A stretch of 64,000 nt of DNA from Armatimonadota bacterium (lineage in GTDB: Bacteria; Sysuimicrobiota; Sysuimicrobiia; Sysuimicrobiales; Sysuimicrobiaceae), in the NCBI GenBank assembly GCA_031432545.1, contig JAVKGX010000005.1, forward strand, positions 62,001 to 126,000. Direction: 5' to 3'. Of the stretch, positions 1 to 64,000 are shown piece after piece. The notes below the pieces were generated by a model that worked only from the letters and a program-made list of their open reading frames with translations, was not told the origin of the DNA and searched no databases. The translations under genes were made by a program, and so were the position numbers. Position 1 is the stretch's first letter; each line of letters starts with the position of its first letter.

Positions 1-147
1 GGTCGGCGGCGGCCCCAGGTCGCTCGATCCCAGCGAGAGGTCGATGATCTCGAGCCCCGCCTGGGCCGCGTCCTGCTTGGCTCGGTCCATCAGGAGGAAC
101 ACCGACTCCGGGATCGCCTTCGCCCTGCTGGACATCCATCTGCGCAT
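1..147 (-). CDS. Pyridoxal-phosphate aminotransferase (class I/II), N-terminal fragment
   Basis: Only the first 49 codons lie in the window; the gene continues past the left edge. The start is the ATG read leftward from 147, with an AGGAGG ribosome site about six bases upstream. The N-terminus has a helix (PESVFLLMDRAKQ) followed by EIIDLSLGSSDLGPP. That pattern, an Asp-Leu-(S/G)-x-G-x-(S/P)-D block just after the first helix, is typical of aspartate/LL-diaminopimelate-type fold-I aminotransferases. The substrate cannot be told from this part; the PLP lysine is outside the window. It is divergent from the hydrolase gene on its right. Confidence 0.75.
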   Translation of the reverse strand, partial: MRRWMSSRAKAIPESVFLLMDRAKQDAAQAGLEIIDLSLGSSDLGPPPT

Positions 148-243
148 GAGCAGCCCTCCTCGCTTTTCGTCCAGTTTAGCGTACGCCCCACGCGGCCAAT
201 GCGTCGCAAGGACGCGGTCCGCCTGCCGACGAAAGCTGCTCCC

Positions 244-1029
244 ATGGACGTCGAAGTCTATCGCAAGGCGGTTCGGGTGGGTGGAGCGGGCGGGACGGTG
301 ACGCTGTCGGTCGTGGACGTTCCCGGCGGCCAGCCGGACCGAACGATGGTGTTCGTCCACGGGCTGGGGGGCGAGGCAGGGCACTGGCAGCGGCAGCTGA
401 CGCACTTTTACGGCCGCGCGCGCCTGATCGCCCCCGACCTCCGCGGTCACGGTCGATCGGAACGCCCCCCCGGTGGCTACACGATCGACCGCTTCCGGGC
501 CGACCTCGCGGCCATGATGGATGCGCTGGCCGTCGGGCGGGCCGTGCTCGTCGCGCACTCCTTCGGCGGAGCGGTCGCCGCGGAGTTCGCGGCATCGGCG
601 CCGGAGCGCGTCGAGGCGATCGTGCTGATCGCGACTCCCGCACGGTTTCGGCTGCGCCTGCGCTGGCGGCTCGTGCTGCGTCTGCCCGCGCCGCTGCTGG
701 CGCTGTTGGCGCCGCTGGGCAGCGACCGGGCCGCCGCGCCGGCATACGTCCTCCACCGCTGCTACCGCGAGGCGCTGGTGGGCTGGTCGGGACCTCGGAC
801 GCTGGGTCGGCTGTCGGTGCCGGCACTGGTGGTGTACGGCGACCGGGATCCCACCGTGCACGTCCGATACCTGGAACAGACCGCGCATGCGATTCCGGGT
901 GCGGAGCGCCTCCAGCTGCCGGGGCGACGTCACCTCCTGATGCGCGACGACGCGGAGGAGGTCAACCGCGCGATCGAAGCGTTCCTGGTCCGGCGGCTCC
1001 GAGCCTCTGCGTCGGGAGGTCGGGCATGA
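244..1029 (+). CDS. Alpha/beta-hydrolase fold protein
   Basis: This 261-residue protein has the full alpha/beta-hydrolase signature. An oxyanion-hole VHGLGG lies near residue 38, the nucleophile elbow AHSFGG near residue 103, a late acid in YGDRDPT and a catalytic His in GRRHLL. The elbow has Ala where GHSxGG is usual. The best match is the broad esterase/C-C hydrolase/epoxide hydrolase group; the substrate is unknown. An in-frame ATG at 199 would add 15 basic residues; 244 was preferred because the fold starts there. Neither start has a strong ribosome site. The stop overlaps the next start by 4 nt, so the two genes are probably cotranscribed. Confidence 0.85.
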   Translation: MDVEVYRKAVRVGGAGGTVTLSVVDVPGGQPDRTMVFVHGLGGEAGHWQRQLTHFYGRARLIAPDLRGHGRSERPPGGYTIDRFRADLAAMMDALAVGRAVLVAHSFGGAVAAEFAASAPERVEAIVLIATPARFRLRLRWRLVLRLPAPLLALLAPLGSDRAAAPAYVLHRCYREALVGWSGPRTLGRLSVPALVVYGDRDPTVHVRYLEQTAHAIPGAERLQLPGRRHLLMRDDAEEVNRAIEAFLVRRLRASASGGRA

Positions 1030-1529
1030 GTCGGCCTGCGCTGGAGCCCGACGATGTCGCCCCGCTGCTCGAAGTGCAAGCGCGCAGCTTCGCCCGGGCG
1101 GGACCGCGGATCCGCCAGTCCTATCCACCATCCCGGGCGATGGACGCACGGCGCATGGCCGACTTCCTCGGGTCGCACCGCCACGCGGTGCTCGCCACGG
1201 CGCGCCCGGACGGGCGACCCCAAGCCGCGCCCGTTTCCTACCTCGTGTGGCGAGGAGCCTTCTGGATCGCGCTGGTGGCCGGGGCGCGGGAGCGCAACCT
1301 GCGTGCCAACCCCTACGCCTCGCTCGTCCTGGTGGAAGGCGAGGGCCGACGGCACCGCGCGTTGATCGCCAACGGGCCGGTCGTCCTGCACGATCCCCGA
1401 CACATCCACGAGATCGGCGAAGGGCTCGCGGCCGCCTGGGCGAAGCGGTTCCGCCAGCCGCCCACCTGGGCCGCCGTCCTGGTCGAACTCCGGCCCGCGC
1501 GCCTGTACTCCTACGGTCAGGCATCGTAG
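1026..1529 (+). CDS. PPOX-family (pyridoxamine 5'-phosphate oxidase-like) flavin or F420-binding protein
   Basis: The 167-residue protein has a split-barrel flavin-binding pattern. HRHAVLATARPDGRPQAAPV is followed by the second strand around YLVWRGAFWIAL, then RERNLRANPYASLVL. This resembles the F420/FMN-dependent PPOX-class oxidoreductases of high-GC bacteria, which reduce a cofactor-bound substrate or bind haem or F420. About 35 residues precede the barrel. The ATG lies inside the stop of the upstream hydrolase (ATGA), so the pair is translationally coupled. The exact cofactor and reaction cannot be read from the sequence. Confidence 0.75.
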   Translation: MSRPALEPDDVAPLLEVQARSFARAGPRIRQSYPPSRAMDARRMADFLGSHRHAVLATARPDGRPQAAPVSYLVWRGAFWIALVAGARERNLRANPYASLVLVEGEGRRHRALIANGPVVLHDPRHIHEIGEGLAAAWAKRFRQPPTWAAVLVELRPARLYSYGQAS

Positions 1530-1603
1530 GAGTTCGAGCGGGCCCCGATGGGGCTCGCAGACGAGAAGCTCCAGTTGCGCCTGTATCATTAATAGGCAAA
1601 GAC

Positions 1604-3487
1604 ATGCCGACGGTCGCCAGCCTCGAAGAGAAGTTGCGGGCGCTGCCGCCCAGACCCGGCGTCTACCTGCTGCGCGACGCCGCCGGCAGGGTGATCTATG
1701 TCGGCAAGGCGTCGTCGCTGCGCAGGCGGGTGCGCGCGTACTTCCAGGACCCGATGACGGTGGAGTCACCGCGCACGCGCCACCTCATGGGCAGGATCTT
1801 CGACTTTGACGTCGTGGCCTGCGCCAACGAGGTCGAGGCGCTGATCCTGGAGACGAACCTCATCAAGCAGCACCGGCCCCGGTACAACGTGCGGATGGCA
1901 GACGACAAGGCCTACCCATACCTGAAGCTCACGAACGAAGCCTATCCGAGAATCGTCATGACCCGCCGCATCGCGCGCGACGGTGCCAAGTACTTCGGCC
2001 CGTATCCGTACCACGAACCGAAGCTCGTCGGCCGGACCATCCGCACCCTGCGGAAGCTGTTCAAGTTGCGCACCTGCCACATCGAGATCGACCGCACGCT
2101 GCCCCGTCCGTGCCTCGACTACGCGATCGGCCAGTGCAGCGCGCCGTGCGTCGCGTGGGGCGCCACGCCCGAGCAGTACGCGGAGCAGGTTCGGCAGGTG
2201 GCCCTGTTCCTGGAAGGACGCCAGGAAGACCTGGTTGCCAGCCTCCGCCGCCAGATGGAGGACGCCGCGGCCGCGATGGAGTACGAGCGCGCGGCCGTCC
2301 TGCGGGACCAGATCCGGGCCATCGAGGCGATCCGCGAGCGGCAGCGCATCAGCGGGACGGGGCTGGAGGACCGGGACGTGGTGGGGGTCTACGCGGAAGG
2401 CGACGACGCATGCGCCCAGGTCTTCTTCGTCCGCGACGGCCGGCTGAGCGGCCGAGAACACTTCTTTCTGACCGGCGCGCAGGGGCACTCGACAGCCGAG
2501 GTCGTGCGGAACTTCCTCGAACAGTACTACGAGTTCGCGACGGCGATCCCACGCGAAGTCCTCATCCCGGAGCCCGTCGCGGACCGGGACGTCATCGCCG
2601 ACTGGCTGTCGCAGCGGCGCGGGGGCCGCGTGGCCGTCACCGTACCCCAGCGGGGCGACAAGCGGCGCCTGGTCGAGATGGCGCGGGAGAATGCACGCCT
2701 TGCGCTGGAGCAGGAGCGCGCACGCCTGGTTGGCCGTGAGGGGGCGGCGGTGCGTGCGCTGCAGCAGGTCCTGGAGCTGGACGAACCGCCGTTCCGGATC
2801 GAGTGCTACGACGTCTCCAACTTGCAGCGCGGCGAAGCGGTGGCGGCGATGATCACCTTCGAAGGCGGGAGGCCGAAGAAGGACGCCTACCGGCGTTTCG
2901 GGATCAAGTGGACGGAGGGTCCCGACGACGTGGGGATGCTGCGCGAGACCCTGCGCCGCCGGTTCGTGCGCGCGCGCGAGGAGCAGGACAGACTGGACCG
3001 GGACGAGCCCATCCGGCCCAAGTGGTCGGTGTTGCCGGATCTCCTCGTCATCGACGGGGGTCGGGCACAACTGGCGGCGGCGCAGGAGGTGCTGTTCGAG
3101 TTCAACCTGCCGATCCCCGCGGTCGCGCTCGCCAAGCGGGAGGAGCTGCTGTTCCGGACCGGTCGACAAGAGCCGCTGAGCCTGGGCAAGGACTCCGCCG
3201 CGCTGCACCTGTTGCAGCGCATCCGCGACGAGGCGCACCGGTTCGCCAACGCCTACCATCAGAGACTGCGCGGCCGCAGGATCGTCTACTCGGTGCTCGA
3301 CGAGATCCCGGGGATCGGGGAGAAGCGCAAGCGTGAGTTGATCCGCCGCTTCGGATCAGTCCGCAGGATCCGCGAGAGCACCGAAGCAGACGTCGCCGAG
3401 GTGGTCGGCCCCAAGGTGGCGCGGAAAGTGATGGCGTTCCTGCGGGGCCACGACCTGCCGGCCTATAAGGAGCAAGCGGTCCGGTGA
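1604..3487 (+). CDS. uvrC: UvrABC excinuclease subunit C
   Basis: The protein has 627 residues, a normal UvrC length. It carries out both incisions in nucleotide excision repair with UvrA and UvrB. The N-terminal GIY-YIG nuclease is visible (PGVYLLRDAAGRVIYVGKA, residues about 16-34). It is followed by the conserved MADDKAYPYLKLT and YFGPYP blocks, a Cys cluster (CLDYAIGQCSAPC), a UVR UvrB-binding coiled coil near 200-240, the RNase H-like 3' nuclease (IECYDVSNLQ, LLVIDGGRAQL) and a C-terminal helix-hairpin-helix (IPGIGEKRKREL). The frame is open further upstream, but the ATG at 1604 matches the family N-terminus. No uvrA or uvrB is in the window. Confidence 0.97.
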   Translation: MPTVASLEEKLRALPPRPGVYLLRDAAGRVIYVGKASSLRRRVRAYFQDPMTVESPRTRHLMGRIFDFDVVACANEVEALILETNLIKQHRPRYNVRMADDKAYPYLKLTNEAYPRIVMTRRIARDGAKYFGPYPYHEPKLVGRTIRTLRKLFKLRTCHIEIDRTLPRPCLDYAIGQCSAPCVAWGATPEQYAEQVRQVALFLEGRQEDLVASLRRQMEDAAAAMEYERAAVLRDQIRAIEAIRERQRISGTGLEDRDVVGVYAEGDDACAQVFFVRDGRLSGREHFFLTGAQGHSTAEVVRNFLEQYYEFATAIPREVLIPEPVADRDVIADWLSQRRGGRVAVTVPQRGDKRRLVEMARENARLALEQERARLVGREGAAVRALQQVLELDEPPFRIECYDVSNLQRGEAVAAMITFEGGRPKKDAYRRFGIKWTEGPDDVGMLRETLRRRFVRAREEQDRLDRDEPIRPKWSVLPDLLVIDGGRAQLAAAQEVLFEFNLPIPAVALAKREELLFRTGRQEPLSLGKDSAALHLLQRIRDEAHRFANAYHQRLRGRRIVYSVLDEIPGIGEKRKRELIRRFGSVRRIRESTEADVAEVVGPKVARKVMAFLRGHDLPAYKEQAVR

Positions 3488-3507
3488 AGGTTCGCGGCAT
3501 CTGCCCG

Positions 3508-3537
3508 TTGACGGGCGCGGCCAGCGTGTGCTACAAA
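3508..3537 (+). promoter_or_regulatory. Sigma-70-type promoter for the proC T-box leader
   Basis: TTGACG at 3508-3513 and TACAAA at 3532-3537 are 18 bp apart. They lie just after the uvrC stop and just before the T-box RNA, so transcription would start near 3544. Confidence 0.6.
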
Positions 3538-3544
3538 CGGCGAT

Positions 3545-3816
3545 ACGTGAGGCGACGAAGGGGCCAGTAGGGGAGGCCGGTCCGAAAGCGAGCCGGGCCC
3601 GGCGGGTGTGAGGCCAGGTCGGCACCGCTCCCCCAAACCCACCCCCAAGCCGCGGGTGAGGACGCCGTCGGCCACGACGGCGGGCAAGTCCGCCGGGTGA
3701 GCCCGTGACAGCTCGCAAGAGGTGGTCGGTGCTCGACCCCATGTGCGGAGGGCACCGGCCGAAGCCAAGGTGGTACCGCGGACAGCCTCCGCCCTTGCGG
3801 CGGGGGCATTTTGTTT
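3545..3816 (+). promoter_or_regulatory. T-box riboswitch leader of proC
   Basis: The classical T-box sequence AAGGTGGTACCGCGG lies at about 3767-3781 and is followed at once by an intrinsic terminator. Upstream are the Stem I marks: the loop-E strand AGTAG at 3566-3570, an AG-bulge-like AAAGCGAGCC at 3585-3594 and a distal loop GGGTGTGAGG near 3604-3613. The strands GCCGGTC and GGTCGGC, and GGGGA with TCCCC, close Stem I around them. The loop strand opposite AGTAG reads CAAACCCACCCC; a CCC at 3638-3640 is the likely specifier, matching proline and the proC gene downstream. The specifier call is inference from hand folding. Uncharged tRNA would stabilise the antiterminator and switch on proC. 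Confidence 0.88.
3785..3816 (+). terminator. Intrinsic terminator of the T-box leader
   Basis: GCCTCCGCC and GGCGGGGGC form a 9-bp stem around a short loop and are followed by ATTTTGTTT. The 5' arm can instead pair with the T-box bulge region as antiterminator, the standard T-box switch. Confidence 0.85.
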
Positions 3817-3827
3817 GGAGGCAGGGC

Positions 3828-4646
3828 ATGTACGCACGGATCGATCGCCACCTGGGGTTCGTGGGGGCGGGCAACATGGCCGAAGCGCTGATCGCCGGCC
3901 TGGTCGCCGGCGGATCCGTCGGACCCGAGCGGATCTGGGTGGTCAACCGGTCCGACCGGGCGCGCCTTCAGCGCGTCGTCGGGACTTACGGGGTGCGGCC
4001 CGCGGTCGACAAGGCGGAGCTGTGCGAGCGCGCCGATGTCGTCGTGCTGGCCGTCAAGCCCAAAGACGTCCCGGAAGCCGTCGATCAGCTGAAGCCCCAC
4101 ATCCGATTCTCCCACCGCGTGCTGTCGGTGGTCGCCGGCTTGACGATCGCGTCGCTGGAGGCCTCGTTCCCCCGGGTTGGGGTGGTGCGCGCCATGCCGA
4201 ACACGCCGTCAGCGGTCCGCGAGGGGATCGCGGCGTTCGCGCTAGGATCCTGCTGCACCCGCGACGACGCGGTGTGGACGCAGGCGATTCTGACGTCGGT
4301 GGGAAGGGCCATCGAGGTCCCGGAGCAGCTTTTGGACGCGGTGACCGGGCTGTCGGGCAGCGGTCCGGCGTACGTCTTCTTCCTCGTCGAGAGCATGATC
4401 GAAGCCGGTGTGCGCGCCGGCCTTTCGCCGGACGTGGCCCGCGACCTGGTGATCCAGACCGTGTTCGGTGCGGCGCGGATGCTGCGCGAGACCGGCGCCG
4501 ACCCGGCAGAGCTGCGGCGCCGGGTCACTTCGCCCGGCGGTACGACCATGGCCGGTCTCGGCGCACTCGAGGAACGCGATGTGCGCGGAGCCGTCGTGGA
4601 AGCCGTCCGTCGTGCCGCGCACCGGGCGCGGGAATTGGCGAAGTAG
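3828..4646 (+). CDS. proC: Pyrroline-5-carboxylate reductase
   Basis: This is the last step of proline synthesis: NAD(P)H reduction of pyrroline-5-carboxylate. The protein has 272 residues, a normal length. It has an N-terminal Rossmann motif (GFVGAGNMAEALI), the conserved AVKPKDV block, VVRAMPNTP, and the C-terminal dimer/active-site region LSGSGPAYVF with VTSPGGTTMAGL. The ATG follows a GGAGG site right after the T-box terminator. The frame is open upstream through the leader, but that part is RNA, not protein. It is regulated by the T-box. pheA follows 61 nt later. Confidence 0.96.
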   Translation: MYARIDRHLGFVGAGNMAEALIAGLVAGGSVGPERIWVVNRSDRARLQRVVGTYGVRPAVDKAELCERADVVVLAVKPKDVPEAVDQLKPHIRFSHRVLSVVAGLTIASLEASFPRVGVVRAMPNTPSAVREGIAAFALGSCCTRDDAVWTQAILTSVGRAIEVPEQLLDAVTGLSGSGPAYVFFLVESMIEAGVRAGLSPDVARDLVIQTVFGAARMLRETGADPAELRRRVTSPGGTTMAGLGALEERDVRGAVVEAVRRAAHRARELAK

Positions 4647-4707
4647 CGGCGAGGTCATATGCGGCCGGGCCCTTGACGGGCGAGTGCCCCCCGCAGACGC
4701 TTGAGCC

Positions 4708-5523
4708 ATGCGGGTTGCATTCCAGGGCGAGCGGGGCGCGTTCAGCGAAGAAGCTGCCCGCCACCACTTCGGCGAGGTGGACGCGGTCCCGCACCGCTCT
4801 CTCCGCGACGTCTTTCAGTCCGTGGCCGACGCGAGCTGCGAGGCCGGGATCGTCCCGGTGGAGAACTCCGAGGCCGGGAGCATCAACGAGACGTACGACC
4901 TGCTGCTGCAGTTCCACCACGCGCTGCAGATCGCGGGAGAGTCCACTCTGCGCGTGTCGCACTGCCTGTTGGGGCTACCCGGCACGCGGATCGACGACGT
5001 GCGCCGTGTGTACTCCCATCCCCAGGCACTGGCCCAATGCGACGTGTACCTGTCGCGGCTGGGCGTCGAGTTGGTCCCCTTCTACGACACCGCTGGGTCG
5101 GCGCAGATGCTGGCACGCGAGCGGCCGGCGGACGCGGCCGCGGTGGCCAGCCGTCGGGCCGCCCAGCTGTACGGCTTGGTAATCCTCGCCGAGGACATCG
5201 AGGCCAACCCGATGAACTACACGCGCTTCCTGTCGATCCGCCGTGAACCGCCACCCCGACGCGATCCCAGCAAGACGTCGATCGTCTTCGCCACCGAGCA
5301 CCGACCCGGCGCGCTGTATCGGGCGATGGGCACTCTCGCGCAGCGCGGCCTGAATCTCACGAAGCTGGAGTCGCGGCCGGCCAAGCACACGGTGTGGGAG
5401 TACGTCTTCTACGTCGACTTCGAGGGGCACGCCGACGACCCCCGGGTCCAACACGCACTGACCGCCCTGCGCAAGGAGTGCGCGTGGGCCATCGTGCTGG
5501 GCTCCTACCCGGCGGCGCGATGA
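4708..5523 (+). CDS. pheA: Prephenate dehydratase
   Basis: It converts prephenate to phenylpyruvate in phenylalanine synthesis. The protein has 271 residues: a stand-alone dehydratase without chorismate mutase. The dehydratase domain begins FQGERGAFSEEA and includes the catalytic-region motifs GIVPVENSEAGSI and MNYTRFL. A C-terminal ACT domain (GALYRAMGTLAQRGLNLTKLES, given here in short as GALYRAMG...LTKLESRP) should bind phenylalanine for feedback control. It sits between proC and thrC in a biosynthetic cluster. Confidence 0.95.
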   Translation: MRVAFQGERGAFSEEAARHHFGEVDAVPHRSLRDVFQSVADASCEAGIVPVENSEAGSINETYDLLLQFHHALQIAGESTLRVSHCLLGLPGTRIDDVRRVYSHPQALAQCDVYLSRLGVELVPFYDTAGSAQMLARERPADAAAVASRRAAQLYGLVILAEDIEANPMNYTRFLSIRREPPPRRDPSKTSIVFATEHRPGALYRAMGTLAQRGLNLTKLESRPAKHTVWEYVFYVDFEGHADDPRVQHALTALRKECAWAIVLGSYPAAR

Positions 5524-5569
5524 GCGGGTGCCGCGGTGTCATCCACCGGTCGGCGCCGGAGGCGCTGTC

Positions 5570-6775
5570 GTGAGTTCCCAGCGGCACCCCGCGGGCCGGG
5601 CTTCCTCCGCTTGGGATGCGTCGACACCGTGGCCCGGCGTGCTGGCTGCGTTCGCGGACCGACTTCCGGTTACCGAACGCACGCCCGCCCTGACGCTGCT
5701 GGAGGGCAACACGCCCCTGGTCCGGTCCGTCTCCATGGGACGAGACCTGCCGGGGGCCGAGCTGTGGTTCAAGTGTGAGGGACTCAACCCCACGGGGTCA
5801 TTCAAGGATCGGGGGATGGTCGTCGCCGTGGCCAAGGGAGCGGAAGCCGGAAGCCGAGGAGTGATCTGCGCGTCCACCGGCAACACCGCGGCGTCGGCGG
5901 CGGCCTACGCGGCGCGGGCCGGACTGCAATGCATCGTCGTGCTCCCGGAAGGGACGGTCGCCGCCGGAAAGCTGGCCCAGGCACGTATGCACGGGGCGAC
6001 CGTCGCGACGATCCCAGGGGGGTTCGATCAGGCGCTGGAACTCGTGCGCGAGGCGGCGCCGCGGGGCAACCTGACTCTGGTGAACTCCGTGAATCCGTAC
6101 CGGATCGAGGGACAGAAGACCGCGGCCTTTGAGATCCACCGGGCGCTGGGACGTGCTCCGGACGTCGTGGCCCTGCCGGTGGGCAACGCCGGCAACATCA
6201 CTGCGTACTGGCGCGGGTTCTGCGAGATCCTGCCCCCGGGCGACAGACCCCGGATGTGGGGGTTCCAGGCGGAGGGAGCGGCACCGATCGTGCGTGGCCA
6301 CCCGGTGGACGCCCCGCAGACCGTGGCGACCGCGATCCGCATCGGCAGACCCGCCTCCTGGCAGGGGGCGTTGACCGCTGCGGCGGAGTCCGGGGGCCTC
6401 ATCGCCGAGGTCAGCGACGGAGAGATTCTCGACGCACAGTCGCGCCTGGCCCGCGAGGAGGGGTTGTTCGTCGAGCCGGCGTCGGCAGCCTCGGTTGCGG
6501 GGCTGTTGCGCACGATGCGCGAGGGGGTTCGGGTGGAGGGGACCGTCGTCGCGGTGCTCACCGGCCACGGGCTGAAAGACCCCGCATCCGCCGAACGCGG
6601 TGCCCAACCGATCCGCGTGGCACCGACGGTCGAGGCAATCCTCGGCCTGCTCGCTTTGGCCAAGACGGCATCGTCGGTCGGCTGCCATAAGGCCGCGGGC
6701 GGTTCTCCGACGCACGACCGCCGGATGCGCTACACTTCGGATTCAAGATGCTGCAGATCGGTCTGTTGGGTCTAG
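5570..6775 (+). CDS. thrC: Threonine synthase
   Basis: This PLP enzyme converts O-phosphohomoserine to threonine. The 401-residue protein has TLLEGNTPLVR, the PLP-lysine motif NPTGSFKDRGM, the phosphate-site STGNTAAS and the GLKDP segment near the end. The start is taken as the GTG at 5570 because a GGAGG lies seven bases before it; another in-frame GTG at 5528 has no such site. The last 28 nt overlap hom, which suggests tight coupling. The C-terminal tail (about 35 residues after AILGLLALAK) is Arg-, Ser- and Cys-rich and poorly family-like, so a frameshift near the end is possible but not shown. No homoserine kinase is in the window. Confidence 0.93.
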   Translation: MSSQRHPAGRASSAWDASTPWPGVLAAFADRLPVTERTPALTLLEGNTPLVRSVSMGRDLPGAELWFKCEGLNPTGSFKDRGMVVAVAKGAEAGSRGVICASTGNTAASAAAYAARAGLQCIVVLPEGTVAAGKLAQARMHGATVATIPGGFDQALELVREAAPRGNLTLVNSVNPYRIEGQKTAAFEIHRALGRAPDVVALPVGNAGNITAYWRGFCEILPPGDRPRMWGFQAEGAAPIVRGHPVDAPQTVATAIRIGRPASWQGALTAAAESGGLIAEVSDGEILDAQSRLAREEGLFVEPASAASVAGLLRTMREGVRVEGTVVAVLTGHGLKDPASAERGAQPIRVAPTVEAILGLLALAKTASSVGCHKAAGGSPTHDRRMRYTSDSRCCRSVCWV

Positions 6776-8040
6776 GAAACGTCGGGACCGCCGTCCTGCG
6801 ACGTCTGCGCGCTTTTGCCGTGGAGCTGGCACACCGCGCCGGAACGCCGCTGTCCGTGCGCCGCGTGGCGGTCGCACACCCCGATCGGCCGAGGGCCGTC
6901 GAGCTCGAACGCGGCCTGTTGACAGCCGACGCCTGGGAAGTCGTGCGCGACCCGCACGTCGACGTCGTCGTAGAACTCATCGGCGGCATCGAACCCGCGC
7001 GCGGCTACGTCCTCGAAGCGTTGCGCCGCGGGAAGTCGGTGGTCACGGCCAACAAGCAGTTGATGGCCAACCGCGGCCGCGAGCTGTTGCAGGCTGCCGA
7101 ATCGTCCGGTGCGGATCTGTTCTTCGAGGGCAGCGTGGCCGGCGGTGTCCCGATCATCCGCACGATCAAGGAGTCACTGGCCGGAGATCGGATCCACGAG
7201 ATCGCCGCGATCCTCAACGGGACGACGAACTACATCCTCACCCGCATGCACGAAGAGGGGCTCTCGTTCGGCGAGGCGCTCAGCGAGGCGCAGCGCATGG
7301 GGTTCGCGGAGAGCGACCCGAGTGACGACGTCGAGGGGCACGACGCCGCGGCGAAGATCGCAATCCTGGCCACGGTGGCGTTCAACAGCCGGGTGGTCCG
7401 CAGCGACGTGCACTGCGAGGGGATCGGGGCGATCTCGCCGCGCGAGGTGGCCTACGCGCGCGACCTGGGATACACGATCAAGCTGCTGGCGCATGCCGCG
7501 GACCGCCCCGAGGGGATGGAGGCGGCGGTGTTCCCCGCACTCGTGCCCTCCTCCCATCCCCTGGCGTCGGTCCGCCACGAGCGCAACGCGGTGTGGATGC
7601 GGGCGGAGGCTGCGGGCGAGATCGTAATCTCCGGACGCGGCGCCGGCGGCGATCCGACGGCTTCGGCGGTGCTGTCGGACCTCGTGGCGGTGGCGCGCAA
7701 CCGCAGCCACAACGCACACGGCCGCGTCGCGTGTACCTGCTACTGTGACAAGCCGGTGCGGTCGGCCTCCGAGCGTCTGACGTCGGTCTGCCTGGTGCTG
7801 CGCGTGGCCGACCGGCCCGGCGTCTTCGCGCAGGTCGCGGCGGCGTTTGCAGAAGAAGGCGTCAGTCTGCACTCGATCGTCCAGCAGAACCGGGGCGCGG
7901 AGGCGGACGTCGTCCTGCGCACACATCCGGCGACGGAGCGGTCCCTGCGGGCTGTCCTGCGGCGCCTCGGTGCGATGGAGGTCGTCGCAGGCATCAGTCC
8001 GCTGCTGCGGGTCCTCGACGGGGCACGTCCGGGGCCTTGA
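6748..8040 (+). CDS. hom: Homoserine dehydrogenase
   Basis: It reduces aspartate semialdehyde to homoserine, the branch to threonine and methionine. The protein has 430 residues. The N-terminal NAD(P) site GLLGLGNVGTAVL opens the protein. The catalytic domain shows VVTANKQLMA, FEGSVAGGVPII, LNGTTNYIL and the SDPSDDVEGHDAAAK block with the catalytic Lys region. A C-terminal ACT domain (RVADRPGVFAQVAAAF) suggests threonine feedback. It overlaps thrC by 28 nt and lies 24 nt before lysC, giving a thrC-hom-lysC operon. Confidence 0.96.
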   Translation: MLQIGLLGLGNVGTAVLRRLRAFAVELAHRAGTPLSVRRVAVAHPDRPRAVELERGLLTADAWEVVRDPHVDVVVELIGGIEPARGYVLEALRRGKSVVTANKQLMANRGRELLQAAESSGADLFFEGSVAGGVPIIRTIKESLAGDRIHEIAAILNGTTNYILTRMHEEGLSFGEALSEAQRMGFAESDPSDDVEGHDAAAKIAILATVAFNSRVVRSDVHCEGIGAISPREVAYARDLGYTIKLLAHAADRPEGMEAAVFPALVPSSHPLASVRHERNAVWMRAEAAGEIVISGRGAGGDPTASAVLSDLVAVARNRSHNAHGRVACTCYCDKPVRSASERLTSVCLVLRVADRPGVFAQVAAAFAEEGVSLHSIVQQNRGAEADVVLRTHPATERSLRAVLRRLGAMEVVAGISPLLRVLDGARPGP

Positions 8041-8064
8041 ACCGGCGAGGGGAGCAGGGCCGGG

Positions 8065-9276
8065 GTGCGGATCGTCCAGAAGTACGGGGGTTCTTCGGTC
8101 GCCACGCCGGACCGCATGCGGCACGTGGCGCGCCGCATCGCGCAAACGCGGCGCGGTGGCGCGCAGGTCGCCGTCGTGGTGTCCGCACCGGGGGACACGA
8201 CCGACGACCTGCTGGCGCGAGCCCGCGAGGTCACGGATCGCCCTTGCCGGCGCGAGCTCGACGTGCTGCTGGCGACCGGCGAGCAGCTGGCGGCGGCGCT
8301 GCTGACGATGGCGCTGCACGCGGAGGGGGAGGCGGCCACCTCACTCGTCGGATGGCAGGTGCGCATCCTGACGGAGCCGGTCCACACCCGGGCCCGGATC
8401 CTCGACGTGGAGCGCGGGCGCCTGCTCGACGAGCTCGGCCGCGGCCGGATCCCGGTGGTCGCTGGTTTCCAGGGCGTGTCGGCTGCGGGCGAGATCACGA
8501 CGCTGGGGCGCGGCGGATCCGACACCACCGCCGTCGCGGTCGCCGCGGCGCTGGGTGCCGACGTCTGCGAGATCTACACGGACGTCGCCGGTGTGCACAC
8601 CGCCGACCCGCGTCTGGTGCCCGAGGCTCGCAGGCTGCCGCGGCTGACCTACGACGAGATGCTCGAGATGGCGTCCTCGGGGGCGGTAGTGGTCCACGTC
8701 CGCGCGGCCGAGTACGCGAAGACCCACCGTGTCCGCCTGCACGTGCGCAGCACGTTCGAAGAAGGCGACGGCACGTTCGTCGGGGAGGAACCCATGGAGC
8801 CCATCCGCTCCGTCAACGCCGTGACGCACGACCTCGACGTTTGCAAGATCACCGTGGAAGACCTGCCGGACATCCCCGGCGTGGCCCACCGGTTGTTCGG
8901 GGTGCTGGCGGAGGCCCACGTCAACGTGGACATGATCGTGCAGACCGCCAGCCGCAGCGGGCGCGCCGACATCTCCTTCACGGTGGGCGGCCAGGACGCC
9001 CGCACCGCCGTGGAGTCCGCCGAACGGGTGGCCCGGGAACTCGGCGCGACCCGGGTCCAAGGCGAGACCGGGGTGGCCAAGGTCTCCGTCGTGGGCGCGG
9101 GCATGGTCAGCAACCCCGGCGTGGCGGCGACGATGTTCGGGGCGCTGGCCGCCGAGCGAATCAACATCCAGATGATCAGCACCTCAGAGATCAAGATCTC
9201 CTGCGTGATCGACGCCGAGGAGGTGGCCCGCGCGGTGCGGGCGCTGCATCGGGCGTTCGGGCTCCAAGACGGTTAG
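8065..9276 (+). CDS. lysC: Aspartate kinase
   Basis: It phosphorylates aspartate, the first step to lysine, threonine and methionine. The protein has 403 residues, like the single-function Gram-positive enzymes. It starts with the nucleotide motif [12 protein letters not shown] and shows [13 protein letters not shown] and the substrate block [12 protein letters not shown]. Two C-terminal ACT domains follow (around residues 265-330 and 345-400, the second with VSVVGAGM and [14 protein letters not shown]), the usual allosteric lysine/threonine site. The start is a GTG with a GAGGGGAG site 11 bases upstream. Confidence 0.97.
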
Positions 9277-9278
9277 AG

Positions 9279-9291
9279 AAATCCGAACATT
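9279..9291 (+). promoter_or_regulatory. PurBox-like PurR operator before the purine permease
   Basis: AAATCCGAACATT matches at every position the Bacillus subtilis PurBox consensus AWWWCCGAACWWT. A weaker copy, CAATCCGAAC, lies at 9374-9383 near the permease ribosome site. Both are in the same orientation, unlike the usual inverted pair. The target gene is an AzgA/PbuG-type purine permease, a known kind of PurR target. Confidence 0.5.
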
Positions 9292-9402
9292 ATCGGTCAC
9301 AGCCCCTGGCGCCGCGCGTCCGCGCTGACCTACGATCCGCTTGTGGGGGCGATCGCCGTGCAGATCGTTCTACCAATCCGAACGCAGAGGGGGGTGGGAC
9401 CT

Positions 9403-10806
9403 TTGGCAGAAGCCGTTCGGGAGCCGGCAGCCGCGGGCGGGTGGCTGGAGAACACGTTCCGTCTGAGCGAACGCGGGACCACCGCGACCACCGAGATCCG
9501 CGCGGGGTTGGCGACGTTCATGGTCATGGCTTACATCATCTTCGTCAACCCCAGCATCCTGGGACAGATCGCCGACCCCACGGGCGAGAGGCTGGCGTTT
9601 CCGGCCGTGCTCACCGTCACGTGCCTGACCGCCGGGATCCTCTCGATCCTCATGGGCCTGTGGTCGAACTACCCGTTCGCCCTGGCGCCCGGCATGGGTC
9701 TCAACGCGGTCGTGGCGTTCCAGCTGGTGGGATCGCTCAAACTGACCTGGCCGCAGGCGATGACGGTCATCTTTCTGGAAGGCTTGGTCATCCTGCTGCT
9801 GGTGCTGACGCGGTTCCGGGAGGCGGTGATGGATGCCATCCCGATGTCGCTGAAGCGCGCGATCGGGGTGGGCATTGGGCTGTTCATCGCGCTGATCGGA
9901 TTCGTCAACGCGGGCTTCGTCGTCCCGGGGCAGGGGGTCCCGGTCAGCTTGGGCCACCTGAGGGCGCTGCCGATCACGGTCTTCGTCGTCGGTCTGTTGA
10001 TCACCGGGTGGCTGCTCGCCCGCCGCGTGAAGGGCGCCCTGCTGTGGGGGATCCTGCTGACGACCGCCGTTGCGATCGTCGCGAACTACCTGTGGGGAGG
10101 CGGGCGCGCGTTCGGTGCGTCGGCGGTCCTGCCCGCTCAGTGGATCGGCGCGCCGCAGGGGCTGGTGGGCGACGGCCGGATCTTCGGCCGTGTGGACTTC
10201 GCCTTCTTCGCCACGCTCGGCGTGGCCACCGCGGTTCTGGTGGTGTTCTCGATCATGCTGGCTGACTTCTTCGACACGATGGGCACGGTCGTGGGCATCA
10301 GCAGCGAGGCGGGTTTCCTGGACGAGCGCGGCAAGCTGCCCGGCATCCGGAGAGTCCTGGTTGTGGACTCGCTGGGGGCGGCGTTCGGCGGATTCGCCAA
10401 CAGCAGCAGCAACACGACCTACATCGAGAGCGCGGCCGGCGTGGCCGAAGGCGGGCGCACCGGCCTGACGTCGGTGGTCGTGGGCGTGCTGTTCTTGCTG
10501 GCAATGTTCCTCAATCCGCTGGCCGGCATCATCCCCGCGCAGGCCACCGCGCCGGCGCTGATCCTGGTGGGGTTCTTCATGATGACCATCGTGAAGGACA
10601 TCCCGTGGGCGAACTACGACGAGGCGATCCCCGCGTTCGTCACGATGCTCGTGATGCCGTTCACCTACTCGATCACCAACGGCATCGGTGCTGGCTTCAT
10701 CGTCTACACCGTCCTGAAGCTGCTGAGCGGCAAGATCCGAGAGGTACACCCCCTCATGTTGGTCTCGTCGCTGGCGTTCGTGATCTACTTCCTCAACCCA
10801 GCCTAG
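9403..10806 (+). CDS. NCS2/AzgA-family purine (adenine/guanine/hypoxanthine) permease
   Basis: This is a polytopic membrane protein of 467 residues with about 12-14 hydrophobic segments. Family marks are FVNPSIL early, LAPGMGLNAVVAF, the ADFFDTMGT segment and NTTYIESAAGVAEGGRTG, all typical of the AzgA/PbuG subgroup that imports purine bases with protons. The start is placed at a TTG, 7 nt after an AGAGGGGGGT site. In-frame GTG codons at 9343 and 9358 would lengthen it but lack a ribosome site. A PurBox-like motif upstream fits purine-responsive control. It stands apart from the lysC operon. Confidence 0.92.
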   Translation: MAEAVREPAAAGGWLENTFRLSERGTTATTEIRAGLATFMVMAYIIFVNPSILGQIADPTGERLAFPAVLTVTCLTAGILSILMGLWSNYPFALAPGMGLNAVVAFQLVGSLKLTWPQAMTVIFLEGLVILLLVLTRFREAVMDAIPMSLKRAIGVGIGLFIALIGFVNAGFVVPGQGVPVSLGHLRALPITVFVVGLLITGWLLARRVKGALLWGILLTTAVAIVANYLWGGGRAFGASAVLPAQWIGAPQGLVGDGRIFGRVDFAFFATLGVATAVLVVFSIMLADFFDTMGTVVGISSEAGFLDERGKLPGIRRVLVVDSLGAAFGGFANSSSNTTYIESAAGVAEGGRTGLTSVVVGVLFLLAMFLNPLAGIIPAQATAPALILVGFFMMTIVKDIPWANYDEAIPAFVTMLVMPFTYSITNGIGAGFIVYTVLKLLSGKIREVHPLMLVSSLAFVIYFLNPA

Positions 10807-10814
10807 CCGCCACG

Positions 10815-10853
10815 GGTTCCTGGAACCGGTACCTGGAACCGGTACCAGGAACC
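10815..10853. repeat. Two 13-bp tandem repeats inside an inverted repeat
   Basis: CCTGGAACCGGTA occurs twice head-to-tail (10819-10831, 10832-10844) and is followed by CCAGGAACC. The outer GGTTCCTGG and CCAGGAACC can pair. It lies 9 nt after the permease stop. It could act as a transcript 3' end, but it has no T-run. It is 18 nt before the LexA box. Confidence 0.6.
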
Positions 10854-10870
10854 CCCCTTGCATCTTATAG

Positions 10871-10884
10871 CGAACGTATGTACG
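10871..10884 (+). promoter_or_regulatory. LexA (SOS) box controlling imuA'-imuB-dnaE2
   Basis: CGAACGTATGTACG differs at one position from the Gram-positive LexA consensus CGAACNNNNGTTCG. It sits in a larger imperfect palindrome that opens TATAGCG and closes CGCTATA (10867-10890). It precedes a mutasome cassette, the expected kind of SOS target. Confidence 0.75.
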
Positions 10885-10962
10885 CTATATGGGCCAGGAC
10901 GGGACCTCGGCCATTCCTCGTCTTCCGCCGCCCTGGACGCTACCGGAAACGCGACCCGATCC

Positions 10963-11568
10963 GTGCTGGATCCCGAACAGGTTCTCCTCGCTCCGTCGCG
11001 GCACCCGGTGCCGGCACCCGGCTGGTGCTTTCCCGCGGTGGCCGGACGTCTGGTGGAGGTCTCGGGCGCAGGGGAAGGCATCGGGCTCACCCTGGCGTTC
11101 GGGCTCGCATGGGATGCGCAGCGGCGGATCGAGCCGGTGGCGTGGGTCACCACCGCGGACAACTCGTTCTTCCCGCCCGACGCGGCGCAGACCGGTGTGG
11201 ACCTGCAATCCCTGGTCGTGGTTCGGCTCTGTGACCCACGGTCAGTCGGCCGTGCCGCCGACCGGCTGGTGCGGTCAGGCGCGTTCGGGCTGGTGGTGCT
11301 GGACTTGGGTCGTGCCGATCTGCCGGTCCCGCTCCAGGCACGCCTCGCCGGCCTCGCTCACAGACACCTCTCCGCCGTCGTCTGCCTGACGGAGAAATCC
11401 GGCGAAGCCCCTTCTCTGGGGCCCCTGATTTCCCTGCGGGTGCAGGGCCGGCGGCAGATCGTCGCTCCGGGCCGTTTTCGCTGTGAGGCCCGGGTCGTCA
11501 AGGACAAGCGGCGGGGTCCGACCTGGGAGCATGTGGAGGACTACGTTGGGCCGGATGGCCTGTACTGA
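10963..11568 (+). CDS. imuA: ImuA-like RecA-related protein of the mutasome
   Basis: This roughly 201-residue protein is called mainly from position, directly before imuB and dnaE2, and from a degenerate RecA-like core. A Walker-A-like segment (VEVSGAGEGIGLTLAFGLA) lacks the Lys-Thr/Ser of a working P-loop. A strand-Asp segment (FGLVVLDLG) follows. ImuA proteins assist ImuB and DnaE2 in damage-induced mutagenesis. The frame is open back to 10858 but that would cover the LexA box, so the GTG at 10963 was chosen; its ribosome site is weak. The stop overlaps the imuB start. It could also be described simply as a RecA-fold SOS protein of unknown role. Confidence 0.7.
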   Translation: MLDPEQVLLAPSRHPVPAPGWCFPAVAGRLVEVSGAGEGIGLTLAFGLAWDAQRRIEPVAWVTTADNSFFPPDAAQTGVDLQSLVVVRLCDPRSVGRAADRLVRSGAFGLVVLDLGRADLPVPLQARLAGLAHRHLSAVVCLTEKSGEAPSLGPLISLRVQGRRQIVAPGRFRCEARVVKDKRRGPTWEHVEDYVGPDGLY

Positions 11569-13039
11569 CGTGAGGGCCCTCCCCCTGCAGATCCTGCTGC
11601 GGGCGCACCCAGAGTGGCAGGGCTGCGCGGTGGCCGTCGTGGAGGAGGATGCGCCGCACAGCCCGGTACTGTGGGTGAACGAGCGGGCACGGCGCGCGGG
11701 CATCCTTCCGGGCTTACGGTACGCCACCGCGCTCTCGCTCGCCCACGATCTGCGCGCCGGTGCGGTTTCGGCATCGGAGGTTGCACACACCATCGAGACG
11801 CTCGCTGTGCGGCTGCGAAGGTTTGCGCCGGGCATCGAGCCGTCCGCAGCCGAACCAGGCGTGTTCTGGCTGGACGGCTCCGGACTCGACCTCCTCTATC
11901 CGTCGCCGGCCGACTGGGCCAGAGCCGTACGGCAGGACCTCCAGCGAGTGGGATTTCGGGCGTCGGTGGCGGTCGGCTTCACGCGGTTCGGGACGTACGC
12001 GGTGGCGCGATCGCACGACGGCGTGATCGTCTTCGACGATCCATACAGCGAGCAGGAGACAGCCCGCAGGGTCCGCCTGGCGGAGCTGGATACGGATCCA
12101 GACCTGCGCGACGCGCTCGACAGGCTCGGGGTGCGGACTGTGGACGACTTCCTGCGTCTGCCCCTCGAAGGCGTGCGGGAGCGGTTCGGACCCCAGGCCC
12201 ACCGTCTGCACCAAATGGCCTCCGGTGACCTCCCGGCGCCGCTGCGCCCGCTTCCGGAAGTCCGACCGGTACAGCGGCGGCTCGTCCTGGACAACCCGGA
12301 GACGGACCGGACGCGGCTGCTGTTCGCGATCAAGCGGCTGCTTGCACCGATGCTCGCGGCATTGGGCTCGCGGGGCCAGGCGCTGGTCGAGTTGGAACTG
12401 CGGCTGCGACCGGACGGAGCGAGGTGGCGGACGCACAACATCCGGCCGGCCTCACCGACCCTCGACGAACTGCGGATCCTGGACCTCGTGCGCCTGAGGC
12501 TGGAATCGGAGGTCGGGAATCGGGGATCTGTCGGATACTCCGAGATCGTGCTCACCGCGCGCGGTACGGATGCTCCAGCCGAGCAGGTCGGGTTCTTTCC
12601 TGCTCACCCGCACCGCGACCTAGAAGCGGCCGACCGCGCGCTGGCGCGCCTGCGTACCGAGTTCGGCGAGGCGGCCGTGGTCCGGGCCGTCGTCTGCGAC
12701 GGGCACCTGCCGGAGGCGCAGTTCGCGTGGGAGCCGATCGACGCCGTCACGCTCCCCCGCCCGGGGGTCGGGATGCCTGCGGCGGTGCGGCGGATCTTCA
12801 GCAAGCCGATTCCGCTGCCCTCCCCGCCGCGAGATGTGCGCGACGATGGGTGGCTGATCCTGGGTGTGGAGGGCGGGGCGGTCACCGATCTGTGGGGTCC
12901 CTACGTCGTGTCCGGCGGCTGGTGGCGGCGCGAGGTCCACCGGGAGTACTACTTCGTCCGCACGAAAAGAGGGCACCTGCTGTGGGTGTACTACGACCGC
13001 GTCCGCCGCCGCTGGTTCTGGCACGGGCGGGTGGAGTAG
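11546..13039 (+). CDS. imuB: ImuB-like inactive Y-family DNA polymerase
   Basis: The 497-residue protein has a Y-family palm/fingers core at residues about 4-230, with [21 protein letters not shown] matching the fingers and [18 protein letters not shown] the helix-hairpin-helix, then a C-terminal little-finger and tail. The active-site block usually read SxDE is replaced by WLDGSG, and the N-terminal DxD by TDVR. This fits ImuB, which is catalytically dead and acts as an adaptor between the beta clamp and DnaE2. The start is a TTG six bases after GGAGG; an ATG at 11555 is the alternative. It overlaps the ImuA-like gene and is 10 nt before dnaE2. Confidence 0.85.
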
Positions 13040-13049
13040 CGCGTCCGCC

Positions 13050-16000
13050 GTGGCGTACGTTCCGCTGTGGTGCAAGTCCAACTTCTCGTTCTTGGAAGGG
13101 GCGAGCCATCCCGACGAACTGGTCGAACAGGCGCACCGACTCGGACTGCGGTCGCTGGCGCTCACCGACCGCGACGGGGTGTACGGCGTCGTGCGCGCCC
13201 ACGTCCGCGCGCGTGATCTCGGTGTCCACCTGATCGTCGGATCGGAGGTGACAGTGACAGACGGTGCGACGATCGTCCTGCTGGTGCAGGACCGGACCGG
13301 ATACGCCAACCTCTGCCGCCTCGTCACAGCGGGCCGCCTGCGCTCCCCTAAGGGCACGTCTTCGGTCACCTGGGAAGAAGTCTGCACGCACGCGGGGGGC
13401 CTGATCGCCCTGTGGGGCAATGGCAGCCATCGGTCGGCCGCGGGCCGCCGATCCGCTACTTCCGCCTGCCCGCTGCCTGCGCTGCACGATGCGTTCGGCG
13501 ACCGGCTGTACGCGGTGGTCGCCCGGCACCGGCGGGCCGAGGAGGTGCGGACGGAGGCATGGGTGCGGGAGCAGGCTGCACACTACGGGACCCCGGTGGT
13601 CGCCGCGACCGAGGTGCTCTACCACACGCCGTCGCGCCGTCCGGCGCAGGACGTCCTGACGTGCATCCGATATGGCGTCGCGCTCGCTGCGGCGGGGCGG
13701 CGGATCCGGCCCAACGCCGAGCACGACCTGAAATCCCCCCACGCCTTTCGCTCGCTGTTCGCCGACGACCCATCCGCCGTGGCCCGCACCGAGGAGGTGG
13801 CCGCGCGCTGCACCTTCTCGCTGACCGAACTGCGGTACCGCTATCCTGCACAGCGCCTGCCGGACGGGACGAACCCCTCGCAGTGGCTGCGGCACCTGAC
13901 GTTTGCCGGAGCGCGCGCACGTTACGGCGACCGCCTCCCGGATGCGGTCGCATCGCAGCTGGAGCGGGAACTCGCCCTGATCGAGGAACTGGACTATGGC
14001 GGGTACTTCCTGACGATGTGGGAGATCGTCGAGTTCTGCCGCCACCGGGGCATCCTCTGCCAGGGGCGCGGATCGGCGGCGAATTCGACGGTCTGCTACT
14101 GCCTGGGCATCACCCAGGTCGACCCCGAGCGCGTGGAGCTGCTGTTCGAGCGTTTCTTATCCCGGGAGCGGGCCGAACCGCCCGACATCGACCTGGACAT
14201 CCAGCACAACCGGCGCGAGGAGGTGATCCAGTTCGTCTACGACCGGTACGGGCGAGAGCGGGCGGCGATGGTCGCCAACGTCGTCCGCTACCGCGCACGG
14301 TCCGCGGTACGCGACGTGGGAAAGGCCCTGGGCCTGCCGCCGACCTCGCTGGACCGGCTGGCGCGGATGCTGTTGCATTCCGACGCCCCGGACCCTCGGG
14401 CGCTCGTCGAGGCCGGGCTCGACCCGGCGGTACCCGGGCACGAGCACCTGATGCGGCTGGCGGCCGAGATCCAGGGCTTCCCGCGGCACCTCTCGATTCA
14501 CCCCGGGGGTTTCCTGCTCGGCGGCGAACCGGTCTGCGAGATCGTACCGGTCGAGCGGGCGGCGATGCCCGGCCGTACCGTGATCCAGTGGGACAAAGAC
14601 GACCTCGAGGACCTGGGGCTGTTCAAGGTCGACCTGCTGGGGCTCGGCGCGCTCACCCACCTCGACCTGTGCTTCGATCTGCTGAAGCGACACCGCGGCG
14701 TGGAACTGTCGATGGCGACGATCCCGCCCGACGACCCACAGACGTTCGACATGATCTCCCGCGGGGACACCGTGGGTGTCTTCCAGATCGAGAGCCGCGC
14801 GCAGATGGCGATGTTGCCCCGGCTGCGACCGCAGAACTTCTACGACCTGGTGGTCCAGATCAGCATCGTCCGGCCGGGGCCGATCACCGGCGGCATGGTG
14901 CACCCCTACCTGCGGCGCCGCAGCGGCATCGAACCCGTGGACTACCCGCATCCCTGTCTGGAACCGGTGCTGCGCAAGACCCTGGGTGTGCCGCTGTTCC
15001 AAGAACAGGTGATGCGGCTGGCGGTCACGGCCGCCGACTACACGCCCGGCGAGGCCGACCAGTTGCGCCGCGACATGGCGGCGTGGCGAAGGACCGGCCG
15101 CATCGAGCGACACCGCGAGCGGCTGATCTCCCGTATGCAGGCCAAGGGGATCGCGCCCGAGTTCGCCGAGCGCGTCTTCCAGCAGATCTGCGGCTTCGGC
15201 GAGTATGGCTTCCCCGAGTCTCACGCGGCCAGTTTCGCCCTGATCGCCTACGCGGCGGCCTACCTGAAATGCCACTACCCGGCGGAGTTCGTCTGCGCTC
15301 TGCTCAACGCCCAGCCGATGGGGTTCTATGCGCCGGCGACAATCGTCGAGGACGCCCGGCGTCACGGCGTCGCGGTGCTGCCGGTAGACGTGCTCCACAG
15401 CGAGTGGGGGTGTACCCTCGAACCTGGGGCTTACGCCGTCCGGATGGGCCTCCGCTACGTCAAAGGGCTGGGGGAGGGGGACTGGCGGCGGATCGCATCC
15501 GCCCGCGCGCGCTCGCCGTTCGTTTCCCTCGACGACTTCGTCCGCCGCACGGGACTGGACGAAGGCGCGCTGGTGGCGCTGGCGGAAGCCGGCGCGTTCG
15601 AGGGGTTCGGGATCGATCGCCGGCAGGCCCTGTGGCAGGTCCGGGCGCTCCTCAGGCGGCGCGGGATCTCGCTGCCCATCCGGATCCGGGAACGGATCCC
15701 CGCGTTCGCGGCGCTGAGCCGGTTCGAGGAAGTGGCGTGGGACTACGACCGCACGTCCCACAGCCCCCGCGGCCACCCTTTGGAGCCGCTACGGGAGGAG
15801 CTGCGCGCGCTGGGGCTGCCGGATGCCCGAACGGTGCAGTCCATGCTGGACGGTACGAGGGTGCGTTACGCCGGGCTGGTGATCTGTCGGCAGACCCCGG
15901 GGACCGCGTCGGGCGTGACGTTCATGACGCTGGAGGACGAGACCGGCTTCGTGAACCTCGTCGTCTGGCCGTCGGTGTTCGAGACGTATTCCGCGCTGGC

Positions 16001-16133
16001 CAAGGCGGCCGCGTTTTTGGGTACGAGTGGGTATGTCCAGAAGCAACAGGGTGTCGTGCACATCGTCTGCGAATCCCTGTGGCGACCCCGGTTGCGCCGC
16101 CCGCCTGCCCCCACCAGCCGCGACTTCCGCTGA
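13050..16133 (+). CDS. dnaE2: Error-prone DNA polymerase III alpha subunit DnaE2
   Basis: This C-family polymerase of 1027 residues copies damaged DNA in the SOS response. A PHP domain opens it ([19 protein letters not shown], then [11 protein letters not shown]). The palm has [17 protein letters not shown] and the catalytic triad region [14 protein letters not shown]. Fingers and beta-binding regions follow ([34 protein letters not shown]). A C-terminal OB fold ([26 protein letters not shown]) is present. The length and motifs match DnaE2, not replicative DnaE1. The GTG start lies 10 nt after imuB. The cassette should be controlled by the LexA box. Confidence 0.95.
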
Positions 16134-16145
16134 CCGTCCGGTCGG

Positions 16146-17048
16146 CTACCGCTTCCGCCAGATCAGCTTGCCGGACTCCACGAGCGCTTCCGCTGCCCCT
16201 TCCCGGGCGAGGTGGACGAGGTGCGCCAGCACGGTGGCGTGCATCAACACGTACGTCGACAGGTTGGTGGGCGGTGTCTTCAGCCGGGCGGTGACGGCGT
16301 GGACGACCTCGCTCGTGGTACCGCCGAGGGCTTCGCGCACGATGTCCGATGCTCGGCGCACCGCCGCGAGGTTGCGCGCCGCCACGCCCTCGATCTCCTC
16401 CCGGGGGACCGGTTCGCCGTGGCCGGGGACGAACCACGCGTAGTCCCAGCCGGGCAGCCGCGCCAGCGTGGCGATCTGTCCGGCGACGTCGTGCGCGAAG
16501 GGGATCTGGTACTTGTCCAGTACCTCCGGACCGAAGAAGGCGTCCGCCGCGTAGCACACCGCTCCGCATCCGATCGCGGCCTGCCGGATCGCGTGCCCGT
16601 CGGCTCGGTGCACTGCGAGGCCAACGCCCGCGACGTGGAGTTCCCCGTCGGTCGTCTCGTAAACGTGATCGACCGGCGAGGGCTTGGCCATCAACCACTT
16701 GTTGAGCATCTCCGGCATCGGGGAGGCTCCGCTCATCAGGTACGCCGGCTCCAGGTAGGGGTAGCGCAGGATGGCCTCCTCGACGGCCGGCGCCCACACC
16801 GGGGCACCGAGGTTGCGGACCAGGTAGTCGTTGCCCCCGTAGTGGTCGGCGTGGGAGTGCGTGTTGACGATCGCGCGCAGCGTCAGGCCGCGGGCTGCCA
16901 GGGCCTTGCGGATCGTCCGTCCGTAGTCGGCGTCCGCCCCGGTATCGATCAGGACCGCTCCGCCGTCGGCGGTCGCCACGACCCCGACGTTGACCGCACC
17001 CGGGAGGTAGCCGGAGCCGCCGGTCAGCTCGATGACGTCTGCCACCAC
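16146..17048 (-). CDS. Metallo-beta-lactamase-fold hydrolase
   Basis: This 300-residue protein carries the MBL metal motif THSHADHYGGN, the later ligand region YAADAFF, and FVPGHGEPV near the C-terminal third. No signal peptide is clear. Similar proteins include glyoxalase-II-like and SoxH-like enzymes, so the substrate is open. A C-terminal helical part (about residues 205-300) may serve in dimerisation or substrate choice. It runs toward dnaE2 with 12 nt between the stops. Its ATG lies 142 nt downstream of the msrA stop on the same strand, so it may be the second gene of that unit. Confidence 0.85.
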   Translation of the reverse strand: MVADVIELTGGSGYLPGAVNVGVVATADGGAVLIDTGADADYGRTIRKALAARGLTLRAIVNTHSHADHYGGNDYLVRNLGAPVWAPAVEEAILRYPYLEPAYLMSGASPMPEMLNKWLMAKPSPVDHVYETTDGELHVAGVGLAVHRADGHAIRQAAIGCGAVCYAADAFFGPEVLDKYQIPFAHDVAGQIATLARLPGWDYAWFVPGHGEPVPREEIEGVAARNLAAVRRASDIVREALGGTTSEVVHAVTARLKTPPTNLSTYVLMHATVLAHLVHLAREGAAEALVESGKLIWRKR

Positions 17049-17190
17049 GGCCCCTCGGTCACGCCCCCATGCCCCCCATGCATCGATGGTTTCCTTCTCA
17101 GTCTACGGATGGGTTTGCGGGTGACGGAGCGGCCGCAGACTTCCAGGCGGTGCCCGGCGCGACGAAGGGGGACCCGCAACACCGCGAACC

Positions 17191-17742
17191 CTACACCATC
17201 TTCAGCCTGTCGAGGTGCTCCCTGCGGAACTTGGCGACCTTGGGTGCTACGACCGCCCGGCAGTAGGGCTGGTCGGGGTTGCGGCGGAAGTACTCCTGGT
17301 GGTAGTCCTCCGCAGGGTAGAACGCCTGCAGCGGCGTGACCTCGGTCACGATGGGATCGTCCCAGATCCCTCGGGATCCCAGTTCCTCGATCACCTGCTC
17401 GGCGATCCGGCGCTGTCGGTCGTCGTGGTAGAAGATCGCCGATCGGTACTGCGGGCCGACGTCGGGGCCCTGTCGGTCCGGGGTCGTCGGGTCGTGGATC
17501 GCGAAGAAGATCTGCAGGAGGTCCCGGTACGAGATGACCTCCGGGTCGAAGGTCACCTGCACGACCTCTGCGTGTCCGGTGGTGCCCGTGCAGACCTGCT
17601 CGTAGGCGGGGTTGGGTACGTGACCGCCGGCATAGCCGGAGACGACGTTCACCACGCCCCGCACCTCGTCGAAGACGGCTTCCAGACACCAGAAGCAGCC
17701 GCCGGCCAGTGTGGCGACCTCATTTCGCCCCACAATGTCCAT
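17191..17742 (-). CDS. msrA: Peptide methionine-(S)-S-oxide reductase
   Basis: It reduces methionine sulfoxide (S-form) in oxidised proteins. The 183-residue protein has the GCFWC catalytic motif with the active Cys at residue 16, the glycine-rich SGYAGG, the GHAEVVQVTFDP block and YHQEYF. A second Cys in the QPYCRAVV segment could serve in recycling. The upstream region (17743-17873) is divergent from the SnoaL-like gene and should hold both promoters, though none was clear. Confidence 0.96.
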   Translation of the reverse strand: MDIVGRNEVATLAGGCFWCLEAVFDEVRGVVNVVSGYAGGHVPNPAYEQVCTGTTGHAEVVQVTFDPEVISYRDLLQIFFAIHDPTTPDRQGPDVGPQYRSAIFYHDDRQRRIAEQVIEELGSRGIWDDPIVTEVTPLQAFYPAEDYHQEYFRRNPDQPYCRAVVAPKVAKFRREHLDRLKMV

Positions 17743-17873
17743 TGTACGACATGCCGCCGGCGCCGCATGCAGTTCCTCCGTGCTCTTGACCGAGGGCGCA
17801 GACCAGGTACCGTCGAGGGAGAAGGACGGGGGCGTCCACTCGGCGAACGCACCGTCCGGCGGGGAGGCGGAGG

Positions 17874-18335
17874 ATGGCAGACGCGACGATCCAGGAGCGG
17901 CTGGACTGGCGGATCACGCCCGAGCTGTACGAGAAGATCCGGCGCCTGTGGATCCAACACTCGAAGGCGGAGGACGCGCGGGACCTGCAGGGGTTGATCG
18001 ACACCCTCTCGCCCGACTGCGTCTACGAGATCGTGCCGACCGGGCATCGCTGGGAGGGCCACAACGGGGCGCGCGACTTCTACCTGAGTTTCCTGGCTGC
18101 GTTCCCCGACGTGCACTTCCGCATGACGGACATCGTGATCGGCCCCCAGGGCGTCATCGAGGTTGCGGAGATGACCGGGACCCACCGGGGACCATGGATG
18201 GGTGTCGCGCCGACGGGCCGGTCGGCGCGCCTGACGATCCTCATATACTTCCCGTGGGATCCGCAACACGAGAAGTTCGCCGGCGAGCGGATCTACTTTG
18301 ACCGCCTGTCGCTGCGCGAGCAGGGCATCGCCTGA
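17874..18335 (+). CDS. SnoaL/NTF2-like protein
   Basis: This 153-residue protein is one NTF2-like cone. A first helix pair (residues 18-45) includes the frequent HSKAEDARD start. It is followed by LSPDCVYEIVPTGHRWEGHNGARDFY and the FPDVHFRMTDIVIG strand, a pattern shared with SnoaL-like cyclases and steroid isomerase-like proteins. The reaction is not predictable. A GGAGGCGGAGG site precedes the ATG. It is monocistronic and faces a small membrane protein. Confidence 0.75.
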   Translation: MADATIQERLDWRITPELYEKIRRLWIQHSKAEDARDLQGLIDTLSPDCVYEIVPTGHRWEGHNGARDFYLSFLAAFPDVHFRMTDIVIGPQGVIEVAEMTGTHRGPWMGVAPTGRSARLTILIYFPWDPQHEKFAGERIYFDRLSLREQGIA

Positions 18336-18385
18336 ACAGGCCCCGCACAGGGCGCCGGGAGCGGAAGGGGCTTGCAGGTTCGACG

Positions 18386-18556
18386 TCAGAACAACGGCTG
18401 GACGAGGACGATCCCGAGCAGCGCGAATGCTGCGCCCATGAAGACCCCGGCGATCGCGTGTTCCTCCTCCGGGACGCGAAGCGCGCGGAGGGAAGTCCAC
18501 GTCAGGCACATGCACCAGCCGAAGAGTACGGCGGTGGCGACGAGGAATTTCAGCAC
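18386..18556 (-). CDS. Small two-helix membrane protein of unknown function
   Basis: The 56-residue protein is two transmembrane helices: residues about 3-18 (LKFLVATAVLFGWCMCL) and 34-54 (AGVFMGAAFALLGIVLVQ). They are joined by a short polar loop RALRVPEEEH. The GTG start was chosen because a GGGGGG run lies six bases before it. An ATG 36 nt further upstream gives 68 residues but lacks a site. I do not recognise the family. It is downstream of the SPW-repeat gene on the same strand. Confidence 0.55.
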   Translation of the reverse strand: MLKFLVATAVLFGWCMCLTWTSLRALRVPEEEHAIAGVFMGAAFALLGIVLVQPLF

Positions 18557-18620
18557 GAAAACCCCCCGCAGGCCCCTATGGCCGCAGATCATACCATAGA
18601 CGTCTGCGAGGGTCCAGGAG

Positions 18621-18974
18621 TCAGCGGTGTGTCGCCGTCTCCCTGGGCAGTTCGCTGAACGCGAGCCAGGCGCAGATGGCGACCACCACCAGTCCCCCGA
18701 TCAGGGAGGTCCACATCGCGGCGGCGATGTCCGCAAAGCCCAGGACCCAGGGGGCGATCACGAACCAGACCCCGACGAGGCCGTTCACGTATTGGATCCA
18801 GACCTTGCGGCGCGCCTCTTCGTTCGTTGCCGCCCAGGCTCCCAGGATGACGAGGATCAAGCCGCCGACGATGCTCGTAGCCATCACGGTCTGCATGTGC
18901 TGGAGCCCGAGGACGAACGGCGCCGCGACGAACCACAGCCCGATCAGGAAGTTCAGCCAGTTGCCCCACACCAT
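18621..18974 (-). CDS. SPW-repeat membrane protein
   Basis: The 117-residue protein contains two copies of the SPW-type unit. NWLNFLIGLWFVAAPFVLG is at residues about 5-23 and VNGLVGVWFVIAPWVLGF at about 63-81. Each is followed by a second hydrophobic helix, so four transmembrane segments are predicted. The family is widespread in high-GC bacteria with no settled role. A strong AAAGGAGG site lies upstream of the ATG. TTGACA (reverse complement at 19049-19054) lies just after the ispG stop and may be the -35 of its own promoter. Confidence 0.8.
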   Translation of the reverse strand: MVWGNWLNFLIGLWFVAAPFVLGLQHMQTVMATSIVGGLILVILGAWAATNEEARRKVWIQYVNGLVGVWFVIAPWVLGFADIAAAMWTSLIGGLVVVAICAWLAFSELPRETATHR

Positions 18975-19059
18975 CCGGCTTCACCTCCTTTCCCTTACGG
19001 TTGGGGGTCTGCACCCCCATCTCTACCGGTAGCACCGGCGGGATCAGGTGTCAATCCTG

Positions 19060-20322
<1,263 letters not shown>

Positions 20323-20369
20323 CCGAGGGTTAGGATAGCATCCGCGGGGCCGTGGGCGGGCACAAATAC

Positions 20370-20453
20370 GCCAGCGGCCCGCTTGCTCCGAGTTAGGCCG
20401 GGTCGCTCCTCGCGGAGTACCTCCTCCCATCTCGGTGCCGCGCTTCCGCTGGC
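20370..20453 (-). ncRNA. Possible structured RNA leader upstream of ispG
   Basis: Read on the minus strand, this 84-nt stretch can fold into three nested helices. The outer stem is GCCAGCGG/CCGCTGGC (8 bp), the middle is CCGAG/CTCGG (5 bp) and the tip is CTCC/GGAG closed by a GCGA (GNRA) tetraloop. Purine-rich internal loops lie between them. It ends 47 nt before the ispG start. The wider gap 20323-20632 between ispG and the flavoprotein gene holds no gene I can support. The fold is by eye; no known riboswitch class was recognised. Confidence 0.3.
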
Positions 20454-20632
20454 AGCTGTACGCTAACACGCCGGGCCGAGGGGCGCAATCGGGAAAATCT
20501 CTTCGCGAAACCCCATTCGCTGCCTGTGCATTGTGGGGACAGTGTGGAGAGCCGAAGGGACGGTGGACTCACCTGCCCGCAGGCCTTACGCTCGAGTCTG
20601 GACCTTCGCTGGGTTCTGCAGGAGGGAATCGG

Positions 20633-21769
20633 ATGGCCGACATCGTGATCCTGGGCGGGGGATTCGGTGGCCTCGCGGCCGCCGCGGCTGTGGCGCCGGC
20701 GGCGCACGCCGGACACCGCGTGACGCTCGTCGAGCGTCGGCGCGAGTTCCTGATGGGGTTACGCAAGCTGTGGATGCTGACCGGCCGGAGCACGCGGCAG
20801 GAAGGCGCGCGCCCCCTCGACGGCGTCCGCAAGCACGGCGCTGTGTGGCTGGACGACGAGGTCGTGGCGATCGAGCCCGATCGGAAGCGGGTGCGGACCG
20901 CCCGCGAGGAACTGCCGTACGACTTCCTCATCGTCGCGCTGGGCGCCCAGCCACGCCCGGATCTGGTCGCCGGCTTCGAGCACGCGTTGAACCTCTACGA
21001 CGCCGACGAGGTGGAGCGGCTCGCACCGCGCGTGGCCGAGTTTGCTGGCGGTCGCGTCGCCGTGGGGATCCTCGGGCTTCCCTACAAGTGCCCTCCGGCG
21101 CCCTACGAGGCCGTGATGCTGATGGACGATCACTTCCGCCGCCGCGGGGTGCGCGACCGGGTGGAAATGGTGGCGTTTACGCCCCAGCCGACGTCGCTCC
21201 CCGTGGCCGGACCGGACGCGTGCGCCGCCGTCGAGGGGCAGCTCGCCGCGAAGGGAATCCGCTTCGAGCCCAACCGCAGGGTGCGGGGGATCGAAGCCGG
21301 CCGGGTCGTGTTTGAGGACGGCGCAGTCGAGTTCGACCTGCTGGTGGCTGTGCCACCGCACCGACCCCCGGCGGTCGTCAAAGACAGTGGCCTGACCTCA
21401 CACAGCGAGTGGATACGCCCCGATCCCCGGACGATGCGCACGGGCTTGGACGGAGTCTTCGCGGTCGGCGACGTCACCGAGATCCTCATGCCCAACGGCA
21501 TGCCTTTGCCCAAGGCCGGGGTGTTCGCGGAGTCCCAGGCTCAGGTGGCGGTCTCGCAGATCCTGCGCGAACTTGGCCTGACGGAGACCGGGGCCACCTT
21601 CAGCGGGGCGGGCTACTGTTTCATCGAAGTGGGCGGGGGGATGGCTGCCAAGGTTCACGGCGACTTCCTGGCCCTGCCCGCGCCGGACGTGCGGGTGTCT
21701 TCGCCGAGCGAGCGGGTACTGGAAGAAAAGCGTGCCTTCGAACAGGAGCGGCTGGCGGCGTGGCTGTGA
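20633..21769 (+). CDS. NAD(P)/FAD-dependent oxidoreductase, sulfide:quinone oxidoreductase-like
   Basis: The 378-residue protein opens with an FAD dinucleotide site (IVILGGGFGGLAAAAAV) and has a second nucleotide fold around VAVGILGLPYKCPPAPYEA. The Cys in PYKCPPAP and the VPPHRPP segment are typical of the SQR/FCSD-like branch. GVFAVGDVTEI binds the FAD ribityl end. The electron donor may be sulfide, but only one of the usual SQR cysteines is obvious, so NDH-2-like or other roles remain possible. The ATG follows GGAGGG. The TGA overlaps the start of the next gene. Confidence 0.82.
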   Translation: MADIVILGGGFGGLAAAAAVAPAAHAGHRVTLVERRREFLMGLRKLWMLTGRSTRQEGARPLDGVRKHGAVWLDDEVVAIEPDRKRVRTAREELPYDFLIVALGAQPRPDLVAGFEHALNLYDADEVERLAPRVAEFAGGRVAVGILGLPYKCPPAPYEAVMLMDDHFRRRGVRDRVEMVAFTPQPTSLPVAGPDACAAVEGQLAAKGIRFEPNRRVRGIEAGRVVFEDGAVEFDLLVAVPPHRPPAVVKDSGLTSHSEWIRPDPRTMRTGLDGVFAVGDVTEILMPNGMPLPKAGVFAESQAQVAVSQILRELGLTETGATFSGAGYCFIEVGGGMAAKVHGDFLALPAPDVRVSSPSERVLEEKRAFEQERLAAWL

Positions 21770-22473
21770 GTCCCGCCGAGGGTGCAGAACCAAAAGAGGC
21801 GATAGCCCGCCGGGCGTATGCGCTGGCCTGGTCGGGGGGCAAGGACTCGACCCTCGCCCTCCACCGCGCCCGCGCCCAGGGCCTGCAGGTGCGCTGGCTG
21901 TTCAACATCTACGAGGGCGCCAGCGGGCGGGTCCGCTTCCACGGGGTCCGTTCCGAGTGGATCCAGGCGCAGGCGCGCGCGATCGGAATCCCGCTGGTCC
22001 AGCACCACACGCATCCCGACGCCTTCGAGCCTGTGTTCGTCCGCGCGCTCGACGACCTGTGGAAGCGGGGCGCGCGGGGGGTGTTGTTCGGCAACGTCCA
22101 TCTGAGCGACGTCCGGGGCTGGTATGAGCAGCACACGTATGCCCGGGGCTTCGAACACCGCGAGCCTTTGTGGGGCAGTTCGCCCGCCTCGCTGGTGCGC
22201 GAGTTCTTGGCTGCGGGGTATCGGGCGGTGGTGACCGCCGTCGACCTCTCCCGTGCCGAGGCAACCTGGGTGGGCCGGGAGCTCGACGGAGACCTCCTGG
22301 CCGAGATCTGCGCACGGGGCGCCGACCCGTGCGGGGAGTTCGGTGAGTACCACACGTTCGTCTTCGACGGTCCGCTGTTCGCCCGGCCGGTCCGGTTCGG
22401 TCTGGGCGCGCGGCTGGAACGTGAGGGGCACCTGTTCGTGGATCTGATCGACGTGCCGACCGCCAATCCCTGA
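21766..22473 (+). CDS. PP-loop ATPase, diphthine-ammonia ligase (Dph6/DUF71) family
   Basis: The 235-residue protein has the N-type ATP pyrophosphatase loop AWSGGKDSTLALHRA near residue 20 and the family-specific C-terminal GEFGEYHTFVFDGPLF. In archaea and eukaryotes such proteins amidate diphthine on EF-2; bacteria lack diphthamide, so a different amidation or thiolation is likely. The start is the GTG whose last two bases begin the upstream stop. A further GTG at 21760 is possible. It is probably cotranscribed with the flavoprotein and the thioesterase. Confidence 0.8.
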   Translation: MSPAEGAEPKEAIARRAYALAWSGGKDSTLALHRARAQGLQVRWLFNIYEGASGRVRFHGVRSEWIQAQARAIGIPLVQHHTHPDAFEPVFVRALDDLWKRGARGVLFGNVHLSDVRGWYEQHTYARGFEHREPLWGSSPASLVREFLAAGYRAVVTAVDLSRAEATWVGRELDGDLLAEICARGADPCGEFGEYHTFVFDGPLFARPVRFGLGARLEREGHLFVDLIDVPTANP

Positions 22474-22493
22474 TGCCGCCTTCGAGGTGGGGC

Positions 22494-22898
22494 ATGCGTG
22501 CAGGTCTGGTACCGGGAACGAGCGCCGAGGTCCACATCGTCGTGACCGAGGCGATGGTGGCCAACTTCGACGAGCTGGGCATGGTCCACCCCGTCTACTC
22601 GACGTGGACGATGGTCAAGCACCTCGAAGAGGCCAGCCGGAAGCTCCTGCTGCCCTTCTTGGAAGAGGACGAGGACGCCGTCGGCCACGCGGTCGAGGTC
22701 GTTCATCTGGCGCCCACACCGGTGGGCATGCGGGTGCGCGCGCGGGCGGTCCTCGAGCGCGTGGAGGGCCGGCGCGTATACTGCCGCCTGGAGGCGTTCA
22801 ACGAGCGCGGCAAGATCGGCGACGGACGCAACGTCCAGGTCGTCGTCCCCCGTGAACGCCTGACCCAGACGTTCCGCGAGATCGGGGCGATCCCCTAG
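22494..22898 (+). CDS. Hotdog thioesterase, fluoroacetyl-CoA thioesterase (FlK)-like
   Basis: This 134-residue hotdog protein resembles FlK-type enzymes. MRAGLVPGTSAEV opens it, then VHPVYSTWTMVKHLEEASRK lies on the central helix, with the catalytic Thr/Ser and Glu region, followed by GHAVEVVHLAPTPVGMRV, which carries the expected His. The ATG at 22494 has a GAGGTGGGG site; an ATG at 22473 overlaps the previous stop by 1 nt. FlK itself hydrolyses fluoroacetyl-CoA, but most homologues act on other short acyl-CoAs. It ends 3 nt before the stop of the facing livK gene. Confidence 0.8.
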   Translation: MRAGLVPGTSAEVHIVVTEAMVANFDELGMVHPVYSTWTMVKHLEEASRKLLLPFLEEDEDAVGHAVEVVHLAPTPVGMRVRARAVLERVEGRRVYCRLEAFNERGKIGDGRNVQVVVPRERLTQTFREIGAIP

Positions 22899-22901
22899 CG
22901 C

Positions 22902-24086
22902 CTACCGCAGCCAGGCCCAGTTGCCCCGCCGCACCTGCAGCATGACCGCGGCGCGCTGCTTGTCCAGCCCCAGGTGGTCCTCGGGCGAGAAGTTGAACAC
23001 CCCGGTGATCCCGATCAGCTCCTTGGTGTTGGTCTCGATCTCGTCCCGGATCGCGCGCCGGAACGCCGCCACGTTACCGGGATCGACGCCGCGGCGCAGC
23101 GCCCGCTCGATCGCTGGCTTCAGGATGAGCATCGCGTCCAGCGCGTGTCCGCCGAATGTGTTGCGCGTACCGGGCCCGAACCGGCTCTCGTAGCGGCGCA
23201 CGTACTCCAGCAGGACCGGCCGCTGCGGGTCGTTGACGTTCAGCTGCTCGGCGACCAGCACCTTTCCGGCCGGCAGGTACACCCCCTCGACGTTGGGGCC
23301 GCCCAGATCGAGGAACGTCTTGTTCGCGACCCCGTGGCTGTGGTAGACGGGCAGCCGGATCCCCAGATCGCGGATGTTCTTGCTGGCCACGTTGGCGCCC
23401 GGAGGAATGGCCCAGATCAGGATCGCCTGCGGGTTCCGACCCATCGCCCGCACGATCTGCGCGCTCACGTCGGTGGCGGTTCGGGCGAAGAACTCCTTGG
23501 CCACGACCTCGATGTTCTTGGCGGGCGCCAAGCGGTCGAGTTCGACGGCTCCGCCCTGGCCGAAGGCGTCGTCGAACCCCAAGAAGGCGATGCGGCTGAT
23601 CCGGAGCCTGCGCATGTGGTCGGTGAGCACGTCGATCATCATCCGGTCGGTCTGCGGCGTCTTGAAGACCCAGAAGCGCTCCCGCACCGGTTCGACGATG
23701 GTGGCCGCGGCGGCCAGCGAAATGTTGGGGATGCCCACGCTCTGCACCGTGCCGATGATCGCCAGGCTGGCGGGGCTGGTCGTGCAGCAGACGACGGCTG
23801 CGACGCGCTCCTCCTCGATGAAGCGCCGCACCGCGACCACCGTCTTGGTCACGTCGGACTCGCCGTCGGTGACCACCCACCGGATCGGCACCCGTCCGCG
23901 CGGTATCTGCGCGAAGCCCAGGTCGTTCTCGTAGAGCTGGACCGTGTTGCGCTCGGGCACGCCCAGCGAGGACGCCGGTCCCGTGATGTCGACGACGACT
24001 CCGATCCGAATCGCCCCGACCTGCGCGGTCACCGGTGCCGCGAGCAGCGCCGCGATGAAGACCGCTATCCACAACAGCCGTGCCAT
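22902..24086 (-). CDS. livK: Branched-chain amino acid ABC transporter substrate-binding protein
   Basis: The 394-residue exported protein begins with a Sec signal (MARLLWIAVFIAALLAAPVTA, cleaved about residue 21). It has the type-I periplasmic-binding fold of the LivJ/LivK family: IRIGVVVDITGPASSLG, then WVVTDGESDVTKTVVAVRRF. No lipobox Cys is present. It is the last gene of the five-domain Liv operon, 5 nt after livF. The ligand could be leucine/isoleucine/valine or another amino or aromatic acid; this family is broad. Confidence 0.88.
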   Translation of the reverse strand: MARLLWIAVFIAALLAAPVTAQVGAIRIGVVVDITGPASSLGVPERNTVQLYENDLGFAQIPRGRVPIRWVVTDGESDVTKTVVAVRRFIEEERVAAVVCCTTSPASLAIIGTVQSVGIPNISLAAAATIVEPVRERFWVFKTPQTDRMMIDVLTDHMRRLRISRIAFLGFDDAFGQGGAVELDRLAPAKNIEVVAKEFFARTATDVSAQIVRAMGRNPQAILIWAIPPGANVASKNIRDLGIRLPVYHSHGVANKTFLDLGGPNVEGVYLPAGKVLVAEQLNVNDPQRPVLLEYVRRYESRFGPGTRNTFGGHALDAMLILKPAIERALRRGVDPGNVAAFRRAIRDEIETNTKELIGITGVFNFSPEDHLGLDKQRAAVMLQVRRGNWAWLR

Positions 24087-24091
24087 CCGTC

Positions 24092-24853
24092 TCACCCCCT
24101 GTCCTCCTCCAGATGCCCGCCGAGGTAGGCCGCCTGTACCTTGGGGTCCCCGGCGAGTCGGGACGCCGATCCGTGCAGTACGACCGTGCCGCGCTCCATG
24201 ACGTAGGCCCGATCGGCCACCGCGAGGGCCGCCTTCGCATTCTGTTCCACGAGCAGGATGGACAATCCCCGGGCGCTCAAGGCGCGGACGACCTCGAGGA
24301 TCTCCCGCACGACGAGCGGCGCCAGACCGAGCAACGGCTCGTCCATCATCAGCAGGCGCGGCGCGCTCATCAGTCCGCGCCCGATCGCGAGCATCTGCTG
24401 CTCGCCCCCGGACAGCGTGCGCGCGATCTGCCGCTGGCGCTCGCGCAGAACCGGAAAGTGGGCGAAGACGAACTCCATGTCCGCCGCGACGCCGGCGCCC
24501 TCGCGGCGCCGGTGGAACGCACCCAGAAGCAGGTTGTCCCGCACGCTCAACGATCCGAACAGCTGGCGGCGCTCGGGGACTAGGGTCATCCCGCGCCACA
24601 CGCGCTGTTCGGTGGGGACGCCGGACAGTTCCTCTCCGTCCAAGAGCACCGACCCCGTGGCCGGTAGCAGCCCCATGATGGCGTTGAGCAGGCTCGTCTT
24701 GCCCGCACCGTTGGGCCCGATGATCGCGACGAGTTCGCCCGGCTGTACCTCCAGCGCGGCGCCGTGCAGCGCCCGCACCTGTCCGTAGCGCGCTTGCAGA
24801 TCGCGCACGGCCAGCGCCCCGCCCGCTGTGGACTTCGCCCGTGGTTGCTGCAA
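24092..24853 (-). CDS. livF: Branched-chain amino acid ABC transporter ATPase LivF
   Basis: The 253-residue cytoplasmic ATPase has Walker A IGPNGAGKTSLL, the signature TLSGGEQQMLAIGRGL, Walker B LLMMDEPLLGLAP and the switch His replaced by Gln-Asn in LLVEQNAKAAL, a common LivF trait. The LFGSLSVRDNLLLGAF block is also LivF-like. It lies 30 nt downstream of the fused livM-livG gene and 5 nt before livK. Confidence 0.94.
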   Translation of the reverse strand: MQQPRAKSTAGGALAVRDLQARYGQVRALHGAALEVQPGELVAIIGPNGAGKTSLLNAIMGLLPATGSVLLDGEELSGVPTEQRVWRGMTLVPERRQLFGSLSVRDNLLLGAFHRRREGAGVAADMEFVFAHFPVLRERQRQIARTLSGGEQQMLAIGRGLMSAPRLLMMDEPLLGLAPLVVREILEVVRALSARGLSILLVEQNAKAALAVADRAYVMERGTVVLHGSASRLAGDPKVQAAYLGGHLEEDRG

Positions 24854-24883
24854 CGCTGCCGCCTCCGGCCGCCGAGTGCCGTC

Positions 24884-26751
<1,868 letters not shown>

Positions 26752-26755
<4 letters not shown>

Positions 26756-27648
26756 TCCTGTGCCGCCTCCTCGCTAACCAGTACACCCTCGCGCAGCGCG
26801 AGCGCCGCGCGCCAGAGCATCGCCCCGATCAGGACGCCGAAGGCGATGGCGTCCCGATAGTGGGACGAAACCAGCCCGGCGCCGAGGGACTCGACGACGC
26901 CGAACAGCACGCACGCCAGCACCGTGAGCGGATAGCTCACGAAGCCGGCGGCCACAGCTCCCACGAAGCCCTTCAGACCCAACAGTAACCCCATGTCGTA
27001 CGTCGCTAGGGCGACCGGTGTGATCAGCACACCGGCGAGTCCTCCCAGCGCTCCCGCCAGCGTCCACGCCAGCGCGCCCATCGCCTCCACGCGGATCCCC
27101 ACCAGGCGCGCGGCGGTGTCGTTGACCGCGCAGGCCCGCAGGGCCCGACCCAGCAGCGTACGGGTGAAGAACAGGTACAAGACGGCGAGCACGACGATCA
27201 CGGCACCGACGACCCACAGGCTCTGTCGGCTGACGACGGCCTGGGCGATGCGCACGGGCTCGCCGATGGTGAACGGCGGGAGGTTGTAGGGGTCGGTGCC
27301 CCAGCCGATCAGCAAGATGCCCTTGAGGGCGAGGTGGGCCGCGATGGTCACGATGAGCAGCACGATCGGAGGAGCCGTCCCCACGGGCCGGATCCCGAAG
27401 TGGTACAGGGCCCAGCCCAGCGCTGCCGAAGCCGGTACGGCGATCACCAACCCCAGGCCGACCGGCAGACCCGCGGCCACGACGGAGGCGGCCAGCAGCG
27501 CGCCGAAGGCTGCGAACTCGCCTTGGGCGACGTTGACCGTCCGCGTCACGGCGTGGATCGTGACCAGCCCGAGCCCGAGCAGCGCGTAGATGGCCCCGTT
27601 GACGATGCCGCTGGCGACGAACTGCGCGATCTGCTCTGCCGGAGTCAT
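26752..27648 (-). CDS. livH: Branched-chain amino acid ABC transporter permease LivH
   Basis: This 298-residue permease is the first gene of the Liv operon. It has about eight membrane segments and the LivH marks: GIVNGAIYALLGLGL near the N-terminus, VAQGEFAAFGA, and RALRACAVNDTAARLVGI in the cytoplasmic EAA-like loop. The ATG at 27648 was taken; the frame stays open to 28047 but that part overlaps the divergent fur gene. GAAGGAG lies 14 nt upstream. The gap 27649-27800 is a shared divergent control region. Confidence 0.92.
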
Positions 27649-27800
27649 CGAATCGAAAGACGCTCCTTCGGATCCCGTTGGAGGACCGCCCCCGAGGGCG
27701 GCCCGTGACCTCGTCGTCCCAAGTTCTTCCCCCGCACCTGCGTCGATTCCTGGAGCCCCCTCAGGCAGGAAGGGAGATAGTGCGTGGGGTATCCTTGGAA

Positions 27801-27825
27801 TATGAGAATGACTCTCATTCCCATA
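27801..27825 (+). promoter_or_regulatory. Fur-family operator overlapping the fur start
   Basis: A 25-bp palindrome with a perfect core GAATGA-CTC-TCATTC (27806-27820) and one mismatched pair further out (27805/27821). It reads much like a Fur/Zur box (GATAATGAT-type). The ATG at 27802 lies inside it. A TATCCT at 27790-27795 may be the -10, giving transcription start near 27802. Binding would block both transcription and a leaderless start, that is, autorepression. Confidence 0.7.
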
Positions 27826-28197
27826 AAAATGACGCCTCAGAGGAGGGTCATCCTCGAGACGCTTCGGGCCTCGCGCAGCCATCCCAGCGCCGAGGAGGTC
27901 CTGTCGTCGGTGCGCAGACACCTGCCGCGGGTCAGCCTGGGGTCGGTGTACCGGAACCTGCGGGTGCTGCGGGAGGCGGGGTTGGTGCGCGAGATCGTCA
28001 CCGGCGAGTTCCGCAGATACGACGCGGTCACGACTCCACACGCGCACTTCGTCTGCGAACGCTGCCAGCGTGCCTACGACCTCCCCGAGCCGGTGGCGAC
28101 GGCCGGGTTCGCGGGCAACGTCCCGGAGGGGTTCACGGTCAACTGGGTCGACATAGAGGTGCGCGGCGTGTGCGCGGCGTGCGGAGGGACACCGTGA
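27802..28197 (+). CDS. fur: Fur-family metal-responsive repressor
   Basis: The 131-residue regulator has the Fur winged helix: MTPQRRVILETLRAS, HPSAEEVLSSVR and VSLGSVYRNLRVLREAGLVREI. The metal-binding dimer half begins TPHAHFVCERC. Cys pairs CERC and CAAC form the structural zinc site. Metal choice (Fe, Zn, Mn or peroxide sensing) is not certain. The start is either the ATG at 27802, perhaps leaderless, or the ATG at 27829; neither has a ribosome site. Its stop overlaps the MntR-like gene. Confidence 0.88.
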   Translation: MRMTLIPIKMTPQRRVILETLRASRSHPSAEEVLSSVRRHLPRVSLGSVYRNLRVLREAGLVREIVTGEFRRYDAVTTPHAHFVCERCQRAYDLPEPVATAGFAGNVPEGFTVNWVDIEVRGVCAACGGTP

Positions 28198-28583
28198 GCA
28201 CCGGGCGGACCGAGGAGTATTTGCGCGGCGTGCTGCACCTGCGGGCTGGCCAGCGGCGCGTCAGCCTGACGGCGTTGGCGCGGTGGCTGGGTGTGTCGCC
28301 GGCCTCCGCGCACGAGATGGTCTGCCGGCTGCAACGCTTGGGGCTGGTGACCTACTCGCGCGAGGAGGGCGTGCGCCTCACGCCGGAGGGCGGCCGGCGG
28401 GCATTCGGCAAGGAGCGGCGGTACCACCTGTCCCAGCGGTTCCTCGAGGACGTGCTGGGGATGGAACCGGACGTGGCGCGGCGCGAAGCGGTGCGTTTCG
28501 AGCGCGGCATGACACCGGTCGTCGAGCAGCAGATCATCCGCCTGTTCAGCGAACGCGCCCACCGCAAACGCGGTACATTCTGA
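28194..28583 (+). CDS. DtxR/MntR-family metal-dependent transcription regulator
   Basis: The 129-residue protein shows the DtxR-type winged helix: RTEEYLRGVLHL, LARWLGVSPASAHEMVCRL, then GLVTYSREEGVRLTPEG and a dimer helix with RRYHLSQRFLEDVLGM. EAVRFERGMTPVVEQQI gives the metal ligand region (E-H type sites altered to E-F-E). It lacks an SH3-like third domain, as in MntR. The GTG overlaps the fur stop (GTGA), so the two metal regulators are made together. Confidence 0.85.
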   Translation: MSTGRTEEYLRGVLHLRAGQRRVSLTALARWLGVSPASAHEMVCRLQRLGLVTYSREEGVRLTPEGGRRAFGKERRYHLSQRFLEDVLGMEPDVARREAVRFERGMTPVVEQQIIRLFSERAHRKRGTF

Positions 28584-28702
28584 GGCAACCTCCCCTCCGC
28601 TCGAACGCGCGCGTATCATGGGTGCGGAGGATGCTTCCGGCCGCGCCTCGAACTCTAATTCCCACGACGTCGTTGCGCGGTCAGCCCACCACGGAGGCAC
28701 GC

Positions 28703-30100
28703 ATGGCCGATACCTATGACCTGGTCGTGATCGGCGCCGGCCCCGGAGGCTACGTGGGCGCGATCCGGGCGGCGCAGCTGGGGATGCGCACCGCGATCGT
28801 CGAGCGGGACAAACTCGGCGGGACGTGCACCCACTACGGCTGCATACCGACCAAGGCGCTGCTGCATGCCGCCGACGTCGTCGAGCAAGCGCGGCGGGCC
28901 GCACAGTTCGGCATCGTCGTCGAAGGCGCCGCCGTGGACATGCGCGGAGTCCAGGGCTACCGTCAGCGTGTCGTCGACGCCAACCACAAGGGCGTCGAGT
29001 TTCTCATGCGCAAGAACAAGGTCGCGACGTTCGCCGGTACCGCCCGCCTCGCCGCCCGGAACCGGGTCCACGTGTCGCTCAACGATGGCTCGGAGACCGA
29101 ACTGCAGGCCCACCACGTCCTGCTGGCGACCGGATCGCGGCCACGCAGCATCCCCGGGGTGTCGATCGACGGCAACCGCATCCTCAGCAGCGACCACATC
29201 GTCTTCCTGCAGGAAGTTCCCCGGCGGCTGGCGATCCTGGGTGCCGGTGTGATCGGATGTGAGTTCGCCAGCGTCTTCGCGGCCTTCGGCAGCGAGGTGA
29301 CGATGATCGAGATCCTGCCGCGCGTGCTGCCGGGGGAGGACGAGGAGGTGAGCGGCGCGATCGAGAAGGCGTTTGGCCGGCGTGGCATCCGGATCCACAC
29401 CGGCGCCAAGCTGAGTTCGATAGAACCCGCCGAGGGCGGCCTGCGCCTGTGGGTGGAGAAGGAGGGCAAGACCGAGTCGCTGGAGGCGGACCTGTTGCTC
29501 GTGGCCGTGGGGCGTGGGCCGGTGAGCGACGACCTGGGATTGGCGGACGTCGGCGTGGAGCTGGACGGCGGGTTCATCCGGACCGACGAGCGTTTCCGCA
29601 CGACTGCAGACGGCATCCGCGCGGTCGGCGACGTGATTCACGCTGTGCCGATGCTGGCGCACGTGGCCTCCCACGAGGCGGTGCGGGCAGTGGAGGACAT
29701 CGCCGGGCAGGAGTTCCAGCCGCTGGACTACGACGCCGTTCCGCGCTGCACGTATTCGAATCCGGAGGTGGCTTCGTTCGGCCTGACCGAGGCACAAGCC
29801 CGGGAGCGCGGATACGACGTGAGAGTCGGTCGCTACCCGTTTTTGGCCAACGGCAAGGCGCGGATCTTGGGCGAGCGGGACGGATTCGTCAAGATCGTGA
29901 CGGATGCGCGGTACGGCGAGATCCTGGGGATGCACATGGTGGGGCCGAGGGTGACCGAGCTGCTGACGGAGGGCATCCTCGGCAGGAGCGTCGAGGCCAC
30001 GGTCCACGAGATCGCGCATGCGATGCACGCGCACCCGACGCTGGGCGAAGCGATCCACGAAGCCGCGCTCGACGCGCTCGGTCGGGCGATCCACATGTAG
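28703..30100 (+). CDS. lpdA: Dihydrolipoyl dehydrogenase (E3)
   Basis: E3 reoxidises dihydrolipoyl groups of the oxoacid dehydrogenase complex with NAD+. The 465-residue protein has an FAD site LVVIGAGPGGYVGAI, a redox disulfide Cys42/Cys47 in GGTCTHYGCIPTKAL, an NAD site LAILGAGVIGCEFASVF, and the C-terminal catalytic HAHPTLGEA. The sequence between the cysteines (THYG) is unlike the usual LNxG. GGAGG lies upstream of the ATG. It heads the E3-E1a-E1b-E2-lipA unit, 60 nt before E1-alpha. Confidence 0.95.
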   Translation: MADTYDLVVIGAGPGGYVGAIRAAQLGMRTAIVERDKLGGTCTHYGCIPTKALLHAADVVEQARRAAQFGIVVEGAAVDMRGVQGYRQRVVDANHKGVEFLMRKNKVATFAGTARLAARNRVHVSLNDGSETELQAHHVLLATGSRPRSIPGVSIDGNRILSSDHIVFLQEVPRRLAILGAGVIGCEFASVFAAFGSEVTMIEILPRVLPGEDEEVSGAIEKAFGRRGIRIHTGAKLSSIEPAEGGLRLWVEKEGKTESLEADLLLVAVGRGPVSDDLGLADVGVELDGGFIRTDERFRTTADGIRAVGDVIHAVPMLAHVASHEAVRAVEDIAGQEFQPLDYDAVPRCTYSNPEVASFGLTEAQARERGYDVRVGRYPFLANGKARILGERDGFVKIVTDARYGEILGMHMVGPRVTELLTEGILGRSVEATVHEIAHAMHAHPTLGEAIHEAALDALGRAIHM

Positions 30101-30160
30101 GCACCGAACGTCATGGATCGGCAGGGGACGGCCATTGGTGAAGGGGCAAAGGGGGTTGCG

Positions 30161-31231
30161 ATGAGCGCACGGGAGGTCACCGCCAAGGCAAAGCACCTCG
30201 AGATGGGCCTCAGCGACGCCGACGTGCTCGAGATGTACCGCTACATCGTCCTGGCGCGCGCGCTGGACGACCGGATGTGGGTCCTGCAGCGGGCCGGCAA
30301 AGCCATGTTCGTGATCTCTGGGCCCGGGCACGAGGGCGCGCAGGTCGGGATGATGTGGCCGTTGGACCGCAAGCACGACTGGTTCGTGCCTTTCTACCGG
30401 TCGGTGGCGGCGGTCCTCGTCAAGGGCATGTCGCCGGCCGAGATCCTGCTGTCGCTGCTGGCGAAGGCGACGGATCCCAGCAGCGGAGGCCGCCAGATGC
30501 CGGCCCACTACGGCCACCCGCGCTACAAAATCCTGTCGACGAGCAGCCCGGTGGGCACGCAGTACCCCCACGCCGCGGGGATCGCGTACGCGGCGAAGAT
30601 CCGGCGAACCGGGGAGGTGGTCATCACCTCCATCGGGGACGGCGGGACGAGCCAGGGCGACTGGCACGAGGCCCTCAACTTCGCGGCGATCCACAAGGTG
30701 CCGTGCATCTTCGCGGTGGAGAACAACCGATACGCGATTTCGGTCCCGCTGAACAAGCAGATGGCGGTGCCCAGCATCGCGCTGCGTGCGCAGGGCTACG
30801 GGATGCCCGGTTCCTCCGTGGACGGCAACGACGTCCTGGAGTGCTATCGCGTCACCAAGGAAGCGTATGACCGCGCGAAACGGGGGGATGGGCCCACCCT
30901 CATCGAGTTCCGCGTCGAGCGGTTGGGGTCGCACAGCAGCGACGACCAGCAGGAGCGCTACCGGCCGAAGGAGGAGATCGAAGCCGCAAGACAGCGCGAT
31001 CCCATCCTCACCTTCGGGACGTATCTGCGCTCGGTGGGACTGCTGGACGACGCGAAGGACCAGCAGCTGCGCGCGGAAGTGCAGCGGGAGATCGACGAGG
31101 CCACCGACGTCGCCGAGCGCGCGCCGGACCCCGATCCGGCCACCGCGGCCCGGCACGTCTACTACGACCCTGACCCGGACAACCCCGTGGACCCGGTGTG
31201 GTGGAGGGGCGACACCGACCGTCGGAGGTGA
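30161..31231 (+). CDS. 2-oxoacid dehydrogenase E1 component, alpha subunit (branched-chain type)
   Basis: This 356-residue thiamin-diphosphate subunit decarboxylates a 2-oxoacid with the beta subunit. The TPP/Mg motif is complete: GDGGTSQGDWHEALNFAAIHKVP then FAVENN. GPGHEGAQVG and the phosphorylation-loop-like SHSSDDQQERYR are as in branched-chain E1-alpha. The ATG at 30161 follows AAAGGGGG; an upstream frame extension to 30113 is probably untranslated. Nearby Liv transport, acyl-CoA dehydrogenase and E2 genes favour leucine/isoleucine/valine breakdown over pyruvate. Confidence 0.92.
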   Translation: MSAREVTAKAKHLEMGLSDADVLEMYRYIVLARALDDRMWVLQRAGKAMFVISGPGHEGAQVGMMWPLDRKHDWFVPFYRSVAAVLVKGMSPAEILLSLLAKATDPSSGGRQMPAHYGHPRYKILSTSSPVGTQYPHAAGIAYAAKIRRTGEVVITSIGDGGTSQGDWHEALNFAAIHKVPCIFAVENNRYAISVPLNKQMAVPSIALRAQGYGMPGSSVDGNDVLECYRVTKEAYDRAKRGDGPTLIEFRVERLGSHSSDDQQERYRPKEEIEAARQRDPILTFGTYLRSVGLLDDAKDQQLRAEVQREIDEATDVAERAPDPDPATAARHVYYDPDPDNPVDPVWWRGDTDRRR

Positions 31232-31234
31232 GCG

Positions 31235-32218
31235 ATGCCCGAGATCCGTTACCTGGATGCGCTGAACCAGGCTCACCACGAGGAGTTCGAGCGTGACGAG
31301 CGGGTCATCGTGATGGGCGAAGACGTCGGCCGCAAGGGCGGTGTCTTCGGCGTGACGATGGGCCTGTACGAGAAATTCGGAGAGGACCGGGTCATCGACA
31401 CGCCGCTGGCGGAGTCTTCGATCGTCGGGTGCGCGATCGGCATGGCGGCCAACGGGCTGCTGCCGATCGCCGAGATCCAGTTCGCCGACTTCATCCATCC
31501 GGCATTCGACCAGATCGTGAGCGAGGCGGCCCGCATGCGCTACCGCTCGAACGGTGCGTTCGGGTGCCCGATGGTGATCCGCGTTCCCTACGGCGGCTCC
31601 CACGGCACGGCGCTGTACCACTCGCAGAGCGTCGAGGCCTTCTACGCGCACGTGCCGGGGTTGAAGGTCGTCGCCCCCTACACGCCCTACGACGCTAAGG
31701 GGATGCTGAAGGAGGCCATTCGGGACCCCGACCCGGTGCTGTTCCTGGAGCACAAGCGCATGTACCGGATCGTCAAGGGTGAAGTTCCCGAGGGCGACTA
31801 CACGGTGCCGATCGGCCCCGCGGTGGTCCGGCGCGAGGGCAAGGACATCTCGGTCTTCGCGTACGGTTGGATGCTGCACGAGTCGCTGCAGGCGGCCCAG
31901 GCGCTGGCCGCCGAGGGGATCGACGTGGAGGTGGTCGACGTCCGGAGCCTCCGACCGCTGGACAAGGAGACGATTCTCGGCTCGGTGGCGAAGACCAACA
32001 AGGCGCTGATCGTCTACGAGGACAACCGCTTCGTCGGGTTCGGTGCCGAACTGGCGGCCCTGATCGCCGAAGAGGCGTTCGAGGACCTCGACGGTCCGGT
32101 GACGCGCCTTGCGGGCCCGGATGTCCCCGGCATCCCGTTCGCCAAACCCCTGGAGCAGTGGTTCTGGATCACCCAGGAGAAGATCGCCTCGGCGGTTCGC
32201 AAGCTGGCGCACTACTAA
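31235..32218 (+). CDS. 2-oxoacid dehydrogenase E1 component, beta subunit (branched-chain type)
   Basis: The 327-residue beta subunit pairs with the gene 3 nt upstream. Motifs are VIVMGEDVGRKGGVFGVT, DTPLAESSIVGCAIGMAANG, the FADFIHPAFDQIVSEAA block and VVDVRSLRPLDKETI in the C-terminal transketolase domain. It forms the alpha2-beta2 E1 that feeds the lipoyl arm of E2. Confidence 0.94.
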   Translation: MPEIRYLDALNQAHHEEFERDERVIVMGEDVGRKGGVFGVTMGLYEKFGEDRVIDTPLAESSIVGCAIGMAANGLLPIAEIQFADFIHPAFDQIVSEAARMRYRSNGAFGCPMVIRVPYGGSHGTALYHSQSVEAFYAHVPGLKVVAPYTPYDAKGMLKEAIRDPDPVLFLEHKRMYRIVKGEVPEGDYTVPIGPAVVRREGKDISVFAYGWMLHESLQAAQALAAEGIDVEVVDVRSLRPLDKETILGSVAKTNKALIVYEDNRFVGFGAELAALIAEEAFEDLDGPVTRLAGPDVPGIPFAKPLEQWFWITQEKIASAVRKLAHY

Positions 32219-32259
32219 GAGGACAGTCGGCGGGCGCCGTCGATGAGGAGGACGTAGGG

Positions 32260-33495
32260 ATGCCCACCGAAGTGAAGATGCCGCAGCTGGGCGAGAGCAC
32301 CTACGAGGCCACGATCGGGAAGTGGCTGAAGAAACCCGGCGACCAGATCCAGCGCTTCGAGCCGCTCGTCGAACTGATCACCGACAAGGTCAACGTGGAG
32401 ATGCCCTCTCCGGTCGGGGGCAAGCTGCTGGAGATCGTGGCCGAGGAAGGCCAGACGCTTCCCACTGGCGCTGTGATCGCCCTGGTGGAGACCGCGGAGC
32501 CGGCACAAGCACCCACCGCGGCCGCTGGGACCGACGGAGAAGAGCCACAGGCACGCCAGGAGGTGTCCGCGGTCGGGAAGGCCGCCGAGGCCGCCCCGCG
32601 CAGGGCGGGCGGGCTGCGGCTGTCGCCGCTGGTCAGCCGGCTGGCGGACGAGCACGGCATCCACCCGGAAGAACTCGCGCGCATCGAGGGCACGGGGGCG
32701 GGCGGACGGATCACAAAGAACGACGTCCTCAGATACCTTGAGCGGCGCGGTGCGGCTGCCGCCCCGGCGGCTCCACCCAAGCCACCCGAGGTGCGGGCCG
32801 CGTCCGGTGACCGCGTGATTCCACTGGACGCGGTGCGCAGGGCGATCGCCGACCGCATGGCCCGCGCGAAGCGTGAGATCCCGCACGCCTACGGCGTCGT
32901 CGAGGCCGACGTCACAGAGCTGACGCGCTGGTACGAGGCCAACCGCGACGCCTTCCTGGCGCACAACGGGGTGCGGCTGACGTACACGGCGCTGTTCGTC
33001 CGGGCGGTCGTCGAGGGCCTCAAGGCGTTTCCGATCGTCAACGCCCAGTGGTCGGAACAGGGGATCGTCCAGAAGGGCGCGATGAACATCGGCGTGGCGG
33101 TCTCTTTCGAAGACGCCCTGGTGGTTCCGGTGATCCACCACGCGGAGGAGAAGAGCCTGGTCGGGGTGGCGCGGGAGCTCGATGCGATCGTGCGCCGCAC
33201 GCGCGAGGGTAAGCTGGCCCTCGACGACGTCCAGGGCGGGACGTTCACGATCACGAATCCGGGCGTGTTCGGCTCGATCCTCTCGATGCCGATCATCAAT
33301 TACCCGCAGGCGGCCATCCTCGCGACCGACGCAATCGTGAAGCGGCCGGTCGTACGGGACGACGCGATCGCGATCCGTGCGATCATGCACCTGGGGCTGT
33401 CGTTCGACCACCGCGTCTTCGACGGCGCCGTGGCGGTGGGCTTCCTCAACAAGGTAAAGGAGTGCCTCGAGGCCGTCGATCCGGTGACGAGGTGA
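32260..33495 (+). CDS. Dihydrolipoamide acyltransferase (E2)
   Basis: The 411-residue E2 core has one lipoyl domain at residues 1-78 with the modified Lys in the block ITDKVNVEMPSP. A Pro/Ala/Glu linker follows. The peripheral-subunit-binding domain (LSPLVSRLADEHGI, then GTGAGGRITKNDV) spans about 125-163. After a second linker comes the catalytic domain ending in FDHRVFDGAVAVGFL, which holds the active His and Asp. The ATG follows a GAGGAGGAC site. It completes the complex with E1 and E3 upstream. Confidence 0.95.
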   Translation: MPTEVKMPQLGESTYEATIGKWLKKPGDQIQRFEPLVELITDKVNVEMPSPVGGKLLEIVAEEGQTLPTGAVIALVETAEPAQAPTAAAGTDGEEPQARQEVSAVGKAAEAAPRRAGGLRLSPLVSRLADEHGIHPEELARIEGTGAGGRITKNDVLRYLERRGAAAAPAAPPKPPEVRAASGDRVIPLDAVRRAIADRMARAKREIPHAYGVVEADVTELTRWYEANRDAFLAHNGVRLTYTALFVRAVVEGLKAFPIVNAQWSEQGIVQKGAMNIGVAVSFEDALVVPVIHHAEEKSLVGVARELDAIVRRTREGKLALDDVQGGTFTITNPGVFGSILSMPIINYPQAAILATDAIVKRPVVRDDAIAIRAIMHLGLSFDHRVFDGAVAVGFLNKVKECLEAVDPVTR

Positions 33496-33533
33496 GCACG
33501 GGCGGCCGGCGGCCGCCCCACGGAGAACACCCT

Positions 33534-34421
33534 GTGGCCATCGATACCAAACCGACGCCGCTGCAGCGCCCACCCTGGCTGAAGGCCAGGCTGCCGACGG
33601 GCCCCAACTACAGCGAACTCGTCCGGATCATGCGCGAGCAGAAGCTGCACACCGTCTGCGAGGAGGCACGCTGTCCGAACATCGGCGACTGCTGGGAGCG
33701 CCGGACGGCCACCTTCTTGGTCCTCGGAAACGTCTGCACGCGGAACTGCTCGTACTGCGCGATCGCCCACGGGCTCCCCAGCGAGCTGGACTGGCAGGAA
33801 CCGGAGCGCGTGGCCCGGGCGGTCCAGGCCATGGGGCTGCGGCACGCCGTCGTGACGTCCGTCGACCGGGACGACCTCCGGGACGGGGGAGCGGGGATCT
33901 TTGCGATGACGATCCGCAAGATCCGGGACTACGTACCGGGCTGCGGAATCGAGGTGTTGATCCCCGACTTCAAGGGGGACGCCGATGCGCTCCGCACAGT
34001 CTTGGACGCCGGCCCGGACATCCTCAACCACAACATCGAGACCGTGCGGCACATCTTCCGCCGCGTCCGCAGCGGGGGGGACTACGACCGCTCGCTGGAG
34101 CTGCTGCGCCGGGTGAAGGCCTGGGGCTATCCCTGTCTGACCAAGAGCGGGCTCATGGTGGGACTGGGTGAGACGATGGACGACGTCCTGGAGACGATGC
34201 GAGACCTGCGCGCGGTGGGCTGCGACATCCTGACCGTCGGGCAGTACCTGAGTCCGGGCCCCGACTACGAGCCGATCCACCGCTACTGGCACCCCGACGA
34301 GTTTGCGGAGATCAAGCGCGCCGGACGGGCCATGGGGTTCCGCCACGTCGAGTCCGGCCCGCTGGTGCGCTCCAGCTACCACGCCGACGAGCAGGTGGAT
34401 CGCGCGACGGCGACCGCATGA
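33534..34421 (+). CDS. lipA: Lipoyl synthase
   Basis: This radical-SAM enzyme inserts two sulfurs into octanoyl groups to make lipoate. The 295-residue protein has the auxiliary cluster motif CEEARCPNIGDC, the radical-SAM motif CTRNCSYC and the C-terminal RSSY serine ligand. The GTG at 33534 was chosen with CGGAGA upstream; an in-frame GTG at 33492, overlapping the E2 stop, is possible. Its place directly after E2 fits its job of lipoylating that protein. No lipB or lplA is in the window. Confidence 0.95.
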   Translation: MAIDTKPTPLQRPPWLKARLPTGPNYSELVRIMREQKLHTVCEEARCPNIGDCWERRTATFLVLGNVCTRNCSYCAIAHGLPSELDWQEPERVARAVQAMGLRHAVVTSVDRDDLRDGGAGIFAMTIRKIRDYVPGCGIEVLIPDFKGDADALRTVLDAGPDILNHNIETVRHIFRRVRSGGDYDRSLELLRRVKAWGYPCLTKSGLMVGLGETMDDVLETMRDLRAVGCDILTVGQYLSPGPDYEPIHRYWHPDEFAEIKRAGRAMGFRHVESGPLVRSSYHADEQVDRATATA

Positions 34422-34876
34422 GGGCGGTGGCGCATCGACCGCGCACCCGCGCGCCCGCCGCACCGCCTCCGGTTGACGTGCACCTTCGCAGGCTCTGGCA
34501 GGACGCGCTGCTGGTCTTCCTGCACGGACCCGGCTGCGCGGGGTGCGTGCAGATCGCGTCCCAGTTGGTCCGGCATTGGGCGGAGTGGGACAGATGGGGA
34601 ACCGGGGTGATCGTCCTGCGGTCTGACCCGTCCGGCTTTTCCGATGTGCCGTTTCCGCAGGTCCATGACCCGGGCGGCGGCGCCAGGCAGGCGTACGGAG
34701 GGGCGGCGGACGCCGTCCTGGCATGCCTCGATCACCGCGGCCGCTGGATGGCGGGGTGGACGGTGACCCACCCGGAGGCGGTGGACTGGCACGAGGTGGC
34801 CCAGACCGTCCGCTGGGTGGCCATCCAGGAGCCGGAGTGCGCGGCCTGCGCCGTCGAACCCGCGTGGGAAGACTGA
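34418..34876 (+). CDS. Thioredoxin-like protein
   Basis: The 152-residue protein has an early strand ALLVFLHGPGCAGC, a CxxC in the position of the thioredoxin active site, and a further Cys pair ECAACA near the C-terminus. The rest is compatible with a thioredoxin fold but the cis-Pro is not clear. It overlaps lipA by 4 nt, so a link to cluster or sulfur handling is possible. I would not assign a substrate. Confidence 0.6.
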   Translation: MRAVAHRPRTRAPAAPPPVDVHLRRLWQDALLVFLHGPGCAGCVQIASQLVRHWAEWDRWGTGVIVLRSDPSGFSDVPFPQVHDPGGGARQAYGGAADAVLACLDHRGRWMAGWTVTHPEAVDWHEVAQTVRWVAIQEPECAACAVEPAWED

Positions 34877-34882
34877 CGAGAT

Positions 34883-34911
34883 TTGACACCCCGCCTCCGT
34901 TGGGCTAGATT
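34883..34911 (+). promoter_or_regulatory. Consensus sigma-70 promoter before moeB
   Basis: TTGACA at 34883-34888 and TAGATT at 34906-34911 are exactly 17 bp apart, 7 nt after the thioredoxin-like stop. It should drive the moeB gene through a leader of about 170 nt (34917-35085). No gene was seen in that leader. Confidence 0.75.
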
Positions 34912-35085
34912 CCTGGCAGGGTTCGCAGCCGAGATGACACCGTCGCTTCCGCTCCACCGCCCGCGCGAGTGTATCTGTCCTCGGCGGGAGCGCCCCGGTT
35001 CCCCCCGGGCATAGCCTCCCGCGCGCGCGGGCAGATCCCGACGATCCTTCACGTTGTTTTCGGTCGGCAGACCAGGAGGAAGGCC

Positions 35086-36255
35086 ATGATCACGGCCGGG
35101 GCGATGCTTTCTACAGAACAGCTCGATCGGTACTCGCGGCAGATCGTGCTCGAGGAGGTAGGGGTTGCGGGTCAGCGCAGGATGCTGGACGCGAAGGTGG
35201 TGATCATCGGCGCCGGCGGGCTGGGATCGCCGGCGGCGCTGTACCTCGCCGCAGCCGGCGTGGGGACGCTCGGCATTGTCGACGGAGACCGGGTGGACCT
35301 CACCAACCTGCATCGCCAGGTGTTGCACTACACCCACGACATTGGCCGCCCCAAGACCCAGTCGGCGCGCCGCACGCTGGAGGACATCAATCCCGACGTG
35401 CGGGTGATCCCGCATGCGACGGTGCTGACATCGGACAACGCCCTGAAGATCCTCGAACCGTACGATGTCGTGGTCAACGGAAGCGACAACTTCCCCACGC
35501 GGTACCTGGTGAACGACGCCTGTGTCCTCCTGGGCAAGCCGCTCGTGGACGCCAGCATCCTGCGCTGGGAGGGGCAGGCCACGACGTTTTTGCCCGGGCG
35601 CGGCTGCTACCGGTGCCTCTTCCCCACACCGCCGCCTCCCGGCGCCGTGCCGTCCTGCGCCGAGGGCGGGATCATCGGCGCGGTGGCGGGGTTCATGGGC
35701 ACGTACCAGGCCATCGAGACGATCAAGATCCTGCTCGGCGTCGGGACGGCGCAGGCCAACCGGTTAATGCTGTTTGACGCGCTGGACGGTGAGGTGCGCT
35801 ACGTCCGGTGGGCCCGCAACCCCGACTGCCCCGTGTGCGGTGACGCACCGACGATCCGCGAACTCATCGACTACGAGCAGTTCTGCGGGGTGCCGATGCC
35901 CGACCGCGCGGCTCCGGCTGTCCGCAGCCCGGCGGAGGTGAGCGCCGTCGAGGCGGCGCAGATGCTGGCGGCAGGAGCGCAGCTCGTGGACGTCCGGGAG
36001 GCGTGGGAGGTCGCTCAGTCGCACATCCCGGGGATGCGCTGGATTCCGATGGGCGAGGTCGAGCAGCGGGTCGGCGAGATCGCTCGGGACCGGCCGGTGA
36101 TCGTCTACTGCGCGTCGGGTCAGCGCAGCGGGAAGGTGACGGAGTGGCTGCGAGAGCGCGGATACGGCCAGGCCTACAATCTCGCTGGCGGCATCATCGC
36201 CTGGCAGAACGCACACCAACCGGTGGCGCAGGGCGCCACGCAAGACCAGGGGTAG
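35086..36255 (+). CDS. moeB: MoeB/ThiF-type adenylyltransferase fused to a rhodanese domain
   Basis: The 389-residue protein adenylates the C-terminus of a ubiquitin-like sulfur carrier (MoaD, ThiS or similar) and may transfer sulfur to it. RYSRQIVLEEVG opens it; ATP motif IIGAGGLGSP follows, then zinc Cys pairs CYRC and CPVC. After about residue 275 a rhodanese domain carries the active Cys in VYCASGQRSGK. AGGAGGA lies upstream of the ATG. Possible clients are the Moco pathway genes (moeA, moaC) some 19 kb away, but no sulfur carrier is adjacent. Confidence 0.92.
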   Translation: MITAGAMLSTEQLDRYSRQIVLEEVGVAGQRRMLDAKVVIIGAGGLGSPAALYLAAAGVGTLGIVDGDRVDLTNLHRQVLHYTHDIGRPKTQSARRTLEDINPDVRVIPHATVLTSDNALKILEPYDVVVNGSDNFPTRYLVNDACVLLGKPLVDASILRWEGQATTFLPGRGCYRCLFPTPPPPGAVPSCAEGGIIGAVAGFMGTYQAIETIKILLGVGTAQANRLMLFDALDGEVRYVRWARNPDCPVCGDAPTIRELIDYEQFCGVPMPDRAAPAVRSPAEVSAVEAAQMLAAGAQLVDVREAWEVAQSHIPGMRWIPMGEVEQRVGEIARDRPVIVYCASGQRSGKVTEWLRERGYGQAYNLAGGIIAWQNAHQPVAQGATQDQG

Positions 36256-36259
36256 CCGC

Positions 36260-36742
36260 TCAGATACCCATCACGTGGGCGACGACGCGGCGGGTCTGCG
36301 GGCCGTCGAGTTCCGCGAAGATCACGCTCTGCCAGCGCCCCAGCAGCAGCTTGCCCTCGCTGATGGGGATCGTGACGCTGTTGCCGACCAGCAGCGACCG
36401 CAGGTGGGAGACCGCGTTGCCGCGTTCGCAGTCGGAGTAGTCGGGGTCGTTGTGCAGATAACGGTCGGTCTCCGTGACCAGGCGCTTGAGCAGTTCCTTG
36501 ATGTCGTGCAGCAGCGCTCCCTGGAACTCGTTTAAGAACAGTGCGGTGGTCGTGTGAAGGGACTGCAGGTGCACGATCCCGTGGGTGACCTCGGCCAGGG
36601 CCGGGAGGCTGCGCACCATCTCCGTGATGTTCTGAACCTCGTACTTTTCGGTGCTGTCGATCTGGAAGGTCTCGGTGAACACCTTGAAGAGCGCACCCGC
36701 CACCTGCTTCACGTGGATCTCCCTCCCAGTGGGCACACCCAT
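36260..36742 (-). CDS. YjbQ/UPF0047 family protein
   Basis: The 160-residue protein matches the YjbQ family. It has FQIDSTEKYEVQNIT, HTTTALFLNE and the C-terminal SHLRSLLVGNSVTIPISEGK, then LGRWQSVIFAELDGP. Members have weak thiamine-phosphate synthase-like activity; the true role is unsettled. The ATG at 36742 follows GGGAGGG. A GTG at 36712 with GGAGGGAG upstream is an equal alternative that starts closer to the family N-terminus. It ends 4 nt from the facing moeB stop. Confidence 0.85.
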   Translation of the reverse strand: MGVPTGREIHVKQVAGALFKVFTETFQIDSTEKYEVQNITEMVRSLPALAEVTHGIVHLQSLHTTTALFLNEFQGALLHDIKELLKRLVTETDRYLHNDPDYSDCERGNAVSHLRSLLVGNSVTIPISEGKLLLGRWQSVIFAELDGPQTRRVVAHVMGI

Positions 36743-36851
36743 GCCCTCCCGGGCCGCAGCGCCGTCGCCCGGAGCGTTCTCGATCTTCTCCAAACCCGCT
36801 CGAAGAGCCGGACCGTCGAATTCAGGCGGATTGTAGCACACGACACGGTGT

Positions 36852-36880
36852 TTGACACCCCTGGGGGGCAACCCTACAAT
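36852..36880 (+). promoter_or_regulatory. Consensus sigma-70 promoter before the Fe-S genes
   Basis: TTGACA at 36852-36857 and TACAAT at 36875-36880 are 17 bp apart. The next start is the GTG at 36910, so the leader is short, about 20 nt. This is one of the two best promoters in the window. Confidence 0.8.
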
Positions 36881-36909
36881 CGAGTCGGACAGCCGCACTG
36901 GAGGCAGCC

Positions 36910-37284
36910 GTGATCACGATCACAGAGACCGCCGCGGGGAAGCTGAAGGAGATTCTGGCGCAGGAAGACGCGCCCAAAGGCCACCTGCGTCTGTTCGTGG
37001 CCAAGGGCGGTTGCGAGGGCTACACATACGGCATGGGGTTCGACGACGAGGTCCGCGAGGGCGACCGTGTGCTCGAGCAACACGGCGTCCGTCTCGTTGT
37101 CGATCCGTTGACTTTCAAGGTGATGGCGGGCGCGCGGATCGACTACCGCCGCACGCCGATGGGGGAAGGGTTCGCGGTGCACAACCCGAGGGCGGTCGCC
37201 ACCTGTGGCTGCGGGCACTCCTTCAAGACGCAGGACGATCCCGGCGAGCCCGATCCGTGCGAGCAGGCGGAGGATACCCGATGA
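36910..37284 (+). CDS. A-type iron-sulfur cluster carrier (IscA/ErpA-like)
   Basis: The 124-residue protein begins ITITETAAGKLKEIL and has the three A-type Cys: one in GGCEGYTYGMGF and two in ATCGCGHSF. It should pass Fe-S clusters to apo-enzymes; IspG, LipA and others in this window need them. It carries about 17 extra acidic residues at the C-terminus. The GTG start is close behind a consensus promoter, and the stop overlaps the next gene. Confidence 0.92.
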   Translation: MITITETAAGKLKEILAQEDAPKGHLRLFVAKGGCEGYTYGMGFDDEVREGDRVLEQHGVRLVVDPLTFKVMAGARIDYRRTPMGEGFAVHNPRAVATCGCGHSFKTQDDPGEPDPCEQAEDTR

Positions 37285-37538
37285 GCGAGGCCGTCCAGCA
37301 GGTAGAGCCGACGCTGCACGAGCGCGTCCAGCGGGTGCTCGACACCATCCGGCCCTATATCCAGGCCGACGGGGGTGACATCGAACTGGTCGACGTCGCC
37401 GACGGCGTCGTGCAGATCCGACTCGCCGGGGCGTGCGTCGGCTGCATGTACTCTATGATGACGCTGCAGGCCGGCGTCGAGCGCATGATCCGGGAGGAGA
37501 TTCCCGAGATCAAGGCCGTGGAAGCCGTTCCCTTCTAG
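37281..37538 (+). CDS. NifU C-terminal-domain (Nfu) iron-sulfur scaffold
   Basis: This 85-residue protein is a single Nfu domain: VLDTIRPYIQADGGDIELVD and LAGACVGCMYSMMTLQ with the cluster-binding CxxC. It makes a two-gene unit with the A-type carrier, overlapping it by 4 nt. A terminator follows about 30 nt later. Confidence 0.93.
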   Translation: MSEAVQQVEPTLHERVQRVLDTIRPYIQADGGDIELVDVADGVVQIRLAGACVGCMYSMMTLQAGVERMIREEIPEIKAVEAVPF

Positions 37539-37567
37539 CCGACGCGGTGCATCAGGGAAACGCTCGA

Positions 37568-37600
37568 GGCCCCTCCCCGACGGCGAGGGGCCGTTTCTTT
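37568..37600 (+). terminator. Intrinsic terminator after nfu
   Basis: GGCCCCTC (37568-37575) pairs with GAGGGGCC (37585-37592), 8 bp, and is followed by GTTTCTTT. It separates the Fe-S genes from rtcB. Confidence 0.85.
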
Positions 37601-37630
37601 GGGAGTGAGAAGCCAACGGGAGTGGTCGAG

Positions 37631-39091
37631 ATGGCGACCCAGTGGACACGGGTCCTCCGCAAACTGGACGACTACCGGTGGGAGATCCCGCGCGACTACA
37701 AGCCGGGCATGCGGGTACCCGGATTGGTGTACGCGGATGAGTCGATGCTGCGGCAAATCGGCCAGGACCAGGCCCTCGAACAAGTCGCCAACGTCGCTAC
37801 GCTGCCCGGCATCGTCCGGTATTCCCTGGCGATGCCCGACATCCACTGGGGCTACGGCTTCCCAGTGGGCGGCGTGGCGGCGATGCGCGCCGATGACGGC
37901 GTGATCTCACCGGGCGGAATCGGCTTCGACATCAACTGTGGGGTCCGGCTGCTGCGGACCGACCTCAGCGAGGAGGAGGTCCGACCGAAGCTGCGGGAGC
38001 TGGTCGAGACGTTGTTCCGCAACGTTCCCTCGGGCGTCGGCAGCACCGGTAAGGTACGGGTGTCGATGCAGGAGATCGACGATGTGCTGCGCTTTGGGGC
38101 GCGGTGGGCCGTCGAGAAAGGGTTCGGCACGCCGGCAGACCTCGACAGCATCGAAGCCGGAGGACAGCTGCGCGAGGCCGACCCTGCCAACGTCAGCCAC
38201 AGGGCGCGGGAGCGCGGCAAGGACCAGCTGGGCACCCTGGGCTCGGGGAACCACTTCCTGGAGGTCCAGGTCGTAGACCAGGTCTACGATGCCCGCGCCG
38301 CCGGGGCGATGGGCATCACCGCACCCGGCCAAGTCGTCGTCTTCATCCACACGGGGTCGCGCGGGCTCGGCTACCAGATCTGCGAGGACTATCTCAAGGT
38401 GATGGACCGTGCCGGCGCGAAATACGGCATCGCGCTGCCGGATCGCCAGTTGGCCTGCGCACCGTTCGGGTCGCCGGAGGGGCAGGACTACTTCCGGGCG
38501 ATGTGCTGCGCGGCGAATTTCGCGTGGGCCAACCGCCAGATGATCACGCACTGGGTGAGGGAGTCGTTCGCACGCGTGCTGGGACGGGCCCTGGAGGACA
38601 TCGGGCTGCAGATCGTCTACGACGTCGCTCACAACATCGCCAAGCTGGAGACGTACCCGACGAACGGGGAACTGCAACGCGTCGTGGTGCACCGCAAAGG
38701 CGCCACGCGTGCGTTTCCGCCGGGCCACCCCGAGGTTCCGGCGCGTTACCGCGACGTCGGCCAGCCGGTGCTGATCCCCGGCGACATGGGTCGCTACTCG
38801 TTCGTCGCCGTGGGCACCGAGCGCGCGATGGCGGAGACCTTCGGATCGACCTGCCACGGGGCCGGCCGTGTCCGCAGCCGCAAGGCGGCGGTGCGCGAAC
38901 TGCGCGGGGTGGACGTCGCCAGCGTGCTGGAACGGAGGGGAATCCTCGTGCGCGCACAGAACCGCGGCCTGCTCGCCGAGGAGGCCTCGGAGGCCTACAA
39001 GGACGTCGCAGAGGTGGTCGAGGTCTGCCACGGCGCAGGCATCTCCCGGAAGGTGGCCCGCATGCGCCCGATCGGCGTGGTCAAGGGGTGA
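37631..39091 (+). CDS. rtcB: RNA-splicing ligase RtcB
   Basis: RtcB seals RNA 2',3'-cyclic phosphate (or 3'-phosphate) and 5'-OH ends using GTP and Mn2+. The 486-residue protein has [32 protein letters not shown], the [10 protein letters not shown] metal site, [11 protein letters not shown], and near the end the guanylation-site region [12 protein letters not shown]. The catalytic His lies in that block. No archease or RtcA is near. An ATG with a poor ribosome site starts it. The stop overlaps the acyl-CoA dehydrogenase. Confidence 0.95.
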
Positions 39092-40236
39092 GCGGCGTGG
39101 ACTTCGATTTGACCGAGGCCCAGCGGATCGTGCAGCAGTCGGTCGGCGACTTCGCCGCGCGCGAGGTCCGGCCGCAGGCCGCGGCCTGGGACCGCGAGGG
39201 GAGGTTCCCGCACGAAGTGGTGCCCCGGCTCGCCGAGCTCGGGCTGCTCGGGATGACGATCCCGGAGCAGTACGGCGGCAGCGAACTCGACACGGTGAGC
39301 ATCGCGCTGGCGATCGAGCGCATCGCCTGGGCCGACGGCGCGCTCGCGCTCACCGTTGCTTCGCACAACTCGTTGTGCGCGTCGCACATCGCACGCTTCG
39401 GCAGCTCGTGGCAGAAAGCGAGGTACCTGCCGCCCCTGGCGGCCGGGGAGGCATTGGGTGGGTGGTGCCTGACCGAGCCCCACGCCGGCAGTGACGCTGC
39501 AGCGATCCGGACCCGAGCGGAACGGCGCGGGAGCGTGTACGTGCTCAACGGTTCCAAGGTCTTCGTGACGCAGGGGTCCGTTGCCGGCGTGTACGTCGTG
39601 CTCGCCGTGACCGATCCCACGCGCGCGCGAGAGGGGATCAGTGCATTCATCGTCGAGCGCCAGACACCCGGTGTGAGGGTGGGCAAGAAGGAGGACAAGC
39701 TGGGTCTACGCGCGTCCGACACCGCCGAGGTCGTCTTCGAGGATGCCGAGGTGCCGGAGGACAACCGCATTGGTGAGGAGGGCGCCGGATACGAGCAGGC
39801 GATGCGGGTGCTGGAAGGCGGCCGCATCGGAATCGGCGCGATGGCGGTGGGGATCGGGCGGGCGTCGCTGGAGGCGAGCCTCGCGTACGCGCGGCAACGG
39901 CACGCGTTCGGGCAACCCATCGCGCAGTTTCAGGCGGTGCAGTGGATGCTGGCCGACATGGCGATGGAGCTGGACGCCGCGTGGCTGCTGGTTCTGCGCT
40001 CGGCGTGGCTCGCCGATCGGCAGCTGCCGTTCCGGCGCGAAGCGAGCATGGCCAAGCTGTACGCCTCCGAGGCGGCGCGGCGAGCCACCAACAAGGCCGT
40101 CCAGATCCATGGCGGGTACGGTTTCATCAAGGACTATCCGGTCGAGCGCTACTATCGCGACGTCAAGCTGTGTGAGATCGGCGAGGGAACCAGCGAGATC
40201 CAGCGGCTGATCATCGCCCGTGAAACGCTCGGGTGA
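39088..40236 (+). CDS. Acyl-CoA dehydrogenase
   Basis: This 382-residue FAD enzyme introduces a 2,3-double bond into an acyl-Co[13 protein letters not shown] and [14 protein letters not shown] bind FAD and substrate. RQAFGQ-type [17 protein letters not shown] and the C-terminal [20 protein letters not shown] lead to [14 protein letters not shown] with the catalytic Glu. The type is short/branched-chain, so isovaleryl- or isobutyryl-CoA would fit the nearby oxoacid dehydrogenase; that is inference. The GTG overlaps the rtcB stop. Confidence 0.93.
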
Positions 40237-40243
40237 ATTCGAT

Positions 40244-40264
40244 GAGCGGGGACGGACCCCGCTC
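40244..40264 (+). terminator. Perfect 8-bp hairpin after the acyl-CoA dehydrogenase
   Basis: GAGCGGGG and CCCCGCTC enclose a five-base loop, 7 nt past the stop. No T-run follows, so termination may be weak or it may protect the 3' end. Confidence 0.4.
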
Positions 40265-40308
40265 CAGCGGACGGCCCTCCGAACCCCGCACCACGGATCA
40301 CGGCGCCC

Positions 40309-41625
40309 ATGACCGGGGCCTGGCTGGTCGTCCTGTTCTTGATCTCCGTCAACGCGTTGTATGTGCTGGCGGAGTTTGCGGCCGTGAGCGTCCGCCGGAC
40401 CCAGGTCCGCCGGTTGGCAGAGCAGGGCAACCGGCTGGCCGCCATGCTGCTGTCCGTCGTGGAGGATCGCCGCGCCCTGGACACGTACGTGGCGGCGTGC
40501 CAGATCGGCATCACGTGGTCGAGCCTGGTACTGGGGGCCTACGGCCAGGCGACGCTGGCGCCCCGCGTCGCACCGCTGTTCGAGAGCTGGGGCGGGTTGC
40601 AGCAGGCCGCCGCCCACTCCACTTCGGCGGTGGTCGTGCTCGTTGGGCTCACGGCCCTGCAGGTCGTCCTCGGCGAACTCGTGCCCAAGTCGGCCGCCCT
40701 GCAGCACCCCACGCCCTCCGCCCTGTATACCGCGCTGCCCATGCGGTGGTCCCTGGCCGCCTACGCGTGGTTCATCCGTCTGCTCAACGGCAGCGCGTGG
40801 GCCGTGTTGCGCCTGCTGGGGATGGCGTCGACCGGCCACCGGCACATCCACTCGCCGGATGAGATCGAGCTGCTGATCGCGCAAAGCCGCGACGCGGGGC
40901 TGCTGGAGCCTGACGAGCACGACCGGCTGCGCCGGGCGCTGCGGCTGGCCCGGCGGCCGGTGCGGCAGTTGATGGTCCCCCGGCCCCAGATGGTCGCCCT
41001 CGATCTGACTGCGCCGGCCGACGAACTGGTGGACCGCGTCCTGACCGCTCCGTACACGCGGCTGCCTGCCTACGAGGGGTCGATCGACAGGGTCGTGGGC
41101 GTCCTGCACACCAAGGACTTCGCGTTGTGCTGGCTGGACGGCGCAGACGCCGCGTCCGTCCGCGCGTCGCTGCGGCCGCCCCTGTTCGTTCCCGAGAGCA
41201 TGACGGCCGACCGGGTCCTGGCGCGGCTGCGGGAGGGGCGCAGCCACATGGCCATCGTGCTGGACGAGTTCGGCGGCGTGGCGGGGTTGGTGACGGTCGA
41301 AGACGTCCTCGGGGAGGTGCTGGGCGAGGTGGGCGACGAGTTCCACGCGCCCGAGCCCGCCCCCGAGCCGATGCCCGACGGACGCGTGCGGTTGCCCGGG
41401 CGGATGCCTCTCGACGAGGCCGAAGCGTGGCTGGGCACCCGATGGGAAGGCGAGTCCGAGACAGTCGGCGGACTGGTCGTCGAGACCCTCGGACGGGTGC
41501 CGGTGGCGGGCGAGCGCGTGAACGTGCGGGGCGTGGACGTCGAGGTGGAGCGCGTCGCGGGCCACGCCGTGCTGTCGGTCTTGGCGACCCCTCTGCGGCC
41601 GGACGGCGGAGGAGAGGATGGATAG
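40309..41625 (+). CDS. CNNM/CorC-family transporter with CBS pair (copy 1)
   Basis: The 438-residue membrane protein has an N-terminal CNNM (DUF21) domain of four helices, residues 1-190 (AEFAAVSVRRTQVRRLAEQG, LVLGAYG, VVLGELVPKSAALQ). Two CBS domains follow, about 205-330 (RQLMVPRPQMVALD, then FGGVAGLVTVEDVLGEVLG). A CorC_HlyC domain (RVRLPGRMPLDEAEAWL) ends it. The family is linked to magnesium or divalent-cation export. It is the first of two overlapping paralogues. Confidence 0.9.
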   Translation: MTGAWLVVLFLISVNALYVLAEFAAVSVRRTQVRRLAEQGNRLAAMLLSVVEDRRALDTYVAACQIGITWSSLVLGAYGQATLAPRVAPLFESWGGLQQAAAHSTSAVVVLVGLTALQVVLGELVPKSAALQHPTPSALYTALPMRWSLAAYAWFIRLLNGSAWAVLRLLGMASTGHRHIHSPDEIELLIAQSRDAGLLEPDEHDRLRRALRLARRPVRQLMVPRPQMVALDLTAPADELVDRVLTAPYTRLPAYEGSIDRVVGVLHTKDFALCWLDGADAASVRASLRPPLFVPESMTADRVLARLREGRSHMAIVLDEFGGVAGLVTVEDVLGEVLGEVGDEFHAPEPAPEPMPDGRVRLPGRMPLDEAEAWLGTRWEGESETVGGLVVETLGRVPVAGERVNVRGVDVEVERVAGHAVLSVLATPLRPDGGGEDG

Positions 41626-42931
41626 CTGGACCCCAGTGGCCGTCATCGCCGGTCTGATCCTGCTCAACGGCGTGTTCGTCGCCGCGGAGTTTGCCATCGT
41701 CGGTGCTCCCCGCGCTCGCATCCAGTACCGCGCCGCGCTCGGGCACCGTCTGGCGCGCCGGGTGTGGGACGTACTGCAGGACCCGCAGCGGCAGGATCGC
41801 TACGTGGCCACCGCCCAATTGGGCATCACCTTCGCCAGCATCGGGCTGGGCATGTACGGCGAGCATGTCGTCGCCGACTGGCTCGCCGAGGTGTTCGGAT
41901 CGCTGGGTGCCGGGCGCTGGATCGCCGCCCACACAGTGGGCAGCGCGACGGCGGTGGTCCTGCTGACCTACCTGCACATCGTGCTGGGCGAGATGGTCCC
42001 CAAGGCTCTGGCGTTGCAGCGCGCCGAGCAGACGGCCTACTGGGTCACGCCGTTGATGGGGTGGCTTCGGACGGCCCTGTATCCGCTTGTGGCAGGATTG
42101 AACGGCGCGGGCAACAGCGTCCTCCGACTGCTGGGCATCCGACGGCAGGCGGCGACGCATCACTACTACACACCGGAGGAGCTGCTGTATGTCGTGCAGG
42201 AGAGCGCAGAGGGCGGGGTGCTGCAGCGTGAGTCGGGGAGGATGCTGCGGGAGTTGTTCGAGTTCGGAGACCGCACGGCGGCCGAGGTGATGGTGCCGCG
42301 GGTGCGCATCGTCGGGATCCCGATCGGTGCCACGTCCCAGGAGATTTCCGCGATCCTCCGCGCCCAGCCACATACCCGCTACCCGGTGTATCGGGGTGAC
42401 CTCGACCACGTGGTGGGCATGGTCCACATCAAGGATCTGCTGCGGCTGTACGGCGGGCGCCGATCGCTGGAACTGCCGGATGTGCGGTCTGTGCCGTTCG
42501 TACCGCAGACGGCGACCCTGACGGCCGTGTTGGCGGCGATGCGCCGGGCGCGCACGCAGATCGCGATCGTCATCGACGAGCACGGGGGTACTTCGGGGCT
42601 CGTGACGGTCGAGGATCTGTTCGAGGAGGTTGTGGGCGATATCGAGGAATCGGGAGGGCGGCGTCCGGACATCTACGAGGACGACACCGGACGCGTGCGC
42701 GCGGCGGGAACGGCGAGGCTGGACGAAGTCGGCGAGCGCTTCGGGCGAGTGCTGGAGCACGAAGAGGTGGACACCGTCAGCGGTCTGGTGCTGGCGCTGC
42801 TCGGCCGGCCACCGGCGGTCGGTGATGCGGTCACCTACGACGGGCTGCGATTTGAAGTCCTGGCCGTCAAGGGGTACGGTGTGGAAGAGTGCGCGATACG
42901 ACGCGTGGACGCAGAGGAGGGTTCGCGTTGA
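41618..42931 (+). CDS. CNNM/CorC-family transporter with CBS pair (copy 2)
   Basis: The 437-residue paralogue has the same order: CNNM domain 1-190 (AAEFAIVGAPRARIQYRAA, HIVLGEMVPKALAL), CBS pair 205-335 (RTAAEVMVPRVRIVGI, HGGTSGLVTVEDLFEEVVGDI) and CorC_HlyC tail (VRAAGTARLDEVGERFG). It overlaps copy 1 by 8 nt, and its TGA overlaps the TTG start of the MetE-like gene. The pair could work as a heterodimer, as CNNM proteins are dimeric. Confidence 0.9.
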   Translation: MDSWTPVAVIAGLILLNGVFVAAEFAIVGAPRARIQYRAALGHRLARRVWDVLQDPQRQDRYVATAQLGITFASIGLGMYGEHVVADWLAEVFGSLGAGRWIAAHTVGSATAVVLLTYLHIVLGEMVPKALALQRAEQTAYWVTPLMGWLRTALYPLVAGLNGAGNSVLRLLGIRRQAATHHYYTPEELLYVVQESAEGGVLQRESGRMLRELFEFGDRTAAEVMVPRVRIVGIPIGATSQEISAILRAQPHTRYPVYRGDLDHVVGMVHIKDLLRLYGGRRSLELPDVRSVPFVPQTATLTAVLAAMRRARTQIAIVIDEHGGTSGLVTVEDLFEEVVGDIEESGGRRPDIYEDDTGRVRAAGTARLDEVGERFGRVLEHEEVDTVSGLVLALLGRPPAVGDAVTYDGLRFEVLAVKGYGVEECAIRRVDAEEGSR

Positions 42932-43908
42932 TCACGACGGTTGTCGGCAGTTACCCGAAGGTTCCGGATCTGCCAGCTCCCGGCAAATGGCGCACCGGGG
43001 CGGAGAAGCTGCAGCGCGGCCAGATCACCCCCGAGGCCTTTCGGGCGATCGAGGACGAGGTGACGCGGGAGGTGATCGCGGAGCAGGTCGAAGCGGGTCT
43101 GGATTTGATCACCGACGGCCAGATCCGGTGGGAGGACGGTCAGACCTACTTCGCGCGGCGGATGGGGGGCTTTTCGATCGACGGCCTGCAGCGGTGGTTC
43201 GACACGAATGTCTACTACCGGGAGCCGGTGTGCGAGGGCGAGGTCACCTGGCGGGAGCCGATCACCGTCGAGGACTACCGGTTCGCGGTCTCGTCCAGCC
43301 CTCGGCCGGTCAAGCCGGTGGTGACCGGGCCGTACACGATCGCGCGCCTGAGCCAGAACCGCCACTACCCGACGTTTGCTGAGTTCGTGCTCGCGCTGGC
43401 GCGTACGTTGAACCGTGAACTCCACGCGCTGGCCGCCGAACGTCCGTCGTGGATCCAGGTCGACGAGCCGGCCATCACCCAGTACAAACCTGACTTTCCG
43501 CTATTCCGGGACGCGATGGCGGTTCTGGTCGAAGGCGTCGACGCGCCGCTGGCGCTGTACACGTACTTTGGCGACGTGGCCGGGATCTACCCGCAGATCC
43601 TCGATTTGCCCTTCGGTCTGATCGGACTGGACTTCGTTGCCGGCCACCGCAACTGGGAGGTGGTCCAAGACGCCCGGTTCCCGGACGACCGGGTTTTGGG
43701 TTTCGGGATCCTCGACGCGCGCAATACGCGCATGGAGACCGTCGACGAGGTACGGGCGGCGCTGGACCGGGTGGCGAAGATCGTGCCGCTCGACCGCCTC
43801 CACCTCAGTCCCAGCGCCGGACTGGAGTTCCTGCCCCGCCGGGTGGCCAGGGCGAAGATCGCGCGGATCGCCGAAGTCAAGCGCGTCGTCGAGGGGGTGA
43901 CCGCATGA
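42928..43908 (+). CDS. MetE N-terminal-barrel-like protein (separate gene)
   Basis: The 326-residue protein is one TIM-barrel of the cobalamin-independent methionine synthase superfamily. TYFGDVAGIYPQILDLP, GLDFVAGHRN, LGFGILDARN and LSPSAGLEF match the N-terminal barrel of full MetE. WIQVDEPAI is also present. It lacks the His/Cys zinc ligands seen in the neighbour (positions read TYFGD and SPSAG). So it probably does not bind homocysteine zinc itself; it may bind folate or assist the next protein. A TTG with GAGGAGGG upstream overlaps the CNNM stop. Confidence 0.8.
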   Translation: MITTVVGSYPKVPDLPAPGKWRTGAEKLQRGQITPEAFRAIEDEVTREVIAEQVEAGLDLITDGQIRWEDGQTYFARRMGGFSIDGLQRWFDTNVYYREPVCEGEVTWREPITVEDYRFAVSSSPRPVKPVVTGPYTIARLSQNRHYPTFAEFVLALARTLNRELHALAAERPSWIQVDEPAITQYKPDFPLFRDAMAVLVEGVDAPLALYTYFGDVAGIYPQILDLPFGLIGLDFVAGHRNWEVVQDARFPDDRVLGFGILDARNTRMETVDEVRAALDRVAKIVPLDRLHLSPSAGLEFLPRRVARAKIARIAEVKRVVEGVTA

Positions 43909-44897
43909 GCGCGCTGCCGCTGTTCCCGACGACCACCGTCGGGTCGTTCCCCAAGCCGCCGTACCTCCTGGAGGCGCGCCGCAGGCGCCTGCGTGGGCAG
44001 GCCGACCCCGACGAACTCCGCGATCTGGAACGCCGCGCCACACGGGAGTGGATCGAGCGCCAGATGGCGCTGGGGATCGACATCCTGGTCGACGGCGAGA
44101 TGTACCGCGGCGACATGGTGGCGTTCTTCGCCGACGAGATGGAAGGCTTCGAGATCGCCGGATTGGTGCGGTCGTACGGCAATCGGTTCTACCCGAAGCC
44201 GGTGGTGACGGGTCCGGTGGGGCGGCGACGGCCCATCACCGTCGAGTGGTTCCGCTATGCCCAGTCTCTGACCGATCGGCCGGTCAAGGGCATGCTCACC
44301 GGGCCGTACACGATCGCGGAATGGTCGTTCAACGAGTACTACCCGACACGGCGCGCGCTCGTCATGGAGCTCGCACGCGCGATCCACGAGGAGGCGGTGG
44401 ACCTGGAGCGCGCGGGTGCGCGCTTCATCCAGATCGACGAGCCCGCCATCCACACGCGCCCAGACGAGGACTTCGCGCTGGCGGCCGAAGCGATGGAGAT
44501 CGTGACTGACGGCCTGGGTGCTTACACGATCACCCACATCTGCTACGGGGACGTTCCGCGGATCTATCCCGCGATGCTAAAGCTGGCGGTGAATCAGATC
44601 GACCTGGCGCTCAAGAACGAGGAGTTCGCGCTGCTGGAGACGTTCAGGCAGCACCCCTTCACCCGTGACATCGGGCTGGGTGTTGTGGACGCCCACTCGC
44701 ACCGGGTCGAGTCGGTCGAGGAGATCGCGCAAGGCATCCGGCTCGCCTTGGAGGTATTCGAGCCGCGCCAGATCTGCGTCTCGCCCGACTGCGGTCTGAA
44801 GACGCGGACGACGGAGGAGACGGTGGCCAAGCTGCGCGCGATGGTCACGGCCGCCGGGCTCGTCCGCGCGGAGGTCGCACGCGGGGTGGGGGCGTAG
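43905..44897 (+). CDS. MetE C-terminal-barrel (catalytic) protein, cobalamin-independent methionine synthase-like
   Basis: The 330-residue barrel holds the catalytic zinc set of MetE: His and Cys in THICYGD, a Glu in the following strand region (KNEEFALLE) and Cys in SPDCGLKTR. TTTVGSFPKP, KGMLTGPYTI and QIDEPAIHTRP are typical MetE C-barrel marks. It should transfer a methyl group to homocysteine. The methyl donor is unclear: methyl-tetrahydrofolate or another. It overlaps the zinc-less partner by 4 nt, so the two are very likely used as a pair. Confidence 0.87.
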   Translation: MSALPLFPTTTVGSFPKPPYLLEARRRRLRGQADPDELRDLERRATREWIERQMALGIDILVDGEMYRGDMVAFFADEMEGFEIAGLVRSYGNRFYPKPVVTGPVGRRRPITVEWFRYAQSLTDRPVKGMLTGPYTIAEWSFNEYYPTRRALVMELARAIHEEAVDLERAGARFIQIDEPAIHTRPDEDFALAAEAMEIVTDGLGAYTITHICYGDVPRIYPAMLKLAVNQIDLALKNEEFALLETFRQHPFTRDIGLGVVDAHSHRVESVEEIAQGIRLALEVFEPRQICVSPDCGLKTRTTEETVAKLRAMVTAAGLVRAEVARGVGA

Positions 44898-45617
44898 GTG
44901 GCCGAGGTCCGGCGATCGCGCCGGCGGCGCCGCAGGCGCACCGCGGCTGTGGCGGCACCGGCCCCGACCGAGGCGGGTCCGGGGACCGGGGTCGCCGACC
45001 TCCCCCGCGCCGTAACCGTCACCGGCCATCGGTACATCCGGGCGGCGCCCCAAGCGGTGTATGGCATGATCAGCCGGCTGGAGCACCTGCCGCGATGGAC
45101 GACGCTGTGGTTCCGGTCGGACGTGGTCGACCGAAAGCAGGGTCAGGTGACGGTGCAGTTGCGGGGGTACGTAGCAGGACTGCCGGTGGAATCGACGGTT
45201 CGGGCAACGCTGCAGCCCCCACGTGCACTCCAGTGGCGACAGCTGGCGGGGACGCTCCTGCACTACGGAGCGCGGTTCGAGCTGGACGGGGTCGAGGAGG
45301 GTACGCTCGTCACATATACGGTCCAGATGGAACCGGGAACTGTACTGCTGGGCGAGGGGGCCACCCGGCTCGTGCTCGTCGAGGAGGTCGAGCGCACCCT
45401 CGGTCGCCTGAAGATCAGCGCCGAACGCGAACTGGTGGCCGAAGAGATCCGGCTGATGAAAGCGAGGCCTGCGGGGTCGACCCTGGGGCCCACGGAAGCA
45501 CCTCCGGCACCGCCCCCATCGGCCGAACAACCGACGACGGCCGGTGCCGCCGCAGAACAAGCAACCTCGGCACCGGCCAGGAAGCGGCGCCGCAGGAGAA
45601 GGCGGTCGCGACACTGA
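44898..45617 (+). CDS. SRPBCC-fold protein with Arg-rich ends
   Basis: The 239-residue protein has an SRPBCC/polyketide-cyclase-like core at about 40-180 (YIRAAPQAVYGMISRLEHLP, then a long helix VEEVERTLGRLKISAERE). Such folds bind hydrophobic ligands. Both ends are basic: RRSRRRRRRR near residue 5, and RKRRRRRRRSRH as the last residues, with a Pro/Ala/Thr linker before the tail. Such ends suggest binding to nucleic acid or acidic lipid. The GTG directly follows the MetE-like stop. I do not know its role. Confidence 0.65.
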   Translation: MAEVRRSRRRRRRRTAAVAAPAPTEAGPGTGVADLPRAVTVTGHRYIRAAPQAVYGMISRLEHLPRWTTLWFRSDVVDRKQGQVTVQLRGYVAGLPVESTVRATLQPPRALQWRQLAGTLLHYGARFELDGVEEGTLVTYTVQMEPGTVLLGEGATRLVLVEEVERTLGRLKISAERELVAEEIRLMKARPAGSTLGPTEAPPAPPPSAEQPTTAGAAAEQATSAPARKRRRRRRRSRH

Positions 45618-45766
45618 CCGAGATGCCGGCCGCCCCGCCCGGTCAGGCTACCAGCCCAGTCAATGGGTCGGCGGATCTATGATATAGTGACCTTGTCGAT
45701 CCGTGTTCTCCACGATCCCTCTGCGCGCTTCCGGTTCCCAGCGAAGACTGACGAGGAGGTGCAGCC

Positions 45767-47059
45767 ATGACCTGTAGGACTCTGGCGGTCCTGGTTGGTG
45801 TGCTGTTGGTTGCAGCCGCCTGTGCGCCCCGGACGGGGGAGGTGGAGGCAGAGCGCATCGGCGGCACGGTCACCGTGCTCGGGGTTTGGGGCGGGGCTGA
45901 GCTCGAGAGTTTCCGCGAGATGGTGAGGCCGTTCGAGCAACGCACCGGCATCACCGTGGAGTACGAGGGAACGCGCGATCTGAACGCCGTGCTCACGACG
46001 AGGATCCAGGCCGGAAATCCCCCTGACGTAGCGGGTTTGCCTGGGCCGGGTCAGATGGCCGAGTTCGCGCGGGCCGGCCACCTCAAGCCCCTGGACGACG
46101 TCGTGGACGCACAGCAGATGGGCGAGGAGTACGCGCAGACCTGGCGCGACTTGGGCAGCGTGGAAGGCCGCCTGTACGGGATCTTCGTGAAGACGTCCCT
46201 CAAGGGACTGGTCTGGTACAACCCGAAGGCGTTCCAGGCCGCCGGCTACCAGGTTCCGACGACGTTCGACGAACTGATGGCGCTGACGGAACGCATCGCG
46301 GCCGAGGGCAAGACGCCCTGGTGCATCGGCCTGGAGAGCGGCGCAGCCAGCGGCTGGCCGGCCACCGACTGGATCGAGGTGCTGCTGCTGAAGTCGGCCG
46401 GGCCGCAGACGTACGACCAATGGTACCGCCACGAGATCCCGTGGGAGGATCCGGAGGTCCGCGATGCGTGGGAGAAGTTCGGGCGCATCGTCGGCAACCC
46501 GCAGTACGTGTACGGCGGGCGGCAGGGAGTGCTGTCGACGAACTTCGGGGAGTCACCGTTCCCGATGTTCACCGACCCGCCGGGCTGCTACCTGCACCAC
46601 CAGGCGACGTTCATCCAGGACTTCATCCAGCGGCAGTATCCGAACCTGGTGGCGGGTGAGGACTTCGACTTCTTCGCGTTCCCGGCGCCCAATCCGCAGT
46701 TTGCGAACGCGGTGGTTGCGGCCGGCGACCTGTTCGGGATGTTCAACGACACGCCGCAGGCGCGTGCGCTGCTCCGGTACCTGACGACCGCAGATGCGCA
46801 GGCCATCTGGGTCAAGCGGGGCGGGGCGCTGTCGCCGAACCGGCGCGTGAGCCTGGACGACTACCCGGATCCGTTGAGCCGACGGGCGGCCGAGATCCTG
46901 GTCGGCGCCGACATCGCGCGCTTCGACGCCTCGGATCTGATGCCGGAAGCCGTCAACAACGCGTTCTGGAGGGGGACGCTGGACTTCGTCAACGACCCCA
47001 ACCGCCTCCAGGAGATCCTCGCGCGGCTGGAGCGGATCGCGCGGGAGTCGTACAGGTAA
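45767..47059 (+). CDS. ABC transporter extracellular sugar-type solute-binding lipoprotein
   Basis: The 430-residue protein starts with a lipoprotein signal (LAVLVGVLLVAAAC, lipobox Cys19). The fold is family-1 solute-binding protein: VTVLGVWGGAELESF, TRIQAGNPPDVAGLPG, GLVWYNPKAFQAAGY. Ligands are likely sugars or oligosaccharides. No permease or ATPase gene is next to it, so its partners are elsewhere or absent. AT-rich TATGATATAGT at 45678-45688 and GACGAGGAGG are upstream. It faces the histidine kinase gene. Confidence 0.85.
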   Translation: MTCRTLAVLVGVLLVAAACAPRTGEVEAERIGGTVTVLGVWGGAELESFREMVRPFEQRTGITVEYEGTRDLNAVLTTRIQAGNPPDVAGLPGPGQMAEFARAGHLKPLDDVVDAQQMGEEYAQTWRDLGSVEGRLYGIFVKTSLKGLVWYNPKAFQAAGYQVPTTFDELMALTERIAAEGKTPWCIGLESGAASGWPATDWIEVLLLKSAGPQTYDQWYRHEIPWEDPEVRDAWEKFGRIVGNPQYVYGGRQGVLSTNFGESPFPMFTDPPGCYLHHQATFIQDFIQRQYPNLVAGEDFDFFAFPAPNPQFANAVVAAGDLFGMFNDTPQARALLRYLTTADAQAIWVKRGGALSPNRRVSLDDYPDPLSRRAAEILVGADIARFDASDLMPEAVNNAFWRGTLDFVNDPNRLQEILARLERIARESYR

Positions 47060-47080
47060 GCTGTTTCGTACCGGACTGCG

Positions 47081-48907
47081 CTACGGGTTGCGTGCACCGG
47101 ACCCGTGCGCGTCCGCGGGGTGCGGTGCGGGTTCGTGGGCAAGGGGCAGCGCGAACGAGAAGACGCTGCCCCTGCCTGGCTGGCTGACGGCCCATATGCG
47201 CCCGCCCTGCATCTCGACCAGGTGGCGCGCGATCGCCAGGCCGAGGCCGCTGCCGCCCGAGCCCCGGGTGCGCGAGCGGTCCACCCGGTAGAAGCGCTCG
47301 AAGATCCGCGGGAGGTCATCGGGGGGGATGCCTCGGCCGTCGTCGCAGACGGCCACGACGGCCTCGGTGCCCTGACGGCTCAACCGCACGCGGATCTCCC
47401 CTCCCTCGGAGGTGAACTTCAAGGCGTTGTCCACGAGGTTGGTCAGAATCTGCTCCACGCGGTCGGGGTCGGCCACAACCACGGTCGGGTCGCTTGCCTC
47501 ACAGACCAGGCGGACACCGGCCTGCTCCGCGCGCGGCTGGTGGCGGGCCGCCACCGCGGCGCACGCCTCCGCCAAGTCCACGGGGCGCGTCTCGAACGTC
47601 ACCCCCTTGCTCTCCAGCCGCGACAGTTCCATCAGGTCGTCGACCATCTTCACCAGGCGGTTGGCCTCGCTCTCGATGATCTCCAGAAAGCGTCGGCTGT
47701 TTCGCTCGTCGCGCATCGCGCCACCCAGCAGCGTCTCGACGAACCCCTTGATGGACGTCAGCGGCGTGCGCAGCTCGTGCGAGACGTTGGCAACCAGTTC
47801 GCGGCGCAATCGCTCGGAACGGCGCAGTTCGGTGACGTCGCGCACCACGGCGACCGCCCCCGCCGGCAGGCCGCCGGTTGCGCGGATGGGACTGCACGTG
47901 ACCTCGACCACACGGCCGGTTCCGTCGAGTTCGACCTCCTCCGACTGCACGCGCCCGTCCGCCGCCGCCTGCAAGAGGGAGACCAGGGTCGGATTGCGGA
48001 TGGCCGCCGTGGCCTTCTTGCCGACCACGTCGTCGCCCAACCCGAGCATCTCACGGGCGGCACCGTTGAACAGCAACACGGTCTGGTCCGGTCCGACAGC
48101 GACGACGGCGTCGCGGATGCCGGCCAGTACGGCTTCCAACCGGTTGCGTTCTTCGCGGATCTGCTCGATCGTCTCCGCCAGCTGTCGTGCCATCCGGTTG
48201 AACGCCAGACCCAACCTGCCCACCTCGTCGTGGGTGCGCACCGGCACCTGGCGGCCGTAGTCCCCCTGGCTGATGGCCCGCGCGCCCCGCTCCAGCTCGC
48301 CGAGCGGCCGGGTGATCGAGCGGCTGATGCGGAAACCCAAGAATGCAGCCGCGACCAGGGCCAGCAGGCCTGCTGTGAAGAACGCCCACCAGATCTGCTG
48401 AAGCTGGCGATCGACCCAGAGGCGGGGCGCGGAGACGTGGATGATCCCCACGACCTCCCCGTCTTGCACGATGGGTGCTGCGGCGAAAATGCGCATCTCC
48501 CGGTTCCGGTCGTCCCACCGCTGCGCGGTGGCCGCATCGCCCTCACGGGCGCGCAGCACCTCGGGCGGAGGCGGCGGCTGATCGGATCCGAGGTGCGGCT
48601 TGATGCCCGTGGCGTCGCGGACGCCGACGTAAGCACCCTTCCGCCACTCGAACGACTTGGCGGCTTGTTCCAACGCTCGGAAGTCGGCCCCAGCCACCAT
48701 CCGCGGCCGCAGGGCCTCGGCGATCACCCGCGCCTGGGACTCCAGCATGAGTTCGTAGCTGCGCGTGTACCGCCACTCGATCTGCCGCACGACGTAGAAG
48801 CCGGCCGTCAACAGGGCGAGAACCACGATGAGCAGGTAGCTGGCCAGCAGGCGCGCACGCAGGCTGGTCACGAACGCCGCTGCGCCGGACCGGACCCCGG
48901 CGGTCAT
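47081..48907 (-). CDS. PhoR/WalK-type sensor histidine kinase
   Basis: The 608-residue sensor has a transmembrane helix at about 20-42, an extracytoplasmic domain to about 168, and a second helix near 170-192. A HAMP domain spans 193-245 (SRSITRPLGELERGARAI), a PAS domain about 255-355, and HisKA about 365-430 with the phospho-His in NVSHELRTPLTSIKGF. The ATPase has NLVDNALKF, DDGRGIPPDDL and GSGLGLAIARHLVE. Its ATG overlaps the regulator stop (ATGA). The signal is unknown; no phosphate genes are near. Confidence 0.93.
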   Translation of the reverse strand: MTAGVRSGAAAFVTSLRARLLASYLLIVVLALLTAGFYVVRQIEWRYTRSYELMLESQARVIAEALRPRMVAGADFRALEQAAKSFEWRKGAYVGVRDATGIKPHLGSDQPPPPPEVLRAREGDAATAQRWDDRNREMRIFAAAPIVQDGEVVGIIHVSAPRLWVDRQLQQIWWAFFTAGLLALVAAAFLGFRISRSITRPLGELERGARAISQGDYGRQVPVRTHDEVGRLGLAFNRMARQLAETIEQIREERNRLEAVLAGIRDAVVAVGPDQTVLLFNGAAREMLGLGDDVVGKKATAAIRNPTLVSLLQAAADGRVQSEEVELDGTGRVVEVTCSPIRATGGLPAGAVAVVRDVTELRRSERLRRELVANVSHELRTPLTSIKGFVETLLGGAMRDERNSRRFLEIIESEANRLVKMVDDLMELSRLESKGVTFETRPVDLAEACAAVAARHQPRAEQAGVRLVCEASDPTVVVADPDRVEQILTNLVDNALKFTSEGGEIRVRLSRQGTEAVVAVCDDGRGIPPDDLPRIFERFYRVDRSRTRGSGGSGLGLAIARHLVEMQGGRIWAVSQPGRGSVFSFALPLAHEPAPHPADAHGSGARNP

Positions 48908-49632
48908 CGCGCCGACCTCCGTGCCCGGCGGGCGGCCGTCGGGTCGGGCGGCTTGAACTTGTAACCCACCCCACGGACGGTGACGATGAACGTCGGGCTG
49001 GCAGGATCGTCTTCGATCTTGTCGCGCAGCCGACTGATGTGCATGTCCACCGTGCGGGTGCTCCCGAAGTAGTCGTAGCCCCAGACGTGCTCCAGCAGCG
49101 CGTCGCGGCTGAAGACGCGGTTGGGATGGGCCATCAGCATGCGCAGCAGATCGAACTCCTTGGCGGTCAGCTCCACCGGCCGATCGCGCAGCCTGACCTC
49201 GCGGGTGTTCGGATCCAGAACCAGGTCGCCCGCCACCGTAGCGGGGAGAAGGCCCGTCTCGTCTCCGTCACCCCGGGTCCGGCGGAGGATGGCGCGGATG
49301 CGGGCCACCAGCTCTCGCGGGCTGAACGGCTTCGTCACGTAGTCGTCGGCACCGGTCTCCAACCCGACGACGCGGTCCAGTTCGCTGTCCTTCGCGGTCA
49401 ACACGAGGATGGGTACGGGGCTCTCGCGCCGCAGCGTACGGCAGATCTCCAGGCCGTCCACGTACGGGAGCATGAGGTCCAGCACGATGAGGTCCGGGCG
49501 CTCGCTGCGAGCGGCCTGCAGAGCGGAGCGGCCGTCGTAGGCCACGCGCACATCGAAGCCCTCCTGCGCCAAGTTGTAGCGCACCAGCTCCACGATGTGC
49601 GGCTCGTCGTCGACGACGAGGATCCTGTGCAT
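48904..49632 (-). CDS. OmpR/PhoP-family response regulator
   Basis: The 242-residue regulator has a receiver with DDE (ILVVDDEP), the phospho-Asp in LIVLDLMLP and the Lys in DDYVTKPFSPRELVAR. A winged-helix DNA-binding domain ends VDMHISRLRDKIEDDP and VRGVGYKF. The overlap with the kinase gene makes a two-component pair. Possible targets include pckA, the next gene upstream on the strand, though no operator was seen. Confidence 0.95.
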   Translation of the reverse strand: MHRILVVDDEPHIVELVRYNLAQEGFDVRVAYDGRSALQAARSERPDLIVLDLMLPYVDGLEICRTLRRESPVPILVLTAKDSELDRVVGLETGADDYVTKPFSPRELVARIRAILRRTRGDGDETGLLPATVAGDLVLDPNTREVRLRDRPVELTAKEFDLLRMLMAHPNRVFSRDALLEHVWGYDYFGSTRTVDMHISRLRDKIEDDPASPTFIVTVRGVGYKFKPPDPTAARRARRSAR

Positions 49633-49710
49633 GGGAAGACTCTCAGAGCAATCTCCCGCCGCGGTGTCACGAGACGGTAACGACGGGGCCGAGTCCGTTG
49701 CGGGTCCCCG

Positions 49711-51300
49711 TCACACCCTCGGCCCGGCGTCCCGGATCTCCTGCGAGACCTGGCTGGCGAAGCGCCGGAAGTTCTCCGTGAACATCCGCGCCAGCCGGCG
49801 CGCCTGAGCGTCGTAGGCGTCCCCGTCGCTCCATGTCGCCCGCGGCAGCAGGATCTCTTGCGGCACGCCCGGTACGCGTTCCGGAACGTGCAGACCGAAC
49901 ACCGGATCCGAACGGTACGGCACGTCGTCGAGGTCTCCTGTGAGGGCGGCGCGCAGGAGCGCCCGCGTGTGCTGAATGCCGATCCGCCGACCGACGCCGA
50001 ACGGACCACCGGTCCAACCGGTGTTGACCAGCCAGGCGCGGACGCGGTGGGCTCGGATCCGTCCGGCCAGCAGTTCGGCGTACCGTCCGGGGGCCAGGGG
50101 CAGGAAGGGCGCTCCGAAGCAGGCGCTGAACGTGGCCTCAGGATCGGTCACACCCCGCTCCGTGCCGGCCACCTTGGCGGTGTAGCCGGACAGGAAGTGG
50201 TACATCACCTGCTCGGGGGTCAGGCGCGCGATGGGCGGCAGGACTCCGAAGGCGTCGGCCGTCAGCAGGACGACGTCGCTGGGATGCCCGGCCCGTCCCC
50301 CGGGTACGTAGTTTGAAAGATGGGTGATCGGGTATGCGCCGCGGGTGTTCTCGGTGATGGTGGCGTCGTCGAGGTCCAGGGTGCGCGTGCTGGGGTCCAT
50401 CACGACGTTCTCGAGGATCGTGCCGAACATCCGGGTCGTGGCGTAGATTTCGGGTTCGGCTTCCGGGGAGAGGCGGATCACCTTGGCGTAGCAGCCGCCC
50501 TCGAAATTGAAGATCCCTTCGTCGGTCCAGCCGTGCTCGTCGTCGCCCACCAGTGGCCTATGAGGATCGGTGGAGAGCGTGGTCTTGCCGGTGCCCGAAA
50601 GTCCGAAGAACAGCGCGGACCGACCGTCGGCGCCGACGTTGGCGGAACAATGCATCGAGGGGATGCCCTGCCTGGGCAGCAGGTAGTTCATGACAGTGAA
50701 CATCGACTTCTTGATCTCGCCGGCGTACGACGTGCCGCCGATCAAGACGATGCGCTGCGCGAAGTTCAAGACGATGAACGTCTCGGAGCGAGTACCGTGG
50801 CGCAGCGGGTCCGCCTGGCACGAGGGCAGGGAGACCACGGTGAACTGCGGATCGTGCAGGGCGGCGGCCGCCGGGTCTTCGATCCGTAAGAACAGGTTTC
50901 GGGCGAACAGACTGTGCCAGGCGTACTCCGTGATGACCCGGATCGGCAGGCGATACCGGGGATCGGCGCCGAGGTGCAGGTCCTGGACGTACAGATCGCG
51001 TGTGCGTGCGTGCCGGAACGCATGGTCGCGCAGAGCCTCGAAGTGCGCCGGCGCCATGGGGCGGTTGACCTCGCCCCACCAGATCTCCGATTCGGTCTGC
51101 TCTTCGCGGACCACGAACTTGTCGTTCGGCGACCGGCCGGTATGAGGAGCGGTGATCGTCACGAGGGGGCCGCCTTCGGCCAGCGCGCCCTCGCGGCGGC
51201 GTACGGCGTGCTCGACGAGTTCCGGTGAGGAGAGATTCCAGTAGACCGCACCGTCGGTGGGGAACGGCAGGGAGGGAGTCGGCCTATCGGCGAGCTTCAT
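49711..51300 (-). CDS. pckA: Phosphoenolpyruvate carboxykinase (ATP)
   Basis: It converts oxaloacetate and ATP to PEP and CO2, the entry to gluconeogenesis. The 529-residue protein has [11 protein letters not shown], the substrate-binding [13 protein letters not shown], the kinase-1a loop [15 protein letters not shown] and kinase-2 VGDDEHGW, then [13 protein letters not shown]. The ATG at 51300 was chosen; the frame runs on to 51408 through a likely leader. A small inverted repeat lies in that leader. Confidence 0.96.
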
Positions 51301-51331
51301 GCGCAGCCTCCTGGGCACGCTCGGAAAACGC

Positions 51332-51384
51332 GACAAAGCGCCGCGGGGTTCTGGGGCGCCCACCCGGGCTGAGCCGCCTTTGTC
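51332..51384 (-). promoter_or_regulatory. Inverted repeat in the pckA leader
   Basis: GACAAAG (51332-51338) and CTTTGTC (51378-51384) are perfect 7-bp arms with a GC-rich interior that can extend the stem. It lies 31 nt before the pckA start. It could be an attenuator or RNA-stability stem. The rest of 51301-51629 is a divergent control region for pckA and tdh and holds no gene I can support. Confidence 0.3.
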
Positions 51385-51629
51385 CCAGACCCTCCAGAAG
51401 GATAGCACGGGCGAGGAGCCCGAAGACTGCGCGGGCCGAAGCGGAGGTCCCGGGGCTCGGCCGGTCGTGTATCCTGGAGAACGGAGCGTCCCGGCCGTGT
51501 CCCTCCTGCCGGATGAGTCCGGCCGGCGCCTGCGACCCCGGCGGGGTCGGATTCGGATGACGGGGAGGCGGTCAGGCGGTGAAAACCCAAAGCCACACGG
51601 CGCCTTCGGTTCGGCGAATCCCTGATCGC

Positions 51630-52676
51630 ATGCGGGCCCTGCGCAAGACGGATCGATCGCCCGGCCTGACGTTGCACGAGGTGGCGGTCGGACAGCCCGG
51701 CCCGGGGGAGGTCCTGGTCCGCGTGCTCCGGGCCGGCATCTGCGGGACGGACCTCCACATCCACCGGTGGGACGCCTGGGCTGCCTCGCGGGTACGCCCG
51801 CTCACCACGCTGGGCCACGAGTTCTGCGGGGTCGTCGCGGCCGTCGGGCCCGGCGTCGCGGGTGTGACCGAGGGCGAGCGGGTATCCGTCGAGTGCCACA
51901 TCAACTGCGGACGTTGCCTGCAGTGCCGGAGCGGTCAGGCGCACATCTGCCCGAACATCGAGATCATCGGGGTCGACCGGGACGGTGCGTTCGCCGACTA
52001 CGTGGTCGTACCGGCCCGCAATCTCTGGCGGATTCCCCACGGGATCCCGGTCGACGTCGCGGCGATCATGGACCCCATCGGGAACGCGGTCCACGCGGCG
52101 CTGTCGGCGAGCCTCGTCGCGGCGCGTGTCGTAGTCATCGGCTGCGGCCCGATCGGGCTCATCGCCGTCGCGGTCGCCCGCAGCGCCGGGGCCTCCCTCG
52201 TGGCGGCCACTGACGTCCGGCCGCGGCGGCTGGAACTGGCGCGCATCATGGGGGCCGATCTGGCGGTCGACGCCCGTGAGGATGTCGCCGAACTCCTCCT
52301 CGACGCCACCGGCGGCGTGGGCGCCGACGTCGTCCTTGAGATGTCCGGTCATCCCAACGGGCTCCACACCGGCCTGCGGGTGCTGCGCAACGGCGGCCAC
52401 GTCGCGCTGCTGGGGCTGCCGTCCCGCCCCGTGGAACTGGACCTGACGAATCTGGTGATCTTCAAGGGCGCGACGGTTCTGGGAGTCTTCGGTCGGCGTC
52501 TGTGGGAGACGTGGGAGCAGAGCACGCGCCTGCTGCAGAACGGGCTGGACGTGACCCCGGTGATCACGCACCGCTTTCCGCTGGAGGCGTTCGAGGAAGC
52601 CTTTTCGGTGCTGGAGTCGGGCGAGGCGGGGAAGGTCGTCTTCGAGATCGGGCCCGACTCAGAGCTCTGGGACTAG
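51630..52676 (+). CDS. tdh: Zinc-dependent dehydrogenase, L-threonine 3-dehydrogenase
   Basis: It oxidises threonine to 2-amino-3-oxobutyrate with NAD+. The 348-residue medium-chain dehydrogenase shows the catalytic zinc block [16 protein letters not shown] and [10 protein letters not shown], the four structural-zinc Cys in [15 protein letters not shown], and the NAD fold [21 protein letters not shown] is typical of Tdh rather than sorbitol dehydrogenase. The ATG fits the family N-terminus; a GTG at 51579 has a GGGGAGG site and would add 17 residues. kbl downstream supports the assignment. Confidence 0.9.
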
Positions 52677-52741
52677 CGGTGTGGGGGTAGGGAGACTATG
52701 ATGGGTGAGGTTTGCCGACAGCGGAAGCGAGGTGATCCGGT

Positions 52742-53083
52742 TTGATCAAGCCCGTCGTCGCGGTGGGCATAGCCTTCGCGGCCGTCTTCGCACAACTGTT
52801 GCCGTCGTGTGACGAACAGAGCCGCGTCGTTCTGGGTTGGGTGGAAGACAAGTACATCGAGGCGGACTTCGGCCGGCAGTACATCATCGTGGTCGACCGC
52901 AAGCCGTACGACGTCCCGCGGCCCTTCTACGAAGACGTGCGGGTCGGGGACAAGGTGCGCTACGATGGGCGGAAGTGGGAGATCGTGCAGCGCGCGGGAG
53001 AGCCGTCGCGGCTGGTGCCGATTACGATCCTGTCCCCGTCCCCCAGCCCGACCCCCACTCCGCGTCCCTCACCGACGCCGTAG
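52742..53083 (+). CDS. Small exported protein with Pro-rich tail, unknown
   Basis: The 113-residue protein starts with a hydrophobic stretch (VVAVGIAFAAVFAQLLPSC) that looks like a signal or anchor, perhaps with a lipobox-like Cys. A compact middle follows (VVLGWVEDKYIEADFGRQYI), then the tail SPSPSPTPTPRPSPTP. No family was recognised. The start is a TTG after GAGGTGATC. It sits between tdh and kbl, so it could be cotranscribed with them, but its role in threonine breakdown is doubtful. Confidence 0.55.
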   Translation: MIKPVVAVGIAFAAVFAQLLPSCDEQSRVVLGWVEDKYIEADFGRQYIIVVDRKPYDVPRPFYEDVRVGDKVRYDGRKWEIVQRAGEPSRLVPITILSPSPSPTPTPRPSPTP

Positions 53084-53217
53084 AGGGAGTCTGCAGGGTG
53101 ACACCGTAGGCCGGCGGGCGCGGGTCTCCGAGCATCTGCAACGTCCGCCGCCGGGATCGCAGGGGTTTGCGCCCGTCCCGTCCAAGACCACAGACACCCG
53201 CCGTGGGAGGGTCCGGA

Positions 53218-54405
53218 ATGCTCCAGCAGACCCATCCGTTGCGTCATCTCGAGGCAGAACTCGCCGACCTGCGCGCCCGCGGGCTGTACTGTTGGCCGCG
53301 AGAACTGCAGAGCGTGCAGGCTCCGCGGGCGGTCTACGACGGCCGAGAGGTCGTCAACCTGTGCTCGAACAACTACCTGGCGTTGGCGAATCATCCGAAG
53401 CTGAAGGAAGCCGCGCGCCGTGCCGTGGACCAGCTCGGCGTCGGCTCCGGTGCGGTCCGCACGATCGCGGGCAACATGGCGCTGCACCGCGAGTTGGAGG
53501 AAGAGCTGGCTCGCTTCAAGCACACCGAGGCGACCCTCCTCTACCAGTCGGGCTTTGCCGCCAACGCGGGCACGGTCTCCGCGATCCTCACGAAGGAGGA
53601 CGTCGTCGTCAGCGACGAGCTGAACCACGCCAGCATCATCGACGGTTGCCGGCTCAGTGGCGCGACAAAGAAGATCTACCGCCACCGCGACGTCGCCCAC
53701 GCGCGGGAGTTGCTGGCGGCCTCCCGCGACGCCCGCGTCGTCCTGCTGATCACCGACGGCGTGTTCAGCATGGACGGCGACATCGCGCCGTTGCCGGAAC
53801 TGTGCGCGCTGGCGCGCGAGTACGGTGCGATCATGATGGTCGACGACGCTCATGCAAGCGGCGTGCTGGGGCGCCAAGGACGCGGGACGGTGGACCACTT
53901 CGGCCTGCACGGACAGGTGGACATCCAGGTCGGCACGCTGTCCAAGGCGTTCGCGACCCTGGGAGGATACGTCGCGGGCAGCCGCGCGCTGATCGAGTAC
54001 CTGATGCACAAAGCTCGGCCGCTGCTGTTCTCCACCTCTCACCCCCCGGCCGTCGCCGCCGCGGCGCTGGCCGCGGTGAGGGTGGTGCAGGAGGAGGAGG
54101 GGCTGATCGAGCGGCTGTGGGAGAACACGCGGTACTTCAAGGACGGGTTGCGCCAGCTGGGATTCGACACCGGGGCCAGCCAGACGCCGATCACGCCCGT
54201 AATGACCGGCGACGAGATCCTCGCCATGCGCCTCAGCGACCGACTCTTCGAGGAGGGAGTGTTCGCGCTGGGCATCGGCTTCCCGACCGTCCCGCGTGGC
54301 AAGGCCCGGGTGCGCACGATCGTCACCTCTGGCCACACGCGCGAAGACCTGGACCGGGCGCTCGACGCGTTCGAACGGGTCGGCCGGGAACTGGGACTCA
54401 TATGA
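53218..54405 (+). CDS. kbl: Glycine C-acetyltransferase (2-amino-3-oxobutyrate CoA ligase)
   Basis: This PLP enzyme splits 2-amino-3-oxobutyrate with CoA to glycine and acetyl-CoA, following Tdh. The 395-residue protein has LCSNNYLALANHP, TIAGNMALHRELE, NHASIIDGCRLSG, the aspartate block MMVDDAHASGVLG and the PLP Lys in GTLSKAFATLGGY. The GGAGG site is at 53205. The related enzymes BioF and ALA synthase share the fold, but the tdh neighbour favours Kbl. moeA follows 8 nt later. Confidence 0.94.
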   Translation: MLQQTHPLRHLEAELADLRARGLYCWPRELQSVQAPRAVYDGREVVNLCSNNYLALANHPKLKEAARRAVDQLGVGSGAVRTIAGNMALHRELEEELARFKHTEATLLYQSGFAANAGTVSAILTKEDVVVSDELNHASIIDGCRLSGATKKIYRHRDVAHARELLAASRDARVVLLITDGVFSMDGDIAPLPELCALAREYGAIMMVDDAHASGVLGRQGRGTVDHFGLHGQVDIQVGTLSKAFATLGGYVAGSRALIEYLMHKARPLLFSTSHPPAVAAAALAAVRVVQEEEGLIERLWENTRYFKDGLRQLGFDTGASQTPITPVMTGDEILAMRLSDRLFEEGVFALGIGFPTVPRGKARVRTIVTSGHTREDLDRALDAFERVGRELGLI

Positions 54406-54412
54406 ACGCGCC

Positions 54413-55648
54413 ATGAAGGTCTTCACGTCCCTACCCACCGTCGACGAGGCAGTCGACCGCTTCCTGGGCACGGTGCGCCCGCAGCCGAGGGGTTCGGAGA
54501 TCGTACGGCTGGAACACGTGCTCGGCCGGATCACCGCCCAAGACCTCGTCGCGCCCGAAGACCTGCCACCGTTCGACCGCTCGGCCGTGGACGGCTACGC
54601 GGTCCGCTGTGCGGACGTCGCAGGCGCTTCCGCTGAGGCTCCGGCCACACTCCGGGTGGTCGGCGAGGTCCGGGTGGGGGAGGCCGCTCGAGTTTCGCTC
54701 CTCCCCGGACAGGCAGTGCGTATTCCCACCGGAGGGATGTTGCCGGAGGGCGCGGACGCCGTCGTGATGCAGGAGCACTGCGACCGCCAGGGTGAACGGC
54801 TGGCGGTGCACACGAGCGTGCAGGCCGGTGCCAACGTGGTCTGCCAGGCTGCCGACGTCCGCCGCGGCGAGGTCGTGGCACTTGCGGGTACGCGGATCCG
54901 GCCGCAGGAACTGGGGCTGCTCGCAGGGCTGGGCATCGTGGAGGTGCCGTGCTGTGTGCCGCCGCGCGTGGCGATCTTCTCCACCGGCGACGAGGTCGTG
55001 CCGGCCGACCGCACGCCGATGCCGGGTCAGGTGCGCGACATGAACCGCCACAGCCTGGCTGGGCAGGTGTCGCGTCTGGGCGCGGTCCCCCTCGTCGGCG
55101 GGATCCTGTCCGACGAGGCCGAGGCGGTCGAGCGGCGCCTGCGCGATGCGATGCACTCGGCGGACGTCCTCCTGGTGTCCGGCGGGAGTTCGGTGGGAGC
55201 ACGCGACGTGCTGGCCGAGGTCGTCCCGCGTCTGGGCGCACCCGGCGTGGTGGTCCACGGGGTCGCGATCAAACCAGGCAAGCCGACCCTGCTGGCGCTG
55301 TGCGACGGGAAGGTGGTGATCGGGCTGCCGGGCAACCCGGTCTCTGCGATGGTCGTCTTCGAGGCCTTCGCCAGACCGGTGCTGGAAGCGATGCTGGGGC
55401 TGCGGCCCGACCTCCGGGGCGCCCGTCGGGTCCTCGCCCGGCTGGCGCAGAGGTTGCGCGCTCCGGCTGACCGAGAGGAGTTCGTGCGCGTTCGAATCGC
55501 CGGGCGGGGCGACTGTCCGGTCGCACACCCCGTTCTGGGCGGATCTGCGATCATCACCACGATGACCCGCGCCGATGGCTACGTCCGCGTGCCGATGGGC
55601 CAGACGCTGGACGGCGGGGCGTGGGTCGAGGTGCATCTGTTCGACTGA
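54413..55648 (+). CDS. moeA: Molybdopterin molybdenumtransferase
   Basis: MoeA inserts molybdate into adenylated molybdopterin. The 411-residue protein has the N-terminal DLPPFDRSAVDGYAVR, the IPTGGMLPEGADAVVMQE block, the MoCF domain with STGDEV and SGGSSVGARD, KPTLLALCDGK, GLPGNPVSAMV, and the small MoeA C-terminal domain. It opens a moeA-cupin-moaC-thioesterase run with short gaps or overlaps. Confidence 0.95.
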   Translation: MKVFTSLPTVDEAVDRFLGTVRPQPRGSEIVRLEHVLGRITAQDLVAPEDLPPFDRSAVDGYAVRCADVAGASAEAPATLRVVGEVRVGEAARVSLLPGQAVRIPTGGMLPEGADAVVMQEHCDRQGERLAVHTSVQAGANVVCQAADVRRGEVVALAGTRIRPQELGLLAGLGIVEVPCCVPPRVAIFSTGDEVVPADRTPMPGQVRDMNRHSLAGQVSRLGAVPLVGGILSDEAEAVERRLRDAMHSADVLLVSGGSSVGARDVLAEVVPRLGAPGVVVHGVAIKPGKPTLLALCDGKVVIGLPGNPVSAMVVFEAFARPVLEAMLGLRPDLRGARRVLARLAQRLRAPADREEFVRVRIAGRGDCPVAHPVLGGSAIITTMTRADGYVRVPMGQTLDGGAWVEVHLFD

Positions 55649-55652
55649 GCGC

Positions 55653-56036
55653 ATGGACATGGTCCACCCCGACCGCGGCGCCGCAGGACCTCCGGATCGG
55701 CCGGAGTACTTCAGTGGGGAGGTGCGCATGCAGCATCTCCGCCGGACCGACGACCCGCGCGGGGTGGAGATCGTCGCGGTCTTCTTCGAGCCTGGCTCCC
55801 GCACCCGACCGCACGTGCACCACACCGACCAGACGCTCGTGTTCTTCGAAGGGGAGGGAATCGTGGCGACGGAGACCGTACGGCGGACCGTGCGGGCCGG
55901 CGAGGTCGTCGTGATCCCGGCCGGTACCTGGCACTGGCACGGGGCGACCCGAAAGGCGGGTGCGTCCCACCTGTCGATCAAGCCGCCCGGACCCACCGAT
56001 TGGGACGCGCCGCTGCGGAACTGGCATGAGTATTGA
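55653..56036 (+). CDS. Small cupin-fold protein
   Basis: The 127-residue protein is one cupin barrel. The first motif is [18 protein letters not shown], with two His and a Gln in place of Glu, and the second is [11 protein letters not shown], so a metal site is likely. The reaction is unknown. It lies 4 nt after moeA and overlaps moaC by 11 nt, which hints at a tie to Moco synthesis or only to shared transcription. Confidence 0.8.
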
Positions 56037-56634
56037 GGCACGGGGCCGGCGGTCGCAGGTCCACGGTCGGCGGCGGACGGACCGAAGCCCACAGAAGGCC
56101 GACACCCCGGCAGCGGCCTCCGCTCTGACCCATCTGGACTCGGCAGGGCGGCCGCGGATGGTCGACGTAGGCGCCAAGGCGGAGTCCGTTCGCGAGGCGA
56201 CCGCGCGCGGGGAGGTCCGGATGAAGCCCGCGACGTTGGCCATGGTCCGCGAGGGCCGCGCGCACAAAGGAGACGTGCTGGCCGCCGCGCAGATCGCGGG
56301 GATCCAGGCCGCCAAGCGCACCTGGGAAATCGTCCCGATGTGCCACCCCGTTCCGCTGACGGGTGTGGAGATGGACTTCGACTTCGACGCGCAACAGTCG
56401 GCGGTTCGCATCCGGGCCACGGCCCGCACCGTCGCACGGACCGGCGTCGAGATGGAGGCGCTGACGGCCGTGGTGGCGGCGGCGCTGTGTGTCTACGACA
56501 TGTGCAAGGCCGTGGACCGCGAGATGACCATCACCGAAGTCTGGCTGGAACGGAAGTCGGGCGGCCGGTCTGGCACGTGGGAGCGCACACCGGGCTTTGC
56601 ACTCCGGAAGGCATCACGGGACGAACGGACGTGA
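56026..56634 (+). CDS. moaC: Cyclic pyranopterin monophosphate synthase
   Basis: MoaC with MoaA makes cPMP, the first Moco intermediate. The 202-residue protein has [55 protein letters not shown] and [20 protein letters not shown], which together carry the active-site Lys, His and Asp. About 38 basic residues precede the usual start; no other good start lies downstream, so the extension appears real. The stop overlaps the thioesterase GTG. MoaA is not in the window. Confidence 0.93.
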
Positions 56635-57044
56635 TCGAGCGCGCCAACCGCTGCTTCGTGTGCGGTCCGGACAACCCCATCGGCTTGCACCTGCGCTTTT
56701 CTCCGGACGGCAGGGCGATCGAGGCGGAGTTCGTGCCGACCGAGCTGCACGTCGGATACGAGGGCATCGTACACGGTGGCATCCTCGCGGCGGCGATGGA
56801 TGACGCGATGGCCAATCTCTTCTACTTCCGCGGCCAGAAGGGTCTGACGGCCCGGATGGAGGTTCGATTTCGGCGGGCGGTGCGGCCCGGACAGGCGCTC
56901 CGCGTCCGGGCCTGGATCGAGGAGGAGGGCCCGCGCACGATCACGGCGCGGGCCGAGGTCCTGTGCGGTGGGGACGTCGCCTGCGCGGCGTCGGGCACCT
57001 TCTTGCGGAGTCAGATCGAGCGGGACAGCCTTGGACAGTCCTGA
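56631..57044 (+). CDS. PaaI-type hotdog thioesterase
   Basis: The 137-residue hotdog protein begins [16 protein letters not shown] and has [20 protein letters not shown], with the HGG motif and Asp of the PaaI/4HBT group, then [15 protein letters not shown]. It should cleave an acyl-CoA, identity unknown. The Cys pair CFVC near the N-terminus is common in this subgroup. Its end overlaps the smpB start by 14 nt. Confidence 0.85.
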
Positions 57045-57504
57045 GCGCACCGTCCTCACCAACCGGCGCGCACGCCACGAATACCACATCGAGCAGACCC
57101 ACGAAGCCGGTCTGGTGCTGACCGGGACCGAGGTGAAGTCGCTGCGCGCCGGAAAGGCCTCGCTCCAGGACGCCTACGCACGCATCCGCGGCGGCGAGGT
57201 GTGGCTGATGAACATGTATATCCACCCCTACGAGAAGGGAGGCGTCTTCAACCACGACCCGCTGCGTCCGCGCAAGCTGCTCCTCCGTTCGGAGGAGATC
57301 CGACGCCTGGTCGGCAGAGTCCAGCAGAGGGGTTACACACTGATCCCCCTGCGCGTGTACTTCCGGCGGGGCTACGCCAAGGTCGAGCTGGCGCTGGCGC
57401 GCGGCAAGAAACTGTACGACCGACGGGAAGCGGTGGCCCGGCGAGACGCCGAACGGCAGATCGCCCGCGCGGTTGGGGAACGCAAGCCCTCCCGGAATCC
57501 GTGA
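57031..57504 (+). CDS. smpB: tmRNA-binding protein SmpB
   Basis: SmpB brings tmRNA to stalled ribosomes. The 157-residue protein has RRARHEYHIEQTHEAGLVL, GTEVKSLRAGKASLQDAYA, MNMYIHPYEKGG, RKLLLRSEEI and YAKVELALARGKKLYDRR with a basic tail. The TTG at 57031 gives the best N-terminus. The tmRNA gene lies 33 nt after the stop. Confidence 0.93.
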   Translation: MDSPERTVLTNRRARHEYHIEQTHEAGLVLTGTEVKSLRAGKASLQDAYARIRGGEVWLMNMYIHPYEKGGVFNHDPLRPRKLLLRSEEIRRLVGRVQQRGYTLIPLRVYFRRGYAKVELALARGKKLYDRREAVARRDAERQIARAVGERKPSRNP

Positions 57505-57510
57505 TACAAT
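57502..57510 (+). promoter_or_regulatory. Extended -10 element before ssrA
   Basis: TGATACAAT is a TGn extended -10. It shares bases with the smpB stop. The mature tmRNA end at 57538 would be made by processing. No good -35 was seen. Confidence 0.45.
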
Positions 57511-57537
57511 GGTGAAGGCAACGACACTGTTGTAAAA

Positions 57538-57886
57538 GGGGGCGAAAGGTTTCGACTGGGCAGGAAGAAGCAGGGCTGCGGGCCGAGGTCCCAGGGTCCT
57601 CGCAAATCAACCTGGAAGGCGAACAAACGCCAACAAGCCCGTTCTCGCCGCGGCCTAATCCCCGCGGCCGCCTTCCGGGTCTCGCCGGCGGATCCGGGTA
57701 AGGCGTCACCGGCCGGCTGCGCTGGGCCGCTCCGCCCTCGGCGGCACGGCTAAGACAGAGGGGGCTGGTGCCGCGGCGATCCCGCCTGCGGGAGCGCACG
57801 GCGCGAGACGAGAACGCAGGCTAGGCTCGTAGACGCTCTGCCCTCACCTGCTCAGGACGCGGGTTCGATTCCCGCCGCCTCCACCA
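57538..57886 (+). ncRNA. ssrA: Transfer-messenger RNA
   Basis: The 349-nt RNA has GGGGGCG at the 5' end pairing with CGCCTCC before A-CCA at the 3' end, GGTTTCGAC near the start, and the T-arm GGGTTCGATTCCCGC. The open reading region ends at TAA 57656-57658. With the resume codon GCC at 57629 the tag is ANKPVLAAA, judged from context as in other tmRNAs; an earlier GCA in the same frame would give a longer tag. It follows smpB, its protein partner. Confidence 0.95.
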
Positions 57887-57888
57887 GA

Positions 57889-57907
57889 GTTGTAGGCTCC
57901 CTACAAC
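57889..57907 (+). terminator. Hairpin after ssrA
   Basis: GTTGTAGG-CTC-CCTACAAC is a perfect 8-bp stem, 2 nt past the tmRNA CCA end. No T-run follows. Likely a transcript end or processing stem. Confidence 0.5.
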
Positions 57908-57973
57908 GGCGCTCGTTCCGCCCTAGCGGAGGGGCGTCGGTCTCCCGAACGGCACGGACCGCAGCGAAAATGA

Positions 57974-57996
57974 GGAGGCCACCGTCGGCGGCCTCC
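57974..57996 (-). terminator. Intrinsic terminator for the minus-strand exported-protein gene
   Basis: GGAGGCC and GGCCTCC form a stem, and on the minus strand the next bases are TCATTTTCG. It lies 34 nt past the stop of the gene at 58030-58524. Confidence 0.65.
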
Positions 57997-58029
57997 TGGG
58001 CCAGACTGCCAGGTGCGACCGTCAGGCGT

Positions 58030-58524
58030 TCATCGGTCGCGCTCGGGCGGACAGGCATCAGGCTGATCGTTCAGACACGGTGATCCGCTCAGCCGGACGC
58101 TGGGGATCGTCGGACCGACGATCACGAGCACGACACCTGTGGGGGCAATGACCAGCTGGACGTTGACTTGCTGGATCGTGCCGATCGGCGTGCGGGCCAC
58201 CACGGGTTGCCCCAGCTGCAGCGGCACGGTGTAGAACACTCGCCCCTGCAGTTTCGGCCCGGCCGGGGTGTTCATCCGGACGAGTTGGCCTGGCGGGATC
58301 CACACCCCGGGCTGGAGGAACAGGAGCGAGACACCGCGTTCGGTGCGGAGCACCGCGGTACGGTAGCAGCGGCCGGCCCGGATGACGACGGCACCGACCG
58401 CCACAGAACGGTCCGGGCAGAACAGTGCCGCCGCGGGGTCCGGACGCGCCCCGCCGGGGCCCGCGGCGGCTGGGATGCCCAGGGCGAGCACAAGACAGCT
58501 CGCTGTCGCGAGCAGACGGATCAT
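58030..58524 (-). CDS. Exported protein of unknown function
   Basis: The 164-residue protein has a signal peptide (LLATASCLVLALGIPAAA, cut near 21). The mature part holds three or four Cys, mostly beta-like segments (VAVGAVVIRAG, VSLLFLQPG, QVNVQLVIAPTGVVLVIVG), and a polar C-terminus with CLNDQPDACPPERDR. No family was recognised; a small secreted beta-rich domain is likely. GAGGAGGTGATC precedes the ATG. It is single, with its own terminator. Confidence 0.6.
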   Translation of the reverse strand: MIRLLATASCLVLALGIPAAAGPGGARPDPAAALFCPDRSVAVGAVVIRAGRCYRTAVLRTERGVSLLFLQPGVWIPPGQLVRMNTPAGPKLQGRVFYTVPLQLGQPVVARTPIGTIQQVNVQLVIAPTGVVLVIVGPTIPSVRLSGSPCLNDQPDACPPERDR

Positions 58525-58597
58525 GGGATCACCTCCTCAGTCCTGATGCACAGGGCCTATATAGAGGATACGAGGTCGGCGGGGCCTGCGGTTCCCG

Positions 58598-59263
58598 TCA
58601 GAGCCATCGGGCCACGGCCCGGGCGCCGTACAGCTGTGCCAGCGCCGCCCGGGTCGGCCGGCGGCCTGATTCCTTGAAGGCCAAAAAGCGCCGCAGCATC
58701 CTTCCGTGGCGCCGATCGGACGTGCGCAGCCGCCGGTGGGGCATCCGGATCAAAGCCCGCTCGACCTCCCACACGTTGTGATCGCTCAAGCGCCAGTCGC
58801 CGCGCACGATCTCGTCCAGATCGGCCACGCCGTAAGCGACAATGCGGCCCGATCCATCCACGTACGGGTCGACGTAACTCATCACAAGGTCTCGGATCGT
58901 GCGGAAGACGGGCTTGCGGCCGTGCAGCCCCCGATCGCGCGATCGCCCGATGCTGCCCCATCGGCCGCCGGACCGATACACGAACAGGACGTGGTCCAAT
59001 CGGTCCTGCGACTCCAGGTCCAAAACCAGGGGCGGATGTCCATGTTGTTCGAGGATCGTGGCCGCCGCCAGGACCGCCTCCAGACAGTGGGCCTCCCAGT
59101 GGCGCACCACCCCGCGGAACGTCCGCAACGTCTCATCCTCACGCTCCCAGTTGTACGGGAGGGTTCGCAAAAACCGCTGCACCTGCTGTGGGGTGCGGTG
59201 GGCGAGTACGACGCGCCGCTCCTTGGGGGTGAATGCCGATAGCGGCGGCCTGCGCGGACGCAT
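58598..59263 (-). CDS. Transglutaminase-like cysteine-peptidase-fold protein, unknown role
   Basis: The 221-residue protein appears to have a transglutaminase-like core. A Cys in HWEAHCLEAVLAAA (about residue 57), a His in QDRLDHVLFVYR and a later GRKPVFRTIRDLVMSYVDPY block match the pattern Cys-His-(Asp). WGSIGRSRDRGL lies between. There is no signal peptide, so it acts in the cytoplasm. The family is not known to me and catalysis is unproven. It is divergent from the PerR-like gene. Confidence 0.5.
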   Translation of the reverse strand: MRPRRPPLSAFTPKERRVVLAHRTPQQVQRFLRTLPYNWEREDETLRTFRGVVRHWEAHCLEAVLAAATILEQHGHPPLVLDLESQDRLDHVLFVYRSGGRWGSIGRSRDRGLHGRKPVFRTIRDLVMSYVDPYVDGSGRIVAYGVADLDEIVRGDWRLSDHNVWEVERALIRMPHRRLRTSDRRHGRMLRRFLAFKESGRRPTRAALAQLYGARAVARWL

Positions 59264-59335
59264 CGTCGAGGGGGTTCTATGCGACGGCCCGGCCTCCCTT
59301 GCGCTGTCCGAACCGATATGTAATACTATGTGCAA

Positions 59336-59800
59336 ATGGATATCATAACGCAGACCCGCCGAGAACTCGCGGCGACCGGACGCCGTGTCACCCCGCAGCG
59401 GCTGGCAGTCTACGGGGCGCTGCGGCGTGCGCGGGACCACCCGTCGGCGGAGGATGTGTACCGCTCGGTCCGGCGGACCCACCCGACGATGAGCCGGGCG
59501 ACCGTATACCGTGCGCTCGATCTGTTCGCCTCGCTCGGACTCGTGGAGGTGTTCCGGGGCGCGGACGGGGTCGCGCGGTACGATCCGCATCCCAGCTCGC
59601 ACGTCAACCTGGAATGTGCGGTGTGCGGGCGCATCGAGGACGTATCCGACCCCGGTCTGCAGACGCTGGCACAGCGCACCGCCCAGCGGGTGGGCTTCGC
59701 GCTGGCCGGGCTCGTGGTCCTGCGCGGCAGGTGTCGGATGTGCGCGGCGGCTCCGAAGACGGCAACACCAAACCGGAAAGGGAGGGGACATCATGGGTGA
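59336..59800 (+). CDS. Fur-family regulator, PerR-like
   Basis: The 154-residue regulator has the Fur winged helix TPQRLAVYGALRRARDHPSAEDVY and MSRATVYRALDLFASLGLVEV. The metal domain begins HPSSHVNLECAVCGRIEDV, with Cys pairs CAVC and CRMC for structural zinc. It overlaps the ferritin-like gene, which is why peroxide/iron sensing is suggested. The ATG at 59336 lies six bases after TACTAT, so a leaderless transcript is possible; a GTG at 59330 is the other choice. Confidence 0.85.
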   Translation: MDIITQTRRELAATGRRVTPQRLAVYGALRRARDHPSAEDVYRSVRRTHPTMSRATVYRALDLFASLGLVEVFRGADGVARYDPHPSSHVNLECAVCGRIEDVSDPGLQTLAQRTAQRVGFALAGLVVLRGRCRMCAAAPKTATPNRKGRGHHG

Positions 59801-60287
59801 GAAGGGCAGGGCCATCGTCGATCTGGACGTCGAGGAGCTCATCGGTCAACTGCGCAAGGCTTACCTCGACGAGCTGCTGGCGTTTTACTCGTACTGGATC
59901 ACTGCTCAGGTGGCGGAAGGCTGGCACGGTGAGGAGCTCGTAGAGCACTTCCAGGACGAGGCGAAGGACGAACTCGGCCACGCGCAGAAGCTGGCAGCCC
60001 GCATCGTGGAACTGGGGGGTGATCCGGTCGTCCACCCGCGGGACTGGGAGGCCGGTGCCAACGCGCCGTGGACTGCGCCCCGTGCGAACTGGGCGGACGC
60101 CGACGGCATGGTCGAAGACCAGATCCGGGCCGAGCGAGGGGCGATCGAGACGTACAACCGCCTGGCGAAGATGACGTTCGGCAAGGACCCCGTCACCTAC
60201 GCCCTCGCGACGGAGTTGCTCGCAGACGAAGTCCGCCACGAGGAGTTCCTGGAAAACCTTCTGGGCGGCCGCAGATCGAAGGCGTAG
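59793..60287 (+). CDS. Dps-like ferritin-family protein (DPSL/rubrerythrin-like)
   Basis: The 164-residue four-helix protein has the ferritin di-iron pattern: Glu in LDELLAFYSYW, then EDEAKDELGHAQKL-type DEAKDELGHAQKL, a Glu in IRAERGAIETYNRL and DEVRHEEFLENLLGG. MTFGKDPVTYALATELL closely resembles archaeal Dps-like proteins. The Cys pair of the thioferritin class is missing; there is no Cys at all. It should store iron or destroy peroxide. It overlaps the PerR-like gene by 8 nt; GGGAGGGGAC precedes the ATG. Confidence 0.82.
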   Translation: MGEKGRAIVDLDVEELIGQLRKAYLDELLAFYSYWITAQVAEGWHGEELVEHFQDEAKDELGHAQKLAARIVELGGDPVVHPRDWEAGANAPWTAPRANWADADGMVEDQIRAERGAIETYNRLAKMTFGKDPVTYALATELLADEVRHEEFLENLLGGRRSKA

Positions 60288-60303
60288 CCGCCCGACCGTA
60301 CGT

Positions 60304-60345
60304 GAGGACTCCTTCCGGGCCTGCGGGGCCGCGGGAGGAGTTCTC
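60304..60345 (+). terminator. Probable hairpin terminator after the ferritin-like gene
   Basis: GAGGACTCCT and AGGAGTTCTC pair with one mismatch or wobble around a GC-rich loop and are followed by GTCTGCG, without a clear T-run. The stretch 60346-60441 has no gene. Confidence 0.4.
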
Positions 60346-60441
60346 GTCTGCGCGGTCGAACGCGTGGGATGGGCCAGAGGGGGAAACCAACGACAGCAGG
60401 GGTTGCAGCTAGGCGTCGCGGATTTCTCGGAGAACACCCGA

Positions 60442-62229
60442 ATGGCCCGCTTCGGCGCGTTGATCTTCATCGCCGCGCTCGCACTCGGCGTGCGCGGAGC
60501 GCCTGCCTTCGGTCAGGCAGGCCCCCGAATCGTCGTCAACGGGGAAGAACTCCGGCTCGACCCGCCGGCGGCGTTCCGCAGGGGCGTCCTGTTCGCTCCG
60601 ATCGACAACCTGTTCGCGCCCTACGGCGCATCGGCCCGCTGGGATCTTGCGACCCGCACCGCGGAGGTGCAGGGCGGACGCGACGTCCGCGTCCAGTTTC
60701 GGGCCAACGACACCCACGCGACGGTCAACGGGGAGCTGCGTCCTCTGCCCTCGCCCGCGGTGGTCGTCGACGGCCGCCTGCTCGTGCCGGTCGAGTTCGC
60801 CTATCAGGCGCTGGGTGCGTGGGTGCGGTGGGAGGCTCAGGAGAACACCCTGCACGTCGCCTCCCAGGTCCTGAGGTTGGTGTTCGAGCGCGGGTTGTGG
60901 GGTCTTCGCCTGCAGATCGAAGCCACCGGTCCGGTGCGGGCGCGCACGGTCACGCTAGCGCAGCCAGACCGGGTGGTGATCGACCTTTTGAACGCGGTCT
61001 CCCGGATCCAGACCCGCGAGACCGCGCTGCAGGACGGCGGCATCCAGCGGGTGCGCATCGCGCAGTTCCAGACCAAGCCCTACGTGACGCGGATCGTGCT
61101 GGACGTGGAAACCCCGCTGGAGGCGGAAGTCGGACAGGGCAGCGGTCACGATCTGGTGGTGACGTTCCGGCCGCCCCGGGCGTCGACCTCCCTCGCGCCA
61201 CCTACGGATCCGCCGCGGTCGGCCACGCCGGCCCTGGTCGAGACGGTGGCGCCGCTCCCTCCCCCGCCGGGACCGTTGCCGGGCCACCACGACGTCCAGT
61301 TGCCGACCCCACCTCCGGCGACTCCGCCGGGACCGGCCGGGGATACGCCGCGCATCCTCGAGGTCGTCGTCCAGCGGGAGGTCGGCCGCATCCGGGTGGT
61401 CGTGCACGGAGACCGCCCCTTGCAGTACAGGGTACACGAGCTGCCCGAGCCGGACCGGTTGATCCTGGATCTCCCGGCGGTGTTCGTCCCCGTCAAACAG
61501 GAGATCCCGGTCGGCGGTCCGATCGAGGTGGTGCGCGCTGCGCAGTTCCAGGCCGATCCCAACATCGCCCGCATCGTGCTCCAGTGGCGCCAGCGGACCT
61601 CGTACCAGATATCGGCGGAGGAAGGGGGCGCCCGTCTGGTGATCGCGGTCGAAGACGAGCCGGCGTCGGTCGTCCGGGGTCGCCACGTCGTGGCGATCGA
61701 CCCCGGCCACGGCGGCAAAGACCCGGGCGCGATCGGGGTGACCGGACTGGTGGAGAAAGACGTCGTCCTCGACGTCTCCTTGCGCGTGCGGACCGTACTT
61801 GCGCGGGCCGGCGTCCGCACCGTGATGACGCGCGAGGCCGACATCTTCGTGGACCTGGCCGACCGTGTGCCGATCGCGTTGCGCGCGGGCGCCACGGTCT
61901 TCGTCAGCGTCCACGCGAACTCGAACACGCGGGGCGTGATCCGCGGCTCGGAGACCTACTACCTCAAGCCCAGCGGTCTGCCGCTGGCGACCGCGATCCA
62001 GGAAGAAATGGGGCGTAGCCTGGGGATCCCCGACCGCGGCGTGCGCAGCGCGAACTTCAAGGTGCTGCGCGACGCGCCGATCCCCGCTGCCCTGGTGGAG
62101 ATCGGGTACCTATCCAACCTACAGGACGAGGCCCTGCTGCGCACACCCTCATTCCGCCAGCTCGCTGCCGAGGCGATCGGACGGGGCATCCTGCGCTTCC
62201 TGACCACCGCGCCGCCGCCGCAGCCGTGA
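60442..62229 (+). CDS. N-acetylmuramoyl-L-alanine amidase with AMIN domains
   Basis: The 595-residue exported enzyme cuts the peptide side chain from peptidoglycan. A signal peptide (ALIFIAALALGVRGAPAFG) is followed by a stalk-like domain (about 30-125, copper-amine-oxidase-N type, LLVPVEFAYQALGAWVRWEA), then an AMIN domain (130-250), a Pro-rich linker, a second AMIN domain (about 310-400) and Amidase_3 (about 410-590) with AIDPGHGGKDPGAIG, SVHANSN and VEIGYLSN. The final Glu is in the last block. CGGAGA precedes the ATG. Confidence 0.93.
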   Translation: MARFGALIFIAALALGVRGAPAFGQAGPRIVVNGEELRLDPPAAFRRGVLFAPIDNLFAPYGASARWDLATRTAEVQGGRDVRVQFRANDTHATVNGELRPLPSPAVVVDGRLLVPVEFAYQALGAWVRWEAQENTLHVASQVLRLVFERGLWGLRLQIEATGPVRARTVTLAQPDRVVIDLLNAVSRIQTRETALQDGGIQRVRIAQFQTKPYVTRIVLDVETPLEAEVGQGSGHDLVVTFRPPRASTSLAPPTDPPRSATPALVETVAPLPPPPGPLPGHHDVQLPTPPPATPPGPAGDTPRILEVVVQREVGRIRVVVHGDRPLQYRVHELPEPDRLILDLPAVFVPVKQEIPVGGPIEVVRAAQFQADPNIARIVLQWRQRTSYQISAEEGGARLVIAVEDEPASVVRGRHVVAIDPGHGGKDPGAIGVTGLVEKDVVLDVSLRVRTVLARAGVRTVMTREADIFVDLADRVPIALRAGATVFVSVHANSNTRGVIRGSETYYLKPSGLPLATAIQEEMGRSLGIPDRGVRSANFKVLRDAPIPAALVEIGYLSNLQDEALLRTPSFRQLAAEAIGRGILRFLTTAPPPQP

Positions 62230-62233
62230 TTTG

Positions 62234-62980
62234 ATGAGGCTCACCGTCTTGGGCCGATCGGGAGGCTACGCACGGGCCGGGGAAGCGTGCTCCGGCTACC
62301 TGGTGGAAGACGGCGGGAGGCGGATCCTGCTCGACCTCGGCAACGGCGTGCTGTCCCGCCTGCTGGAGCGTTTGGACGTGTACGCGCTGGACGGTTTGGT
62401 GCTGTCCCACATGCACCCCGACCACGTGGCCGACTTCCCCTCGCTGCGCGTTGCGCTGGAGTGGAGCCATCCGAGCGGAAGTTGGGGAGGGCACCTTCCC
62501 GTGATGGCCGGGCAGGACGCCCCCGCCTACCTGGCGGGCTACGCCGGGGACGATGCGATGCGGTGCTTCGACATCCTCCGGATCCGCCCCGGCACAGCGG
62601 TCGACTTCTGTGGGTTTCGGCTGCGGTTTGCGAGGGCGTCCCATCCCGTACCGACGTACGCGGTGCGCATCGAGAGCGGAGGGTGTGCGCTCGTGTACAC
62701 CGCCGACACCGGGCCGTCGGACGACGTCGTTTGCCTGGCTGAGGGCGCCGACCTGCTGCTGGCGGAGGCCACGCTCACGGATGCCTACGAGCACCTGGCT
62801 GCCTCGGTTGGCCACCTGACGGGATCGATGGCGGGTGAGATGGCGGCGCGGGCCGGCGTCGGTCGTCTGCTGCTCACGCACTTCTTCCCCACCAGCGACC
62901 CACAGGAGTCTGCCCGCCAGGCACAGAAGGCGTTCGGTGACGTCGCCTGCGCGGAGGAGAGACGGACGTACGAGGTTTGA
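62234..62980 (+). CDS. RNase Z-like metallo-beta-lactamase-fold hydrolase
   Basis: The 248-residue protein has [19 protein letters not shown], the metal motif [35 protein letters not shown] and a late THFFP. These match ribonuclease Z/phosphodiesterase-like MBL proteins, but no exosite is clear, so the substrate (cyclic nucleotide, tRNA 3' end, other) is open. The ATG follows the amidase by 4 nt; rph follows by 1 nt. Confidence 0.82.
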
Positions 62981-62981
62981 G

Positions 62982-63722
62982 ATGGCGCAGCACAAAACCG
63001 GTGCGGTGCGGGCGGACGGCCGCGCGGCGGACGAACTGCGCCCCTGTCGGATCACCCGCCGGTACCTGAAGCACGCCGAGGGATCGGTGTTGATCGAGCT
63101 GGGGGATACGCGCGTCATCTGCGCGGCCACGGTCGAGGATCGTGTGCCGCAGTGGCTGAGGGGCAGCGGGCAGGGATGGATCACCGCGGAATACGGGATG
63201 CTGCCGCGCTCTTCCCGGGAACGCATCCCCCGCGAGGCCGGGGGCAAGATCGGAGGCCGTACCCATGAGATCCAGAGGCTGATCGGCCGATCCCTGCGTG
63301 CTGCGGTCGACCTCAAGAATCTGGGAGAACGCACGATCTGGATCGACTGCGACGTGCTGCAGGCCGACGGCGGCACCCGGACGGCGGCGGTGACCGGGGC
63401 GTTCGTTGCGCTCGTCGATGCGATCGGGCTGCTGCACCGCACCCAGGCGCTGTCCTCCTGGCCCGTCCGCAGCTTCGTCGCCGCCACGAGCGTGGGGATC
63501 GTGGGCGGGATGCCGATGCTCGACCTGGCGTACGACGAGGACTCGAAGGCAGAGGTCGACATGAACCTGGTCATGACCGACCGCGGCGAGTTCGTGGAGA
63601 TTCAGGGGACGGGGGAGGGCAGGGCGTTCGCGCGTGAGGAACTCCTCGCGCTGATGCATCTGGGGGAATCCGGAATCCGTCGCTTGATCGAGATCCAGAA
63701 GGAGAGCCTGCGGGACGGCTGA
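62982..63722 (+). CDS. rph: Ribonuclease PH
   Basis: This phosphorolytic exonuclease trims tRNA 3' ends. The 246-residue protein has [69 protein letters not shown] and [12 protein letters not shown]. It is one base after the MBL gene and is followed by the ITPase gene, the common rph-rdgB pairing. Confidence 0.96.
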
Positions 63723-63774
63723 GGCACGGGCCTTGCACACAGAGAAGCGTGACCCACGTGGGGGGTCTGGCATC

Positions 63775-64000
63775 GTGAGCAGCCACACACGCGCCGTGCT
63801 CGTCATCGCGACCCGGAACCCCGGCAAGCTGCGAGAATTGCAGCGGATCCTCGACGACCTTCCGTTCGAGCTGCGGACGCTGCGCGACTATCCGGACCTC
63901 CCGGTCCTTCCTGAGGAAGGGGCCATGTACGCGGAGAACGCGGTTTCCAAGGCCGTCACGGTCGCGCGGTGGACGGGTGAGATCGCCCTCGCCGACGACT
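63775..64000 (+). CDS. rdgB: XTP/dITP pyrophosphatase, N-terminal fragment
   Basis: The first 75 codons are in the window; the gene runs off the right edge. VLVIATRNPGKLRELQRIL is the nucleotide-binding opening of the Ham1/RdgB family, and EEGAMYAENAVSKA with IALADD are the next conserved blocks. It removes inosine and xanthosine triphosphates. The GTG at 63775 has GGGGGG upstream; another GTG at 63796 is possible. Confidence 0.9.
   Translation, partial: MSSHTRAVLVIATRNPGKLRELQRILDDLPFELRTLRDYPDLPVLPEEGAMYAENAVSKAVTVARWTGEIALADD

Follow-up and report, generated by a model that had tools for sequence, protein, structure and literature searches.

Repeated exchange of the zinc-ligand glutamate for alanine, with a covarying histidine, in a highly probable split methionine synthase

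In the stretch of DNA analyzed here (64,000 nucleotides; hereafter the window), two adjacent genes very probably encode a cobalamin-independent methionine synthase in split form (split MetE), in whose catalytic subunit the glutamate that binds zinc in other MetE is replaced with alanine. In every catalytic domain where this replacement was observed, irrespective of whether it was bacterial or archaeal, a histidine (His183 in the window protein) was present that all other catalytic domains lack. Split MetE itself is a known arrangement and, as a finding, ordinary: it was described by Price, Deutschbauer and Arkin in 2021 (PMC7857596), mainly in archaea, with examples from P. furiosus (PF1268/PF1269), Halobacteria, Thermoprotei and Sulfobacillus. 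The original prediction for this DNA, which had placed the novelty in the split arrangement and the identity of its domains, does not stand on that point. What is new is instead the repeated exchange of Glu for Ala plus His183, a variation within an established enzyme type. A literature search, conducted mostly without subscription papers, returned no report of this change or of the zinc site of Sulfolobus MetE.

Two adjacent genes, one barrel each

The N-barrel subunit is encoded by P1 (42928..43908, plus strand; 326 aa, TTG start) and the catalytic, that is, zinc- and homocysteine-binding, subunit by P2 (43905..44897, plus strand; 330 aa, ATG start). As originally stated, both are open reading frames on the same strand that overlap by 4 nt; the stop codon of P1 and the start codon of P2 share the sequence ATGA (43905..43908, plus strand), which makes translational coupling likely. 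The TTG start of P1, in turn, is part of a TTGA sequence shared with the stop codon of an upstream CNNM/CorC-type gene, and AGGAGG is found a few bases 5′ of it. Directly 5′ of P1, two genes for CNNM/CorC-HlyC membrane proteins are arranged in tandem (window positions 40309-42931), the second of which is the partner in the TTGA overlap; downstream of P1-P2 are a polyketide-cyclase-fold gene, a solute-binding protein and a histidine kinase. With a stop and a start between them, P1 and P2 do not form the single two-barrel chain of ∼750 aa that constitutes fused MetE; they are separate, adjacent genes, each of at most 400 aa and one per barrel, as in split MetE.

The genome containing the window (2.19 Mb; designated G000) has bacterium HR32, several “Armatimonadetes” metagenome genomes and “Terrabacteria group bacterium ANGP1” as its close named relatives; its phylum is probably Candidatus Sysuimicrobiota, a phylum name already in use. 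Its only two places matching PF01717 are P1 and P2, and its sole match to PF02574 is a fusion of homocysteine S-methyltransferase and methylenetetrahydrofolate reductase (MTHFR). Judged by the search with these two families, P1-P2 would be the only known methionine synthase of this genome.

P2 matched the Pfam family Meth_synt_2 with 276.6 bits. P1 matched Meth_synt_2 (115.7 bits) slightly better than Meth_synt_1 (100.6 bits). Against our own profiles, P1 scored higher with the N halves of fused MetE than with the C halves (125.5 vs 93.7 bits), and higher with archaeal N than with archaeal C subunits (329.1 vs 263.8 bits); for P2, the N and C scores were 42.7 vs 267.3 bits (fused) and 255.5 vs 390.0 bits (archaeal). 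In a tree of 80 barrels, comprising the halves of fused MetE and both archaeal and bacterial split subunits, N and C barrels were separated with 100/99 support, P1 being placed among the former and P2 among the latter. The N-barrel type assigned to P1 in the original prediction, whose quoted motifs are all present, is thus borne out by profile scores and phylogeny. Neither of the outcomes named there as contradicting it was encountered: P1 does not score with C barrels only, as it also matches Meth_synt_1 and favors N over C profiles, and recent paralogy of P1 and P2 is ruled out by the separation of N and C barrels.

The AlphaFold models of P1 and P2 (pLDDT 93.1 and 93, respectively) were also compared with known structures. 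That of P2 fitted the C barrel of T. maritima MetE (residues 395-733) with a Z score of 41.3 and 1.7 Å. The P1 model matched an N barrel (Z 37.8), the single-barrel structure 3rpd (Z 37.4), and C and N barrels (Z 35.8); with such values across barrel types, structure comparison alone fails to classify P1 as N or C.

The working filter used for split MetE in PMC7857596 asks for a higher Meth_synt_1 than Meth_synt_2 score of the N subunit, an order that is reversed in P1 (see above). Because its authors state that the filter loses real members, for example, AMET1_0515, it was not taken as defining. For the catalytic subunit, closeness to P. furiosus PF1269 was gauged by a threshold of at least 200 bits in phmmer; with five Thermococcaceae orthologues as stand-ins for PF1269 itself, P2 reached 209.8-220.1 bits. 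Like the split MetE described there (PMC7857596), the window pair comprises adjacent single-barrel genes in the order N then C, an N subunit without zinc ligands and a catalytic barrel for zinc and homocysteine, in a genome devoid of fused MetE. It differs in having Ala for the zinc-ligand Glu together with the new His183, and in that its subunits belong to a bacterial clade joining the C halves of fused MetE, not to archaeal split MetE. Altogether, we are highly confident that P1 and P2 make up a split MetE, each providing one subunit.

The zinc site of the catalytic subunit

Two features of the zinc in MetE are unusual: it is held by four protein ligands, and it departs from one of them, the glutamate, upon binding of homocysteine. 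In T. maritima numbering, the ligands are His618, Cys620, Glu642 and Cys704, and Glu642 is the one that leaves when homocysteine occupies the opposite face (PMC539065). The original prediction had credited P2 with the full His-Cys-Glu-Cys (HCEC) set, which proved incorrect. His211 and Cys213 (44535..44543, plus strand) and Cys296 (44790..44792, plus strand) are in place and invariant in alignment A1, but the position of Glu642 is occupied by Ala235 (44607..44609, plus strand). Alanine was found in this column in P2 and all 26 scored catalytic subunits of its lineage; all 46 C halves of fused MetE were HCEC. Altogether, 40 of 190 catalytic domains were of the Ala type, 26 from the window's phylum and 14 from archaea, the latter forming one clade in the order of G224, which is Sulfolobales-like by its neighbor L048.

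The position of P2 His183 (44451..44453, plus strand) carries His in 40/40 Ala types vs 0/150 other catalytic domains. It lies in the motif QIDEPAIH, five residues after Asp178 (44436..44438, plus strand), which is invariant in alignment A1 and equivalent to Asp577, the ligand of the homocysteine amine (role from PMC539065). Besides Ala235 itself, His183 was the only P2 column to match the Ala type perfectly; elsewhere, this column contains Arg or Lys (fused MetE) or mostly Ser, Thr, Pro, Ala or Leu (other split subunits). When P1 was searched for a residue compensating for the loss of Glu, no column matched perfectly (best, 27/27 vs 7/59). Relocation of an acidic ligand to just after Ala235 (NEE) was likewise rejected, as NEE is absent from L029 and from the archaeal Ala types. 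In the AlphaFold model of P2, His183 is located just after strand β4, at the barrel end shared with the other zinc ligands.

This position in the model, together with the covariation, slightly favors His183 being a direct zinc ligand that replaces Glu. As a neighbor of the amine-binding Asp577 equivalent, it may reside on the substrate side and not at the former Glu site. Alternatively, His183 of the same split MetE could act from the second shell, by deprotonating homocysteine or adjusting charge, with the zinc being coordinated by three residues of the protein and, in addition, by water or homocysteine. A three-ligand site would be workable, as Glu642 leaves the zinc with homocysteine and BHMT has Leu at this place (PMC539065), and His183 does follow a residue binding the homocysteine amine. 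However, strict pairing with the loss of Glu, in two lineages and through the same residue, is the trace expected of a ligand exchange; as a second-shell role also predicts pairing, it is disfavored but not negligible, and we consider it rather unlikely. The homocysteine barrels of BHMT and MetH resemble P2 in that zinc activates homocysteine without a Glu ligand, but their Cys3 zinc site is situated at other barrel positions, and they are only distant fold matches to P2 (Z about 16 for MetH).

Loss of Glu could also mean that the site of P2 is dead or repurposed, and that methionine is made by the homocysteine S-methyltransferase/MTHFR fusion instead, the gene for which is indeed present in G000. 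Against this, none of the other zinc and homocysteine residues varies among the 40 Ala-type sequences: the equivalents of Ser411, Glu462, Asp577, His618, Cys620 and Cys704 were kept in 26/26 subunits of the window lineage and 14/14 archaeal Ala types. Furthermore, both subunits have been retained across the lineage, and the pair occurs in linkage with the fusion gene instead of taking its place, which renders a dead site highly improbable.

To what extent the Ala types share a common origin was addressed with a tree of 97 catalytic domains, from which the two swapped columns and one neighbor of each had been removed. The Ala types fell into two well-supported clades with many Glu types between them, and a single Ala-type clade was rejected (AU p 1.3e-49), which rules out a single origin even with the swapped columns left out of the data. 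By this phylogeny, the double change, Glu to Ala plus gain of His183, arose at least twice, once in the window's phylum and once in the Sulfolobales-like clade. As only two independent events were seen, the strength of the observation lies in the double change being identical and without exception, not in the number of sequences. An enzyme that lost Glu on two occasions, gaining an identical His on both, offers a ready-made natural experiment as to whether catalysis requires the zinc movement driven by Glu. For the annotation of methionine synthases, HCEC cannot be used as a requirement.

Two further catalytic subunits, L143 and L144, from the archaeal phylum of L048, contained Ser at the position of Glu642 and no His at that of P2 His183; in L143, the last zinc Cys is apparently missing in the alignment.

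The N barrel, the cleft and the methyl donor

P1 lacks zinc ligands, in agreement with the original prediction: the alignment places Tyr211, Tyr213, Asp235 and Ala297 at the four ligand positions. Tyr211 and Tyr213 (43558..43566, plus strand) stand in place of His618 and Cys620, and the site is disabled as in the N barrels of fused MetE, where Tyr at the position of Cys620 and Asp at that of Glu642 are the reported disabling substitutions (PMC539065), both of which are found in P1. The segment from Arg89 to Tyr96 (RWFDTNVY; 43192..43215, plus strand) aligns with Lys104 to His111 of fused MetE. Lys104 and His111 occur in all N halves of fused MetE; in split N subunits, the former is Arg or Lys and the latter Tyr, Phe or, once, Leu. 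His111 has been proposed as a proton donor (PMC539065), and, given its replacement, all split MetE may deviate in their acid catalysis.

Regarding the folate-contacting residues of the catalytic barrel, the equivalents of Trp539, Asp467 and Arg493 were kept in 26/26 and that of His672 in 24/26 subunits of the window lineage. The pterin-holding Glu583 of fused MetE corresponds to Thr184 in P2, as it does in most split subunits, so that pterin binding must differ from that in fused MetE. The differences at Glu583 and at Lys104/His111 are general to split MetE. With fused MetE (T. maritima; PDB 1xdj, 1xpg) the window pair shares both barrels, the disabled N barrel, the homocysteine residues and Trp539, but it consists of two chains, has neither Glu642 nor Glu583, and contains Arg89/Tyr96 instead of Lys104/His111.

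The N-barrel family was matched in 34 of the 43 genomes of the window's phylum, where N and catalytic barrels are usually adjacent and in the order N then C; the pairing is, therefore, more than chance. Outside the phylum, a split-type catalytic subunit was present in at least 14 of about 297 genomes (about 5%; 16 including partial ones; sample of 340 genomes), and the N subunit adjoins it in most of the carriers fetched. The bifunctional homocysteine S-methyltransferase/MTHFR gene (NF006396; 738.9 bits in G000) precedes the pair, in the order fusion-P1-P2, in G007, G011, G013, G016 and G022, all five of which belong to the window's phylum. L044 (bacterium GMC4) and L261 show the same linkage, and in L253 and L256 the gene follows the pair (P1-P2-fusion). 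In G000, it is located on contig C21 and not beside P1-P2. Linkage of the NF006396 fusion to split MetE, either before or after the pair, extends over several bacterial groups (L265-L267, L269 and L271, besides L044, L261, L253 and L256).

The corrinoid protein CoFeSP (PF03599; AcsC/AcsD) had no match in G000 and is absent from most carriers of the pair. Four genomes of genus g7 (G010, G023, G029 and G032) contain CoFeSP and MTHFR genes and no split MetE. Linkage to the MTHFR fusion and absence of CoFeSP favor methyl-folate, and disfavor a corrinoid, as the methyl donor; methyl-folate or another methyl-pterin is probably used. If, conversely, P2 were a core methionine synthase of the MesB or a similar type, it would receive the methyl group from a corrinoid protein and P1 would be an accessory barrel. 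The best NCBIfam model for P2 is indeed the single-barrel PRK04326 (401.8 bits, just below the cut-off of 406), and P2 resembles MesA, MesB, MesC and MesD in being a single barrel for zinc and homocysteine. However, these are core synthases without N-barrel partner or methyl-folate, MesB being tied to CoFeSP and MesD to MesX (PMC7857596), whereas P2 has a conserved N-barrel partner, is linked to MTHFR and has retained the folate-contacting Trp539 and Arg493 equivalents throughout its lineage. Together with the distribution of CoFeSP, including the g7 genomes in which it occurs without the pair, this makes a core synthase a very remote prospect.

The combined explanation that fits best, and which we regard as reasonably probable, is a split MetE that works as a heterodimer, accommodates methyl-folate in its cleft and uses His183 in the place of Glu to bind zinc. 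P1 and P2 would most likely assemble face to face, like the two barrels of MetE; for P. furiosus PF1268/PF1269, the subunits are known to form a complex (PMC7857596). P2 would bind zinc and homocysteine, and methyl-tetrahydrofolate, made by MTHFR, would be bound in the cleft between the barrels, closed by P1. The Glu that holds the resting zinc of MetE on the face opposite homocysteine corresponds to Ala235, and His183 would take over its function; the fourth zinc ligand would most likely be His183 (the set being His183, His211, Cys213 and Cys296), perhaps displaced by homocysteine.

Relation to fused MetE

Whether the pair represents an ancestral, unfused form or a secondary split had been left open in the original prediction. 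In the 97-domain tree, the 28 C halves of fused MetE constituted one clade (100/100) with the split subunits outside, which does not support a secondary split of the sampled fused MetE; the reading as an unfused relative fits the C-half tree. In both trees, which are without outgroup root, the C halves of fused MetE grouped with the split C subunits of bacteria, leaving the archaeal ones outside (100/99 for 80 barrels; 100/98 for 97 domains). This grouping argues against a recent secondary split and is consistent with fused MetE having its closest unfused relatives among the bacterial split pairs. A sister relationship of fused N halves and bacterial N subunits was disfavored (AU p 0.008), but this result was not relied on because the N halves are long-branched. 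Bacterial split pairs, with catalytic subunits joining the C half of fused MetE, make the order of duplication and fusion events testable.

As a tentative wider view, the fourth zinc ligand may have moved from a Glu after β6 to a His after β4, independently in a bacterial phylum and an archaeal clade, perhaps with the zinc on the homocysteine side already at rest and without the geometry inversion of MetE; among unfused forms, the bacterial split pairs would stand closest to the fused enzyme.

Genomes of family f5 of the window's phylum (L090, 2142-3338; L091, 2245-3375) contain another split MetE pair, which is of the HCEC type. As both its subunits group with archaeal (Bathyarchaeota/Thermoproteota-like) sequences in the trees, the phylum holds two unrelated types of split MetE, probably as a result of transfer.
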